Below, one piece after another: positions 1 to 64,000 of a DNA stretch of 64,000 nucleotides. Position numbers and translations under genes: made by a program. This DNA is from an uncultured Clostridia bacterium. Lineage in GTDB: Bacteria > Bacillota > Clostridia > Lachnospirales > Lachnospiraceae. Below the pieces are notes generated by a model, which saw only the letters and a list, made by a program, of their open reading frames with translations, did not search any database and was not told the origin of the DNA. The DNA lies in the NCBI GenBank assembly GCA_946403295.1, contig CAMIZL010000006.1, positions 1-64,000 of the forward strand. Reading direction: 5' to 3'. How positions within the stretch are numbered: position 1 is the first letter of the stretch; each line of letters opens with the position of its first letter.

Positions 1-5
1 CCATA

Positions 6-407
6 TTAACGTTTGCTGAACTGAGGCGCTCTTCTCGCTGCCTTTAAGCCGTACTTCTTTCTTTCCTTCATACGAGGATCACGTGTGAGGTAACCTGCCT
101 TCTTGAGCATTACACGGTACTCATCAGCATCTACCTGAAGGAGTGCTCTGCTGATACCGTGACGGATAGCACCTGCCTGGCCTGTGAATCCACCGCCATG
201 TACGTTAACGTTGATGTCGAATTTATCTGCTGTTCCGGTGAGAGCTAAGGGCTGACGAACAACAACCTTAAGTGTCTCAAGACCGAAATACTCATCAATA
301 TCTCTCTTGTTGATAGTGATCTTGCCTGTTCCTGCTGTAAGGAATACTCTGGCAATACTGCTCTTTCTTCTTCCTGTTCCGTAGAACTTTCCTGCTACTT
401 TAGCCAC
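6..407 (-). CDS. rpsI: 30S ribosomal protein S9
   Basis: ORF ending in the conserved ...[24 protein letters not shown] tail; adjacent to rplM. Confidence 0.97.
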
Positions 408-430
408 TTCTTTTTCCTCCTTTCAAATGA

Positions 431-883
431 TCAATACTTCTTTGCAGTGTCGATAACAAGTGTCTCAGGCTTCTGGCTCTGATGATCATGCTCGGGACCT
501 GCATAAACGTAAAGTTTCTTGATAACTTCGCGGCCGAGAGCTGCCTTGGGAAGCATGCCCTTAACTGCGAAACGGATTACTTCCTCAGGCTTCTTGTCAA
601 GCATCTGACGAAGTGTGGTCTCTCTTACTCCACCCGGATAATCGGAATGGCTGTAATAAATCTTCTGATCAAGCTTCTTACCTGTAACCTTGATCTTTGC
701 TGCATTGATGACGATAACGTTGTCACCCATGTCAAGGAAAGGTGTATATGTAGGCTTGTTCTTGCCTCTTAAGATGTTGGCGATAGCTGTGCATAAACGT
801 CCAAGTGTCTGGCCCTGAGCATCAACTACATACCACTTGCGCTCTATCGAAGCTGCGCTGGGCATAAATGTCTTTGTGTCCAT
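431..883 (-). CDS. rplM: 50S ribosomal protein L13 (start trimmed to MDTKTFMPS, good SD upstream)
   Basis: Conserved L13 protein; the longer ORF to 955 runs into the leader. Confidence 0.95.
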
Positions 884-960
884 GATGTTCCTCCTTGTAA
901 AATATCCCTTTGTGGGATTCATGATCTCTTCTTTATCACTGTGCATTGTCTGCACACCGA
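884..960 (-). promoter_or_regulatory. 5' leader of rplM-rpsI, candidate L13 leader with AATCCC-acaa-AGGGAT hairpin before the SD
   Basis: Hairpin 'aatcccacaaagggatatt' immediately upstream of aaggagg; Firmicutes are known to carry an L13 leader. Confidence 0.45.
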
Positions 961-990
961 AACGCCTCTGTCCGAAGCGCGTACTTGCAC

Positions 991-1019
991 AGTATATAGG
1001 CTGCCCCTTGGGGTGTCAA
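991..1019 (-). promoter_or_regulatory. Sigma-A-type promoter for rplM-rpsI (TTGACA-N17-TATACT)
   Basis: -35 at 1014-1019 and -10 at 991-996 on the minus strand, 17-bp spacer. Confidence 0.8.
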
Positions 1020-1049
1020 CACGTTTTTTCGGGAATTTGGTCTGTTTAC

Positions 1050-1092
1050 AAAAAAAAGTGGCTTCTTTTGCAGGTTTTTGCCACTTTTTATC
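1050..1092 (-). terminator. Intrinsic terminator after truA, probably bidirectional
   Basis: AAAAAGTGGC ... GCCACTTTTTTTT stem with A/T tracts on both sides. Confidence 0.75.
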
Positions 1093-1167
1093 ATTTTCTG
1101 CGTGTTTCGGTGGTTTGCATAAAGATCTGCGCACCGAAGACGTCCGCACATTTTATGTAGTTTGTTT

Positions 1168-1295
1168 TTACGCGTGGTCGTTTCTATGCGCGGCCGCTCC
1201 TCTACGCGTCGTTTCTATGCGCGGTCGCTCCTCTACGCGTGGTCGTTCCTAAGCGCGGTCGCTCCTCTACGCGTCGTTCCTAAGCGCGGTCGCTT
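1168..1295. repeat. About four copies of a 31-34 bp GC-rich tandem repeat overlapping the 3' end of truA
   Basis: Repeated 'ctacgcgt(ggt)cgttcctaagcgcggtcgctcct' motif. Confidence 0.85.
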
Positions 1296-2068
1296 CCTTC
1301 GTACTTTATCCCGAGGAGCGTAAGTCCCTGCGCGGGAGCCTTCGGCCCGCTCACTTTCCTGTCGCAGGCATCGAGTATTTCCTTCACGTGCTCGGGCGGA
1401 TACATGTGATGCCCGACTCTTATGAGTGTCCCGGCGATGATCCTCACCATGTTATAGAGGAACCCGTTTCCGCTGATCCGTAAAGTGATAAGCTTCTGAC
1501 CGTCGGCGAGGTGCATTCCGCGAATTCTTTCGGTGTTTTCCTCAACCTCAAGATCATATACCGTCCTGACAGTTGTTTTGGTCTGCGCATGTGCCGAGCA
1601 AAAGCTTGCGAAATCATGCTCACCGACAAGATATTGCGCCCCGGCCTTCATTGCCGCGGTATCAAGGGGCAGGTAGACAAAATGCGAATATCTCCACAAC
1701 ATGGGATTGGGATGGTTACTGTTAAGAATGTTATATTCGTATGTTTTTATACAATCCGCATGACGCGGATGAAATCCCGGGTCAACCTCGTGGCTCTCGC
1801 TTATCACGATGTCTCTCGGAAGAACTCGATTTAACGCATATGAGATCTTGTCCGAAGGGATCCTTGTCTCCGTATCAAAAACGGCCACATTCCCGAGGGC
1901 ATGGACGCCGGAGTCGGTCCGGCTTGCACCCGCGATCACGATCTCTTCTCCGAGCAGGTCGCTGAGCGCTTTGTTGATCACTTCTTCGACCGCCGTACCG
2001 TTCGGCTGCATCTGCCATCCGACGTAATTTGTCCCGTCATATGCGATGGTCATGTAAACCCTTTTCAT
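1280..2068 (-). CDS. truA: tRNA pseudouridine(38-40) synthase TruA (start trimmed to MKRVYMTIAYDGT)
   Basis: Motifs YDGTNYVGWQ and GASRTDSGVHA. Confidence 0.93.
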   Translation of the reverse strand: MKRVYMTIAYDGTNYVGWQMQPNGTAVEEVINKALSDLLGEEIVIAGASRTDSGVHALGNVAVFDTETRIPSDKISYALNRVLPRDIVISESHEVDPGFHPRHADCIKTYEYNILNSNHPNPMLWRYSHFVYLPLDTAAMKAGAQYLVGEHDFASFCSAHAQTKTTVRTVYDLEVEENTERIRGMHLADGQKLITLRISGNGFLYNMVRIIAGTLIRVGHHMYPPEHVKEILDACDRKVSGPKAPAQGLTLLGIKYEGSDRA

Positions 2069-2142
2069 CTGCTCACCCTCGTTTGTTCTGTCGGCATTGT
2101 CCGGCCGACACGCCTTTATCCTAACCAAATTCCCGAAAAATG

Positions 2143-2934
2143 TCACGGCACAAAGCCCATAGCGACAACAAAACCGATTATGAGCGCGAGGCCGACATAA
2201 TCTCTTCCCTTCATTTTGAGCGGATGAAGCTTCGTCCTTCCTTTTCCGCCGTGGTAGCATCTGGCTTCCATGGCTTCCGCCAGCTCTCCTGCCCTTCTGA
2301 ACGCCGAGACAAAAAGCGGAACGAGCACGGGAATGAGCGCCTTCGCGCGTCTGAATATGTTACCGCTTTCGAAATCGGCGCCTCTCGCCTGCTGCGCCTT
2401 CATTATCTTATCCGTCTCCTCTAAGAGTATCGGAATGAATCTGAGCGCTATGGACATCATCATAGCCACCTCGTGAACGGGCACCTTAAAAACGCCGAGA
2501 GGTTTAAAAATGCTCTCCATACCCGCCGTAAGCTGTGACGGCGTGGTCGTATACGTCATCATACTCGACCCGATCACAAGGAACATCAGGCGAAGCGCCA
2601 TAAATCCCGCATTTTCGAGTCCTTTGTCCGTGATATTAAAGATCCACCACTCAAAGATCGTCTGACCCGGAGTAAGAAAAAGATTAAACAATGCCAGGAA
2701 GATAAGTAAGAACAATACGGGTTTGAGTCCCTTGGCAATGAAGCGCAAAGGGATCCGCGACAAAACAATGATCGTTCCCAGCCAGAAAAGTGCAGGCAAA
2801 AAACCCCAGAACGTGTCAAACAGAAAGAGCGCGATAACATAGCCGATAGTGCCTATGAATTTTATCCGCGCATCCAATCTGTGTATGACAGATTCGGAGG
2901 GATAGTATTGTCCGATCGTAATGTCTCTGATCAT
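2143..2934 (-). CDS. ecfT: Energy-coupling factor transporter transmembrane protein EcfT
   Basis: Membrane protein with A-R-G motif (AQQARGADF); follows ecfA1/ecfA2. Confidence 0.92.
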   Translation of the reverse strand: MIRDITIGQYYPSESVIHRLDARIKFIGTIGYVIALFLFDTFWGFLPALFWLGTIIVLSRIPLRFIAKGLKPVLFLLIFLALFNLFLTPGQTIFEWWIFNITDKGLENAGFMALRLMFLVIGSSMMTYTTTPSQLTAGMESIFKPLGVFKVPVHEVAMMMSIALRFIPILLEETDKIMKAQQARGADFESGNIFRRAKALIPVLVPLFVSAFRRAGELAEAMEARCYHGGKGRTKLHPLKMKGRDYVGLALIIGFVVAMGFVP

Positions 2935-2967
2935 TTGGTCCTGCCTCTTTATCTATTGTTACCGGTC

Positions 2968-3090
2968 CCTTTGGGGAGCCATTATAATAATCTCTCACGG
3001 TCCCTTTGGGGAGCCATTATAAAATCTCTCACGATCCCTTTGGGGAGCCATTATAACAATCTCTCACGGTCCTTTCAGGGAGTCGTATTA
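2968..3090. repeat. Tandem repeat of about 35 bp, 3 good copies plus a degenerate one, between ecfA2 and ecfT
   Basis: Repeated 'ggtccctttggggagccattataataatctctcac'. Confidence 0.9.
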
Positions 3091-3956
3091 TATGTACTTT
3101 GACCGCTTCCCTCAAGGAGCCTTTTTGAAAGAACTCTCACCGCTTCTTCCATCGTATATATGCCTGTGTCCTTTATGATCCCCGCATCCTCGAGATCTTT
3201 CATCAAAAGACTTATCTGGGGCACCGAAAGGCCCATTTCCTCAAGCTCACGCCTGTGGGCGAACACTTCCCCGACAGGCCCGTCCATGGCCAGCTCACCG
3301 TCGTTCATCACCATGATTCTGTCGACATATTCCGCGACATCTTCCATACTGTGTGAAACAAGGATAACGGTTATGTTTTCTTCCCGCCTTATCCCGGCGA
3401 TCATATCAAGAATGTCTCTTCTTCCGACGGGGTCGAGTCCGGCTGCCGGCTCATCGAGCACGAGCACCTTCGGTTTCATCGCCAGAACGCCCGCTATGGC
3501 CACTCTTCGCTTCTGTCCGCCCGAAAGGTCGAACGGAGATACATCGAGCAGAGAATCGTCGATTCCGACGCTTCTGAGGGCCTCGTATGTCCTTACCTCG
3601 GCCTGAAGACCGGGGATACCCAGATTGTTCGGTCCGAATGCGACGTCTTTTCCTACCGTCGCCTCAAAAAGCTGGTGCTCGGGGTATTGGAACACTATCC
3701 CGACATTTTGCCTGAGCTTCTTTCTGTCGTATTCCTTATCGGAAATGTCTTTGCCATCGTAATATATATTTCCGCCCGTACATTTGAGCAGGCCGTTCAT
3801 ATGCTGGATGAGCGTGGACTTTCCCGAACCCGTATGTCCTATAATCCCTACGAATTCGCCGTCACGGATATGAAAAGACACGTTTTTTAACGCCATTTTT
3901 TCAAATGACGTTCCTTTTCCGTACAGATGATCAACCTTGTCAAACGTAATGGACAT
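3075..3956 (-). CDS. ecfA2: Energy-coupling factor ATPase EcfA2
   Basis: Walker A GHTGSGKST, LSGGQKRR, Walker B VLVLDEPAAGLD. Confidence 0.92.
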   Translation of the reverse strand: MSITFDKVDHLYGKGTSFEKMALKNVSFHIRDGEFVGIIGHTGSGKSTLIQHMNGLLKCTGGNIYYDGKDISDKEYDRKKLRQNVGIVFQYPEHQLFEATVGKDVAFGPNNLGIPGLQAEVRTYEALRSVGIDDSLLDVSPFDLSGGQKRRVAIAGVLAMKPKVLVLDEPAAGLDPVGRRDILDMIAGIRREENITVILVSHSMEDVAEYVDRIMVMNDGELAMDGPVGEVFAHRRELEEMGLSVPQISLLMKDLEDAGIIKDTGIYTMEEAVRVLSKRLLEGSGQSTYNTTP

Positions 3957-3958
3957 AA

Positions 3959-4792
3959 TTACCTCAATGCCTTCTTATAAGCTTCCACGAATTCTTCTCT
4001 CGTCAATATGCAGCCCTCAAGCCCTATCCTTTGCGCAAGTTCCGTCATCGCGGGAACTTCCGTGCCGAGCGCTTTGAGTGCTTCTCCCTTTGAGAACACC
4101 TGTCTTGGGGTGCCCTGCAGAGCGATCTTACCTTTATCCATAACGATTATCCTGTCTGCCCCGACTGTTTCTTCCATATTGTGGGTGATCAGGATGATCG
4201 TGATCCCGTCCTTCTTATTGAGTTCATGCGCGGTTTCAACGATCATGCGCCTTCCCGCGGGATCGAGCATCGCAGTAGGTTCATCGAAAATGATGCATTC
4301 CGGCTTCATGGCAAGTATGCCCGCTATTGCGACCTTCTGCTTCTGACCTCCCGAAAGGCGGTTCGGCGATTCGTGTCTTTTTTTGTAGAGACCCACTCTT
4401 TTTAATGCTTCATCGACTCTTTGCTGCATTTCGTCCGTGGGCATGCCCATGTTTTCGGGACCGAACGCAACATCTTCTTCTATGGTCTCTGCTATTATCT
4501 GGTTGTCAGGATTCTGGAATACCATTCCCGCACGCTGTCTGATCTCAAGAGCATCGTCATCATCAGCGGTGTCAATACCGGCGATCAGGACCTTGCCCTC
4601 GGTCGGCTTAAGAAGCGCATTAATATGACGGGCAAGTGTGGATTTTCCCGAGCCGTTGCTCCCGAGGATCGCTACAAATTCTCCTTTTTTGATGTTCAGA
4701 GAAAGATCGTCGAGCGCCGTCGTTATACTGTCCACATTGCCTTCTTCGTCGCGTCTTATGTATTCAAATGTCACATTTTCAAATCTGACCAA
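3959..4792 (-). CDS. ecfA1: Energy-coupling factor ATPase EcfA1
   Basis: GSNGSGKST, LSGGQKQK, CIIFDEPTAMLD. Confidence 0.92.
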   Translation of the reverse strand: MVRFENVTFEYIRRDEEGNVDSITTALDDLSLNIKKGEFVAILGSNGSGKSTLARHINALLKPTEGKVLIAGIDTADDDDALEIRQRAGMVFQNPDNQIIAETIEEDVAFGPENMGMPTDEMQQRVDEALKRVGLYKKRHESPNRLSGGQKQKVAIAGILAMKPECIIFDEPTAMLDPAGRRMIVETAHELNKKDGITIILITHNMEETVGADRIIVMDKGKIALQGTPRQVFSKGEALKALGTEVPAMTELAQRIGLEGCILTREEFVEAYKKALR

Positions 4793-4905
4793 AATCTCAA
4801 CCCTTTCAGAATCCGTCTTATTCCTGACCGCTCCATGTTAACATAAACATATTTTTTGAGCAACCCTTTTCATCCCCACGCGCGCAGGGAGTTCGTCTGC
4901 CCCCA

Positions 4906-4939
4906 TATAACAAAGGATGCAGGCGAATCACCTGCATCC
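4906..4939 (-). terminator. Intrinsic terminator after rplQ
   Basis: GGATGCAGG-N7-CCTGCATCC followed by TTTGTTAT on the minus strand. Confidence 0.7.
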
Positions 4940-4963
4940 CATAAGTTCTTTCGAACGGTATTA

Positions 4964-5500
4964 TCAAACAAGCTCGATGATAACTTCCATCGCAGCATCA
5001 CCCTTACGGGGTCCGATCTTTACGATACGGGTATATCCGCCGTTACGGTTTGTGTACTTGGGAGCGATCTCCTCGAAGAGCTTATCGGCAATGTTAACTG
5101 TCTTTGCAGCTTTCTTCTTGCCTTCATCATCCTTGGAAGCCTCGGTGATGTTGTAAAGATAAGCGTTCATGCGTCTTCTTGCTGCAAGTCTGGTAGGCTT
5201 GTCCTTCTTGATTTCTTTCTCGATATCATCGAAAACAGTAACCTTCTTGCCGTCAACGACTTCCTTAACTCTCTTGCCGTCCTTGTCCTTACGAGCTACC
5301 TTAGAGGTAACCGTAACTGTATCGTAGTTGTCCTTCTCTTTAACTGCAAGCGCGATAAACTTCTCAGCGATCCTACGGATTTCTTTAGCCTTAGTCTCGG
5401 TGGTTGTGATCTTGCCATGGTAAAGAAGATTGGTAACCTGGTTCCTGAGCAGAGCCTTTCTCTGGCTTGCTGTTCTGCCAAGTTTTCTATAACCTGCCAT
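4964..5500 (-). CDS. rplQ: 50S ribosomal protein L17
   Basis: [21 protein letters not shown]; start trimmed from the longer ORF. Confidence 0.95.
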
Positions 5501-5589
5501 TTTTGTTTCCTCCTCTTTAAATGCGTCTTGCCGCATCTGGTTCTTCGCCCAACACTTCAACGAAGCAGTAGGGGCTACGTTTAATTATC

Positions 5590-6552
5590 TCATTGCTGTT
5601 CATCGCCGACATTAAGCGAAAGTCCGAGTTCCTTAAGCTTGCCAAGAACCTCTTCGAGGGACTTGCGACCAAGGTTACGTACCTTCATCATATCGTCGGG
5701 TGTCTTGTCGGTAAGCTCGCCGACTGTATTAATGCCTGCGCGTTTGAGACAGTTGAACGAACGTACGGAAAGCTCAAGCTCGTCAATGCTCATATCACAG
5801 ATCTTCTCGGACTTGAGTTCTTCTGTCTTGGCCATAACCTCAACATTGCCTGCACTGTCCGAAAGATCGATAAATGTCTTTAAATGCTCGCTGAGTACCT
5901 TGGCTGCAAGGCTAACTGCCTCGTCGGGACCTAAGGTTCCGTTCGTCCACACGTCAAGTGTAAGCTTGTCAAAGTCGGTAACCTGTCCGACACGTGTGTT
6001 CTCTACTGTCATGTTGACACGCTCAACCGGTGTATAGATGGAGTCAACGGCAATAACACCGATGGGAAGATCGTCTGTCTTGTTCTTATCCGAGCTGACA
6101 TAACCTCTGCCCTTTGTGATGGTCATCTCGATCTCAAGTCTTGCACCTGCTCCGTTAAGAGTAGCGATAACAAGATCGGGATTAAGGATCTCGATATCCT
6201 GGTCTGCCTGGATATCTCTTGCCGTAACTACACCCTCTCCTTCAAAATCAATAAGAGCGGTCTTGGGTTCATCGGTTGCGCTGTTGTTCCTGATAGCAAG
6301 GTTCTTGATGTTCATGATGATCTCAGTAACATCTTCCTTGATGCCCTCAGTTCCACAGAACTCATGAACAACTCCGGCGATCTTTACGCTGCTGACAGCA
6401 GCTCCGGGAAGTGATGAAAGCATGATCCTGCGGAGCGAGTTGCCAAGGGTTGTACCATAACCTCTCTCGAGGGGTTCAACAACAAAACGGCCATATTTCT
6501 TATCATCTGAGATCGTAACGATCTCAATTGACGGTTTTTCAAAATCGAACAT
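5590..6552 (-). CDS. rpoA: DNA-directed RNA polymerase subunit alpha
   Basis: Full-length alpha with CTD ([23 protein letters not shown]). Confidence 0.98.
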
Positions 6553-6585
6553 CTATATGAACCCTCCTTCTTGTAATGGTTGTTA

Positions 6586-7182
6586 TTATTTGGAATATAA
6601 CTCGACGATAAGCACTTCGTTAACGGGTACATCGATCTGATCCCTGGTGGGAAGTTCCTTAACAACACCCGAAAGAGTATCATGATCTGCTTCAAGCCAT
6701 CCGGGAACCGATCTTCCGCCGGTTACTTCAAGGATGTCCTTATATCTCATAGCCGATCTGAACTTCTCTTTGATCTCGATCTTATCGCCTACCTTTACCT
6801 GATAGGAAGGGATGCTCACACACTGACCGTTAACAAGAACATGTCTGTGTCCAACGATCTGGCGAGCTTCTTTTCTTGTTCTTCCGTATCCGAGACGGAA
6901 CATAACATTGTCAAGTCTGAGCTCAAGCATGGTCATGAGGTTCTCACCTGCTGTGCCTGTTCTCATCTTCTCAGCCTTGGCAAACATATTTCTGAAAGGC
7001 TTCTCAAGTACGCCGTAGATGAACTTAGCCTTCTGCTTCTCTCTTAACTGTAATCCGTATTCACTGACCTTCTTGCCGGCTCTTGCGAATGTTCTGTTCG
7101 ACTTCTTGTCGATACCAAGGAACATAGGCTCAATGCCGAGGGATCTGCACTTCTTTAATACGGGACCCATATCTCTAGCCAT
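6586..7182 (-). CDS. rpsD: 30S ribosomal protein S4
   Basis: S4 domain RQIVGHRHVLVNGQ; operon position. Confidence 0.97.
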   Translation of the reverse strand: MARDMGPVLKKCRSLGIEPMFLGIDKKSNRTFARAGKKVSEYGLQLREKQKAKFIYGVLEKPFRNMFAKAEKMRTGTAGENLMTMLELRLDNVMFRLGYGRTRKEARQIVGHRHVLVNGQCVSIPSYQVKVGDKIEIKEKFRSAMRYKDILEVTGGRSVPGWLEADHDTLSGVVKELPTRDQIDVPVNEVLIVELYSK

Positions 7183-7200
7183 ATCTCAAATCCTCCTCTA

Positions 7201-7599
7201 TTAGACTCTTCTGCGCTTGGGCGGTCTGCATCCGTTATGAGGAACGGGTGTAACGTCCTTAATGCTTGTTACGTCGATACCGCATGCCTGAAGTGCGCGG
7301 ATTGCTGCTTCACGTCCCGAACCGGGTCCTTTAACCATAACGTCAACAGACTTAAGTCCGTGAACAACTGCTGCCTTTGCTGCAGTCTCTGCTGCCATCT
7401 GTGCTGCGTAAGGAGTAGACTTCTTTGATCCTCTGAATCCAAGTCCGCCTGCGCTTGCCCATGAAATAGCATTGCCTTCCGCATCTGTAAGAGTAACGAT
7501 TGTATTATTGAACGAGGACTGGATATGTGCCTGTCCACGGTCTATATTTTTCTTGACACGCTTCTTTGTTACTTTCTTAGCGCTTGTCTTTGCTGCCAT
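7201..7599 (-). CDS. rpsK: 30S ribosomal protein S11
   Basis: [22 protein letters not shown]. Confidence 0.97.
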
Positions 7600-7613
7600 G
7601 TTAGACTACCTCC

Positions 7614-7982
7614 TTATTTCTTCTTGTTTGCTACGGTACGCTTAGGACCTTTTCTGGTTCTTGCGTTGTTCTTGGTATTCTGTCCGCGGACAGGAAGACC
7701 CTTTCTGTGACGGATGCCTCTGTAGCAACCAATTTCCTGAAGTCTCTTGATATTAAGGGCAGTCTCACGTCTTAAATCACCCTCAACCATAAATTCGCTG
7801 TCGATGATATCACGGATTCTTCCGACCTCATCGTCTGTGAGATCACGAACCCTGGTATCGGGATTAACATTTGCTTTAGCAAGAATCTTGTTACTGCTAA
7901 CTCTGCCTATACCGTAAATATAGGTAAGGCCGATTTCTACACGCTTATCTCTAGGTAAATCTACACCACTGATACGAGCCAT
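7614..7982 (-). CDS. rpsM: 30S ribosomal protein S13 (start [10 protein letters not shown])
   Basis: [24 protein letters not shown]. Confidence 0.97.
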
Positions 7983-8357
7983 ACGCGTTTTACACCTCCG
8001 TTTAAAATGTGTTTCGTTTGCACCTGTGCAAACAGTTCCTCTCCGCATGCAGTGCACACGGTCTGTATGTCTCCTGACATACTTTTTCGATTCAAACCGG
8101 GATACCCCAACCTGAACCGTCTTTTTCAGCCGCTTTAAATCGTGCGCCGCTTCTTATGACCACGGGATGATGACCCGTCGCGACGAAGACATCCGGGGTG
8201 ATGATGACACCCTCCTGTCTTAGGTACTGCGCCCATCTCGGGTTGATACCCACAATATCACAACTTTTGTCCGAACCCTCCGGGGTTCAAACGTTGTAAC
8301 ACAGAAAGCAAGTGCTTTATATCGGAAAGTCTCTCATATATCAAGAGACCGATAATG

Positions 8358-8471
8358 TCAGCCTTGTCTTTGCTTGTGTCTGGGGTTCTCACAGATGATC
8401 CGGATCGAACCCTTGCGCTTAATGACCTTGCACTTTTCGCAGATCGGTTTTACGGAAGATCTAACCTTCAT
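8358..8471 (-). CDS. rpmJ: 50S ribosomal protein L36 (37 aa, absent from the supplied ORF track)
   Basis: Reading the minus strand gives [37 protein letters not shown]. Confidence 0.95.
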
Positions 8472-8580
8472 AATGACACTCCTTTCATTTCCGAAGTATT
8501 GATACTTCTGTCTGGATACAAGGCATAAGGATCATCGATCCTACGCCTTTCGGTCTTAAACGGGCATAGTTCTAGCCCAT

Positions 8581-8620
8581 AAAAAAGCAGACCGACATAT
8601 AATATACCACGTCAGTCCGC
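8581..8620 (-). terminator. Intrinsic terminator directly after infA
   Basis: gcggactgac-N14-gtcggtctgc (10-bp stem with 2 G-U pairs) followed by TTTTTT on the minus strand. Confidence 0.75.
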
Positions 8621-8659
8621 TATTTGCAAGCAATATTTTTATTTCTCAATACAAATGGA

Positions 8660-8878
8660 TCATTTATCTCTCCAGATGATCCTTCCCTTAGTGAGATCGT
8701 AGGGCGAAAGCTCAAGGGTGACCTTGTCGCCGGGTACGATCTTAATGAAGTTCATGCGAAGCTTACCGCTTATGTGTGCAAGCACGCGGTGTCCGTTCTC
8801 GAGTTCCACACGGAACATCGTGTTGGGAAGCTTTTCAATAACAGTGCCTTCAATTTCAACTACATCACTCTTAGACAT
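8660..8878 (-). CDS. infA: Translation initiation factor IF-1
   Basis: [41 protein letters not shown]. Confidence 0.97.
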
Positions 8879-8915
8879 ACGTCCTCCTCTTTAAAAGCCC
8901 AAATCTTCTCAAGCC

Positions 8916-9665
8916 TCAGATCGACAGAAGCTCGGGTTCGCCTTCTGTGATCAGGATTGTGTTTTCATAGTGTGCCGACAGCGAATGATCCTGTGTTACG
9001 ATCGTCCATCCGTCATCAAGACAATTAATGTCGCATCTGCCTGCATTGACCATCGGTTCAACGCATATCGTCATTCCGGGGATAAGCTTTATTCCCCTGC
9101 GCTTCATATGGTAATGGGGGATCTGCGGATCTTCATGCATCTCCCTGCCGATACCGTGACCGACATATTCTCGTACAACGGAAAAGCCTGCGGCAACAAC
9201 ATGATCTTCGACGGCACCGGAGATCTCATAGAGGTGATTTCCGCCTCTTGCAAATTTTAATCCTTCATAAAAGCTTTCGCGTGTTACGCGTATGAGCCTT
9301 TCGGCTTCCTCGCTTATCTTTCCGCAAGGTACCGTTCTGGCAGCATCCGACTGATATCCTTTGTAGATAACTCCGGCGTCAAGGCTCACGATATCTCCCT
9401 CTTTGAGGATCACGTCCTTTGAAGGGATTCCGTGAATGACAACATCGTTTACCGAGATACAGATCGACGCGGGATATCCGTTATATCCGAGGAAAGATGC
9501 CTTGCATCCGAATCCTCTTATAAGTTCCGCAGCCTTTTTATCTATCTCCCATGTTGAAACTCCGGGCTTAACTTCTTTTTCAAGACGTCTGTGAACTTCT
9601 GCCAGTATTTTACCTGCTTCACGCATAAGCGCTATTTCTTTTTCCGATTTGATAGTGATCGACAT
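8916..9665 (-). CDS. map: Type I methionyl aminopeptidase
   Basis: EYVGHGIGREMHEDPQIPHY, metal-ligand motifs. Confidence 0.96.
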   Translation of the reverse strand: MSITIKSEKEIALMREAGKILAEVHRRLEKEVKPGVSTWEIDKKAAELIRGFGCKASFLGYNGYPASICISVNDVVIHGIPSKDVILKEGDIVSLDAGVIYKGYQSDAARTVPCGKISEEAERLIRVTRESFYEGLKFARGGNHLYEISGAVEDHVVAAGFSVVREYVGHGIGREMHEDPQIPHYHMKRRGIKLIPGMTICVEPMVNAGRCDINCLDDGWTIVTQDHSLSAHYENTILITEGEPELLSI

Positions 9666-9681
9666 GATCTTCCCTCTGTAA

Positions 9682-10326
9682 TTATGCCTCGATAACTTTT
9701 ACGATATCGGCAAATACCTTGTCAACATCCTGTGTACCATCAACCTCTTTAAGCTTTCCTGCCTTCTCATAGTAATCGATGAGCGGCTGGGTCTGGGCAT
9801 GATATGTATCAAGCCTCTTCTTTACGATCTCGGGCTTGTCGTCGTCTCTGATATAAAGCTCACCGCCGCAGAGATCGCAAACGCCTTCAACCTTGGTAGG
9901 GTTGTATTTGATATGGAAAGTTCCGCCGCACTTTGCGCAGGCACGTCTGCCTGACATTCTGTCGATGATCCTCTCATCGGGAACTTCAACGTTCACCGCA
10001 TAATCGATCTCGTCTTTATTGTCGGCAAGAGCCTTTGTAAGCGCCTCAGCCTGAGGGATGGTTCTGGGGAATCCGTCGAGAACATAACCGTTCTTGCAGT
10101 CGGGCTGAGTGAATCTGTCCATTATAAGCTCAAGTGTAAGTTCATCGGGAACAAGGCTTCCCTTATCCATGTACTCCTTGGCCTTGAGTCCGAGGGGTGT
10201 TCCCTCTTTAAGGTTTGCGCGAAAGATATCACCGGTCGAGATGTGAGGAATGTCGTATTTTGCAGCGATCTGCTTTGCCTGTGTTCCCTTTCCCGCTCCG
10301 GGTGCGCCTAACATTACTATCTTCAT
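9682..10326 (-). CDS. adk: Adenylate kinase (start MKIVMLGAPGAGKGT)
   Basis: P-loop GAPGAGKGT; Cys-type LID (CAKCGG...CDLCGG). Confidence 0.97.
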   Translation of the reverse strand: MKIVMLGAPGAGKGTQAKQIAAKYDIPHISTGDIFRANLKEGTPLGLKAKEYMDKGSLVPDELTLELIMDRFTQPDCKNGYVLDGFPRTIPQAEALTKALADNKDEIDYAVNVEVPDERIIDRMSGRRACAKCGGTFHIKYNPTKVEGVCDLCGGELYIRDDDKPEIVKKRLDTYHAQTQPLIDYYEKAGKLKEVDGTQDVDKVFADIVKVIEA

Positions 10327-10349
10327 TTTTTCAAAGTCCTTATTACATA

Positions 10350-10381
10350 AAATAAGGCGGGGCCTCATGTAATGCCCCGCC
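10350..10381 (-). terminator. Strong hairpin (GGCGGGGC/GCCCCGCC) between secY and adk
   Basis: 8-bp GC-rich stem followed by TTATTTTAT on the minus strand. Confidence 0.65.
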
Positions 10382-10396
10382 CCCATTAGAATTTCT

Positions 10397-11731
10397 TTAT
10401 TTGTCAAGGAATCCCTTATAATGATGTACTGCCATCATAGCCTCGATCGCCTTCATCGTCTCAAGGATAACACCGACAACGATGATAAGTGATGTAGCGG
10501 CAAATCCTACTCTTACCTGGAATACACCGGTAAATACGAGAGGAAGGATAGCTACGATACAAAGTGCGAATGCACCGATAACAACGATCTTATCGAGAAT
10601 ATCGGTAAGATAATCTGTCGTAGGTCTTCCGGGTCTGATACCGGGGCAGTAACCGCCACTCTTCTTCAGATTGTTCGAAATCTCTACAGGGTTGAATGTA
10701 ACCGCTGTGTAGAATTTTGCGAAGAAAATGATAAGAAGAATGTAAACAAGTGCTCCGAATGTGTACTTAAACTCGCCCCAATCCGTAACATTGAACCAGT
10801 TCTGCATGTTGAGCATGTAGAGAACCTTGTTCCAGAATCCCGTTCTTGATCCGGTCGAACCGAAGAAAGAACTGATGATGATAGGGAACTGCATAAGTGA
10901 CATCGCAAAGATTACAGGGATAACACCCGAGGTATTAACCTTCAGGGGGATGTTCGACGAAGCGCCGCCGACCATGCTGCGTCCCGAAACCTTCTTCGAG
11001 TACTGTACGGGAATTCTTCTCTCAGCGTCCTGAAGGAGAACGATGAGGACAACCATGCCGACAAGAACAGCGATGATAATGATCGCGCTCATGATACCGA
11101 CGATCAGGCTGCTTGCACCCGATACAAACTTTGTGTAAAGGATGTCAAGATCCTGAGGAAGTCTCGACACGATGTTTACGAGGAGGATGATGGAAATACC
11201 GTTTCCTACACCTCTCTCGGAGATATTCTCACCCATCCACATAAGGAACGAAGTACCGGCCGTGAAACCGAGTGAGATGAGCATGATGCCTGTGAAAGCA
11301 TCGGTATTGATGATACCTGAGCTCTGAACGCTGAAGCTGTATGCCATTGCACCACCCTCGAGTAATGCAAGAGCTACTGTGAGGATCCTTGTGTACTTTC
11401 CGATCCTTCTTCTTCCGTCCTCGCCATCCTTCTGGATCTCTTCGAGCTTCGGAATAGCGATCGTTAAGAGCTGCATGATAATGGATGCATTGATGTAAGG
11501 TGAGATCGAAAGCGCGAAGATAGACATCTGCGAGAACGATCCGCCTGTGAGCGTATCAAGGAATCCAAGTTCAAGGTTTGCCTGCGAAAGCCATACAGAG
11601 AACTGCTCTAAAGCAATTCCGGGTACCGGGATCATAGAACCGATACGGATAAGAACTACACAAGCGATCGTAAAGAGTAATCTTTTTCTGATGTCGGCAT
11701 TCTTGAACGCGTTGATGATCGAATTAATCAT
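10397..11731 (-). CDS. secY: Preprotein translocase subunit SecY
   Basis: Polytopic protein with SecY signatures, spc operon position. Confidence 0.97.
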   Translation of the reverse strand: MINSIINAFKNADIRKRLLFTIACVVLIRIGSMIPVPGIALEQFSVWLSQANLELGFLDTLTGGSFSQMSIFALSISPYINASIIMQLLTIAIPKLEEIQKDGEDGRRRIGKYTRILTVALALLEGGAMAYSFSVQSSGIINTDAFTGIMLISLGFTAGTSFLMWMGENISERGVGNGISIILLVNIVSRLPQDLDILYTKFVSGASSLIVGIMSAIIIIAVLVGMVVLIVLLQDAERRIPVQYSKKVSGRSMVGGASSNIPLKVNTSGVIPVIFAMSLMQFPIIISSFFGSTGSRTGFWNKVLYMLNMQNWFNVTDWGEFKYTFGALVYILLIIFFAKFYTAVTFNPVEISNNLKKSGGYCPGIRPGRPTTDYLTDILDKIVVIGAFALCIVAILPLVFTGVFQVRVGFAATSLIIVVGVILETMKAIEAMMAVHHYKGFLDK

Positions 11732-11732
11732 A

Positions 11733-12173
11733 TCAGATCACCTCTGCTTTTCCACCAAGTGCTTCGATCTTCTGCTTTGCGCATTCGCTGATGGCATTGA
11801 CCTTAACGTTAAGCTTCTTGGTTAATTCTCCATTCCCAAGTATCTTGATACCGTCCTTAGGATTGGTGATGAGTCCGATATCCATAAGACTTTCAACCGT
11901 AACGTCTGCTCCGTCTTCGAATCTGTTGAGCATACTTACATTTACGGTGATGATTTCCTTTGTGTTTCTGTTACGGAAGCCCCTCTTGGGAAGTCTTCTG
12001 AAGAAGGGGTTCTGACCACCTTCAAAACCTGCTCTGGGACGTCCGGAACGAGCTTTCTGACCCTTGTGGCCGTAACCTGCAGTCTTGCCGTTTCCCGAAG
12101 CATGACCACGACCCTTACGGAAGTTGTTGCTCTGCTTAGAGCCGTCAGCGGGTCTTAAATCTGATAAATTCAT
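11733..12173 (-). CDS. rplO: 50S ribosomal protein L15
   Basis: [42 protein letters not shown]. Confidence 0.97.
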
Positions 12174-12264
12174 GATATTATCTCCTTCTCAGATCATGCG
12201 GAATACTGTTCCGCACGATTTTCTGTCATACATACAATCATGTATTAGTTGAAAAGTGACCTGT

Positions 12265-12447
12265 TTAGATTTCTTCAACCTTTACCAGGTGTCTGACCTG
12301 ATTGATCATTCCCTGAGTTGCGGCATTGTTGGGGAGCTCATTGCTTGAATTAAGCTTTCCGAGTCCCAGTGCTGCAACAGTCTTTTTATGCTTCGGAAGG
12401 GCACTTATAGTAGACTTAACTAAAGTAACCTTAATCTTATCTGCCAT
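12265..12447 (-). CDS. rpmD: 50S ribosomal protein L30
   Basis: [28 protein letters not shown]. Confidence 0.95.
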
Positions 12448-12465
12448 TTCTATATCCTCCTGACA

Positions 12466-12975
12466 TTAATCCATCAGCTGCTCAACGCTGATTCCGCGAG
12501 CTGCTGCTACCTGCTCGGGAGTCTTGAGCTGACTGAGTCCGTTGATAGTTGCAAGGACAACGTTCTGCTTATTGTTTGAGCCAAGTGACTTGGTACGGAT
12601 ATTCTTGAAGCCTGCAAGCTCAAGTACGTTACGTACGGGACCGCCTGCGATGATACCGGTACCTTCGGGGCTTCTCTTCATAAGGACTGTAGCCGAACCA
12701 AACTTGCCAATGAAGTCATGAGGTACACTGCTGTTCTCATCAAGGGGAAGTTCGATGAGAGCCTTGATAGCTGCTTCTTTACCCTTACGAATTGCCTCGG
12801 GAATTTCAGTAGCCTTGCCGAGACCTGCACCAACATGTCCCTTCTTGTCGCCTACAACAACGAGTGCTGTAAATCTCATGTTACGTCCACCCTTAACAAC
12901 CTTGGTGACACGCTTGATGGTAACGACCTTATCCTCTAATTCCAAATTGCTAGCATCAACATTTGTACGTTTCAT
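12466..12975 (-). CDS. rpsE: 30S ribosomal protein S5
   Basis: S5 N- and C-terminal motifs; operon order. Confidence 0.97.
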
Positions 12976-12989
12976 GTGCTGTCTCCTCC

Positions 12990-13358
12990 TTAGAATTCCA
13001 GACCGGCTTCTCTGGCTGCTTCTGCCAGTGCCTGAACCTTACCGTGATATATGAAGCCGCCTCTGTCGAAGACAACTGTCTTAATGCCTTTGTCAAGAGC
13101 TTTCTGGGCAATAACCTTACCGAGAACAGTAGCTGCCTCGATGTTGTCTGTAAACTCAACCTGTCCCTTAACATCCTTATCAAGAGTAGATGCGGCAACA
13201 AGTGTATTACCTACCGTATCGTCAATGATCTGAGCATACATATGACTATTGCTTCTGAAAACCGACAAGCGGGGTCTTTCGGGAGTTCCGGAGAAACGAT
13301 TGCGAATCTTTAAATGTTTTTTCTCACGGATCTTAGATCTTGATTCTTTCTTAAACAT
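12990..13358 (-). CDS. rplR: 50S ribosomal protein L18
   Basis: [48 protein letters not shown]. Confidence 0.97.
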
Positions 13359-13371
13359 TCTTCATTCCTCC

Positions 13372-13914
13372 TTATTTCTTTCCTGTCTTGCCGGCCTTAC
13401 GTCTGATCACTTCATCAGCGTACTTGATACCCTTGCCCTTATAAGGCTCAGGAGCTCTCTTTTCTCTGATCTGTGCTGCGAACTGGCCAACTTTTTCTTT
13501 GTCGATACCCTTTACGATGATCTTGTTCTGACCGTCGCAAACAGTCTCTATACCCTCGGGATCTTCCATGATAACGGGATGTGAATAACCGAGTGTAAGG
13601 TTAAGCTTCTTGCCTTCCTTAACAACCCTGTAACCAACACCGTTGATCTCGAGTGTTTTTTCATAACCTGCAGTAACTCCGACAACCATGTTGTTGATGA
13701 GTGTTCTTGTGAGTCCGTGCAGGGACTTCATCTTCTTAAGATCGTTGGGTCTGTTAACGATAACCTGTCCGTCCTCGATCTTTACTTCGAGCTCGGGAGC
13801 AAGTGCCCTGCTGAGTGTTCCCTTGGGGCCTTTAACAGTGACCACATTATTTTCTGCTATATCTACGTTAACGCCTGCAGGTATAGCGATTGGCATCTTA
13901 CCTATACGTGACAT
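13372..13914 (-). CDS. rplF: 50S ribosomal protein L6 (start [12 protein letters not shown])
   Basis: C-terminal [25 protein letters not shown]. Confidence 0.97.
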
Positions 13915-13948
13915 GCCCGTACCTCCTGAATATTGTAAACAAACTCTC

Positions 13949-14350
13949 TCACCAGATAAAGCAAAGAACTTCGCCGCCAACATTCTGCTTGCGTGCTTCT
14001 TTATCTGTGATAACTCCCTTGTTGGTAGAAATTATAGCGGTACCAAGTCCGCCAAGAACCTTGGGAAGCTCCTCCGAGTTTGCATAAACACGAAGACCGG
14101 GCTTCGAGATTCTCTTAAGACCCGTGAGGATCTTCTCGTTCTTATCTTTTCCGTATTTTAATGTGATAACGATATCCTTGGCTGCGCCTGCGTCTACGAG
14201 TTCGAAGTTCTTGATATAGCCTTCCTTAAGAAGGATTTCTGCGATTGAGATCTTCATCTTCGAAGCAGGAACATTTACTTTTTCATGTTTTGCAGTATTG
14301 GCATTACGGATTCTGGTAAGCATATCTGCAATAGGATCGCTCATTGTCAT
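13949..14350 (-). CDS. rpsH: 30S ribosomal protein S8
   Basis: [16 protein letters not shown]... GGEVLCFIW. Confidence 0.97.
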
Positions 14351-14377
14351 GTTAATTTTCCTCCTTTTTAGAATAAC

Positions 14378-14563
14378 TTACCAACTGGCTTTCTTTACAC
14401 CCGGGATCTGGCCCTTGTATGCGAGCTCGCGGAAGCAAACTCTGCAAATACCGAACTTACGAAGTACTGCATGAGGACGACCGCAGATCTTGCAGCGTGT
14501 ATACTCTCTGGTTGAAAACTTAGCGGGACGCTGCTGCTTTAATTTCATCGATAATTTCGCCAT
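14378..14563 (-). CDS. rpsN: 30S ribosomal protein S14 type Z (zinc-ribbon form)
   Basis: 61 aa with CXXC...CXXC (CKICG, CRVCF). Confidence 0.96.
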
Positions 14564-14580
14564 GGTTATGATTCCTCCTG

Positions 14581-15120
14581 TTATTTGGCAAACGGCATAC
14601 TGAAGAGCTTTAAGAGCTCACGTGCCTCTTCATCTGTCCTGGCAGTGGTAACGATGCAAACGTCCATACCTCTGACCTTGTCAACCTTGTCATATTCGAT
14701 CTCAGGGAAGATAAGCTGTTCCTTGATACCGAGTGAATAATTGCCTCTGCCGTCAAAACCGTTGGGGTTTACGCCACGGAAGTCTCTAACTCGGGGAAGT
14801 GCCAGGTTTACAAGCCTGTCAAGGAATTCATACATCTTCTCGCCACGAAGGGTTGTCTTGCAACCGATCGCAACACCTTCCCTGATCTTGAAGTTTGCGA
14901 TAGACTTCTTAGCCTTGGTGATCACTGCCTTCTGTCCGGTGATGATCTCCATATCCTTAACTGCGGACTCAAGAGCCTTGGCATTTTCCTTAGCCTCGCC
15001 CACGCCCATGTTTATAACGATCTTCTCAATCTTCGGAATCTCCATGATGTTCTTGTATCCGAATTTCTTTACTAATGCATCTCTCACATCTGAAAGATAA
15101 AAATCCTTTAAACGAGCCAA
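14581..15120 (-). CDS. rplE: 50S ribosomal protein L5
   Basis: [19 protein letters not shown] motif. Confidence 0.97.
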
Positions 15121-15141
15121 CTTTTGTGACCTCCTCTCTTA

Positions 15142-15462
15142 TTAGTCGATAATGTCACCTGTAGACTTTGCGAAACGAACCTTTGTCATCTCGCCGTCCT
15201 TGCCTTCAACGAACTTGAAACCGATCCTTGTAGGCTTACCCTTGTACAGATACATGACATTTGATGCGTCGATGGGCGCTTCCTTCTTTACGATGCCGCC
15301 CTTGGGATTTTCCTGGCTTGCCTTGGCATGCTTCGTAACTGTGTTTACGCCTTCAACAATAACGCGCTTGTCGGTCACTTTGACGACTTTGCCTTCTTTA
15401 CCTTTATCTTTTCCGGCGATAACTCTAACTGTATCACCTTTCTTGATCTTTAATGTTGCCAT
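15142..15462 (-). CDS. rplX: 50S ribosomal protein L24
   Basis: KOW motif [21 protein letters not shown]. Confidence 0.97.
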
Positions 15463-15474
15463 GTCATTTCCTCC

Positions 15475-15843
15475 TTAAAGCACTTCGGGAGCGAGAGAAA
15501 CGATCTTCATGAACTGCTTCTCACGTAACTCTCTAGCCACGGGTCCGAAAATACGTGTTCCCTTAGGTGTCTTGTCTTCCTTAATAATGACAGCCGCATT
15601 CTCGTCAAATCTGATATAAGAACCATCTTTACGGTGAGCGCCTTTTACTGTACGAACTACAACAGCCTTAACTACTTCACCTTTTTTAACAACGCCACCG
15701 GGTGTTGCATCTTTAACGCTGGCAACGATAACATCCCCGATATTCGCATATCTTCTGGTCGAACCGCCCATTACACGGATACAAAGGAGTTCCTTTGCAC
15801 CGGTATTATCGGCAACCTTAAGTCTTGATTCGGTCTGAATCAT
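15475..15843 (-). CDS. rplN: 50S ribosomal protein L14
   Basis: [27 protein letters not shown]. Confidence 0.97.
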
Positions 15844-15882
15844 GATAACTCCTTCCTGCGCGAAAAAACCGCGTGAAAAATC

Positions 15883-16158
15883 TTATTTAGCCTTCTCAAC
15901 TATCTCGACAAGTCTCCATCTCTTATCCTTTGAAAGAGGTCTTGTCTCCATTACCTTGACTCTGTCGCCGACCTTGCACTCATTGTTCTCGTCATGAGCC
16001 TTGAGCTTGTAGGTTCTCTTTACGATCTTGTTGTACAAGGGATGCTTAACATTATCTACAACGGCTACAACGACTGTTTTATCCATCTTGTCGCTGACTA
16101 CTTTGCCGGTACGAACTTTTCTGAGATTTCTTTCCACAACTTTCTCCTTTCCATTCAT
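15883..16158 (-). CDS. rpsQ: 30S ribosomal protein S17
   Basis: [17 protein letters not shown]... [21 protein letters not shown]. Confidence 0.96.
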
Positions 16159-16190
16159 ATGACGATGTGAATATCATCATTTTGAATCGA

Positions 16191-16391
16191 TCATGCCTTC
16201 TGCTGTGAGATCACAGTCTTTATTCTGGCGATATTCTTTCTTACTTCGTTGATCCTGCTTGTATTGTCAAGCTGGTTGGTCGCATTCTGGAACCTGAGAT
16301 TAAAGAGTTCCTTCTTTGCTGCGACAAGTTCCTCAGCAAGTTCGGTTCCCGACTTCTTTGTTAATTCATCAAGATATGTTTTACTCTTCAC
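16191..16391 (-). CDS. rpmC: 50S ribosomal protein L29, probable GTG start within the rplP 3' end
   Basis: [43 protein letters not shown] lies in rplP, 8 nt before GTG. Confidence 0.93.
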
Positions 16392-16818
16392 TGTCGGCAC
16401 CTCCTTCTAAATCTGCCTTGGATGCGATCTTGCACTTGATGGGAAGCTTATGCATCGCAAGACGGAGCGCCTCTCTGGCGATCTCTTCGGATACTCCCGC
16501 GATCTCGAACATTACACGTCCGGGCTTAACTACTGCTACCCAGAACTCTGTTGTTCCTTTACCGGAACCCATTCGGGTTTCAGCGGGCTTTGTTGTAACG
16601 GGCTTATCAGGGAAGATCTTGATCCAAACCTGACCGCCACGCTTAATGTAACGGGTCATGGCAACACGGGCTGCCTCAATCTGATTGGACTTGATCCATG
16701 CAGGCTCTGCTGCTACAAGTCCGTACTCGCCGTAAGCGATTGTATTGCCTCTCTGGGCCTTTCCGCGCATTGTTCCGCGGAACTGTTTTCTGTGTTTTAC
16801 TCTCTTGGGTATCAGCAT
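16381..16818 (-). CDS. rplP: 50S ribosomal protein L16
   Basis: [25 protein letters not shown]. Confidence 0.97.
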
Positions 16819-16819
16819 C

Positions 16820-17479
16820 TTACTTCACGCTCCCTTCCTTTTTTCCGTTCTTAGCGGGAAGTACCTCACCGTGGTAAACCCAAACCTTAACACCAACCTT
16901 ACCGTAGGTTGTGTCTGCCTCTGCGAAGCCGTAATCAATGTCGGCACGGATTGTCTGAAGCGGAATTGTTCCTTCGCTGTAGAACTCTGTACGAGCCATA
17001 TCAGCTCCGCCGAGACGACCTGAGCAGGATGTCTTGATTCCCTTAGCGCCTGCCTTCATGGTTCTTGACATTGTTGACTTCATTGCACGTCTGAAGGATA
17101 CACGGTTCTCAAGCTGCTGTGCGATGGATTCCGCAACGAGCTGAGCGTTGTTATCGGGTCTCTTAACCTCTTTGATATCAAGGTTAACGTCCTTCTTCGT
17201 GAACTTCTTGATCTCTCCCTTAAGCTTTTCGATCTCAGCTCCGCCCTTGCCGATAACTACACCGGGCTTAGCGGTATGAACTGTAACCTTGATCTTATCG
17301 GAAGCACGCTCGATCTCGATCTTGGAGATTCCGGCGCTGTATAACTTCTTCTTTAAGAACTTTCTGATGTTGTAATCTTCTACAAGATTGTCGGCAAAGT
17401 CGCCCTCTGCGTACCACTTTGAATCCCAGTCAGCGATGATTCCGACTCTTAAACCATGGGGATTTACTTTCTGTCCCAT
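16820..17479 (-). CDS. rpsC: 30S ribosomal protein S3
   Basis: [17 protein letters not shown] domain. Confidence 0.97.
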
Positions 17480-17504
17480 ATGCTCTCCTTTCTCTAATTA
17501 GAGA

Positions 17505-17891
17505 TTATCTCTCGTTAAGTACTACGGTGATGTGACTCATTCTCTTTAAGATCCTGTATGCTCTGCCCTGTGCTCTGGGATGGATCCTCTTCATTGTGGG
17601 TGCGCAGTTTGCGTAGCACTCCTCGATGTAGAGCTTTGATGTGTCCATTCCGTTGTTGTTCTCGGCATTGGCAACAGCCGACTTAACGAGCTTCTCGATC
17701 ACTGTCGAAGCGTATCTGGGATTGTATGCTAAAATTCCAAGTGCTGTATTTACGTCTTTTCCTCTGATTGCATCCAGTACGAAGCATGCCTTCTGAACGG
17801 ATACCCTGGCATATGAAAGCTTAGCCGAGGGTCTGGTATCCTTAACGGCATTTCTCTCTCTCTTTATCTGAGATCTATGTCCTTTAGCCAT
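17505..17891 (-). CDS. rplV: 50S ribosomal protein L22 (start MAKGHRSQIKRE)
   Basis: PRAQGRAYRILKRMSHITVVL. Confidence 0.95.
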   Translation of the reverse strand: MAKGHRSQIKRERNAVKDTRPSAKLSYARVSVQKACFVLDAIRGKDVNTALGILAYNPRYASTVIEKLVKSAVANAENNNGMDTSKLYIEECYANCAPTMKRIHPRAQGRAYRILKRMSHITVVLNER

Positions 17892-17945
17892 GTGGATGTA
17901 ACCTCCTTTCATCGTGTCAAAAAACTGTATTATCCGCAAAAGTCA

Positions 17946-18227
17946 TTACTTTCTGGATGTTTTCTTCTCATCCTTGCCGTGTCCGCGGTATGTTCTTGTT
18001 GCTACGAACTCGCCAAGCTTATGTCCTACCATATCCTCGGTAACGTATACCGGGATGTGCTTTCTTCCGTCGTGTACAGAGATTGTCAGACCAACGAAAT
18101 TAGGGAAGATGGTTGAACGACGTGACCAGGTCACGATCGCCTGCTTGTCACCTGACTTAACAACCTCATCTACCTTCTTGAGGAGCGATGCGTCCGCGAA
18201 GGGTCCCTTTTTTAATGAACGTGCCAT
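17946..18227 (-). CDS. rpsS: 30S ribosomal protein S19
   Basis: [19 protein letters not shown]. Confidence 0.97.
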
Positions 18228-18244
18228 AGGTTCAACCTTCCTTT

Positions 18245-19090
18245 CTATTTAGCGATAGCCTTACCATTCTTACGACGAATGATGAGCTTATTGGACTTGT
18301 TGTTCTTCTTGCGGGTCTTGAGACCGAGAGCGGGCTTACCCCAAGGAGTTGAAGGACCGGGACGACCGATTCCGTTCTTACCTTCTCCACCACCGTGAGG
18401 ATGGTCATTCGGGTTCATAACAGCACCACGTACTGTAGGTCTGATACCCATGTGTCTCTTACGACCTGCTTTACCGATGTTAACGAGGTTGTGCTCGCCG
18501 TTTCCGATCACACCGATCGTTGCGCGGCATATAACGGGGATCCTTCTCATTTCGCCCGAAGGGAGACGAAGGATTGCGTACTTGTCTTCCTTACCTACGA
18601 GCTGTGCAGCAACACCTGCCGAGCGAACGAGCTGTCCGCCACGCTTGGGATAAAGCTCGATGTTGTGGATCTGTGCACCAACCGGAATCTTGCTTAAGGG
18701 GAGGCAGTTGCCGTTAAGAGCTTCTGCGTTCTCTCCGTTCATGATCTTGTCGCCGACCTTAAGTCCTTCGGGAGCAAGAATGTATGCCTTCTCGCCGTCT
18801 GCATAGCAGATAAGTGCGATGTTAGCTGTTCTGTTGGGATCGTATTCGATCGTCTTTACTGTTGCAGGAATGTCATCCTTGTATCTCTTGAAATCGATGA
18901 TCCTGTATTTTGTTCTGTATCCGCCGCCCTGATGTCTAACGGTGATCTTGCCCTGATTGTTACGACCCGAGTTCTTCTTTAAAGTCACTGTAAGGGACTT
19001 CTCAGGAGTTGTAGCTGTGATCTGCTGGAAATCATAGCCGGTCATGTTTCTTCTGGAGGGCGTATAAGCGGTATATTTCTTAATTCCCAT
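18245..19090 (-). CDS. rplB: 50S ribosomal protein L2
   Basis: [40 protein letters not shown]. Confidence 0.98.
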
Positions 19091-19330
19091 CTTTATATTC
19101 TCCTTCTGCGCAATATCTTTTCCCTAAACTAACTAGGTTTTCTCTGCGCTAATGTACTAACATTATGGAAGTATCATCTTCCTGCGCATCCTGCCGGAGG
19201 CATTCTAAAACGCGTCATTCTCTTCGGAAACGTCTTGACGTTTCCGGCGCGGCAATCGCGGTGCGAAGCACCTTCCTCTGCGATTGTCTGCGCATCCTTC
19301 CGGAGGATCTGAGGATCGACATGTCGATCC
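19091..19330 (-). other. 240-nt structured intergenic spacer between rplW and rplB
   Basis: Perfect palindrome 19312-19331, hairpin 19225-19246, nested hairpin 19253-19286, 19-bp direct repeat 19182-19200 / 19288-19306. Confidence 0.7.
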
Positions 19331-19621
19331 TTAGAACAGATCGATCTCTGCGCTGTCAGCCGTAAGCTGAACGATCGCCTTCTTTGTCTTTGCTGTCTTT
19401 CCGAATGTAGCGCCACGTCTGCGTGTCTTGCCGTCAAGGTTCATTGTGTTTACGGATGCAACCTTTACGTTATTGAACATCTTCTCAACAGCTTCTTTGA
19501 TCTGGTTCTTTGTTGCTTCGGTATTTACCGAAAAGGTGTACTTCTTGTCGGCCATCATTGCCATGCTCTTCTCTGTAACAACAGGCTTTAAGATGACATC
19601 ATAATATTTAAGATCTGCCAT
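19331..19621 (-). CDS. rplW: 50S ribosomal protein L23
   Basis: YYDVILKPVVTEKSMAMM; operon order. Confidence 0.96.
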   Translation of the reverse strand: MADLKYYDVILKPVVTEKSMAMMADKKYTFSVNTEATKNQIKEAVEKMFNNVKVASVNTMNLDGKTRRRGATFGKTAKTKKAIVQLTADSAEIDLF

Positions 19622-20241
19622 TATGCGTATACCTCCTCGATCTGTGCAACAGCATCCTTAGCGATCACCATCTTGTCATACTTTAAGATGTCGAATACGT
19701 TAAGTGCGTTGTATGTAACTGTGGTAACATCAGGAAGGTTCCTTGCGGAGAGGATTACGTTCTCATCCTTCTTGTCAAGAACAACAAGTGCCTTGTCAGC
19801 CTTGAGGTTAGCGAGCATTGTAACCATCTTCTTTGTCTTTACCTCGTCGAATGTGATCTGATCAACTACGACGAACTTCTGATCAAGAACCTTTGAAGTG
19901 AGAGCAGACTTGATAGCAAGTGCCTTCTCCTTCTTGTTCATTTTGAAACCGTACTCTCTGGGCTTGGGAGCGAATACTACGCCGCCGCCCTTCCACTGAG
20001 GACTTCTGATCGAACCCTGTCTTGCACGACCGGTTCCTTTCTGTCTCCAGGGCTTAATTCCGCCGCCTCTTACTTCTGCACGGGTCTTTGCACTCTGTGT
20101 GCCCTGACGCTTATGTGCGAGCTGTGATACGACAGCAAGGTGCATAACATGTGTATTAACATCTACGCCAAAGATTGACTCGTTAAGGTCAAGTGTGCCA
20201 ACCTCAGCGCCTTCCATATTGTATACTTTAACTGTAGCCAT
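19621..20241 (-). CDS. rplD: 50S ribosomal protein L4
   Basis: GGGIKPWRQKGTGRARQGSIRSPQWKGGGVVF. Confidence 0.97.
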   Translation of the reverse strand: MATVKVYNMEGAEVGTLDLNESIFGVDVNTHVMHLAVVSQLAHKRQGTQSAKTRAEVRGGGIKPWRQKGTGRARQGSIRSPQWKGGGVVFAPKPREYGFKMNKKEKALAIKSALTSKVLDQKFVVVDQITFDEVKTKKMVTMLANLKADKALVVLDKKDENVILSARNLPDVTTVTYNALNVFDILKYDKMVIAKDAVAQIEEVYA

Positions 20242-20268
20242 TTCGGTTCCTCCTTTCCTAAAGCTCTA

Positions 20269-20904
20269 TCAGTCCGCTTTCTTGACAGTTTCTTTAAGAA
20301 CTATCAGTGACTTCTTGGGTCCGGGAACTGCGCCCTTAACAAGGATCACGTTGTTCTCTGCGTCAACTCTGACAACCTCAAGATTCTGAACTGTCACACG
20401 AACGTTACCCATCTGACCGGGCATGTGCTTTCCCTTGAAAACTCGTCCGGGTGATGTAGCGGCACCGTTGGAACCTGCATGTCTGTGGTACTTTGAACCG
20501 TGCTTCATAGGTCCGCGGCTGAGGCCGTGTCTCTTGATAGCGCCCTGGAATCCTTTACCTTTCGAGATACCGGTTGCATCGATCTTGTCGCCTTCTGCGA
20601 AAACGTCAACCTTGATCTCCTGTCCGAGCTCGTACTCGGAAGCGTTATCTACTCTGAATTCCTTTAAATATCTCTTTACACCGGCGCCTGCCTTTGCAAG
20701 ATGTCCCTTGAGGGGCTTGCTTACAAGGTTTTCTCTGATCTGACCGTAACCAACCTGGATAGCTTCATATCCGTCATTCTCTGCTGTCTTAACCTGTGTA
20801 ACAACACAAGGACCTGCAGCAAGTACGGTAACGGGTGTTAAAACGCCGTCTTCGTTGAAGATTTGAGTCATTCCGACTTTAGTAGCTAAAATAGCTTTCT
20901 TCAT
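20269..20904 (-). CDS. rplC: 50S ribosomal protein L3
   Basis: [28 protein letters not shown]-type core. Confidence 0.97.
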
Positions 20905-20959
20905 TTGTAACCTCCTATTTTCTACAGCGGATCGCTCTCGCGATCATCCTAGCTAGGAC

Positions 20960-21286
20960 TTATTTAGCCTGCTTATTTTTCATCTTGATGTCGATGTAGA
21001 CACCTGCGGGCATCTCGAGTCTCGACAATGCATCAACTGTCTTGGCATTGGGAGTGATGATGTCGATCAGTCTCTTATGGGTTCTCTGCTCAAACTGCTC
21101 TCTTGAATCCTTATACTTATGTACCGCACGAAGGATAGTGATAACTTCCTTCTTTGTGGGAAGCGGTACGGGGCCGGAAACCTGCGATCCCGTCTTCTTA
21201 ACGGTGTCGACGATCTTGGCTGCGGATGCATCGATAAGCTGATGATCATAAGCCTTAAGGGTGATTCTCATTACTTGATTTGCCAT
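20960..21286 (-). CDS. rpsJ: 30S ribosomal protein S10
   Basis: [31 protein letters not shown]. Confidence 0.97.
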
Positions 21287-21595
21287 AAAAAAAGTCTCCT
21301 CCTTTTCGCACTTTTCTTAAAAGTACAACAAGCGGCGACTGTACACTCATCCGTGTGTTTCACGTTTTATCCTTTAAAATTCCGGGTGGTTACGCACCCG
21401 GCGGATTCGCGATCTCACGGTTTATCTGCACGTCGGAAACGGTTTCCGAATCAACTCGGACCAAGGCTTTCCTCGTCAGAATTAAATTGTACAGTGACTT
21501 GTCGTCAGTTTTGTAAACTTGACATTCGCTCCACGGAAAAACCAGCAAGCAAGCTTGCTGCAACCTCACGCTTCTACGCTATCAACTCACAGCGA
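21287..21595 (-). promoter_or_regulatory. About 300-nt 5' leader of the S10 operon (candidate autoregulatory leader)
   Basis: Long non-coding region with inverted repeats (cggaaac-g-gtttccg; agcaagcttgct) between the predicted TSS and rpsJ. Confidence 0.5.
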
Positions 21596-21600
21596 ATAAC

Positions 21601-21629
21601 ATATTACTACGTACTGTGCAATAATGCAA
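21601..21629 (-). promoter_or_regulatory. Candidate S10 operon promoter TTGCAT-N17-TAATAT
   Basis: -35 21624-21629, -10 21601-21606 on the minus strand. Confidence 0.6.
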
Positions 21630-21667
21630 GCACTTTTTTAAAAAATTTTTTTGAATGAAAATCCGCA

Positions 21668-21702
21668 AAGCGATCGCAGGTAAAAAGTTGCGATCGCTCT
21701 GA
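21668..21702. repeat. 10-bp perfect inverted repeat AGCGATCGCA-N10-TGCGATCGCT
   Basis: Direct reading; could be a terminator-like stem without a clear T tract. Confidence 0.6.
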
Positions 21703-21762
21703 TAGAAATACTTCTCTTCATATGAATAACATGTGCGCTTAAAACAGGCATCCGAAAGATAT

Positions 21763-22206
21763 CTATTTATATACCGGTTCGACTTTTCTTATGAATAATG
21801 CTCCGAAGAAAGCTATCCCGGCCGTACAGAACAGGATCAACCTTAAAACATTGAGTGTTAAGCATATCGGAACCAGCATGCATGCCAGCGAGCTCATAAA
21901 GAAAAACGCGGATGTCGTGCTTTTTTGCGTTTGATTGTATACGATCATGATCCCGCATGCTCCCAGTGCCGTGATCACCACCAGCCAGTCACTCATATCG
22001 CCTATAAACGCGGATGTAAGGCATATAACACTTCCGGACTCAATAACAAGCAGCCATTTTCTCTCAAGGACCAGTCTTTTCTTTACGTTCAATTCGTACA
22101 AAGCACAGATCAGCCCGATCCCTATCGCAAAGAAGATCACGGAAACGACTTTTGATTCTCCTACCAGTGCAGAGACAAGCGTTAATCCAAGAATATCCAC
22201 AATCAT
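21763..22206 (-). CDS. Hypothetical multi-pass membrane protein (147 aa)
   Basis: Hydrophobic ORF, no recognised family; weak SD. Confidence 0.5.
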   Translation of the reverse strand: MIVDILGLTLVSALVGESKVVSVIFFAIGIGLICALYELNVKKRLVLERKWLLVIESGSVICLTSAFIGDMSDWLVVITALGACGIMIVYNQTQKSTTSAFFFMSSLACMLVPICLTLNVLRLILFCTAGIAFFGALFIRKVEPVYK

Positions 22207-22489
22207 TTTTCTAAAAGGCCTTTCATCTCGAAAATCGATCGCATCTTTGATGCATAAAAGTTTGTATACCCAGACGAGCCGTTATTTTACCCTTCTACTC
22301 TTATCACGATCAGGTGACGTTGGTAATAGCATAAGCCAACGAGCTCTCATAATCCACGCTTTTTTGTTTAAAGGCCTTTTTTTTTGTTTAAATTTCAAAA
22401 CTGCATAGTTTTGTGAAGTTTCAGCTCTTGTCCACGATTTGCGATACAGTGTTTTGTGTGCAGATATTGATTGCTTTTCTGTATCCCGT

Positions 22490-23665
22490 TCAATTTTGTT
22501 TGTAATCGGCCGTACCTTTTTTGAGTCTTTGCATCGCTTCCCGGAGCATCGCTCCCGGGCAGGCAAGATTGATACGGATGAAAGTTTTGCCGTTGCCTCC
22601 GAACGGCTCACCGTAGCTGAACATTACTTTTGAGTCTTTCTTCAGATGATCGACAAAGGTCCGGGTATCGTCGGTCACGTCCCCGCAGTCCACCCACATC
22701 AGGTAGGAAGCGTCCGAACCGATCGGCCTCAGCGACTTTATTTCTTCCTTTATAAAGTCTTCTGCGAATTTACGGTTTGCCCATAAGTACTCTCTCAGCT
22801 CGTCGAGCCACTCTCCGCCTTCTTCCGAAAGCGCAGCCGCTGCGGCATCATATGCAAAGAAATTACCTTCTCCGACTTCGTCGGTATTTATGCCGCGCCA
22901 CATCTTATGGCGAAGATCCGCGTCGGGTACGATCACGGCCGCAGTCCGGATCCCCGCTATGTTAAACGACTTTGTGGGCGTTACGCACATAACGCTTATC
23001 TTTCTGTTAAGTTCCGATACCGATGCAAACGGGATATATTCTTTCCCGGGAGCCGTTATGTCACAATGGATCTCGTCCGACAGGACATGCACATTGTTAG
23101 CTGCGCAGAGCTCGCCGATCTTTATGAGCGTTTCTTTGTCCCAGATGTTTCCCGTGGGGTTTTGGGGATTACAAAGTAACATCAATGTCGTTTGAGGATC
23201 TCCCAGTTTTCTTTCGAGGTCGTCCCAGTCGATCGAAAACGATCCCGAATCACGGTCATAAACGAGCTTGTTCTCAAGGACCTGTCTTCCGTTGTTAATG
23301 ATCGAATTAAAGAAGACCGGATAAACAGGCGTCTGTATGAGGACGTTTTCGCCCGGTGTGGTGAGCTTCCGGACCGCAGAGGATATTGCCGGAACGATAC
23401 CCGTTACAAAAACAAGCCATCTGCCGTCGACCTCAAAGCCGTGACGTGTTTTCCACCAGTATACATAGGCATTTTTCCATGCTTCGGTCTCGTGGGTATA
23501 ACCATAGATCCCGTGAACGGCACGATCCATGACCGCCTTTTTTACTCCCGGAAACGTTTCAAAATCCATGTCCGCCACCCACATCGGGATCGCATCCCCG
23601 GCAAAGTCCCACTTCACACTGCCGGTGTCTTTTCGATTTATTGCGGTATCAAAATCATACTTCAT
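22490..23665 (-). CDS. PLP-dependent MalY/PatB-type aminotransferase (cystathionine beta-lyase family)
   Basis: VKWDFAGDAIPMWVADMDFETFP; TPTKSFNIAGIRTA (PLP Lys); SDEIHCDI. Confidence 0.9.
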   Translation of the reverse strand: MKYDFDTAINRKDTGSVKWDFAGDAIPMWVADMDFETFPGVKKAVMDRAVHGIYGYTHETEAWKNAYVYWWKTRHGFEVDGRWLVFVTGIVPAISSAVRKLTTPGENVLIQTPVYPVFFNSIINNGRQVLENKLVYDRDSGSFSIDWDDLERKLGDPQTTLMLLCNPQNPTGNIWDKETLIKIGELCAANNVHVLSDEIHCDITAPGKEYIPFASVSELNRKISVMCVTPTKSFNIAGIRTAAVIVPDADLRHKMWRGINTDEVGEGNFFAYDAAAAALSEEGGEWLDELREYLWANRKFAEDFIKEEIKSLRPIGSDASYLMWVDCGDVTDDTRTFVDHLKKDSKVMFSYGEPFGGNGKTFIRINLACPGAMLREAMQRLKKGTADYKQN

Positions 23666-23745
23666 ATATTTCTTGTCTCTGTCCTTTCTCATCTGTTTCT
23701 TGTCTCTGTTCTTTCTCATCTATTTCTTGTCTCTGTCCTTTCTTC
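23663..23745 (-). repeat. 27-bp tandem repeat (3 copies) containing SD plus ATG of the aminotransferase gene
   Basis: Minus strand: gaaaggacagagacaagaaatagATGagaaagaacagagacaagaaacagATGagaaaggacagagacaagaaatatATG. Confidence 0.9.
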
Positions 23746-23810
23746 ACAATTATTCCGCCGCGATGACAGGATCGCCCGACATCCCTGTTTTCCGGGGACC
23801 CCGCTTCTTT

Positions 23811-25610
23811 TTACCCAATGTTTATGCTTGTCGCCCCGACGTCCACCTTGTCCTCTTCCATGATAAGCTCTCCGACCGAGCCGACCGTTATCTTTCCGGA
23901 CAAAGGATTCTTGATGCTGTCGACGTGACCGATTATCTCGGCATCGACCTGTGAATACTCGAATGCGAGCGTCGTATTGATGAGCCTGCAATTTCTCATC
24001 ACCAGATTCTTAATGAAGCAAAGTCCCTGAAGGCTCTCGATCGTGCAATTCTCAAATGTGACGTTCGCGCTGTTCCATCCGAGATATTCTCCGCATATGT
24101 ACGAGTTCCTGACAAGCACATTCTTACAGTTCCAAAAAGCGTCCTTTGTGAGAAGTCTTCCGTTTTCGATCGTGAGGTTTTCGCAGCCGTCAAAACCGTA
24201 ATTGCCGTCAAGCTCGAAATCGGTAAGCGTGAGATTCTTGCTGTTCATCGCAAAATAATCTCCCTTTGCCCTAACCTTCTCCATCACGATGTCTTTGCAT
24301 TCCCAGAATGTCTCAAGCGCATTATAAAATGTGACATTCTTCAATCTGATATGACTGCTTCTTCTGAAGTTCTTGGGCCCCGCAACGATGACCCGCTCCG
24401 CATCGAGGTCGTCCGTATACCAGATCCCGGCTCTCGCCGTGTCCTCAAGGACGCAGTCCCTTAATACGATATTCTTTGAATACCAAAGCGGATATTTCCA
24501 TCTGAACGACGACCGCTCAATGTCTATATTGCAGCTGTGCTTTAAAGGCGATTCCCCGTCGCAGAAGATCGTCTCACTTATTTTCATGTCATGCGCCATA
24601 AAAAGCGCACGCTCGCCGGTGCAGATTTCGCGTAAGAGCTCCAGCTTTTCTGCTTTTTCATCATTCGTAACCGCTGTTTTCGCGTCATCCGTAACCGCTG
24701 TTTTTACGGCGCTACACATGGCTGCTTTCGCGTCGTTCGCAATCTCTGTTTTTACGGTATCACTCATGCTTTCTGTCTTTCCTTCTGTAGCTTTTCCGAT
24801 GGCATCGTTCATGCTTCCCACACGGTAACCCTTAAGGTCAAGCGAGACATACCCGAAGCCTATCTCCTTAAACCTGTCATAGATCCTGTTTCTGATCTCT
24901 TCGGAAGCGATCCTCACAACGCACGAGGGATCCACTTCTATCCGCGCGACATCCCCATGCAGTCTCACGCGTTCTTTCGTAAATCCGAGATCGATGAGGA
25001 ATTGCTCCGCAAGGTCTATCATCTTCAGTTTTTCCTTTGTGATCTCCTCGCCGTATGCAAATCTCGATGCGAGACACGCATATGAGGGCTTATCGAATGT
25101 CGCCAATCCGAGTTCTTTAGAAATCTCTCTTATCTCACTCTTTTTAAGACCGGCTTCACGCAGGGGGCTTTTTATTCCGAGTTCCGCGATCGCGCGAAGG
25201 CCCGGGCGGTAATCACCCTCGTCATCAACATTTGAGCCCTCCGCCACAACGGATATGCCGTTCTCTGCGGCGACCCCGATTATCCTTTCAAAGATGGCGC
25301 GCTTGCAATAATAGCAGCGATCGGGACTGTTAAAGCGGTATTCCCTGATCCCGAGCGGATCGGTATCGCAGAGAACAAGTCGAATGCCACGTTCTTCGCA
25401 GAATCTCTTCGCTTCCTTTAATTCTCTTTCCGGCACTCCCGCATCAGCGTTCATCACCGCGATCACGTTGCTGCCGAGCACTTTTTTTGCGACCGCGAGC
25501 AAGAGTGTGGAATCAACGCCGCCCGAGAAAGCGACGGCAAGACTTCCGTATTGTTTTATTATGCTTTCAAGTCTTTCGAATTTGTCGTTTGATTCACCGG
25601 TAAATCCCAT
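23811..25610 (-). CDS. Fusion: LarE-like ATP-dependent sulfur transferase domain plus C-terminal DUF3737-like beta-helix domain
   Basis: N-term SGGVDSTLLLAVA PP-loop, DRCYYCKRAIF, PSYACLASRFAYGE; C-term ERALFMAHDMKISETIF..SPLKHS...FRWKYPLWYS...ESLQGLCFIKNLVMRNC resembles DUF3737. Confidence 0.85.
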   Translation of the reverse strand: MGFTGESNDKFERLESIIKQYGSLAVAFSGGVDSTLLLAVAKKVLGSNVIAVMNADAGVPERELKEAKRFCEERGIRLVLCDTDPLGIREYRFNSPDRCYYCKRAIFERIIGVAAENGISVVAEGSNVDDEGDYRPGLRAIAELGIKSPLREAGLKKSEIREISKELGLATFDKPSYACLASRFAYGEEITKEKLKMIDLAEQFLIDLGFTKERVRLHGDVARIEVDPSCVVRIASEEIRNRIYDRFKEIGFGYVSLDLKGYRVGSMNDAIGKATEGKTESMSDTVKTEIANDAKAAMCSAVKTAVTDDAKTAVTNDEKAEKLELLREICTGERALFMAHDMKISETIFCDGESPLKHSCNIDIERSSFRWKYPLWYSKNIVLRDCVLEDTARAGIWYTDDLDAERVIVAGPKNFRRSSHIRLKNVTFYNALETFWECKDIVMEKVRAKGDYFAMNSKNLTLTDFELDGNYGFDGCENLTIENGRLLTKDAFWNCKNVLVRNSYICGEYLGWNSANVTFENCTIESLQGLCFIKNLVMRNCRLINTTLAFEYSQVDAEIIGHVDSIKNPLSGKITVGSVGELIMEEDKVDVGATSINIG

Positions 25611-25637
25611 TTTTCTCCTCTCTCTGACATCTTTCGG

Positions 25638-28289
25638 TCAACAAAGTCTGAGCGTTGCGTAACAGAGCTGTTCGTTACCTATTCCGACGCTTATGCTGTT
25701 CCATTCGTCGATCGTTCCGTAATAGTTGATGACGGAAAGGTTGGAACATTGTGTAAACGCACTCATTCCGATGCTTCTGACGGAAGAATTGAGTGTCAAT
25801 GTCTTTAACGATCCGCACTGAACGAACGCGCTCATTCCGATCTCTCTTACGTTGCCCGTGATCCTGATCTCCGACAGGGAAGAACATTGGGCAAACGCGC
25901 TCATGCCGACAGACGGTATCCTGCCCGCAAACTCAACGCTCCTCAAAGACGAGCATTGCGCGAACGCGCTCATGTCTACGGTCGCATCGGCCTCGATCTT
26001 AAGACTTGTGATCCTCGAGTTTTGTGAGAATGCGCTCATGCCGATCTTTGTAACCGTATATCCGTCGATCACGGCGGGGATAACAAGCGAGGAAGACGTT
26101 CCCGTGTATCCCGTGATCGTTATGTTGTTTCCGTAGATGCTGTATGTAAATCCGGAGCTGCTGCCCTCGCCCGGTCCGGGATTCGGAACGGGTGCCGGGC
26201 TCTGTGTGGGCACGGGGTTCTGTGTGGGCACAGGGTTCTGTGTGGGCACGGGGTTCTGTGTGGGCACGGGGTTCTGTGTGGGCACGGGGTTCTGCGTGGG
26301 CACGGGGTTCTGCGTGGGCACGGGGTTCTGCGTGGGCACGGGGTTCTGCGTGGGTACGGGGTTCTGTGTGGGCACGGGGTTCTGTGTGGGGAACGGTGAC
26401 CACGTAGGGAACGGCGTCCATGTGGGATACGGTGTCCACGTGGGGTACGGTTCCATAGTGGGATACGGCGTCCATGTGGGATACGGCTCCGGACCCGCGG
26501 TGGGAGTCGGAATATATCCTGTGCCGGCGCTTACCGTAACGGGACAATATGCGCTTATGTTATTGGATGTCGTTGCATATATGCCGGCCGACCCTTGTGA
26601 AATAGCTGTAACAAAGCCGTTTGAGTCGACTATCACCACATCCGTATCGGTACTGCTCCAATAAACGTTAATATCCGTTGCGTTTGAAGGAGCGATGTAT
26701 GCGGAGAGTCGGGTGCTGTTTCCGACATTGAGGCTGAGCTCGCCGGGCTCGATGTTGATGCCCGTGGGATTTATTATGATGTCCGAAACGTTTGAAAGAT
26801 CCGGCATCCCGTAGCCGTAGTACTTATCCCATCCGACACTTCCGAGATCTCTCGCGCTCGATTTGATAAGGCTTTCGATCCGGGCGGGAGTGTGCTCGGG
26901 GTATTTGAGCATGAGCATCGCCGAAATTGCCGAAATATGAGGCGTAGCCATCGATGTTCCGTCGTATGTATCGTATTGTCCGTTAAGGACACAGCTCGTG
27001 ATACCGACTCCGGGAGCGACAACATCGAGCGAATTGCCGTAGTTTGAGAACTGCGCTTTTGAATCATAAACGTCCACAGCGCCGACAACAATCGGTTCTG
27101 TGAGATGGGCGGGGCATGCGTACAAAGTATCCGAGTTCTCGTTTCCGGCCGCAACGCACACCGTCACGCCTTTTTCGATCGCATATTTCACGCTTTCGTC
27201 TATATAGTTGCTGTGGCCTCCCCCGAGACTCAGATTGATGACCTTTGCTCCGTGATCGGCGGCATATCTGACGCCGAGGGAAACCGTCGTGTCCGTTCCG
27301 CTTCCGTCGGTTCCGAGAACCCTTACCGGCATGATATATACGTTAAGGCCCGGTGTGCAGTCGACGATCGTGCCCGCAACATGGGTTCCGTGAGAATTAT
27401 GATCCGTGGGATCGGAATCGTTGTCTATATAGTCATAGCCGGCAACGATCCTGCCGCTCAGGAAATCATGATAAGCGACGCCCGTGTCAACCACCGCAAC
27501 GGTGATTGATCCGTTTCCGACCGTTTTCGCATATGCATCGGCACCGAGTTTTGCGACACCCCACGAAAGGGATCCGTCCGTTTCGCCGTAAACAGGATCC
27601 TCAAAGATCGGATCAAAGACAGGGAGATCAAATTTTGCCCCGATCAACGCATCGGGTTCCGCCCACTCGACATCATCCATCGTACAGATCTGCGCAAATG
27701 CATCCTCCGCCTTTGCGGACGATTCGAACTGGATAACATATATATTGTCACTTCCCCTGATCGCGTCGACGATATCAAACCGGTCGAGAGAGAGCGCTCC
27801 CGTCCTGCTCTTTACGATCAGACGCGCGGTCACGAATCTGTCGTTTGCCGCGATACCCCTGCCGGCTTTGACCGGATTATTCTTTACGAGTCCCGCCACC
27901 TGTCCCGCAAACTTGTCAAATTCGTCATAGCTTCGAACGATCGTCTTTTCCTGTTTTGCGATGACCTTTATCTTGCATTTGTATGTATTTTTGCCGACCG
28001 CGGCCGTCACGTACGAAGTTCCGGCTTTCCTGCCCTTGATCTTTATCGAATTCTTTGTTGTTTTGATCGTTTTGAGGACCCCGGGTTTTGAGACTGACCA
28101 TTCCGCAGTCTTCTTTGAGGACAGTCCGCTGAGCCGGACGGTATACTTTTCTCCGACTTCGATCGTTATTTTTTTGGTATTGAGCTTAGCTTTCGCTTCT
28201 CCCGGAATATTATCAAACATCAAAAGAAGAAGCGCCATTATCATCATGACGGAGCCTGCCGTTTTTAATAACTTTTTCACGCTCTTCAT
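25638..28289 (-). CDS. Secreted S8 subtilase with Big2-like domains, Pro/Thr repeat linker and BspA-like LRR_5 tail
   Basis: Signal peptide; AVVDTG (D), HGTHVAGTI (H), DGTSMATPH (S); 10x NPVPTQ; repeated GMSAFxQC LRR units. Confidence 0.92.
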   Translation of the reverse strand: MKSVKKLLKTAGSVMMIMALLLLMFDNIPGEAKAKLNTKKITIEVGEKYTVRLSGLSSKKTAEWSVSKPGVLKTIKTTKNSIKIKGRKAGTSYVTAAVGKNTYKCKIKVIAKQEKTIVRSYDEFDKFAGQVAGLVKNNPVKAGRGIAANDRFVTARLIVKSRTGALSLDRFDIVDAIRGSDNIYVIQFESSAKAEDAFAQICTMDDVEWAEPDALIGAKFDLPVFDPIFEDPVYGETDGSLSWGVAKLGADAYAKTVGNGSITVAVVDTGVAYHDFLSGRIVAGYDYIDNDSDPTDHNSHGTHVAGTIVDCTPGLNVYIMPVRVLGTDGSGTDTTVSLGVRYAADHGAKVINLSLGGGHSNYIDESVKYAIEKGVTVCVAAGNENSDTLYACPAHLTEPIVVGAVDVYDSKAQFSNYGNSLDVVAPGVGITSCVLNGQYDTYDGTSMATPHISAISAMLMLKYPEHTPARIESLIKSSARDLGSVGWDKYYGYGMPDLSNVSDIIINPTGINIEPGELSLNVGNSTRLSAYIAPSNATDINVYWSSTDTDVVIVDSNGFVTAISQGSAGIYATTSNNISAYCPVTVSAGTGYIPTPTAGPEPYPTWTPYPTMEPYPTWTPYPTWTPFPTWSPFPTQNPVPTQNPVPTQNPVPTQNPVPTQNPVPTQNPVPTQNPVPTQNPVPTQNPVPTQNPVPTQSPAPVPNPGPGEGSSSGFTYSIYGNNITITGYTGTSSSLVIPAVIDGYTVTKIGMSAFSQNSRITSLKIEADATVDMSAFAQCSSLRSVEFAGRIPSVGMSAFAQCSSLSEIRITGNVREIGMSAFVQCGSLKTLTLNSSVRSIGMSAFTQCSNLSVINYYGTIDEWNSISVGIGNEQLCYATLRLC
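26205..26395. repeat. 18-bp tandem repeat, about 10 copies, encoding (NPVPTQ)n linker
   Basis: tgtgtgggcacggggttc units read directly. Confidence 0.95.
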
Positions 28290-28354
28290 AATCACACTCC
28301 TCCTTTTTTTCGATATATATCCTAATATTATACACACCAAAGGCCCGCAAGTAC

Positions 28355-28388
28355 AGAAAAATAACCCCGGGAGGGGCAATTCCCGGGG
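28355..28388 (-). terminator. Intrinsic terminator after the Bce-type permease gene
   Basis: CCCCGGGA/TCCCGGGG stem followed by TTATTTTTC on the minus strand. Confidence 0.8.
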
Positions 28389-28417
28389 CTACCGTTTCTA
28401 TTTATATATACCCACGC

Positions 28418-30508
28418 TTATTCCGTCTTTCCGGGCATTTCCCTTACGATCCTCTTGCTGCTGAGGAATGTGATAAGGAAATATCCGCCGTATATAAGCA
28501 GAAGGATTCCGGATGTCAGTGCGATCGATCTTGCGAGTTCGTCGGTTCCGAACGCCTCAAGCACCAGATTTGCAAATTTCATACCAAAGATCGAGTGAAC
28601 GATCGCAAGCAGGAGAGGCATCAGGAAGAAGACTCCGGTCTGCTTGAAAAGCGAGAATGTGATGTCTCTTTCCTCCGCTCCTATCTTTCTGAGCATTTCG
28701 TATCTTGTGATACTGTCGACACTTCCCGAAAGCTCTTTGAGCGCCAGAAGCGCACCGCATGCGATCAGGAAAACCATTCCGATGTAAAGACCGAGGAATG
28801 TAATGACCGCTCCGATCCCCACGGTTGCCGTAAGGATCTCACTCTTGGAAGTGATGTAGAAGTATTCCGTAACATTCTTATCGGGATTTTCTGCCCTGAG
28901 CCTGTTAGCCAGATCCGAAAAAGCATTTTTGTATGATATTACGATCTCCCTGTCTTTCTCGCGTCTTTCCTTCTTGTCGGTGATACCGTGTTTCCCGACG
29001 ACGATGGTTCTCATCGGATCGACCGAATCGACTGTTTCGTCCGGTACGACATAGATACCGGTGTTGGAGTGCTCAATGCCTATGGACATAAATCCGTATA
29101 CGCACTTATCATATTTTGAATGAAGCGTTTTTCCGAATATAGTGACGTCAGGCTTGTCTGCCAATACTTCATCACGGATCTCGAGCATTTGAGAGAAGTC
29201 ACAGACCAGTGCATATTCGTCGCTGCCGAGAGAGATCTCTTCTCCTCCGAAAAACCTCATAAGCTCGTTGTATTCGCTTAAAGGGACTATTTTTTCCATG
29301 AAGTTAAAGATAACCCTGGGCTTTTCTGCCCTGATCTTCTCATATTTGTCTCCCAAAAATTCCGGGAATCCGAAGTTGTCGTCTCTGTAAAAAGAATACT
29401 GAACATATTCCGTGAATACTTCATCGGGCTTAAATCCGATATCGTCCATCATCTTACGTTTATTCTCATATATGGGTTCGCCGTCCAGATAAACTTGCTC
29501 GAACTCAACTTCAACATCCGCCGGACAAAGCGTTTCAGCGTTTTTGTTCATCGAATTTCTGAGCGAAAAAGCCGATGTAAGAGCGCATATCGTTAAGAAG
29601 AGCATGAGGCAGATAATGGTCATCGAAAATACCATAGTGTTTACTCTGCTGCTGATCTGACGAAACGTAAATGTATTGAGACCTTTGTTATATATCTTCT
29701 TGATCGACATCACGATCCTGAGCAGCAGGCCCGAAACCGACCAGAAGATGAAGAATGTCGTAACGCATCCGATCGCGATATATATCCACAGATCGGTCGG
29801 TTCGATCATCTCGTAGGGAAAAGCGACTTTGTAATATGCGTAACCGAGCGCAACGGCCGACAAGATAAATATTATCACGCAGAGCACAGGATTTCTGAGT
29901 CTGACCGTTTCCGATTTTTTGCCGCTCTGCATGAGGTCGATTAGTTTCATCTTTGTGACCGCACCGCTGTTAAAGATCATGACCGCGATGTACATAACCG
30001 CAAAGAAAAAGACCGTCATGCCTATGGCATCGTATGATATCGTAAATTGATAATTGGTCATGTCGGCTTCAAAAAGGTTCGCGACAATGGCACTCATAAG
30101 CTGCGAGAAGCCGACTCCGATCAAAAGTCCGACAAAAAGCGATCCGATACCGATCATGATCGTCTCGACAAGAAGGATCGCCGAGATCTTTCGTTTGCTC
30201 ATCCCGAGCATCATGTATATTGCAAATTCATTGTTCCTTCTTTTCATAAGGAAACGGCTCGCATAGATGATCAGGAAAGCGAGGACAAGTGCCACAAAGA
30301 TGCTGGTTGCGGTGATCACGTCCGCGAGGAGAGCCACGATCTCATGTGTGCTCTCATCGACTTGCATCATTGCCGCCTGTCCGCCGATGGCGTTAAACAC
30401 ATAAAAGATTGAAACACCTATGATGAGCGTAAAGAAATAGATCGCATAATCACGCATACTTCTGCGGATATTGCGGGCCGATATCTTAAAGAGCATCGCT
30501 AACATCAC
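28418..30508 (-). CDS. BceB-type FtsX-like ABC transporter permease
   Basis: 696 aa, FtsX-like domains, large extracellular segment, adjacent to cognate ATPase/HK/RR. Confidence 0.9.
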   Translation of the reverse strand: MMLAMLFKISARNIRRSMRDYAIYFFTLIIGVSIFYVFNAIGGQAAMMQVDESTHEIVALLADVITATSIFVALVLAFLIIYASRFLMKRRNNEFAIYMMLGMSKRKISAILLVETIMIGIGSLFVGLLIGVGFSQLMSAIVANLFEADMTNYQFTISYDAIGMTVFFFAVMYIAVMIFNSGAVTKMKLIDLMQSGKKSETVRLRNPVLCVIIFILSAVALGYAYYKVAFPYEMIEPTDLWIYIAIGCVTTFFIFWSVSGLLLRIVMSIKKIYNKGLNTFTFRQISSRVNTMVFSMTIICLMLFLTICALTSAFSLRNSMNKNAETLCPADVEVEFEQVYLDGEPIYENKRKMMDDIGFKPDEVFTEYVQYSFYRDDNFGFPEFLGDKYEKIRAEKPRVIFNFMEKIVPLSEYNELMRFFGGEEISLGSDEYALVCDFSQMLEIRDEVLADKPDVTIFGKTLHSKYDKCVYGFMSIGIEHSNTGIYVVPDETVDSVDPMRTIVVGKHGITDKKERREKDREIVISYKNAFSDLANRLRAENPDKNVTEYFYITSKSEILTATVGIGAVITFLGLYIGMVFLIACGALLALKELSGSVDSITRYEMLRKIGAEERDITFSLFKQTGVFFLMPLLLAIVHSIFGMKFANLVLEAFGTDELARSIALTSGILLLIYGGYFLITFLSSKRIVREMPGKTE

Positions 30509-31314
30509 CCCCTCTTTGCAGTCGCCTCTGACGGCTGCGGTTCCTCGCCCGAAACCATACCGGAGATATCTGCTCCAAAAAGCGTTACCACATCGATTAT
30601 CTTGTCGAAGAACTGTTTTCTGCTGTCATTTCCGCGATTGATCTCATTAAAGACCTTGCCGTCCTTAAGGAAGATCACGCGTCTCGCATAGCTCGCGGAG
30701 AAGCTGTCATGTGTTACCATCATGATCGTGGCCCCGAGCTCCCTGTTAAGGTAATTGAATCGCTCGAGAAGCATCTTTGATGATTTTGAATCGAGTGCTC
30801 CCGTAGGCTCATCGGCAAGTACAAGTTTGGGATCCGTGATGATCGCACGCGCGGAAGCCACTCTCTGCTTCTGGCCTCCCGACATCTGGTAGGGGTATTT
30901 TGAAAGAACGTCGGTAATGCCGAGCTGCTCCGCTACCTCTTTGATCCTCTTGTCCATCGCGCTGACGGATCTCTTCTGGATCGAAAGCGCGAGCGAGATA
31001 TTCTCATATCCCGTGAGTGTGTCAAGAAGGTTGAAATCCTGGAAGATGAATCCGAGCTTCTCACGTCTGAACCTGTTAAGCTCTTTTCCTTTCAGATTTG
31101 TTATGTCCTGTCCCTCAAGGTAAATGTGACCGGAAGTCACACGGTCAATGGTCGAGATGCAGTTAAGAAGTGTTGTCTTTCCGCTTCCGGAAGCGCCCAT
31201 GATCGCCACGAACTCTCCTTCGTCAACGCTAAAGGAAATATCGTCAACAGCCTTTGTAAGACTTGACTTGCTTCCGTAATATTTTTCTATCTGCGCAACC
31301 TTAAGTAATTCCAT
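30505..31314 (-). CDS. BceA-type ABC transporter ATP-binding protein
   Basis: GASGSGKTTLLN, MSGGQKQRVASARA, LVLADEPTGALDS. Confidence 0.92.
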   Translation of the reverse strand: MELLKVAQIEKYYGSKSSLTKAVDDISFSVDEGEFVAIMGASGSGKTTLLNCISTIDRVTSGHIYLEGQDITNLKGKELNRFRREKLGFIFQDFNLLDTLTGYENISLALSIQKRSVSAMDKRIKEVAEQLGITDVLSKYPYQMSGGQKQRVASARAIITDPKLVLADEPTGALDSKSSKMLLERFNYLNRELGATIMMVTHDSFSASYARRVIFLKDGKVFNEINRGNDSRKQFFDKIIDVVTLFGADISGMVSGEEPQPSEATAKRG

Positions 31315-31397
31315 AAAAGTTTTGTTCTCCTTTCGTCTTTCTGGCTTACACTTTATCGAAACAACCCATATCTGTCGTTTTTTTAATCTTACCGAAC

Positions 31398-31413
31398 ATT
31401 ACAATTTTGTAAT
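31398..31413. promoter_or_regulatory. Candidate BceR-type operator ATTACAATTTTGTAAT
   Basis: Matches TNACA-N4-TGTAA dyad; located upstream of the bceAB-like genes. Confidence 0.65.
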
Positions 31414-31482
31414 CTTAATGTGTTTGGCGATCTCTTTTACCCTGCCCCGCGCCTGCGCTCTTACGAGAAAATGCAGCCGGTA

Positions 31483-32505
31483 TTACCGACTGCCGCGAGA
31501 AATGTAAAAGTCGTTTTTTGTGAATGTCAATGTCACTTCGGTATACGCATCTTCCTGCGATTCGATGCCGATCCCGTGCCCGAGACGGTCGCAGAGGTTC
31601 TTTACGATATAAAGACCCATACCCGTCGATTTCGAATCTTTTCTGCCGTTGGTTCCCGTATAAGATTTTTCAAAGACATTCTTTATATCGGCCGCGGGGA
31701 TACCGATCCCGTTGTCACGGAAGCGGACCGTGACCTGTTTGTCGTTTTCTTCGGCGCTGACGCTTATGACAAGCGGTCTTTCTTCCGAATAATATTTTAT
31801 GCTGTTGGCCATGAGCTGGCCGAATATGAATTCAAGCCACTTCCCGTCGGTCATGACGGACACGTCAAGTCCTTCCGTCTCGATCCTTGCATCTATCATC
31901 TGAAGGGCTTCGCGGTTCTTCACCGCGACATTACCGAATGCCTTTTTTACCGACGTTTCCTTGATCACGTAATCGCGCTCGGCATTCTCGCTGCGCGCAT
32001 AATAAAGAACGTTTTCTATATAATCGTCTATCCTGCCGAGCTGCACGGCCATCTTGTTCTCTATCTCGGGACTCTGTCGGCACATGAGCCTCATGCTCGC
32101 AAGCGGAAGCTTTGCCTCGTGTACCCAAAGCTCTATATATTCCCTGAACTCCTTGTTCTGCCGTCTGTACACGGCCACATTCTCGGCCATTGATCTGTCG
32201 CACTCGCTAAGCGTATTCACAAGCAGATCGCCCTCCAAAAATCCCGGAGCATCGAGCATTTCGCAGATCAGGTATTTCTTGTCAAGCTCATCAAGTGATC
32301 CGGCCAGCCTTCTGTAGAACTTCCTTTTCCGGAAATATTCCCACATCTCAAAAGCGACCGTCGCTATGGCGAAGATGATCGCCACGGCAAGGATCGCCTG
32401 CGTCTGAGCATTAAAAGCATTCAGAAAAATAATGACCATGGCAAACGCGATCACTCTTATCACGATCCCGGGGATCCGGTCCCTCAAAAAGCCTGAAATC
32501 GTCAT
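31483..32505 (-). CDS. BceS-like intramembrane-sensing histidine kinase
   Basis: Short two-TM N-terminus, H-box LWVHEAKLPLASMRL, GMGLYIVKNLCDRLG. Confidence 0.9.
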   Translation of the reverse strand: MTISGFLRDRIPGIVIRVIAFAMVIIFLNAFNAQTQAILAVAIIFAIATVAFEMWEYFRKRKFYRRLAGSLDELDKKYLICEMLDAPGFLEGDLLVNTLSECDRSMAENVAVYRRQNKEFREYIELWVHEAKLPLASMRLMCRQSPEIENKMAVQLGRIDDYIENVLYYARSENAERDYVIKETSVKKAFGNVAVKNREALQMIDARIETEGLDVSVMTDGKWLEFIFGQLMANSIKYYSEERPLVISVSAEENDKQVTVRFRDNGIGIPAADIKNVFEKSYTGTNGRKDSKSTGMGLYIVKNLCDRLGHGIGIESQEDAYTEVTLTFTKNDFYISRGSR

Positions 32506-32570
32506 TTCCCTTTTCCTCCCGTTGTTTTCTCTTGTTGAAGCGATCGTTTCCGCCTATCCGGAACAACTTC

Positions 32571-33251
32571 TTATCTTAGGATATAACCCAGTTTCTTTCT
32601 GGTCTCGATGGCGTCACTGACCCCGAGCTCGGCAAGTTTGTTGCGCAGTCTGCTGATATTCACCGAGAGGGCATTATCATTGATATATTCGTCATTATCC
32701 CAAAGCGCGGTCATCAGATCGTCGCGCGACACTATCTCTCCCTGCCTGTCGAAAAGCACCTGGAATATGACCATCTCATTCTTCGTGAGGATCCGTTCTT
32801 CATCGCCCCTTACAAGGCTGCCCTTCACAAAACTCACCCTGATGTCCTTGTACATCTCGGTCTGAACGGCCTTTGCGGTTCTTTTGAGCACGGCCGATAT
32901 CCGAAGCAGAAGGATCGTCGGATTATAAGGCTTGGTTATATAGTCATCGGCCCCGTAGCTCATCGAAAGCACCTGGTCCATGTCCTCGGTACGGCTCGTG
33001 AGCATGATGACGGGCGTATCGTTTGATTTGCGGTATTTTTGAAGAAGGGCCTCTCCGTTCTCGCCGGGAAGGCTGATATCAAGCAATACAAGATCGGCAT
33101 CCGATGCCTCCATCTGCGCATATGCGTCGGTGAAGTCCCGTATGATCTCAACCTCGTATCCCGATTTTTCAAGAAGGTTCGACAGCTCCACGCACAGCGT
33201 CCTGTCGTCCTCAACGATAAGTATTTTTTTCACAGGCTCTCCCGCTTTCAT
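32571..33251 (-). CDS. BceR-like OmpR-family response regulator
   Basis: KKILIVEDDRTL, LVLLDISLPG, winged-helix C-terminus. Confidence 0.92.
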   Translation of the reverse strand: MKAGEPVKKILIVEDDRTLCVELSNLLEKSGYEVEIIRDFTDAYAQMEASDADLVLLDISLPGENGEALLQKYRKSNDTPVIMLTSRTEDMDQVLSMSYGADDYITKPYNPTILLLRISAVLKRTAKAVQTEMYKDIRVSFVKGSLVRGDEERILTKNEMVIFQVLFDRQGEIVSRDDLMTALWDNDEYINDNALSVNISRLRNKLAELGVSDAIETRKKLGYILR

Positions 33252-33363
33252 AAAAATTTTTCTTACTTATTCTACAGTCCCTACTTTAATCGTCATGTAA
33301 AACCTTGTCAATTCACCCGGCTGCCGCAATAAAATGGTAACACAACTTAGCTCCCAAAAGCAA

Positions 33364-33424
33364 AATCTTCATCAAATCTTAATGACTTTGCATATTTCTT
33401 TTTAATAACGCTCCGCATTATAAT
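33364..33424 (+). promoter_or_regulatory. Promoter region of the VanRS-like pair: TATAAT at 33419-33424 and direct repeats AATCTTCATCA/AATCTTAATGA
   Basis: 11-bp-phased direct repeats upstream of a consensus -10; -35 weak. Confidence 0.45.
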
Positions 33425-33451
33425 GGACTTACATCAAGAGGAGGGGGAGAC

Positions 33452-34147
33452 ATGCCTAACATTCTGATATGCGATGACGAAAAAGATATCGTCAACGCCC
33501 TGAAGATTTATTTATCAAATCCCGAATACACGCTTTTCGAAGCATACAACGGGAAAGAAGCACTCGACATCGTGAAAGAAAATGAAATACACCTTATACT
33601 CCTGGATATCATGATGCCGGTAATGGACGGCATGACCGCCATGGCTAAGATCCGCGAGATCAGTAATGTTCCGATCATCGTGCTTACCGCTAAATCCGAA
33701 GACACGGATGTGATCCTCGGGCTTAATGTCGGCGCCGATGATTACATTACAAAGCCTTTTAATCCTCTCGAGGTGAATGCCAGAGTGCATTCTCAATTGC
33801 GCCGTTATCTGAACTTCGGTGGAAATGCCCCTTCACCTGAAGAATACCGTAACGGCGGGATCGAGCTTAACGATCGCACGAAGGAAGTTCTCCTCGACGG
33901 AAGTCCCATATCGTTAACACCAAAGGAATATGAAATCCTGAAGCTCTTGATATCGAATCCCGACAGAGTATTCTCCCCCAAGGAAATCTACAGCACTGTC
34001 TGGAAGGACAAGCCCTTTGGTACGGACAACACCGTGGCGGTCCACATCCGTCATCTCAGGGAAAAACTTGAGATCAATCCTGCCGAGCCGCGCTATATCA
34101 TCGTGGTCTTCGGTCAGGGCTACAAAATGAAAGGATCAAGAAAATAA
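33452..34147 (+). CDS. VanR-like OmpR-family response regulator
   Basis: ILICDDEKDIVNALKIYL, LLDIMMPVMDG, TKPFNPLEV. Confidence 0.92.
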   Translation: MPNILICDDEKDIVNALKIYLSNPEYTLFEAYNGKEALDIVKENEIHLILLDIMMPVMDGMTAMAKIREISNVPIIVLTAKSEDTDVILGLNVGADDYITKPFNPLEVNARVHSQLRRYLNFGGNAPSPEEYRNGGIELNDRTKEVLLDGSPISLTPKEYEILKLLISNPDRVFSPKEIYSTVWKDKPFGTDNTVAVHIRHLREKLEINPAEPRYIIVVFGQGYKMKGSRK

Positions 34148-35739
34148 TGAAAAGATTCATGAAATCTCTGGTCGGAAAAACCACTCTCTTCGTACTGTGT
34201 GTCGCATCCGTGTGCGCCGCCGTGTTCGGCGTCATACTGCTTGTGGCTTCTTATACATCGGACCGTCACCTCTTGAAATTGTTTGGCGGCACCTTGACGT
34301 ATATACCACAGTCCACAGTAATCCTTTGTATCGCCGGTTTTATTGTTCTTGCAATAGCCTCCTTCATAATGCTTATGTACTCAGCCGGAAGGAGGCCCGG
34401 CTCCGATGAACTTGCGCCCGGTTTTACGGAGAATATCCCATACGACGTTATGACAGCCGGTTTGGCCGTGATCGCGGTGTTCACTGTTACGGTCGCAGAC
34501 CGTCTCGGTAACTCAAAGCTTCGCGCCGTGTCAGCCGTCATCCTGATCGCCGCCGGTATAAGCGTTGTTCTCGGGATGTGCATGACTGCCGCAAGCCGCC
34601 TCAAGCAGAAAACTTTCTTTAGCAAACTGTTCCTGAGAAGGATCTGTATTTGGATCAAAGATCTTGTTTGTTGGATAGGAAGGGGTATCTTAAGATTTGG
34701 AAGATTTCTCGCTTATACGATCCGCAGGATCCCGCTCGTGCCGAAAACGACGCTCGTTATTGTCGCAGCCGTAGCGATCGAGTTATTCCTGATGCTCACT
34801 TACCGGCAATACCGCGGCAGTATACAGGTCGGTTACGTGCTCCTTTGCTGGTTCATTGAAAAACTGATTCTTTGTCCTTTGATATTATATGTCGCCATAT
34901 CGATAAAGAATCTCAAAAAAGGCGGAGAGGCGCTGGCCTCGGGAGATTATTCCTATGTGACCGATACGAGCAGGATGCTCGGGGATCTTAAACAACACGG
35001 CGAAAACCTCAACAATATCGCTGTGGGAATGAACCGCGCCGTCGAGGATCGTCTTAAAAGCGAACGCATGAAAACCGAGCTCATCACAAACGTCTCGCAT
35101 GATATAAAAACTCCCCTTACTTCGATCATCAACTATGCAGCGTTGATCGGTGAAGGAAAATGCGATGAGTCTCAAATGAAAGAATATTCGGAAGTCCTGG
35201 TCCGTCAATCCGACAAGCTTAAGAAACTTATAGAGGATCTTGTCGAAGCATCGAAAGCCTCGACCGGAAATATCGAGATAATTCCCGCGCAATGCGACGC
35301 ATCCGTCTTTATAACCCAGGCTGCCGGAGAATTTGAAGAAAAGCTTCGCGGCTCTGAACTTGTTCTCATCACAAAGCTTCCCGAAAAGGAGCTGCGTATA
35401 AACGTAGACGGGCGCAGGATGTGGAGGATATTCGACAACCTCCTGAACAACATATGCAAGTATTCGCAGCCCGGAACACGCGTATATCTGTCTCTTGAGG
35501 AATCGGACAAAAACGCCGTTTTCACCTTCAAAAACACATCGCGCGAACCCCTTGACATGACGGAAGCCGAACTTATGGAACGCTTCACACGTGGTGACGC
35601 ATCGCGAAACACCGAAGGCAACGGTCTCGGTCTTTCGATCGCGAAAAGCCTGACAGACCTGCAAGGCGGCTCCATGAACATAAGCGTTGACGGAGATTTG
35701 TTTAAAGTTGTACTTGCGTTTCCTTTGATTGATTTTTGA
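34147..35739 (+). CDS. Multi-TM sensor histidine kinase (VanS-like)
   Basis: TNVSHDIKTPLTSIINYA H-box; GNGLGLSIAKSL; TAATG overlap with the regulator. Confidence 0.9.
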   Translation: MKRFMKSLVGKTTLFVLCVASVCAAVFGVILLVASYTSDRHLLKLFGGTLTYIPQSTVILCIAGFIVLAIASFIMLMYSAGRRPGSDELAPGFTENIPYDVMTAGLAVIAVFTVTVADRLGNSKLRAVSAVILIAAGISVVLGMCMTAASRLKQKTFFSKLFLRRICIWIKDLVCWIGRGILRFGRFLAYTIRRIPLVPKTTLVIVAAVAIELFLMLTYRQYRGSIQVGYVLLCWFIEKLILCPLILYVAISIKNLKKGGEALASGDYSYVTDTSRMLGDLKQHGENLNNIAVGMNRAVEDRLKSERMKTELITNVSHDIKTPLTSIINYAALIGEGKCDESQMKEYSEVLVRQSDKLKKLIEDLVEASKASTGNIEIIPAQCDASVFITQAAGEFEEKLRGSELVLITKLPEKELRINVDGRRMWRIFDNLLNNICKYSQPGTRVYLSLEESDKNAVFTFKNTSREPLDMTEAELMERFTRGDASRNTEGNGLGLSIAKSLTDLQGGSMNISVDGDLFKVVLAFPLIDF

Positions 35740-36661
35740 TCATATCGAGCACCTGTTCCCTGTTTTTGAGAGCAGTTCCGGCACCGACGCCTGTTGTGCA
35801 TATCGCACCGCAGGCGTTGCCGAATTTTAGGGCTTCCGTAACATTTTCGCCCCGGAGTATCTCCGATGCGAACCCGGCGATCAGGTTATCACCGGCGCCT
35901 GTCGCATCAACCGCTACGATCTCGCATGCGGGCACCGTGATCTTCATTTCGGGATTTTTAAAGAAGCACCCCTTCGCACCGAGCTTAATGATAACATTCT
36001 TTATTCCGTAACTGAGGAACACATCCGCCATCTCTTCGGGGTCTTCTTTCCCCGTATAATATTTTGCCTCATCCTCGTTCGGGGTGATATAGTCTACGAG
36101 CGGCAAAGCATCTTTCAGATCTTCAAGAGTGAGGAACCGGAAGTTCGGCAGCTTCGTGTCCGCAAAAACGAGCGCACCCGACTTCTTCGCGATGGTAAGT
36201 ACCGAAAGGATTATCCCGGGGTCGTCAAAAGGCGCCCTAAAGAGCGAGCCGAGGATGAGCGCCCTTGCTTTCGTAAGGCTCTCCCCGAAATTCTCGGGAT
36301 GAAAATTATAGCGATGAGAATTGTTTGTGATCGACTTTCTTGAGCCGTCTTCATTTACGAACATCGTTGTAACGGGAGTCGGATGTTCTTCCGATCTGAC
36401 GATCAGGTCCGTATTGACACCTGCGCCCGTAAGAGCGGAAACGATCATATCTCCCGCGCAGTCCTTACCGAGCGAGCAAAGGATGCCCGTTCTTGATCCG
36501 AGCTTCGCCGCTGCCATTCCGGCATTGACGGCTTCTCCGCCAACATTAAGCGAACCCGATCCGGCACGAAAACCCGTGGCCGAAACCGGATTCGGATCAA
36601 AACCTTTTATTATGGAATCTACAAGCGCGGTACCGATACATATGATGTCATATTCTTTCAT
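35702..36661 (-). CDS. PfkB-family carbohydrate kinase
   Basis: GGEAVNAGMAAAKLG, DATGAGDNLIAGFASEI. Confidence 0.9.
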   Translation of the reverse strand: MKEYDIICIGTALVDSIIKGFDPNPVSATGFRAGSGSLNVGGEAVNAGMAAAKLGSRTGILCSLGKDCAGDMIVSALTGAGVNTDLIVRSEEHPTPVTTMFVNEDGSRKSITNNSHRYNFHPENFGESLTKARALILGSLFRAPFDDPGIILSVLTIAKKSGALVFADTKLPNFRFLTLEDLKDALPLVDYITPNEDEAKYYTGKEDPEEMADVFLSYGIKNVIIKLGAKGCFFKNPEMKITVPACEIVAVDATGAGDNLIAGFASEILRGENVTEALKFGNACGAICTTGVGAGTALKNREQVLDMIKNQSKETQVQL

Positions 36662-36686
36662 GACGCCTTGACTTCCTTCCCACGAT

Positions 36687-38051
36687 CTATGTCACTTTCT
36701 TCTCTACGATCGCTTTCCCGACCCATTTCTTCTTGTACCAGTAATACATGACGATCAAACCCCTTATGCACTCATCGGTTGCGGTTCCCACGAAAATTCC
36801 CGCAACTCCGAATTTGAGCGCAACGCCAAAGATATAACCGGTCGCAAGACCAAGTCCCCAATTACTGAGGATTCCCGCAATAAGAGGGAATATATATGCT
36901 CCCGCCGCCTTCAGGCTGCTTACAAAAGTCATGTTGAGGCATCGTCCGATCTCAACAAATATATCCACGATCATTATAGCCTGCCCCAGCGCGATTATCT
37001 TTTCATTGTCCGTAAAGATCCGCAGGGTATAGCTGCATAATATCGCATTGATTGACGCCAGCGCGATCGTTATGGGCATGGATGTTCGAAGCGTCTTAAA
37101 TACGCGCCGATAAGCCTCACCCGTCTTGCCGGCCCCGACAAGATGTCCCGTTATTATCTGCGTCGACATGGCGCATGCGTTCGAGAATATCATCGCGAAA
37201 GATATGAGCGTGTAGCAGTACGACCTGGCGTTGACAGCGTCGTTTCCCATCGCATTTACGAAGGCGAGGAGTGTGGTCTGATAAATATTATATGTAAGAT
37301 TCTCGCCTGCCGACGGGAGGCCGATCCTGATCATCCTTAAAAGCAGCTGACCCGGGAACGGTCTAAGGAAACGTAGCGACACCTTTCCAATCTTCTCCGC
37401 ATAGAAGAACACAAAAAGTGCGTTCACGGCTATAACTCTTGCGGCAACGGTTGATATCGCAACACCTTCAACACCCATGTTGAGGAACGAAAGCGGTCCG
37501 TAGAGGAAAAGATAATTGCCGAGGATATTTATAACGTTTATACCGAGCGAGACGCACATTCCTATCCCGGTAAAACCGTTACACCTGAGGATCTGAAGCA
37601 TTACGCTAAAGACTGCGGTGACAAAACCCGATCCCCCGACAATATAAATGTATATCATCGAATAAGGTCTCATCTCGGCAGATACGTTAAGCAGATCCAT
37701 GATAAGCGGATTTGCCGCACAAAAAGCGGCACTGAGCGCAGCGCCTATCGTAAAGTTGACCATGATCGCAAGCGTGTAGATCATGTTCATCTTTTCGTAC
37801 CATTTTGCTCCGAGATATTGGGCCACAACAACGCTCGTTGCCGTCGCGATGACATTAAAAAAAATGTTCATCATGAACAATATCGAATTTGCATTTCCTA
37901 CTGCCCCGACCGCAAACTCATCGTAGTGACTGAGCATGATCGTATCCACATTGTTCAGCATCACGTTGAGGAACAGTTCTAAGAACATCGGTCCCGCAAG
38001 CACCAAAAGCGGTGTTCTTTCATCTATGATCTTTGTCTTGTTGTTTTTCAT
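36687..38051 (-). CDS. MATE-family efflux transporter
   Basis: 12-TM-type protein with MATE-like N-terminus (PMFLELFLNVMLNNVDTIMLS). Confidence 0.9.
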   Translation of the reverse strand: MKNNKTKIIDERTPLLVLAGPMFLELFLNVMLNNVDTIMLSHYDEFAVGAVGNANSILFMMNIFFNVIATATSVVVAQYLGAKWYEKMNMIYTLAIMVNFTIGAALSAAFCAANPLIMDLLNVSAEMRPYSMIYIYIVGGSGFVTAVFSVMLQILRCNGFTGIGMCVSLGINVINILGNYLFLYGPLSFLNMGVEGVAISTVAARVIAVNALFVFFYAEKIGKVSLRFLRPFPGQLLLRMIRIGLPSAGENLTYNIYQTTLLAFVNAMGNDAVNARSYCYTLISFAMIFSNACAMSTQIITGHLVGAGKTGEAYRRVFKTLRTSMPITIALASINAILCSYTLRIFTDNEKIIALGQAIMIVDIFVEIGRCLNMTFVSSLKAAGAYIFPLIAGILSNWGLGLATGYIFGVALKFGVAGIFVGTATDECIRGLIVMYYWYKKKWVGKAIVEKKVT

Positions 38052-38218
38052 TTCTCGTCCTGCCAATTACATGTTTTTTCTCTCAAGGATAATTGACATA
38101 TTACACCGACCCACCACTTATAGACAATCAGATATCGCCCTGCGGCTTTTCATTTTTTGTTCAGGATGACTTTACTTATCGTCCCGGGGCCTCGCAACCC
38201 CCGGTATTTTCACCTCTT

Positions 38219-38872
38219 TTATCTTTTTACAAGGATCTTTACAACACTCAAAACATCCTTATGTCTGAGCTTTCTCGGTTCGAATCTGATCAACCCGTAG
38301 ACAAGCTGCATCACGAGTCCGGCACCGAACGTGCTGATGAGCGTTCCGATCCCCACGGGGCCTCCGAGCAGGTAGCCGATCAGGAGGACGACAGCCCACA
38401 GCATGACTTCTACGATGCCGATAGGGATCCTTTTGAGGCGCTTGCCGAGACCCACAAGCAGCGAATCGCGGGGCCCGCAGCCCTGCTCGGCTTTCATGTA
38501 GATCCACATCCCGAGCGCCATGAAGACGAAGCCGACGAGCATGATCCCGATCCCGAGCCACATGTTGTCGTTCTCGGGGAAGGGGTTCAGGTAGTCGTAG
38601 AGCTGTATGAGGTTACCGGTGAGCAATGCGTCTATGATCGTGCCGAAACCGATCTTCTCTTTCATAATGATGTCTATCACGAGCACGGTGACTGCGATGA
38701 ACGTCATGCAGATCCCGTAGTTGAACGGAGTGTGGGCCGCGAGTCCCATGCCGAGGCAATCCCACGGCGCAAGTCCGATGTTTGCGAAGATCGTCAGGTG
38801 CACTCCGAAGGAGAACACTGCGAGTCCGAGCACGATCCTGATCCATTCCGTAATGATCTTCTTTTTGTTCAT
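38219..38872 (-). CDS. YczE/YyaS/YitT-family membrane protein
   Basis: GLAPWDCLGMGLA, GCGPRDSLLVGL. Confidence 0.75.
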   Translation of the reverse strand: MNKKKIITEWIRIVLGLAVFSFGVHLTIFANIGLAPWDCLGMGLAAHTPFNYGICMTFIAVTVLVIDIIMKEKIGFGTIIDALLTGNLIQLYDYLNPFPENDNMWLGIGIMLVGFVFMALGMWIYMKAEQGCGPRDSLLVGLGKRLKRIPIGIVEVMLWAVVLLIGYLLGGPVGIGTLISTFGAGLVMQLVYGLIRFEPRKLRHKDVLSVVKILVKR

Positions 38873-38989
38873 TTCTTTGTTCCTAAGATTTACAATTTCT
38901 TTTAGATTTCCATGTGCCTTTGGATTATCTTTTTTTAAATATCCATGTGGCTTTCTGAGTTCCTGTCGTTTTTAATATCCTTTGTTCCT

Positions 38990-40255
38990 TCAGATATCTT
39001 TGAGACGGGCTGTGATCTCGTTACACTTCTCGTAGACTTCTTCGGCATCCGTTCCGATGAAGCGGCCGTCCCTGTAGAGGGTCCTGCCGTCGATCATGGT
39101 CATCTTGATGTTGCTCTTCGAGCCGCTGTATACGATGTTTTTCTTGATGTTGAGGATGGGCTGCATGTTGGGCTGATGCATGTCGATCATGATGATGTCG
39201 GCAAGCTTGCCCTCAGCCAGCGCGTCGTTGTCAAAGAGTCCCATGGCATGTGCGCCGTTTACGCACGCCATCTTGAGAACTTCATACGCATCAACAGCCT
39301 TGGGGTCGTTGTCGCGAAGCTTCGCGAGACCTGTCACAAGGAACATCTCCCTAAAGAAATCAAGGCAGTTGTTCGAGGAAGCTCCGTCTGTTCCGAGGGA
39401 GATCTCGATGCCCTTCTGCATGTACTTTGTGATGGGCGCGATACCGCTCGCGAGCTTGGTGTTCGAGCCGGGATTGCTGACCACGCGGATCCCTCTCTTC
39501 TTCATGATGTCCATGTCGGCATCCTCAACCCAGACACCGTGGTAGATGGTTCCGCCGAAGTCCCAGAGGCCGAGTTCGTCGAAGAGCGCCATGGGTGTGA
39601 GGTTGTACCTTCCCTTGCATTCCTCGTGTTCTGTCTTTGTCTCAGACATGTGAACATAAAGCGGAGCCTTGTACTTGTGGAGGAGCTCCGACATCGCTTC
39701 GAGTGTGCTCTTGTCGCATGTGTACTCCGCATGAAGTCCCATAAGGAATCCCGTGAGCGGGTTCCTTCCGTTAAGCTCGTTGAACCTCTTCTCAACGATG
39801 TCGATGGGGCCGCTGAACTTGTTGAAGCCGGATACCATCTGGCAGCGCATGCCGAACTGTTCTGCCGCTTCGGCTGTCGTCTCGGGTGTGAGGTACATGT
39901 CCGCGCACGCGGTAACACCGGATGTGAGATACTCGAGGAACGCCAGCTTCGAAAGCCAGAAGATGTCCTCGCCCGTCATCTTGTCCTCGCGTGGAAAGAT
40001 CTCGTTGAAGAGCCAGTCCTGAAGATTCAGGTCGTCCGCAAGCGAGCGGAATGCCGTCATGCCGGAGTGCGTGTGCGCGTTCTTAAAGCCCGGCAGGAGG
40101 ACGTTGCCCTCGCAGTCGATCTCCTCGTCAAATGTTCCGGGCTTCGCGGGACCCACGTATGTGATCTTGTTGCCGTCAATGTGGATGTCGCCCTCGATGA
40201 TCCGGTCATCTCCGAGCATAGTGATTATTCTTGCATTATAAAGTCGTGTTTTCAT
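38990..40255 (-). CDS. Amidohydrolase (MtaD/chlorohydrolase-type deaminase)
   Basis: VLLPGFKNAHTHSGM, LGTDGASSNNCLD, HVSET-type HMSET motif. Confidence 0.9.
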   Translation of the reverse strand: MKTRLYNARIITMLGDDRIIEGDIHIDGNKITYVGPAKPGTFDEEIDCEGNVLLPGFKNAHTHSGMTAFRSLADDLNLQDWLFNEIFPREDKMTGEDIFWLSKLAFLEYLTSGVTACADMYLTPETTAEAAEQFGMRCQMVSGFNKFSGPIDIVEKRFNELNGRNPLTGFLMGLHAEYTCDKSTLEAMSELLHKYKAPLYVHMSETKTEHEECKGRYNLTPMALFDELGLWDFGGTIYHGVWVEDADMDIMKKRGIRVVSNPGSNTKLASGIAPITKYMQKGIEISLGTDGASSNNCLDFFREMFLVTGLAKLRDNDPKAVDAYEVLKMACVNGAHAMGLFDNDALAEGKLADIIMIDMHQPNMQPILNIKKNIVYSGSKSNIKMTMIDGRTLYRDGRFIGTDAEEVYEKCNEITARLKDI

Positions 40256-40268
40256 TTAGAATCTCCTT

Positions 40269-40353
40269 GCATTCGATTCTATCGAATGCGTTTCCTTGTC
40301 GCATTCTTCAACGCAGTACCGGTTTTCTCTTTGCATTCGATAAAATCGAATGC
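40269..40353 (-). repeat. Two near-identical hairpins (GCATTCGAT-N3-ATCGAATGC, 64 bp apart) in the amidohydrolase 5' UTR
   Basis: 40269-40289 and 40333-40353 with shared flank g(t/c)ttccttgtcg. Confidence 0.9.
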
Positions 40354-40381
40354 GCTTCCTTGTCGATATTTCACGGTATAC

Positions 40382-40409
40382 ATTATACACTTATTCCCCT
40401 GAAACTCAA
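40382..40409 (-). promoter_or_regulatory. Candidate promoter for the amidohydrolase (TTGAGT-N16-TATAAT)
   Basis: Minus strand -35 40404-40409, -10 40382-40387. Confidence 0.55.
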
Positions 40410-40540
40410 ATGCAATCCCTTTATTTCCGCTCTCTCGCTTAAGGGATTGCATTCGAATACTTATCATCAATGGTCTCGACGTCGGTACAAGGGAACAATA
40501 GTTTTGTTAACCGCGAAATTCATTCCGTTTCCTGAATATT

Positions 40541-41197
40541 TCAGCAATGCCTTTGAAATTGCTTTCCGAAATTATTCATATAGATACCATACTCCTCATT
40601 CGGCACAAAAATGAAGGCCTGATGTGCGTTCTTTTTTTCCTTTATCAAGCAGTTAAGGTAGTTCCCGCCACAAAGTACCCGGAAACGGTGATGCTTAAAC
40701 AGGATGATAAGCGGAATATCGACCGATGATCTCTCATACTCTGTATCTGTGGCCGAATCTGTCTCTTCGATCAGGCGAAGTGGGATCTTTACAAGTTCGG
40801 ATAAGAAATAATGCGAAATATCAGGCATTTTGACCTTCGCATTTTCAAGGTATATCCTGACCCACTCTTCTCCAAGTCCCGCATTGGAATACTGCTCGGC
40901 AGAATACACAGACGGGGAATACTCCGGAAGATCTATCTTCTTACCGTATACGATCTTTTTGATCGATTCCGGAGAAAGGAAGAATTCCTCCGAAAGTTCC
41001 ATGATCGACGCTCCAGCCGAATATCTGCCACATATGGCTGTATTTCTTTTGTTTAGTTTATCCCGATATCCGGATGCTTCTCCCCAGCCCTTTGTTTTAG
41101 TTCGCTTTGGTATGTAGATTGCTTTTCCTTCCGCATATTTCTGAACCTCTTCCAAAAGGCTTGCAGGGAGAATATCCTTGGCATTTTCATATTGCAT
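40541..41197 (-). CDS. Mor/CD3324-like DNA-binding N-terminal domain with additional C-terminal region
   Basis: MQYENAKDILPASLLEEVQKYAEGKAIYIPKRTKTKGWGEASGYR...SAGASIMELSEEFFLSPESIKKIV. Confidence 0.75.
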   Translation of the reverse strand: MQYENAKDILPASLLEEVQKYAEGKAIYIPKRTKTKGWGEASGYRDKLNKRNTAICGRYSAGASIMELSEEFFLSPESIKKIVYGKKIDLPEYSPSVYSAEQYSNAGLGEEWVRIYLENAKVKMPDISHYFLSELVKIPLRLIEETDSATDTEYERSSVDIPLIILFKHHRFRVLCGGNYLNCLIKEKKNAHQAFIFVPNEEYGIYMNNFGKQFQRHC

Positions 41198-41199
41198 AG

Positions 41200-41910
41200 T
41201 TACTCCGTCAGTTTGCTCATACGCTCTTCAAGTTCATTTATGGATCTTGTGATGGATTCACAGGATTCAAGATCGTCAATGGATGCATGCCACATAAGTG
41301 TGTGGATTCCCTTGAAATATGCCATGCATAAAAAACGTTCTTTAAAGCTTTCGATTATGATGTTCTTTTTCTTTGCATAAGCATACAGCTTTTCAGGCAC
41401 CAGAAGATATGGTTTGTTAAGATCCATAATTGCGAAGTCCATCATAAAGTCCATGATCCCGGCTCTTCCCCAGTCTGCGCAATAAGTCTTGCCCGCATCG
41501 TCCACGATCATATTGACAAAGAAAGTATTGTTGTTTGCAAGAAATCTCTGTCCTTCACAGAACGGTGCATACTGTATGGCCTTGGCAAATATCCTGTCGA
41601 AATAGTCCTTCTTCAGGAATGTGGTTTCAAACATCTTAGTCCAGTTGTGCCAATAACCCTCCTGATTCTCATTAAATGTCTCCCGGATGAACTCTTCAAG
41701 CGAAGTATACGGAGCCTTATTATCTTCAGCGAACTCCCCGTATCCGGTCACGTCAGAAACATCGGTGGATGCGATTTCAAAGATCATATCAAAAAAACTC
41801 TCATATCCTTTTTCAAACTCTTCCACCGTCAGTTCATTTGCACATCTGCCTTTGGGACTCATATCTATGCGATCGCCCGTAAGGTTTCTGATAAAAATAT
41901 CTCTGTTCAT
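41200..41910 (-). CDS. APH-fold protein, short and lacking the canonical HGDxxxxN loop
   Basis: ADWGRAGIMDFMMDFAIMDL retained; FLANNNTFFVNMIVDD replaces LxHGDxxxxNxLVD; good SD. Confidence 0.65.
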   Translation of the reverse strand: MNRDIFIRNLTGDRIDMSPKGRCANELTVEEFEKGYESFFDMIFEIASTDVSDVTGYGEFAEDNKAPYTSLEEFIRETFNENQEGYWHNWTKMFETTFLKKDYFDRIFAKAIQYAPFCEGQRFLANNNTFFVNMIVDDAGKTYCADWGRAGIMDFMMDFAIMDLNKPYLLVPEKLYAYAKKKNIIIESFKERFLCMAYFKGIHTLMWHASIDDLESCESITRSINELEERMSKLTE

Positions 41911-42091
41911 GATTAGTATCCTTTCGTAATTGCATTTGTCATTGTGTAGAATTTTGTATCAGCGCCTTTACAAAAAGAATACTATCAGATGCCCCGACAT
42001 CATCATATAGTAAGAACGATTATAACAAAATAATACCTATAATTGTTCAAGTATACAACAGACCTCGACGTCGTTTGCAGTGGGCAAAAAC

Positions 42092-43582
42092 TCACAATGC
42101 CGTAAGCTGCTCTACTCCGGACTCAGACTGATCTACCTCGGGATTTCGGTTTGTCATAACAACAGAAATCTCTCCTGTCACGAAATTCATTTTTAGCATG
42201 CTCTGTCCGTTTTCTCCCCAGCCCTGCGACACCATCGTGTCATTGCCTCGCAGGAACAAACCAAGGCCAACCCACGAAAAATTTTCCGTCGGCTTAATCA
42301 TCTCCCGGGCAGATTCCCTGCTCAAAAACGAGTTCCTGCCATTTACCGCCTCAGTGAATTCTTTTGCAATCATCATCAGTTCATAAGGCGTACTCCATAA
42401 GCCTGAAGCGGCAAGGTCCGGAATCTGCGGGTATTTACCGGGGATTAATACACCTTCACCGTCATATCCTGCAGCCATATTCCGTTCTTTTTCCCGAAGT
42501 TCCATAGTCTTAAGTGAAGCAAAGAACGTCTTCTTAAGTCCTAACTGCGAAAAAACATATTTGGTAACGACTTCTTCAAAGTCGGCTTGCATAAGCTCCT
42601 GAATCATCAATTGCAGCACACAATAGCCCGCATCGCTGTATTCAAATTCTGTTCCGGGCTGTTTTTCCGATGCGGCGCGTCGCTTATTATATGGAGTTCT
42701 GCCCTCCAAAACATCCAATACACTGACCTGAGGGTCGTTACGGCGAAGCCCGTAAAAAGAATCTTCCCCATCAACTATCCCGGAGGTATGATTAAGAATC
42801 GATCTTATGGTTGCGTTGCTTTCTTTTCCGTCAGAAGCAAGCAGCTTCCACTGATGAAGATAGCGGTTGACAGGTTCGTCGATATTGCAAAGCTCCTGTT
42901 CCTGAAGCTTCATCACGGTTATGGCAGTAACAAACTTTGATATCGAACAGGCCGGAAAAGCAGTGTCGCCATCCACCGGAATACCGCTTTCTTTGTCGGC
43001 AACCCCGTCATATTTTAAAATTTCTCTTCCCGCTGCATCCCTGTAAGCACAGCTCACCCCCGGGAAGCGTTCAAATATTTGTCTCTCAGAGTTTTCGGAC
43101 TCATGATTCATATAGTTTTTAAGCGCTATATATTCCCGCTGATATGAGCCTCTTTTTTCCTCGCTTATGTCCGTGTATGATTCGTGTTTTGAGAACAGTT
43201 CGATTGCATCCTGCAACGGAATCCATTCCGGCTGTACTCCGCGCTGCTTTTCAACATCGGTAAGTCTCATCTGCCCTTTTCCGGTTACTTCGCAGACAAA
43301 GAAATACCCCGTATAACGGTATTCTTCGTAATATTCGTGCATCGTCAAAAACTGCTCTGTCAAGCGCACAATAAGGCCCGTTTCTTCTTCGACCTCGCGA
43401 ATCACGCAGTCCGCAGGACTTTCTCCTTGTTCAATTCCTCCACCCGGAAGCAGCCACCAACCGGAGTTTGATTCATGCGTAAGAAGAATCTTTCCGTCAT
43501 GTATGATGATCGCTCTGCTGCCTTCGCGTGTCTTTGTATAATTATCAAACCGGTTCGCTCCCAGAATATCTACCGTCTTCAT
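42092..43582 (-). CDS. Fusion: Nudix hydrolase plus class-C-type serine beta-lactamase/esterase domain
   Basis: Nudix box GGGIEQGESPADCVIREVEEETGL; SISK, YSDAGY, QGWGENG; SD aaggaggagaaggct before ATG. Confidence 0.9.
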   Translation of the reverse strand: MKTVDILGANRFDNYTKTREGSRAIIIHDGKILLTHESNSGWWLLPGGGIEQGESPADCVIREVEEETGLIVRLTEQFLTMHEYYEEYRYTGYFFVCEVTGKGQMRLTDVEKQRGVQPEWIPLQDAIELFSKHESYTDISEEKRGSYQREYIALKNYMNHESENSERQIFERFPGVSCAYRDAAGREILKYDGVADKESGIPVDGDTAFPACSISKFVTAITVMKLQEQELCNIDEPVNRYLHQWKLLASDGKESNATIRSILNHTSGIVDGEDSFYGLRRNDPQVSVLDVLEGRTPYNKRRAASEKQPGTEFEYSDAGYCVLQLMIQELMQADFEEVVTKYVFSQLGLKKTFFASLKTMELREKERNMAAGYDGEGVLIPGKYPQIPDLAASGLWSTPYELMMIAKEFTEAVNGRNSFLSRESAREMIKPTENFSWVGLGLFLRGNDTMVSQGWGENGQSMLKMNFVTGEISVVMTNRNPEVDQSESGVEQLTAL

Positions 43583-43601
43583 AGCCTTCTCCTCCTTCCG
43601 C

Positions 43602-44606
43602 CTAGACATACGCTTCCTCTCGGATCTTCCTCATTCTCGACCACACATTATCACCATAATTACTGAGCATGACTGTGATCATCCCGTTATTAGGATTATA
43701 TTCGGAGATTGCACTCACTCCGTCATCAATTCCCTGCATATACACATAGTCCTGTCCATCCGGATTGTCGATGATCCATACTCCGTATCCATAGTATCCC
43801 TCTTCAGGATCTTTCCCATCACCACTTTGTTTGGAAAACATCGCCGATACCATTTTCTCAGAAAGCAGCTTATGCCCGATCAGTCCTTTCCAGAACTTTA
43901 CAATGTCCTCTACCGTAACAAATGCTCCTCCGTCACCGGTACCTTTGGCACCAACGGAATAAATATTTGTGCGATAATCTTTTGTATCAGGACAATAGAT
44001 ATAGCTGTTTGCACATTTTGCCGGCAGTTTATCAAATTCGAAGTATCCAGTAGAATCCATACCACACGGATCGAAAACATTTCTTTTCAGATATATGTCG
44101 AAATCTAAGCCCGTGATCTTTTCTATGATCATAGCGAGCAGTACATACCCGGAATTATTATATTGAAATCTCTCACCCTTCGGATACATCATGGGTTCAT
44201 CTATAAACAACGGGAGCATGTCCTTATTATGTCTTATCCTGTAATTAGGATAATCTGTCCAAAGAGCCTCATAATCATCCATGACTGACTCATCGAAATA
44301 ATCCGGAACACCTGATGTATGATTCAACAGCTGTTCTACCGTAACACCCGGATCAATGCTTTTCAAATTGATATCAAGGATATCCCCCAGAGTATCTTCA
44401 AATTTTAGTTTTCCGGCTTCGATCAGCTGAAGGATTCCCACGGCAACAAATGTTTTACCCATGGATGCAGTTGCAAATCTTGTTTTAAGAGTATTCAGTA
44501 TCTCATTCGCCAGATCCGCAAATCCTCCGCTGAATTTCAAGAGAACATCTTCATTTTGAATGATATACGCATTTCCTCTGAAATCATTATCCATCTCTAT
44601 TTTCAT
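43602..44606 (-). CDS. Serine hydrolase (beta-lactamase family)
   Basis: SMGK, YNNSGYVLLAMII motifs. Confidence 0.88.
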   Translation of the reverse strand: MKIEMDNDFRGNAYIIQNEDVLLKFSGGFADLANEILNTLKTRFATASMGKTFVAVGILQLIEAGKLKFEDTLGDILDINLKSIDPGVTVEQLLNHTSGVPDYFDESVMDDYEALWTDYPNYRIRHNKDMLPLFIDEPMMYPKGERFQYNNSGYVLLAMIIEKITGLDFDIYLKRNVFDPCGMDSTGYFEFDKLPAKCANSYIYCPDTKDYRTNIYSVGAKGTGDGGAFVTVEDIVKFWKGLIGHKLLSEKMVSAMFSKQSGDGKDPEEGYYGYGVWIIDNPDGQDYVYMQGIDDGVSAISEYNPNNGMITVMLSNYGDNVWSRMRKIREEAYV

Positions 44607-44635
44607 AACCAGTCTCCCTTTAATAGACAGTTACC

Positions 44636-44782
44636 CTATCCCTTATTTCCATGCTTTTCTTTGCGATGAACTTCTTCCAATTCAATCATAGCCTCGACAT
44701 ACGCTTCCCTAACATCCTTTGCCAACAAGTACACCTTGTCTCCAATGATTATTCTGGTATTAAATAAATCGATCTTATTCAT
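44636..44782 (-). CDS. 48-aa ORF overlapping the dinD stop (ATGAATAA)
   Basis: [54 protein letters not shown] upstream. Confidence 0.5.
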
Positions 44783-45617
44783 GAAGTTTTCCTGATTTCT
44801 CAGCCAGCTGTTTATCTTCCTTTTGTACCCTCCGCTCCAGTTTTCTTATGTCCTCAGAAGGCGGTAGATTTTCAGGTTTGATTCCTCTCTGTCCTAGCAT
44901 ATCTCTAACCGAAGTATTATTATCAACGTGTTCTTCCGTAATGGCCGACTCTCCCTGCAAATCCTTTTCTTCAACATTATAGTTTGTCATCTCTGTTGCA
45001 AGGTTTTTTGCTGCAATTGTAAGTGTTGGCAAGAAATCGGCAAGCGGTCGTGAATCCTTAACTCCCAGCCGTTCTTTCATTTCTTTGGTAGTAAACCCTC
45101 CGAATAAAGCTTGATCACCTTTAGAACGTATTCTTGCAAATCCGGCATCATCCACGCCTCTCTCATAGATATTTTGAGATAATCTCTTCTCTGATTCTCT
45201 AAGTTTGCCACGTACTTCCGTTCTTTCTATATATGCTATTCTTTCTTCAATTAGTTCTTGCTTTCTTGTCTGCACCGCAAAATAACTCTGTGCAAATGCA
45301 ATCTGTTCCTTTCGCGGATCTCCATTTTCAGCTATGAGATAGCAGGCATAACGGGTAAGCATATAGTCATCTACTTCTCGATTACCACCCTTACCGATCT
45401 TTATCATTTTGCTGACGTCAGCAAAATGATCTGATACGGCTATCCCATTGTTTTCACATGAGATTTTTGCTTTTTCTATAGTTTTCTCAAAGTTCCTCCA
45501 CTGAACATAATCAAGAAGTTCCATTAACTCACGAGCATACCAAAACTCTACACCATTTTGTTCATGCCTGATATCATCAAATCTTTTCTTATAATCTGCT
45601 ATGGCTTTCTTTTCCAT
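44775..45617 (-). CDS. dinD: DinD-like (DNA-damage-inducible protein D family)
   Basis: [30 protein letters not shown]..., [33 protein letters not shown]. Confidence 0.88.
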
Positions 45618-45627
45618 ACGAATCCCC

Positions 45628-45816
45628 CTATATTTCAGGCTTTTCTATTACACAGACCTTCATAAGCGGTTCCGTTCCACCCTGATATGGTTCTGACGCT
45701 CTCACATCATAAAGATTCCTGTCAATATTGTCTGAAATATTATATTGAAGATGCCTGAGAACGTGCCAGATATCAATAAGATTCTGACATATGTCTCCTT
45801 CCTTGACAATTACCAT
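45628..45816 (-). CDS. Small hypothetical protein (62 aa, possibly leaderless) upstream of dinD
   Basis: [47 protein letters not shown]...; ATG at the predicted TSS; start uncertain. Confidence 0.45.
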
Positions 45817-45854
45817 TGGTAATATTATAATGTTACCAATGGTAATTGTCAAGG
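45801..45854. promoter_or_regulatory. Symmetric bidirectional promoter/operator: 22-bp perfect inverted repeat, 10-bp spacer
   Basis: TTGACA-N17-TATAAT on both strands; two TTACCA-N-TGGTAA dyads. Confidence 0.9.
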
Positions 45855-45863
45855 AGGCCCCCT

Positions 45864-46220
45864 ATGAAAGAATTATCCAATACTCTTATTCCTGAACGCC
45901 TTAAATCCGCGAGAGAACAACTTAACCTTTCCAAAGCAGAAGCTGCAAGACGAATTGGATTAACCGCTGCATCATATGTTAGATATGAGGCCGGTGACAG
46001 AAGTCCTTCTTCGCAGGTTTTAACATCAATAGCAGAAAAGCTAAATACTTCTGTTGCCTATTTATCAGGAAACACAGATGATATTTCTTCGGACATAATC
46101 AGCATCTGTAAAGCCAATAATCCTATATTATTTGAACTCATAACAGATGCTCAAAGTGCAGATAATGCAACTATACAGAGGCTTCTCAGCTATTACCACC
46201 AGCTCACAAATAGCGATTAG
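45864..46220 (+). CDS. XRE-family transcriptional regulator
   Basis: LKSAREQLNLSKAEAARRIGLTAASYVRYEAGDRSPSSQVLTSIAEKL; SD aaggagg. Confidence 0.9.
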   Translation: MKELSNTLIPERLKSAREQLNLSKAEAARRIGLTAASYVRYEAGDRSPSSQVLTSIAEKLNTSVAYLSGNTDDISSDIISICKANNPILFELITDAQSADNATIQRLLSYYHQLTNSD

Positions 46221-46306
46221 TATGTGCTATCTTGCTTCATCTCCGCGTCCTTAATCTTATAATACTCTTCCATATCCACCCTAAACGGAATATAATCCTT
46301 TGCATT

Positions 46307-47992
46307 TCAAAGTCGCTCAAGCAAACAACAGGTCTCCACATGAACCGTCTGCGGGAACATGTCTACAGGCATGACTCTTCTGAGGGTATAGCCACCCTTT
46401 CGGAGGATCTTGATGTCGCGGGCGAGGGTTGCGGGATCGCACGAAACGTAGATGATGCTGTGCGGCGACATCCTGACGAGGCAGTCGAGGAGTTTCGGGT
46501 CGCAGCCCTTACGAGGCGGGTCGACAACCACGATATCCGCGCCGTACGAAGGGTCCTTGGCATACATTTCGGGGACGACTTCCTCAGCGGGTCCGCAGAA
46601 GAATTTCGCGTTAGTGATACCGTTCTCCCGGGCATTTTGGCGGGCGTCACGCACCGCTGCCTCGATGATCTCGACCCCGTAGACTTTCTTGGCAACCGAG
46701 CAGAGCGCAAGGCTTATGGACCCCGTTCCGCAGTACATGTCCCAGATCACGGGCTTATTATCACGGTCTGATATCCCCGAACCATTTCGTTTTTCTGTCT
46801 CCGAGTCATTACTGTTTTCGGCATGACCGGCGCTCACGCTTATGCTGTCTCTTACCAGCTCCTCCACCTTCGAGTAAAGGACGCGTGTCTGGAGAGGATT
46901 GACCTGGAAGAAGGAAAGCGGCGAGATACGGTAGCTGATCTGCCCGATCCTGTCAACGATATGGTCACTTCCCCGGATGTGCCTGATCCTGTCCGTCATG
47001 ATGACGTTTGTTATCTCACGGTTGACGCAAAGCGACACGGACTCAAGCTTCATGTTGTGCCTGTCGCAGGCTTCGGAGAGAAGCTTCACAAGCAGTTCCC
47101 TCCCGGGCACATCCTCAGCACACACCACAAGACAGACCATGACCTGCTTTGTGACATGACCGGTACGTATCAGAACGTGTCTTACAATTCCGCTCTGATT
47201 TATTACCATCCTGTCCGATCCCGAGTCTGTTACAGACTCCGAACCACGCTTTTTACCTCTTCCGCCTTTTCCGGTTCTTCTCTGTGTTTCCTCTGCCACG
47301 GCTGCTTCTTCATACGGCGGAACACCCGCCTCGTCCATGTATTCAAGCACCGCGTCCATGATGCTTCCCGCTACGGGATGCGAAAGTGCGCACTCCTTAC
47401 AGGGGATTATGTCATGTGAGTGATTGCGGTAGAAGCCCGCCACGGTCTTACCCGACTTATCTCTTCCGACGGGGTATTGCGATTTGTTACGATACCCGAA
47501 GGGTTCCGCCGCACCGACAGCGAAATCCATCCGTGCAGTTTCTCCGGTTACAGGGTCCCTTAATGTATATCCGCGTGTTTCTCCTTGAGACTGTTCCTCC
47601 ACACCCTTCGGCGAGCTTCCCTCTGTGCTCGTCAGATCTTCTTTTACCGGATCAAAATCAACTTGCAGCCCTCCTATCCTTGTGAGGCAGTTTAGGACCT
47701 TGTCGGTCTTGAACTTAAGCTGCGCTTCGTAGTTTACATGCTGAAGCTGGCAGCCTCCGCAGAGCGCTGCGACCTTGCATCGAGGCTCGGTGCGGTCAGG
47801 CGAAGGGGTGATGAGCTCAACAAGGCGCGCGTAGCCGTAGGTTTTCTTGAGCTTCATGACACCTGCTTTCACGCGGTCGCCCGGGATCGCTCCCACGACA
47901 AAGAAGGCCATCCCGTCAAAATGACCGATGCCCTCTCCTTCACTTCCGATATCAGTAATATCCAGTTCAATTATGTCGTTCTTTTGCAGCAT
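46307..47992 (-). CDS. 23S rRNA (uracil-C5)-methyltransferase RlmD/TrmA family with TRAM domain
   Basis: GSEGEGIGHFDGMAFFV; WDMYCGTGSISLAL; VVDPPRKGCDPKLL; SCDPATLARD. Confidence 0.9.
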   Translation of the reverse strand: MLQKNDIIELDITDIGSEGEGIGHFDGMAFFVVGAIPGDRVKAGVMKLKKTYGYARLVELITPSPDRTEPRCKVAALCGGCQLQHVNYEAQLKFKTDKVLNCLTRIGGLQVDFDPVKEDLTSTEGSSPKGVEEQSQGETRGYTLRDPVTGETARMDFAVGAAEPFGYRNKSQYPVGRDKSGKTVAGFYRNHSHDIIPCKECALSHPVAGSIMDAVLEYMDEAGVPPYEEAAVAEETQRRTGKGGRGKKRGSESVTDSGSDRMVINQSGIVRHVLIRTGHVTKQVMVCLVVCAEDVPGRELLVKLLSEACDRHNMKLESVSLCVNREITNVIMTDRIRHIRGSDHIVDRIGQISYRISPLSFFQVNPLQTRVLYSKVEELVRDSISVSAGHAENSNDSETEKRNGSGISDRDNKPVIWDMYCGTGSISLALCSVAKKVYGVEIIEAAVRDARQNARENGITNAKFFCGPAEEVVPEMYAKDPSYGADIVVVDPPRKGCDPKLLDCLVRMSPHSIIYVSCDPATLARDIKILRKGGYTLRRVMPVDMFPQTVHVETCCLLERL

Positions 47993-48060
47993 AATACTCT
48001 CTTTTTGTGCAGTCGTGCAAATACGTTTTCCCGCAGAAATCATCGCCGTGTTCCGGGATC

Positions 48061-48936
48061 TCAGATCCCGAGCCATGCCTTGATCTCATCGAGGCGTTCG
48101 AGAGCGACCTTGCGGCCGATCTCATATACGCGGTCAAGCTCATCGGGATCATGTTCCACACTCCCGATATTTAATGCTTCGGGCGGACGAATGACCAACA
48201 GATCTCCCGAGAGCTCACGCTCTCTGATATAGGCGGTTGTCCTGTTATACCTCAAATGTCTCGTTGCGACAGACTTGATGAGCTGAGGGAATTTTCTGTA
48301 TACAACTCTGATGAGTCCGAGGAATCTGTTCTTCTTTTTTTCGTAATCAAGCGGCTGGGTGAGGATTGCGATATTTCGGTCATATCCGCGTCTCTCGAGA
48401 AATTTCACGGGGATCGAATCGGCCATACCTCCGTCAAGAAGCTTTCTGTCTCCTATCTCGACGATCTTCGAAGCAAGAGGCATCGATGCCGATGCTCTCA
48501 TCCACTGTATGTCTTCCTCCCCGCCGTCCTTACATTTGTGATAAACCGGTCTTCCCGTCTCGACGTCCGTAGCTACTATATAAAACTCCATGGGATCTGC
48601 GGCAAACGTCTCTCTGTCAAAAACGTCCAGCCTGTCGGGGATCTCACGGTAGCAGAATTCGGCACCGTACACGTCTCCCGTCCTTATGAAATTTCTCATG
48701 CTCGCATATCTTTTATCTTTGCAGAACATCTTGTTGTATCTGAGAGCTCTGCCTTTTTGTTTTGATTTCAGGTTACAGCCGAAAACCGCTCCCGCGGATA
48801 CTCCGACAGCTCCGTCGAAAGTGATCCCGTTTTCAAGGAAGACATCGATGATACCGCACGAAAACATGCCTCTCATCGATCCGCCCTCAAGGATCAATCC
48901 TTTTTTCGCTTTTACTGAGGATGAATTAGTGTTCAT
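48061..48936 (-). CDS. Patatin-like phospholipase family protein
   Basis: GLILEGGSMRGMFSCGIIDV; GVSAGA; DGGMADSIP. Confidence 0.88.
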   Translation of the reverse strand: MNTNSSSVKAKKGLILEGGSMRGMFSCGIIDVFLENGITFDGAVGVSAGAVFGCNLKSKQKGRALRYNKMFCKDKRYASMRNFIRTGDVYGAEFCYREIPDRLDVFDRETFAADPMEFYIVATDVETGRPVYHKCKDGGEEDIQWMRASASMPLASKIVEIGDRKLLDGGMADSIPVKFLERRGYDRNIAILTQPLDYEKKKNRFLGLIRVVYRKFPQLIKSVATRHLRYNRTTAYIRERELSGDLLVIRPPEALNIGSVEHDPDELDRVYEIGRKVALERLDEIKAWLGI

Positions 48937-49877
48937 ATGTCAGTTGTCCTTCTGATATTGGATTCAAAACTTCTGTTGAAGCCGAGCCACATAGTCTTTC
49001 CGTCCGATGCGTCGATGGCCTCTTTGAATGTTTCAAGTTTCGCATCTAGATTGTCCGCAAAATGAAGTGCCATAGCCTCCATAATAGCAGGGATCTTGGG
49101 CGAACCGTACTCATATTTTCCGTGGTGTGCCAGTATGCAGTGCTTGATCTCGGCCGCAAGTGTGGGCGGGAACCCTTCGATCCTGGCGATCCTTTCCGAA
49201 ACGATCTGCGTTCCGATAATGATATGACCGAGAAGATTTCCTTCATCCGTATATTCATTCATCGGGAAGTCCGAGAGTTCTTCGATCTTTCCGATATCAT
49301 GACAAAGTGCCGCCGTTATGAGAAGATCCCTCTTAAGCATGGGGTAGCACTTACAATAGCAATGGCATACCCTTGTCACGGAGAGCGTGTGCTCAAGAAG
49401 TCCGCCTACAAATCCGTGGTGCATCGATTTTGCCGCCGAATGCTTACAAAAGGCCTTCGAAAATTCCTTGTCATTGATGAACAGATCCTCAAGAAGTGCC
49501 TTGCAATGGGGCTCCTTTACCGAATCGATGTATTTCATCAACTCCTGTTTCATTTCCTCGGGATCATACTGACTGCAGGGAACATAATCCGATGGATCGT
49601 ATTCTCCCTCGCCCGCTTTCCGGACCCTCGTTATGTTAAGCTGCGGCTTGTCCTGAAAAATTACCACCTTTGCTTCTATAGCAATAAACTGCATGGCCTC
49701 GAATTCTTCGATGGCAGCGTTTATGTCCCAGACCTTACCGTCTGCCGTTCCTGTCTTGTCCTGCAGCGTGAGTGCGAGATAGTTCTTTCCGACCTTACTC
49801 TGAAGTGTGCGAACCTCCTTGCAAAGATAGATCTCCCGAATATTGTCGCCTTCACGAATATCTGATAAAAACCTCAT
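48933..49877 (-). CDS. YhaM-like 3'-5' exoribonuclease (OB plus HD domains)
   Basis: N-term OB-fold; HHGFVGGLLEHTLSV, ALCHDIGKIEEL. Confidence 0.88.
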   Translation of the reverse strand: MRFLSDIREGDNIREIYLCKEVRTLQSKVGKNYLALTLQDKTGTADGKVWDINAAIEEFEAMQFIAIEAKVVIFQDKPQLNITRVRKAGEGEYDPSDYVPCSQYDPEEMKQELMKYIDSVKEPHCKALLEDLFINDKEFSKAFCKHSAAKSMHHGFVGGLLEHTLSVTRVCHCYCKCYPMLKRDLLITAALCHDIGKIEELSDFPMNEYTDEGNLLGHIIIGTQIVSERIARIEGFPPTLAAEIKHCILAHHGKYEYGSPKIPAIMEAMALHFADNLDAKLETFKEAIDASDGKTMWLGFNRSFESNIRRTTDI

Positions 49878-49965
49878 AAATATCCTCTGTTTCTAATGTT
49901 CGTCGGATAACATAATCCACATAACCCATATTAACCTATTTTGACATGAACCGTCAACTCGTCTC

Positions 49966-51462
49966 TCACTCCGTAATGAGCTCGATCGTCACCGTATTAA
50001 TGGGTTCGTCTCTTAAGCTTCCCCTGTAATACTTCGTAGTTATAAGCGCACGGTCCGATCCGCCGATGAGATACGACATCATCTCTTTCACGCTGTTTAT
50101 GGGTGTTCCGTCCATTTCGGTGATGACATCACCTTTCCTCAGTCCGGCATTTGCCGCAGGAGACGACGCCACAACCTCGTTGATATAGATACCGTTCTCA
50201 AGTCCCATGGATTTAAGGACGTCGGCGGGTATATCCTCGGCCCTGATACCGGGACGTACGGGATTTTTGCCGTTAAGAAGGGCTATAAGGATGTCGCGTA
50301 TGCTGTTTATGGCCACGCACGTGGTGATCCTGTCCTCCTCGTTCGCTTCCGCATAATGGGATATGATCCCTATCATCTCTCCCGACATATTTACAATGAC
50401 TGCATCCGAACCCGAATGGTACGGAAGCCCCGTCGTAAACACATCGAGCACGCCGTCCTGTACATAAGATATCCTGCCCGTTGAAGATACGAAGCTGTAT
50501 GCCATAGAGCCGGAATAACCGTCGGGCATACCCGCTGCCATGATCGAATCTCCGACAGCGACGGAAGATGAATCACCGATGCATATGCATCGAAGCGATG
50601 CTTTTTCCTGCGGTGTGATCTTATCGAGTTCGACAGCGACTATGGCAAGATCGAGAACGGGATCGTTGATGAACACGCTGCCTTCAACATTGTGGCCGTC
50701 CGGAAGGATGACTTCTATCCTGTCCGCCGTTTCTGTCTTGGCATTTGATGTCATAACGAGAAGCTCGACACCGTTTTCTCCGAGGATGACTCCCGTTCCG
50801 TCCACGTGTGTTTCGATATTTTCGTCAAGCCAGTTGATACCGCTGCTGAACGATCTTACGGTAACAATACTCTCGGAGGTTGAAGAATAGAGTTCCTTGA
50901 GGCCTCCGACTATTCCGTTATAATCATCCATCGGGGTGGTTGCGGCTGCTTCCTGCCCCTCGGGATCGTCTCCCTTTTCTTCGGGAGTCGGTGTCAGCGG
51001 AACAACAGTCTGTCCGCCTTCATGACCCGGATCCGCGGCTTCCCCTCCGGAACCATCCGGCTGTCCCGTCGTTTGAGGCGGTATCTCCTCGGGCGTGGGC
51101 GAAGGCGTCGGCGAGAGCATCGCGGGCGTCATCACCGGTTCGATCGAAGGCGACGGTTCGTTGACAACGGACGGACTGATCCTTCCCTCGTCAGGTCCCA
51201 CGGAAAGGCTGACAACATTCCTCGAAGGACTGTCAACCGGCGCGGTCGTCGGTTTGTCTTCCACTCCGAGCATCTTTTTGACCGGTTCCTCGGATACCTC
51301 AAAGACGATCCTCGAAACAAATCCGATGATCAGCGCGGCAATAAGTGCCAACCCGCACACCTCGAGAACCTTCTTGATCTTCCTTCTGGTCTTGGGTTTG
51401 ATCTTTTCGGTGATAAAACTCTTTTCCTGATCCTGATTCTTATCGATATTGTTGTTATCCAT
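49966..51462 (-). CDS. HtrA-like membrane-anchored protein with PDZ domain; protease triad degenerate
   Basis: N-terminal TM; trypsin-like fold; PDZ GLENGIYINEVVASSPAANAGLRKGDVITEMDG. Confidence 0.8.
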   Translation of the reverse strand: MDNNNIDKNQDQEKSFITEKIKPKTRRKIKKVLEVCGLALIAALIIGFVSRIVFEVSEEPVKKMLGVEDKPTTAPVDSPSRNVVSLSVGPDEGRISPSVVNEPSPSIEPVMTPAMLSPTPSPTPEEIPPQTTGQPDGSGGEAADPGHEGGQTVVPLTPTPEEKGDDPEGQEAAATTPMDDYNGIVGGLKELYSSTSESIVTVRSFSSGINWLDENIETHVDGTGVILGENGVELLVMTSNAKTETADRIEVILPDGHNVEGSVFINDPVLDLAIVAVELDKITPQEKASLRCICIGDSSSVAVGDSIMAAGMPDGYSGSMAYSFVSSTGRISYVQDGVLDVFTTGLPYHSGSDAVIVNMSGEMIGIISHYAEANEEDRITTCVAINSIRDILIALLNGKNPVRPGIRAEDIPADVLKSMGLENGIYINEVVASSPAANAGLRKGDVITEMDGTPINSVKEMMSYLIGGSDRALITTKYYRGSLRDEPINTVTIELITE

Positions 51463-51484
51463 GCTCTTTCCCCTAAACTGCTCA

Positions 51485-52876
51485 TCAACCCGAAATAGGC
51501 AGTGTAAAAGTGAATTCGGTACCTACTCCCTCGGTACTTATAACATTGATATTCTCATCGTGGGCCGCAATGATCTCTTTTACGATCGATAAGCCCAGCC
51601 CGGTTCCTTTTTTGTCTTTACCTCTCGAGGAATCCTGCTTATAAAACCGTTCCCAGATTCGTTTTATGTTCTCCCTGCTGATCCCCTCTCCGTGATCTCT
51701 GACATGAATGAACGCCTTTGTACCCTTTTCTTCCGTTTCTATCTCTATGACCGATTGAGGTCTTGAGAATTTGATCGCATTGTCGATCAGATTATAAAGG
51801 ACCTGCTGGATCCTGCCGAGGTCCGCATCGACAAATGTACTCTTCGAAGCGAACGAAAGCTCAATGCTGATCTTCTTTTTCAGACACGTGACTTCAAAGG
51901 AGGCCGCCGTGTTCTTGATCGATTCGTTTATATCAAAGCTCGTGACGTCGAGCATCAGGCCGCGAGCATCGATCTTGTTCAGATCAAGAAGATCGGAAGT
52001 CAGCTTCGAAAGCCTGTCGGTCTCGAAGAGGATGACATCGAGGTACTTGTTTCTTGCCTCCTCGGGAACCGTTCCGTCTTTGATGGCCTCCGCATATCCT
52101 TTTATGGAAGTGAGCGGCGACCTGAAATCATGCGAAACATTTGCGACAAATTTCTTTTGATAATCATCAACCTGCTTTATCTGACTGACCATGTAGTTGA
52201 TCGCCTCGGTCAGGTCGTTGTATTCGTCATGCGTCTTGCACTTGAGCGTATAGGAATAATTCCCTTTCGCGTATTCGAGGGCCGCCTTTCGTATCTTTCT
52301 CGTGGGATAAGCGGCTATGATGTATATGACGAAGTACGATATCGCCATGAACACGCATATGATCAGCAATTCGAGGTTTATCGTGTTCATGCGGTCCGTG
52401 ACCGCCTGCCGTATCTCTCTGTCGGGCACCAGAACACACACATATGCTTTTACGGAGTAGTTGTACATGACGGGTGCCGTAACGGCGAGCATCTTCTCGT
52501 CGAGTATGTCATCGATCATGACGTTGTCATGGATCGTGTTGTAGACAAATTCCGGGTCGATCATTCCGAGATCTATGACAGTCGAACTTTGCGAGTCGAC
52601 GACCACCTTGTTCTTGCTGTTTATGATCCAGATCCTCTGCCCGATTATGTCTCCGAGCATCCTGACCTGATCGCGCATCTGGCGGAGCGTATATTTTGAA
52701 TCATAAAACTTGACGATATATCCGTCCGCAAGTCCTGTGGCACATTCCGAAAGTTCACTTTTGCGGTCCTCAAATATCCTGTTACTCACCGCATCTTCCA
52801 GAAATGTATTGGCGCACAGGAAGAGCACGAAAACCGTCAATGTATAGCATATGATGATTTTTACCGGTATCTTCAT
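51485..52876 (-). CDS. Sensor histidine kinase (HAMP, HisKA)
   Basis: FVANVSHDFRSPLTSIKGYAEAI; GTGLGLSIVKEII. Confidence 0.92.
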   Translation of the reverse strand: MKIPVKIIICYTLTVFVLFLCANTFLEDAVSNRIFEDRKSELSECATGLADGYIVKFYDSKYTLRQMRDQVRMLGDIIGQRIWIINSKNKVVVDSQSSTVIDLGMIDPEFVYNTIHDNVMIDDILDEKMLAVTAPVMYNYSVKAYVCVLVPDREIRQAVTDRMNTINLELLIICVFMAISYFVIYIIAAYPTRKIRKAALEYAKGNYSYTLKCKTHDEYNDLTEAINYMVSQIKQVDDYQKKFVANVSHDFRSPLTSIKGYAEAIKDGTVPEEARNKYLDVILFETDRLSKLTSDLLDLNKIDARGLMLDVTSFDINESIKNTAASFEVTCLKKKISIELSFASKSTFVDADLGRIQQVLYNLIDNAIKFSRPQSVIEIETEEKGTKAFIHVRDHGEGISRENIKRIWERFYKQDSSRGKDKKGTGLGLSIVKEIIAAHDENINVISTEGVGTEFTFTLPISG

Positions 52877-52929
52877 AGAAATCCCCGTTTCTTACATGAC
52901 TTCCGCTCAAATGCCTGACTGCCGCGGGA

Positions 52930-53637
52930 TCATCTCCCGACTTCAAATTTGTAACCCACGCCCCAGACCGTGGAGATCCTCCACTCCCCGGCATCGGGAA
53001 GCTTTTCCCTGAGCCTTTTGATATGGACGTCAACCGTTCTCGTATCGCCGATGTATTCGTAGCCCCAGATCTGCTCAAGCAACTGCTCTCTCGTAAACAC
53101 GCGGTTGGGCGATGTTGCGAGGAAATAAAGCAGTTCGAGCTCCTTCGGCGGCATATCGACGGCCGCGCCTTTATACCTGCATGTATAATCCGAAAGGCTT
53201 ACCGTAAGATCCGTATACGAAACCGACTGCTTGTCGCCTTCATTTTTCCCGGGCAACCCGAATCCCACGGGATTACGCCTGAGGACCGCCTTGACCCTCG
53301 CCACAAGCTCCTTGGAATCAAAAGGTTTTACCATATAATCGTCCGATCCGATCTCAAGGCCGAGGACCCTGTCAAAAGTCTCTCCCTTGGCGGAAAGCAT
53401 GATTATGGGCACGGCCGAGGTCTGCCTTATCCTTCTGCACACCTCGTATCCGTCGATCCCGGGAAGCATTATATCAAGGATGATCAGGTCGGGACCAAAT
53501 TGCGCGAACATGCTTATCGCTTCCTCTCCGTCCGATGCGATGGCCGTTTCGTAACGTTCCTTCGTAAGGTACAGAGAGATCAGCTCAGCGATGTTGTTGT
53601 CATCATCCACGATCAGGATCTTCTTTGCATTCTCCAT
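52930..53637 (-). CDS. OmpR-family response regulator
   Basis: KKILIVDDDNNIAELI, LIILDIMLPGIDG. Confidence 0.93.
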   Translation of the reverse strand: MENAKKILIVDDDNNIAELISLYLTKERYETAIASDGEEAISMFAQFGPDLIILDIMLPGIDGYEVCRRIRQTSAVPIIMLSAKGETFDRVLGLEIGSDDYMVKPFDSKELVARVKAVLRRNPVGFGLPGKNEGDKQSVSYTDLTVSLSDYTCRYKGAAVDMPPKELELLYFLATSPNRVFTREQLLEQIWGYEYIGDTRTVDVHIKRLREKLPDAGEWRISTVWGVGYKFEVGR

Positions 53638-53640
53638 AGA

Positions 53641-56010
53641 TTACCTCTTAAATTCTACAATCGTTACTCCCCTGTCACCCTCATGGAACGTGCCGAACCG
53701 ATACGATTCAACGTATCTGAGTCTCTTTAAGAGACCGTGCACGGCATCTTTGAGGGCTCCGGTACCTCTTCCGTGAATTACGGATACATTCTGAAGACCG
53801 GCAAGATAAGCGTCGTCGAGATATTTCTCGACAACGGGCAGCGCCTCGTCGACCCTCATTCCTATAACATTGACAGACATTCCGACGTCATATGCTTTCC
53901 GGATCTTGATTGCCCCGACTCCCGTCTTTTCCTTCTTTTCGGGCTCGGAAACGGTTTCTGCGGCTTCGAGATCACTTATATTGACCGTCGTACGCATTGC
54001 TCCCATCGAAACGGTAACATCTCCCTTTCTGTCGGGGAGAGCGGCGATCTTTCCGTCAACATTGAGCGAAACTATATGCACGCTGTCGCCGATCTTCAGA
54101 CTCGCGGGATCGGTGATCGGTGTTCCGGGTTTCTTCGACAGATTCTTCTTCTTTCTGCCCGCACCCGAAAGCTTGTCGCGAAGAGCGCCGCGCTCTTCCT
54201 CGAGCTCTCTCATGTTACCGCCGGATGCGGCAAGCTTGTTGATCTTTCTGATCGTGGCATCGGCAAATTCCTTGGCGTCTCTCAGGATCCTTTCGGCTTC
54301 CTCACGGGCGTTTTCGATCATCCTCTCTCTCGTGGCGTCAAGCTTCTCGTTTTTCTGTTCGAGTCGCTCCCTGAGCCTTTCGGCCTCTCCGAGCGCTTCG
54401 GATGCCTTTTCGTTCTTCTGTTCATATTCGAGACGACTCGCCGAAAGACCTTCAATAACGTCATCGAGGCTTTTCTCCTTCTGGGTCATATACCCGCGGG
54501 CTCTCGTGATCAGTTCTTCGGGAAGTCCGAGTTTTCCGGAGATCGCGAACGCGTTACTTCTTCCGGGAACTCCGATAAGCAATTTATATGTGGGCGAAAG
54601 CGTTGCCACATCAAATTCACAGCATGCATTGCATACGCCTTTGGTTGTGAGCGCATATGCCTTAAGCTCGGCATAATGCGTCGTGGCCATAACGTGGATC
54701 CCCCTCTCGTGCAGATCCGAGAGTATCGCTCTTGCAAGCGCCGCGCCTTCGGTGGGATCGGTTCCGGCACCGAGCTCGTCGAAGAGCACAAGCGAACCTT
54801 CGTCCGCCTCCTTAAGGATAGAGACGGTATTTGTCATATGCGAAGAAAATGTCGAAAGACTTTGCTCTATGCTCTGCTCATCGCCGATATCGGCAAATAC
54901 ATTGTCAAAAACGGACAGCTTTGATCCGTCAAACGCGGGGATGTGAAGTCCGGACTGCCCCATAAGCGTAAAGAGGCCGACCGTTTTGAGGGATACCGTC
55001 TTGCCGCCCGTGTTGGGTCCCGTGATCACGAGCATTGTGAATTCTCCGCCGAGTCGGATGTCTATCGGGACAACTTTCGCGGGGTCGATAAGGGGATGGC
55101 GGCCTTTTCTGATGTCGATCACGCCCTCCGTGTTGAATACGGGGCGCGATGCTTTCATACTCTTTGCGAGCATCGCACGCGCAAAGATCACGTCAAAGGC
55201 GGTAACCGTCTCCATATCGTATTCAAGCGCGGGAATATGCGGAACAAGCATCTCGGAGAGCGATTTTAAGACTTTTTTGATCTCCTCCTGCTCTTTTCCG
55301 GCAAGTTCTCTGAGTTCGTTGTTGAGCGTTACGACCGCGAGAGGCTCAATGAATGTTGTGGATCCCTTGGAGCTTTGGTCGTGAACCATGCCGGGGAAAC
55401 GGTTTTTGTATTCGCTCTTGACGGGAATACAGTACCTGCCGTCCCTCATGGTGATTATATTGTCCTGAAGATACGACTTATTGTCCGAGGAGCTTACGAT
55501 GCTCGCGAGCTGGTCGCGTATCTTTTCGTTTGTAAGGCGAATGCTGCGTCTGACGTTTTTAAGGCCGGGCGAAGCATCGTCGGCGATCTCCTCTTCGGAG
55601 ATTATGCATCTTTCGATCTCGTTTGCCGCTCCCGTGAGCGGTTCAAGCATACGGAAACGCTCCGAAAGCGAATCGTTTCTCTCTTCTCCCGCCCCATAAT
55701 CGCGGATCTTTTTTACCGCCGTAAGAAGCGAACTCACATGCAGCAGTTCTCCCGCCGAAAGTCCCGCTTCCATATCAAGTCTTTTTACAGATGCCCGGAT
55801 ATCATGGATCCCGGAAAAAGAAAGGCTCCCGTGGGCATAGATCCGTGAGAGCGCGTCCTGCGTCTCTTCCTGCAGACGCTCAATCTCATCGAGATCGGTG
55901 AGAGGCATGGTCTCTCTGCATCTTTCTTTGCCGCACGCGGAACCCGCACAATTCGACAATCTTTCGATCATCTTGTGATATTCAAGTGTTCTTAGTGTTT
56001 TTTCTTTCAT
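53641..56010 (-). CDS. mutS2: Endonuclease MutS2
   Basis: TGPNTGGKTVSLKTVGL; C-terminal Smr domain SVIHGRGTGALKDAVH. Confidence 0.95.
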   Translation of the reverse strand: MKEKTLRTLEYHKMIERLSNCAGSACGKERCRETMPLTDLDEIERLQEETQDALSRIYAHGSLSFSGIHDIRASVKRLDMEAGLSAGELLHVSSLLTAVKKIRDYGAGEERNDSLSERFRMLEPLTGAANEIERCIISEEEIADDASPGLKNVRRSIRLTNEKIRDQLASIVSSSDNKSYLQDNIITMRDGRYCIPVKSEYKNRFPGMVHDQSSKGSTTFIEPLAVVTLNNELRELAGKEQEEIKKVLKSLSEMLVPHIPALEYDMETVTAFDVIFARAMLAKSMKASRPVFNTEGVIDIRKGRHPLIDPAKVVPIDIRLGGEFTMLVITGPNTGGKTVSLKTVGLFTLMGQSGLHIPAFDGSKLSVFDNVFADIGDEQSIEQSLSTFSSHMTNTVSILKEADEGSLVLFDELGAGTDPTEGAALARAILSDLHERGIHVMATTHYAELKAYALTTKGVCNACCEFDVATLSPTYKLLIGVPGRSNAFAISGKLGLPEELITRARGYMTQKEKSLDDVIEGLSASRLEYEQKNEKASEALGEAERLRERLEQKNEKLDATRERMIENAREEAERILRDAKEFADATIRKINKLAASGGNMRELEEERGALRDKLSGAGRKKKNLSKKPGTPITDPASLKIGDSVHIVSLNVDGKIAALPDRKGDVTVSMGAMRTTVNISDLEAAETVSEPEKKEKTGVGAIKIRKAYDVGMSVNVIGMRVDEALPVVEKYLDDAYLAGLQNVSVIHGRGTGALKDAVHGLLKRLRYVESYRFGTFHEGDRGVTIVEFKR

Positions 56011-56513
56011 TGTTCTTTATCGCCGGGCCAGCACAGATGATGCAGATGTCCGACCGGATTTAGGCCCGTAAAGTTATTCTGTCTGAGTGCTTCATACAGA
56101 ACCACCGCCACCGAATTACCGAGATTCAGGGATCTTATATCCCCGAGCATCGGTATCCTGATACAGCTGTCGGGGTGAGCGACCAGGATCTCTTCCGGGA
56201 TACCCTTGCTCTCCTTGCCGAACATTATATAATCATCGGGACCAAACGAGGCTTCCGTGTACATCTTCTGCCCTTTGGTTGTTGCATAGTGCATCACCGC
56301 ACCGCCGTTTTTGTTGCAAAAATCTTCGTAGTTCTCATAAACATGCAGGTCGATCAGCTTCCAGTAATCCATTCCGGCCCTTCTCAGATGCTTCTCGTCA
56401 AGTTCGAAGCCGAGGGGCTTGATAAGATGAAGCGAGCTGCCGGTCGCCACGCATGTTCTTCCGATATTACCGGTATTTGCGGGTATCTCGGGTTCAAGTA
56501 AAACTATGTTCAT
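56007..56513 (-). CDS. trmL: tRNA (cytidine(34)-2'-O)-methyltransferase
   Basis: MNIVLLEPEIPANTGNIGRTC; FGKESKGIPEEIL; IRSLNLGNSVAVVLYEALRQ. Confidence 0.94.
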   Translation of the reverse strand: MNIVLLEPEIPANTGNIGRTCVATGSSLHLIKPLGFELDEKHLRRAGMDYWKLIDLHVYENYEDFCNKNGGAVMHYATTKGQKMYTEASFGPDDYIMFGKESKGIPEEILVAHPDSCIRIPMLGDIRSLNLGNSVAVVLYEALRQNNFTGLNPVGHLHHLCWPGDKEQ

Positions 56514-56516
56514 TTC

Positions 56517-56993
56517 TCAATCGTCACCCTTGATCGCAATGTTGATATCAAATAATCTCGCGCCGTCCTTGAGGATCGGGATCTTGATATTTGCCGCATA
56601 ATTGGCGTTAAATACCACATTTCCGGTACATATCGTGGGAGGAGTGATGTCAATGGCCTTTCCCGCTACGGAATAAAGTGTCGCGGAATTGCCGAGGATC
56701 ATGTTGCAAAGCTCGCAAATGGCACTCTGGGCGAGCTCGTCAAGCGACTCCACAGGCATCATGCACATGGCCGAAGCGATCTCTTTTCCTCCGTCAACCG
56801 GGAAATCGATGATGGCCTGTCCCTTCATCTCACCGGTGATACCCATAAGGATCAGAAATTCATCATCCGTGAAGCTTGCCGTTGCAAGCGAGGGCTTACC
56901 TATTGAAACATCAAGACGGCATGCGTCTCTGACTACCGTAACGGTAGCTTTAAGGATCGGGTTGATATAATCAACGTTGATAGTAGCTGCCAC
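56517..56993 (-). CDS. CheX-like chemotaxis phosphatase-family protein
   Basis: INPILKATVTV...; ELAQSAICELCNMILGNSA. Confidence 0.8.
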   Translation of the reverse strand: MAATINVDYINPILKATVTVVRDACRLDVSIGKPSLATASFTDDEFLILMGITGEMKGQAIIDFPVDGGKEIASAMCMMPVESLDELAQSAICELCNMILGNSATLYSVAGKAIDITPPTICTGNVVFNANYAANIKIPILKDGARLFDINIAIKGDD

Positions 56994-57027
56994 GTGAATC
57001 CTCCTTGTCCGTTTATGAATCTGGTTG

Positions 57028-58191
57028 TCATTGTCTGTGCGCGTTCACGAATCTTTCGATCCTCTCGAGAGCCTTCTTCAAGTTATCAATGGAATATGCG
57101 TAGGAGATGCGAAGGAAGCCTTCTCCGCAATCACCGAACGCGGTCCCGGGTACAACTGCGACCTTTTCCTCCATGAGGAGCTTCGTCGCGAACTCTTCGC
57201 TTGTCATTCCGAGGCTCTTGATGCAGGGGAACACGTAGAAAGCTCCCCTTGCCTCAAAGCACGAAAGACCCATACGTCTGAACTCATGGAGCAGGAAACG
57301 ACGTCTTCCGTCATATGCCTCACACATCATCTCAACATCGGGGTCGCCGTTAACGAGCGCCTCTATAGCAGCGTACTGCGAAGTTGAGGGGGCGCACATG
57401 ATGGCGAACTGGTGGAGCTTCAGGATCTGCTTTATGATCACTTCGGGACCTACGGCATAGCCGAGTCTCCAGCCTGTCATGGCATATGCTTTGGAGAAAC
57501 CGTTTATAACGACGGTCCTCTCCTTCATGCCCGGGAACGAAGCGATCGAAACATGCTTTTCGCCGTATGTGAGTTCCGCATATATCTCATCGGAGATAAC
57601 GAAGATGTCCTTCTCGATGATAACATCCACTATATCAGCCAGTTCTTCCCGCGACATGACCGAACCCGTAGGGTTGTTGGGGAAGGGAAGGATGAGGATC
57701 TTGGTCTTGTCGGTGATGGCGTCAAGAAGCTCCTGCTTTGTGAGCTTAAATTCATCCTCTTCCTTAAGCTCCACGATCACGGGCTTACCGCCTGCCATGA
57801 TCACACAGGGCTCGTAGGAAACGTAGCTGGGCTGGGGAAGGATAACCTCGTCACCTTCCTCGAGCATTACACGGAGTGCCATATCGATGGCTTCACTTCC
57901 TCCGATGGTGACCAAGGTCTCTTTCAATGGGTCGTAATCAAGATCGAACCTTCTCTTAAGGTACCTGCAGATCTCGACTCTGAGTTCCTTAATACCTGCA
58001 TTGGAGCTGTAATGCGTCTTTCCTTTTTCAAGTGAATAGATGCCTTCCTCCCTGATGTGCCAGGGAGTTTCAAAATCGGGTTCGCCCACGCCGAGTGAGA
58101 TGGCATCCTTCATCTCGCTTACAACGTCAAAGAATTTTCTTATTCCCGAGGGCTTGATCCCTACGATCTTATTATTTAATGGGTTTCTCAT
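57028..58191 (-). CDS. Class I/II PLP aminotransferase
   Basis: LPFPNNPTGSVMSREEL; INGFSKAYAMTGWRLGYAVG. Confidence 0.92.
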   Translation of the reverse strand: MRNPLNNKIVGIKPSGIRKFFDVVSEMKDAISLGVGEPDFETPWHIREEGIYSLEKGKTHYSSNAGIKELRVEICRYLKRRFDLDYDPLKETLVTIGGSEAIDMALRVMLEEGDEVILPQPSYVSYEPCVIMAGGKPVIVELKEEDEFKLTKQELLDAITDKTKILILPFPNNPTGSVMSREELADIVDVIIEKDIFVISDEIYAELTYGEKHVSIASFPGMKERTVVINGFSKAYAMTGWRLGYAVGPEVIIKQILKLHQFAIMCAPSTSQYAAIEALVNGDPDVEMMCEAYDGRRRFLLHEFRRMGLSCFEARGAFYVFPCIKSLGMTSEEFATKLLMEEKVAVVPGTAFGDCGEGFLRISYAYSIDNLKKALERIERFVNAHRQ

Positions 58192-58670
58192 GGTGAAACA
58201 ATCATCCTCTCATCCTGTTCGTCATTCTGCATGACGATTCCGTTCTCTTTATATCTTTTGAGCACGAAATGGGTGGCCGTGCTGAGTATGGCTTCCATCG
58301 GTGCAAGCTTCTCCGAAACGAATCCCGCGACTTCCTTCATACTCTTACCACGGATGATGACCGTAAGGTCAAATCCGCCCGACATGAGATAAACAGTCTC
58401 CACTTCATCAAATTTAAAGATACGCTCCGCGATCCTGTCAAAGCCCTGTCCGCGCTGCGGAGTAACCTTGACCTCGATGAGTGCGGTGATCTTGTCAGCC
58501 GAAAGCTTGTCCCAATCGATAAGCGTGGGATATCCGCAAATGATCTTATCGATCTCCATCTCGGCAAGCGCCGCCTCAACCTCCGCGCTTGTTGTCCCGA
58601 GCATGATCGCCAGCTCCTCGGGTGTGATCCTCGAATTCTTCTCTATGATTCTTAAGATTTTTTCTTTCAT
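58188..58670 (-). CDS. Lrp/AsnC-family transcriptional regulator
   Basis: N-terminal HTH plus RAM-like domain; coupled to the aminotransferase. Confidence 0.88.
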   Translation of the reverse strand: MKEKILRIIEKNSRITPEELAIMLGTTSAEVEAALAEMEIDKIICGYPTLIDWDKLSADKITALIEVKVTPQRGQGFDRIAERIFKFDEVETVYLMSGGFDLTVIIRGKSMKEVAGFVSEKLAPMEAILSTATHFVLKRYKENGIVMQNDEQDERMIVSP

Positions 58671-59170
58671 GATCTTCCTTCCCCGGTCAGATATGATCTT
58701 ATCTCACCGTTTAAAATACATCTGTCGTTGTCGTCCGTGATATATCCGATGACTGCACAGTCAACGCCTTTTTCCCCGAGCATTCCGCAGAGCCGGCCGG
58801 CGTTGTCGGTCACACAGATCACGCATCCCGTGCTGTCGCTTTTTATGGGATCGCGTCCGTCTGCTTCCGCCATTTCTATCGCGAACTGCCTGACAGGGAT
58901 ATCGTCTCTCCTGACCCTGAGGCCTTTTCCGAGTTCCTCCCCCGTTTTCCAAAGGGCATCCGCGAGCGAACCTTCCGTGATCACGTTCATATATGCGCTC
59001 ATCCTGAGTGCTTCCATAAGGACATCCTGATCGGCGAATTCAGCCTGCAAAGCAGAAATTCCGCCCACAAGATAAGATGAAGGATAAGCCCCTGCGAGCT
59101 CCTCCTTCTTGTCCTGCGCGGTTTTGAGCGCCGCGCTCTCCGCTATCCTTCCGATAAGGACGATATCCAT
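58667..59170 (-). CDS. AIR synthase C-terminal-domain-like protein (167 aa)
   Basis: NVITEGSLADALWKTGEELGKGLRVRRDDIPVRQFAIEMAEADGRDPIKSDSTGCVI. Confidence 0.6.
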   Translation of the reverse strand: MDIVLIGRIAESAALKTAQDKKEELAGAYPSSYLVGGISALQAEFADQDVLMEALRMSAYMNVITEGSLADALWKTGEELGKGLRVRRDDIPVRQFAIEMAEADGRDPIKSDSTGCVICVTDNAGRLCGMLGEKGVDCAVIGYITDDNDRCILNGEIRSYLTGEGRS

Positions 59171-59229
59171 ACATTTCCCCCGTCCGTCTCTTGATGTTTT
59201 TTACAGAATCCAATATACTGAGATAAACA

Positions 59230-59337
59230 TCAAAGATTCGTAATGGCAATAACAAGCGGTGCCACCATGGCAAGAACGATAACAACGCACACGATGACTA
59301 CTAAAGTTCTTCTGGTCTTCTTGTTGTAAAAGCTCAT
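59230..59337 (-). CDS. 35-aa single-TM small protein (absent from the ORF track)
   Basis: MSFYNKKTRRTLVVIVCVVIVLAMVAPLVIAITNL*; SD aaagga. Confidence 0.6.
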   Translation of the reverse strand: MSFYNKKTRRTLVVIVCVVIVLAMVAPLVIAITNL

Positions 59338-59424
59338 TTTGTATCCTTTCATTATCTGATGAGATGCCGGCCGCAGATCGCAAGCCATATGTTTCGAAGC
59401 AATCTGTTTACGGAGGCAACCATC

Positions 59425-59934
59425 ATGTTTCTAGGGCTATTTCTCATTTTTCTTATGTGGTTTACCTATGAGAGACTCAAGGCAGACCATAAAAGTTCGT
59501 ACACAAACGAAGAATTCTGGGAGCGTGAACGCCGCGCCTCTTTCTCCCCTACCGCAAGGATCGACAATCTTCCTTATGTGACTCTCGACGAAAGCGTCAT
59601 TCCGGATGCGTCATGTGACGACTCCGAAGAGCTTGCGGACGTACTAAAGGAGCTGCGCTCCCTTAAAGGAAAAAACCTGATCGATCTGAGCGAGATGACA
59701 AACACGGATCTCAAGATCAAATACGGCACATCAAACTTTACCGCCCTGTCTCAGGCCGATTCCGACTTTGCCCTTCTCGTTTCGGACTGCGAAAAGGCCG
59801 CTGACCTTCTCTCCGATGCCGGCCGAACCGCGGAAGCCTACAAACTGCTTGATTATTCCGCCAATCTTTCCGGATACGGCAAGCTTCGTCAAAAGGCTGA
59901 CGCCTTACACAATTTTATGACAGATCAGGCTTAA
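59425..59934 (+). CDS. Hypothetical membrane-anchored protein (start MFLGLFLIFLMWF)
   Basis: SD cggagg before ATG 59425; one N-terminal TM, soluble helical C-terminus. Confidence 0.65.
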   Translation: MFLGLFLIFLMWFTYERLKADHKSSYTNEEFWERERRASFSPTARIDNLPYVTLDESVIPDASCDDSEELADVLKELRSLKGKNLIDLSEMTNTDLKIKYGTSNFTALSQADSDFALLVSDCEKAADLLSDAGRTAEAYKLLDYSANLSGYGKLRQKADALHNFMTDQA

Positions 59935-60590
59935 TGACAAGTTTTTTCTCTTTTTAGGTTTTTCGGACAATAACCTGCGAGGAAGCATTCTTCGCAGCGC
60001 GGGGAACGAGCCTTGCAGATCTCGCGTCCGAGCGACATAAATTGTATGTTTATCCTGCTCCAATGATCTTCCGGGAGCCTTTCCATCAATTCATATTCCG
60101 CTTTCACGGGATCTTCGGTGTCGGTCAGACCAAGTCTTTTCGACACTCTTTTTACGTGTGTGTCAACCACCACGGAGGGTTGCGAGAAAACATGCGATCT
60201 GACAACATTTGCGGTTTTTCTGCCGACCCCGGGCAGTGATACGAGCTCTTCGAGCGACCCGGGAACTTTGCCGCCGAATCTTTCCGTGAGCTGTGCGGCG
60301 CATCCCATGATCGACGCCGTCTTTGCCCTGTAGAGTCCGACAGGCCTGATCACTTCCTCTACATCCCGGGGATCCGCATTTGCAAGCTCACGCGGCGACG
60401 TAAATCTCTTAAAGAGCACTTTTGTCACTTCGTTCACGCGGTTGTCGGTACACTGGGCACTGAGTATTGTGGCTGTGAGAAGCTGCCACGGCTCGTCGTA
60501 TTCAAGGAAGCTTTCCGTCCGGGGATAGTGTTCGTCGAGAAGACAAAGGATCTTTGTCAGATCCTTAATATCGTCCTTTTTCTTTTTCAT
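59931..60590 (-). CDS. nth: Endonuclease III
   Basis: LPGVGRKTANVV; VVDTHVKRVSKRLG; C-x6-C-x2-C-x5-C (CKARSPRCEECFLAGYC). Confidence 0.95.
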   Translation of the reverse strand: MKKKKDDIKDLTKILCLLDEHYPRTESFLEYDEPWQLLTATILSAQCTDNRVNEVTKVLFKRFTSPRELANADPRDVEEVIRPVGLYRAKTASIMGCAAQLTERFGGKVPGSLEELVSLPGVGRKTANVVRSHVFSQPSVVVDTHVKRVSKRLGLTDTEDPVKAEYELMERLPEDHWSRINIQFMSLGREICKARSPRCEECFLAGYCPKNLKREKTCH

Positions 60591-60633
60591 TCACACCTTC
60601 CTTTGTTTCCGGGGCGTCCCGTCTTCCCTGCGG

Positions 60634-62703
60634 TCATTGCTTTCCTCCGGGGAGGAACGACGAAGGAAGATTCTTAAACACAAGAGCACTGAACTTATCC
60701 ATATGAAGCCCGAGCATTCCGTTCTCAAGTCTGTACATTTCGGCCGAGTACGAATAACCGCAGTCATATGTGATGACCATTCTTACAAGAACGGTCTCGT
60801 CCGTAATACCCGTCTCCCATACGGGAATGTTGATGTTTATGTCATAATCGTTATTGTTGACCGCAACGATGAAAACTTCCTCTTCGTTGAAGCGGGCATA
60901 CGAAATCACGCCCTTCGTTCCCGTAAGATACTTAAAGGAACCCGTCTTTAAAACTCGGTAGGCTTTGTGCATCCCGAGGAGCTGTTTATAAAAATCCATC
61001 AGGCTCCTGTCCTCACGGCCCCAGGGGAATGTCCTTCTGTTGTCGGGATCGGTCCATCCGCACACTCCGGCTTCGTCACCGTAATAAACGCAGGGTGCGC
61101 CCGGCCAGGTGGCCTGAATGACGATCGCCTCACGCATACAGCAATGCATGATCCCTTCCGATGCTGCAGCGCTGCCGAGGCTCTGAAGTCTGCCCACGCG
61201 TCTGTTCGTCCTTGTCATGAACCGCGCGTGGTCATGATTCGAAAGCTGGTTCATGGCCGTCTGAAGCGAAGGTGTATCCATCTTTGCCATGTTGTGACGC
61301 ATGGTGGCCCAGAACGCGTTGTTGTTGTCAAGGAGCTCGCCTCTGTAGGCGTCGCTGTGTTTATCCATGCCTGTAAGGAACCAGCCGACCGGCTCCATAA
61401 AGGCTTCATAATTCATTATCGTGTCCCATTCGTCTCCCAGCAACCAGTTCTCCGAACCCTCGTAGTTCTCGGCTATTATGATCGCCTCGGGATTGGCGGC
61501 CTTCACTCTCTTTCTGAATTCCTTCCAGAAGAAGTGATTAAAGGCGGGAGACATCCCAAGGTCGGCCGCGACGTCTAATCTCCAGCCGTCGGCATTGTAG
61601 GGCGGTGACACCCATTTTTCGGCCACCCGCATGATATATTCAAAGAGTTCGGGTGAATTCTCATAATTGAGTTTCGGAAGAGTCGGGTGACCCCACCAGC
61701 CGTCATATGAATCATTGTTCGGCCAGTCGTCCTTACGGAAGTTGAAAAACGTTCTGTAAGGGCTGTCCTTGCTTACATAGGCTCCTTTTTCATATCCGGG
61801 CGTCTTGTCATATATGAGCTGCCGGTCGAGCCACTTATTGAAGGATCCGCAATGATTGAACACGCCGTCGAGGATCACTCTGATCCCCCTGTCATGCGCT
61901 TCCTTAACAAATTCGGCGAAGAATTCGTTGCTCGCCTTCAGATTGTCAAGGTCGCAGACTCTCGTGATATAACGCGTCGCATGGGTATTGTCGTTGTCGC
62001 CGTCCGCAAGAACCTCCCCCTCGTCTCTCGGGATAACCGTAAAGTGAGGATCTATATGATCGTAATCCTGTGTATCGTATTTATGATTTGATGGCGAAAC
62101 GAAAAGAGGATTGAAATAGATAGCCTCAACTCCCATGTATTGTAAATGGTCGAATCTCTTCCTTACTCCCGTAAGATCGCCTCCGTAGAAATTACGGATA
62201 TCTTCCGCTTCGGGGAGCTTGTTCCAATCGATCACTCTCTTTACATGTTTGCCGAGGTATGAATATTCGTCATCCATTACCGAATTGGTGGGATCGCTGT
62301 TGCAGAACCTGTCGGTGAATATCTGATACATGACGGCGCCTTTGGCCCAATCGGGCGTTGAAAAGCCCGGCATGATACGGAATCTGTATTCGGGGCGCGC
62401 ACCTTCCTCGGCTCCGGCCGATGTATAGAAGAAAGCATCGCTTCCGTCATTTATAAGGAAATAATATGTAAAAAGCTCTTCGGGACACGTCATCGAATAC
62501 TCGAAAAACACGAATCTGTCGCGCACTTCCACGGGCTCGAGACGTTCACCCTCCGAGTCGTTTATAAAAATATACGCTTCGAGACCTTCCGTGGCAGCAG
62601 TCCTAAGCCTGAGCCTTAACGTATCTCCCGGCTTTGGCTGCGCCGGTATCCTGTAGCTCTCGGTCCCGTCGCAAAATGCTGCGTGTCTGGTATAATCACT
62701 CAC
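60634..62703 (-). CDS. Glycoside hydrolase family 13 (neopullulanase/cyclomaltodextrinase-like)
   Basis: GVEAIYFNPLF, DGWRLDVAAD, NHDHARFMTR motifs. Confidence 0.9.
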   Translation of the reverse strand: MSDYTRHAAFCDGTESYRIPAQPKPGDTLRLRLRTAATEGLEAYIFINDSEGERLEPVEVRDRFVFFEYSMTCPEELFTYYFLINDGSDAFFYTSAGAEEGARPEYRFRIMPGFSTPDWAKGAVMYQIFTDRFCNSDPTNSVMDDEYSYLGKHVKRVIDWNKLPEAEDIRNFYGGDLTGVRKRFDHLQYMGVEAIYFNPLFVSPSNHKYDTQDYDHIDPHFTVIPRDEGEVLADGDNDNTHATRYITRVCDLDNLKASNEFFAEFVKEAHDRGIRVILDGVFNHCGSFNKWLDRQLIYDKTPGYEKGAYVSKDSPYRTFFNFRKDDWPNNDSYDGWWGHPTLPKLNYENSPELFEYIMRVAEKWVSPPYNADGWRLDVAADLGMSPAFNHFFWKEFRKRVKAANPEAIIIAENYEGSENWLLGDEWDTIMNYEAFMEPVGWFLTGMDKHSDAYRGELLDNNNAFWATMRHNMAKMDTPSLQTAMNQLSNHDHARFMTRTNRRVGRLQSLGSAAASEGIMHCCMREAIVIQATWPGAPCVYYGDEAGVCGWTDPDNRRTFPWGREDRSLMDFYKQLLGMHKAYRVLKTGSFKYLTGTKGVISYARFNEEEVFIVAVNNNDYDININIPVWETGITDETVLVRMVITYDCGYSYSAEMYRLENGMLGLHMDKFSALVFKNLPSSFLPGGKQ

Positions 62704-62754
62704 GGCGTTCCTCCGTATCCCTATAACTCAATCCGTATTATATTACTAAGACCG

Positions 62755-63510
62755 CTAAATATCAATATTGCGCTTGTCCGGATCGCCCTTTTCCCTGTTC
62801 CTTACATACCTGTCTATGATGTTTATGGCTTCGCCGTTCTCGTCCGCGACATATTCCTGTGTCCTTCCGAAGAAGAGCTGTCTGTGGGCAAGATGAAGAA
62901 TATGATTGGAATACTTCTGTGCCGCCTTCAGATCATGCGTTACCATGATCACCGCTATTTTCTCTTCCTTGTTTATCCTTGCGATAAGTTCGTATAGTTC
63001 CGCCGTTGCCAGGGGGTCGAGTCCCGAAACGGGCTCATCGAGCAGGAGCAGGCTTTTTGTGGCGCAAAGGGCACGCGCAAGAAGTACGCGTTGCTGCTGG
63101 CCGCCCGAAAGCTCTTGATAACTTTTCTTCCTTAAATTATATATTCCCATGGCATTCATCTTCTCGAGTGCCAGTTCTTTCTCCGCTGCCGAGTAGAAAG
63201 GGCGCAGCCCGAGCCTGTTGCCGCATCCCGAAAGGACCACTTCCTTTACGCTTGCCGGGAAATCCCTCTGAATATCGGTCTGCTGGGGCAGGTATCCGAT
63301 CTCGTTCATCTTAAAGCCTTCACCGGGAACTATCTTTCCCTTCATCGGTTTGATAAGTCCGAGGAGACCTTTGATGAGCGTACTCTTTCCCGCTCCGTTT
63401 TCTCCTATCACACACAGATAGCTGTCTCTTCCGACGGCAAAATCGATGTCGGTCAAGATCTCTTTTCCGTCATATCCGAGTGTGACATGATTACATGACA
63501 ATATCGACAT
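62755..63510 (-). CDS. ZnuC-like metal ABC transporter ATP-binding protein
   Basis: GENGAGKSTLIKGLL, LSGGQQQRVLLARAL, LLLDEPVSGLD. Confidence 0.85.
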   Translation of the reverse strand: MSILSCNHVTLGYDGKEILTDIDFAVGRDSYLCVIGENGAGKSTLIKGLLGLIKPMKGKIVPGEGFKMNEIGYLPQQTDIQRDFPASVKEVVLSGCGNRLGLRPFYSAAEKELALEKMNAMGIYNLRKKSYQELSGGQQQRVLLARALCATKSLLLLDEPVSGLDPLATAELYELIARINKEEKIAVIMVTHDLKAAQKYSNHILHLAHRQLFFGRTQEYVADENGEAINIIDRYVRNREKGDPDKRNIDI

Positions 63511-63710
63511 GGAAACCTCCTGTGAAGACTCATATTCCTTACTGCCCCATGATAAGATTTGACGGCCTTTATGTCAATATCGGGCTTGTCAGTTTGCGGA
63601 GTTTTAGGGCATATGTTGGTATATTTTTCTCTTTTTGTGAACTCAGATGTTCTTTCTTTTAAATTTTGCTCATATATTAATAGAAATGTTAGTTTTTGAG
63701 CCGTTTTTTC

Positions 63711-63739
63711 TTGACAAAAGAGTCCAAAAAGATTATAAA
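63711..63739 (+). promoter_or_regulatory. Sigma-A promoter TTGACA-N17-TATAAA for the HU gene
   Basis: -35 63711-63716, -10 63734-63739; about 73 bp before ATG. Confidence 0.85.
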
Positions 63740-63811
63740 TAGACATGTAGTGCAGACAGCACACTTTAATCCAGTGGGATTGATATCAAGTCATATTAGG
63801 AGGATGTATTC

Positions 63812-64000
63812 ATGAACAAGGCTGAATTAGTAGCAGCAATCGCTGACAAGGCAGAGTTATCCAAGAAGGATTCAGAGAAGGCATTAAAGGCTTTCATCGA
63901 CGTTGTAACCGCACAGCTCAAGAAGGGCGACAAGGTTCAGTTAGTTGGCTTCGGAACATTTGAAGTTTCCAAGAGAGCAGCTAGAAAGGGCAGAAACCCT
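63812..64000 (+). CDS. HU-family DNA-binding protein (truncated by the window end)
   Basis: MNKAELVAAIADKAELSKKDSEKALKAFIDVVTAQLKKGDKVQLVGFGTFEVSKRAARKGRNP; SD aggagg. Confidence 0.95.
   Translation, partial: MNKAELVAAIADKAELSKKDSEKALKAFIDVVTAQLKKGDKVQLVGFGTFEVSKRAARKGRNP

Follow-up and report, generated by a model that had tools for sequence, protein, structure and literature searches.

Thermotoga maritima LarE is a [4Fe-4S]-dependent sulfur insertase, and a one-residue shift of its third cysteine has been reported (PMC9283937). LarE enzymes of the CXXC-C type use sulfide bound to their own cluster, not the enzyme's own cysteine (PMC9283937; PMC11796402). The Lactiplantibacillus plantarum enzyme (5UDQ, 6B2O) is a single-cysteine sacrificial LarE. 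The genes larB, larE and larC reportedly occur without larA in about 15% of genomes (PMC11796402). Proteins of the DUF3737 family (PF12541) are otherwise encoded by stand-alone genes, which in the subfamily considered here usually adjoin malY. A literature search retrieved no paper on DUF3737, and a search for a C-S lyase with a beta-helix returned nothing on such a pair.

A LarE domain continuous with DUF3737

The window, that is, the whole 64,000-nucleotide stretch of clostridial DNA analysed here, encodes a LarE that carries a DUF3737 domain behind it, whereas T. maritima LarE is a stand-alone protein (PMC9283937). An earlier note, drawn up from the DNA alone, had described a single 599-aa reading frame in which LarE and DUF3737 are joined by a linker, and this is borne out (Table 1). 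The LarE domain is complete (TIGR00268, 316 bits against an equivalog cut-off of 150, profile positions 2-259 of 259), as is the DUF3737 domain (PF12541, 387 bits against a gathering cut-off of 23.9, profile positions 7-274 of 275), which retains the highly conserved core of its family. Modelling the whole fusion protein with AlphaFold2 (pTM 0.50) yielded two confident domains, with residues 268-320 at pLDDT values below 50. Given the disordered linker and this pTM, no fixed arrangement of the two domains is predicted. The repeats of the linker are degenerate, and a tandem-repeat search of it found nothing.

Table 1. Features of the larE-DUF3737 locus in the window.
Feature	Position	Strand	Description	Basis
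larE-DUF3737 fusion ORF	23811..25610	minus	599 aa, ATG start, without internal stop	
LarE domain	24807..25583	minus	residues 10-268; PP-loop SGGVDS and CXXC-C (C99/C102/C179)	TIGR00268, 316 bits
Linker	24651..24806	minus	residues 269-320; degenerate Ala/Lys/Thr/Asp repeats	AlphaFold2 pLDDT, codons
DUF3737 domain	23823..24626	minus	residues 329-596; right-handed beta-helix	PF12541, 387 bits; AlphaFold2
Shine-Dalgarno-like sequence	24777..24786	minus	AGAAGGAAAG, kept from the formerly separate DUF3737 gene	comparison with sister locus L033
ATG (Met282)	24765..24767	minus	kept from the formerly separate DUF3737 gene; ATGA context	aligned to L033:3514
malY/patB C-S lyase	22490..23719	minus	DUF3737 partner, full-length	TIGR04350, 377 bits (subfamily cut-off 340)
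Subtilase S8 + Big_2 + BspA-type LRR protein	25638..28379	minus	upstream of larE	Pfam, synteny

The motifs that had been read from the translation are all present in the fusion protein: SGGVDS (residues 29-34), RCYYCK (with C99 and C102) and ACLASR (with C179). The window LarE matches structures 5udq and 6b2o over residues 14-274 (phmmer E ~1e-51), and its third cysteine, C179, lies one residue off from L. plantarum C176. The PP-loop (SGGXDS), the CXXC-C motif and the shift of the third cysteine are shared with T. maritima LarE (PMC9283937), whereas the L. plantarum enzyme, although of the same family, has Trp/Ala at the CXXC positions in place of the three-cysteine motif. Judged by these residues, the window LarE is of the [4Fe-4S] CXXC-C type.

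The earlier note had recognised no larA, larB or larC in the window and proposed a look for them in the rest of the genome. Two of the three genes are indeed there: larB (L113:10130-11047) and larC (L113:8794-10164) lie side by side on contig C22. The LarC assignment is given by a Ni_insertion match of 442 bits; LarB, with an AIRC match of 68 bits, is identified by its position and its C-terminal AIRC-like domain. In contrast, the 99.2% complete genome contains no match to the LarA family PF09861. Family membership and pathway context indicate that the window LarE most likely makes the nickel-pincer nucleotide. It would probably still adenylate and thiolate pyridinium-3,5-dicarboxylate mononucleotide, its [4Fe-4S] cluster held by C99, C102 and C179, and would yield the nickel-pincer nucleotide together with the LarB and LarC encoded elsewhere. 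The genome thus appears to encode synthesis of this cofactor without a detectable LarA, which touches an open question of the field (PMC11796402).

Genome G031 encodes another in-frame LarE fusion, a 737-aa protein (L114:3323-5536, plus strand) composed of rhodanese, PP-loop (ATP_bind_3) and LarE domains. Its partners are a sulfur-handling and a PP-loop domain placed N-terminally, and it is more obviously functional than the window fusion; sulfur-delivery fusions of LarE therefore seem to exist.

The junction retains a former start site

The nearest relative, Lachnospiraceae Tb.RUG.141 (L033, contig G011:C199), has the same gene order of subtilase/LRR, larE, DUF3737 and malY. However, larE and DUF3737 are separate genes in this sister genome, with the larE TGA at 3392-3394 and the DUF3737 ATG at 3514 in a different frame. 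That the closest relative keeps the genes apart makes the fusion look like a local accident. The linker contains AAGGAAAGACAGAAA, which is identical to the sequence preceding the DUF3737 start in L033. Aligning the two junctions shows that AAGGAAAGACAGAAA and the ATG have been kept, and an equal score was reached by only one of 2000 shuffles. From the conserved Ile271 codon to the DUF3737 ATG there are 30 nt in the window versus 158 nt in L033, so that the window lacks about 128 nt relative to its sister, the larE stop codon among them. Past the retained ATG, it carries about 30 additional codons of degenerate repeat. In this comparison the linker still holds the former DUF3737 start, with Shine-Dalgarno sequence and ATG, and DUF3737 is probably made from its own start at Met282 within it.

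Dropping or adding a single base after Ile271 would give a LarE of 281 or 283 aa that stops at the DUF3737 start in an ATGA overlap. Since a one-base shift re-splits the reading frame in this manner, one small change would suffice to turn two coupled genes into the fusion. The same observation could be read as an error of assembly or base calling, in which one wrong base conceals a translationally coupled pair whose larE ends at the TGA of the ATGA over the DUF3737 start. The fusion is known from one genome of its species, and that genome is a draft assembly in 65 contigs. Nevertheless, it is not improbable by chance that both alternative frames stop near an ATGA, and the frame is otherwise continuous over its 599 codons, with no sign of other frameshifts in either domain. 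We therefore consider such an artefact unlikely.

The reading that we hold to be probable is that an accident joined a normal LarE to DUF3737, the first gene of a DUF3737-malY operon unrelated to it, with DUF3737 probably still translated from its own start. A larE gene and the two-gene operon would have come to lie head to tail, flanked by the surface-protease-like gene on one side and the S10 ribosomal operon on the other. In the window species, a small deletion or indel would then have eliminated the stop codon of larE and brought the DUF3737 frame in phase, and the outcome would be a read-through fusion whose linker is floppy. DUF3737 would probably still work with MalY, whether it stays attached to LarE or is made separately from the retained Shine-Dalgarno sequence and ATG, and we infer that LarE and DUF3737 are functionally uncoupled.

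Comparison with congeners is consistent with this origin by accidental fusion. The subtilase-larE order is common to the window genome, Tb.RUG.141 and the congener G015. In G015 this subtilase gene precedes larE, and the S10 ribosomal operon leader comes immediately after larE, with no DUF3737-malY pair in between; 167 nt of this leader are 96% identical to window positions 21639-21474. The congeners G012 and G023 have the pair at other locations, without larE. On the simplest reading, the DUF3737-malY pair would have entered between larE and the S10 operon in a lineage ancestral to both the window species and Tb.RUG.141, and the fusion would have occurred later in the window species. Between the window and its sister, dN is 0.15 and 0.08 for the two halves of the fusion with dS above 2, and by this comparison both halves as well as MalY are constrained. 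In the upstream subtilase, the motif PVPTQN is repeated about ten times between the Big_2 and LRR portions (window 26180-26410), forming a surface-type spacer.

LarE and DUF3737 in related genomes

A search of 195 relatives with the fusion protein as query found LarE and DUF3737 adjacent only in the window genome, where they are fused, and in its sister G011, where they are separate; recurrence in independent lineages, as expected of a conserved (Rosetta-stone) fusion, was not seen among them. Many of these relatives carry both halves, but elsewhere, among the matches listed, the two lie on different contigs or far apart. A conserved larE-DUF3737 operon is therefore rejected, and the larE-DUF3737-malY neighbourhood, whose conservation had been proposed as a check, is confined to two species among the 195 relatives. 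No second LarE-DUF3737 fusion was found among 80 loci collected from genomes. In line with this, DUF3737 and LarC are distributed independently: across 399 genomes of the phylum, with DUF3737 in 15 and LarC in 225, LarC is present in 10 of the 15 DUF3737-bearing genomes versus 215 of the 384 others (odds ratio 1.6, p 0.6).

These distributions bear on whether the fusion is functional. It could be imagined that sulfide released by MalY from cysteine conjugates is handed on by the tethered DUF3737 to the [4Fe-4S] cluster of LarE, a dedicated supply for the nickel-pincer nucleotide. The two fused domains and MalY are intact and constrained, CXXC-C enzymes draw on cluster-bound sulfide (PMC9283937; PMC11796402), and the rhodanese fusion of G031 offers a precedent. 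The gene order common to two species also leaves room for some benefit of the neighbourhood. However, DUF3737 does not co-occur with LarC, larE and DUF3737 lie apart in other genomes, and DUF3737-malY pairs are found without a nearby larE, which makes a functional fusion very improbable. We give still less credence to DUF3737 as a scaffold that docks MalY and onto which LarE has been recruited, for direct hand-over of sulfide to the [4Fe-4S] cluster in nickel-pincer nucleotide synthesis.

The earlier note had suggested a sulfur-handling or cofactor-modifying pathway involving DUF3737, and had itself counted a lack of co-occurrence with larE elsewhere against it. The part that stands is the pairing of DUF3737 with MalY; the link to LarE, seen in two genomes among 195 and without association with LarC, is unsupported by that measure. 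We judge the locus to be a species-level LarE-DUF3737 gene fusion, either real or one base from real, with no evidence of functional coupling. It can serve as an example of a misleading 'Rosetta stone' in one draft genome, the origin of which is revealed by the start codon that it still contains and by the sister genome with its unfused genes.

DUF3737 and its MalY partner

The gene downstream of the fusion had been taken for a MalY/PatB lyase, and it is a full-length member of this group, scoring 377 bits against the TIGR04350 cut-off of 340; it differs from other PatB/MalY C-S lyases by its pairing with DUF3737. After dereplication, 37 DUF3737 loci belonging to the subfamily of the window (at least 48% identity) had enough flanking sequence; in 30 of them a malY gene lies on the same strand at a distance of no more than 1 kb, downstream in 26 and upstream in 4. 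By gene order, MalY is thus the long-standing partner of DUF3737, as a conserved gene pair. None of 10 loci from another, divergent subfamily of DUF3737 (29-41% identity; L118, L136, L138-L145) has a MalY neighbour.

Predicting the DUF3737 domain alone confirmed the suspected beta-helix, a right-handed one with a mean pLDDT of 93. A Foldseek search with this model retrieved generic beta-helix proteins only, with TM values below 0.5 in the PDB, and a PDB search by sequence gave no match. As the matches are generic, the fold class is clear whereas the similarity is uninformative on function. Clustering of all neighbours placed LysR regulators near 7 and MATE transporters near 5 of 23 DUF3737 loci, which hints at a small metabolite module under regulation. 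Loci at which such genes recur beside DUF3737-malY are L034, L037, L038, L041, L043, L128 and L131, as well as L036 and L156. In our assessment, LarE is ordinary and DUF3737-MalY is an uncharacterised yet conserved module; its tie to C-S lyases of the PatB/MalY type, and occasionally to LysR and MATE genes, provides a testable handle on DUF3737. Together with the DUF362 lead described below, this pairing is a useful by-product that may be weightier than the fusion itself.

DUF362 proteins as candidate nickel-pincer enzymes

DUF362 (PF04015) and LarA belong to the same Pfam clan (PMC11770544). LarA sequences contain an H-x9-K-x15-H pattern, for example HSMAGFGGGRKAVCPGVSGYETIQHNH, the spacing of which corresponds to the catalytic His, the cofactor-linked Lys and the nickel-ligand His (Lys183 and His199 in I. 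pallida LarA; PMC12611868). Ferredoxin-containing DUF362 proteins of the same genus show HEMAGFGGAIKNIGMGCGSRAGKMHQH in register with LarA, with a profile comparison E-value of 1e-4. Across the 399 genomes, uncorrected for kinship, DUF362 is present in 212 of 225 LarC-positive versus 95 of 174 other genomes. Under the same proviso, it occurs in 74 of 87 genomes with LarC and no LarA, compared with 43 of 114 that lack both. Among the matches listed, all 25 genomes with a long-form DUF362 (about 815 nt, interpreted as the type with a ferredoxin insertion) are LarC-positive, versus 69 of 107 others. Since the H-K-H pattern is common to LarA and DUF362 and the latter co-occurs with LarC, DUF362 proteins are candidates for nickel-pincer enzymes where a genome has no LarA.

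As a full explanation of such genomes, DUF362 was rejected: 13 of the 87 genomes with LarC and no LarA lack it, and it tracks LarA too, so that a shared lifestyle may confound its association with LarC. The window genome has only two DUF362 genes, both of the short form. A weak DUF362-like match upstream of larE in G007 proved to cover no more than the ferredoxin portion of a protein of the dihydroorotate-dehydrogenase type. Near larE, DUF362 genes are found at L100, L115 and L152. DUF362 proteins bearing the LarA-like pattern are encoded at L113 (G000:C22, 16452-17672, minus strand), L148, L149, L150, L153, L115, L152 and L100.
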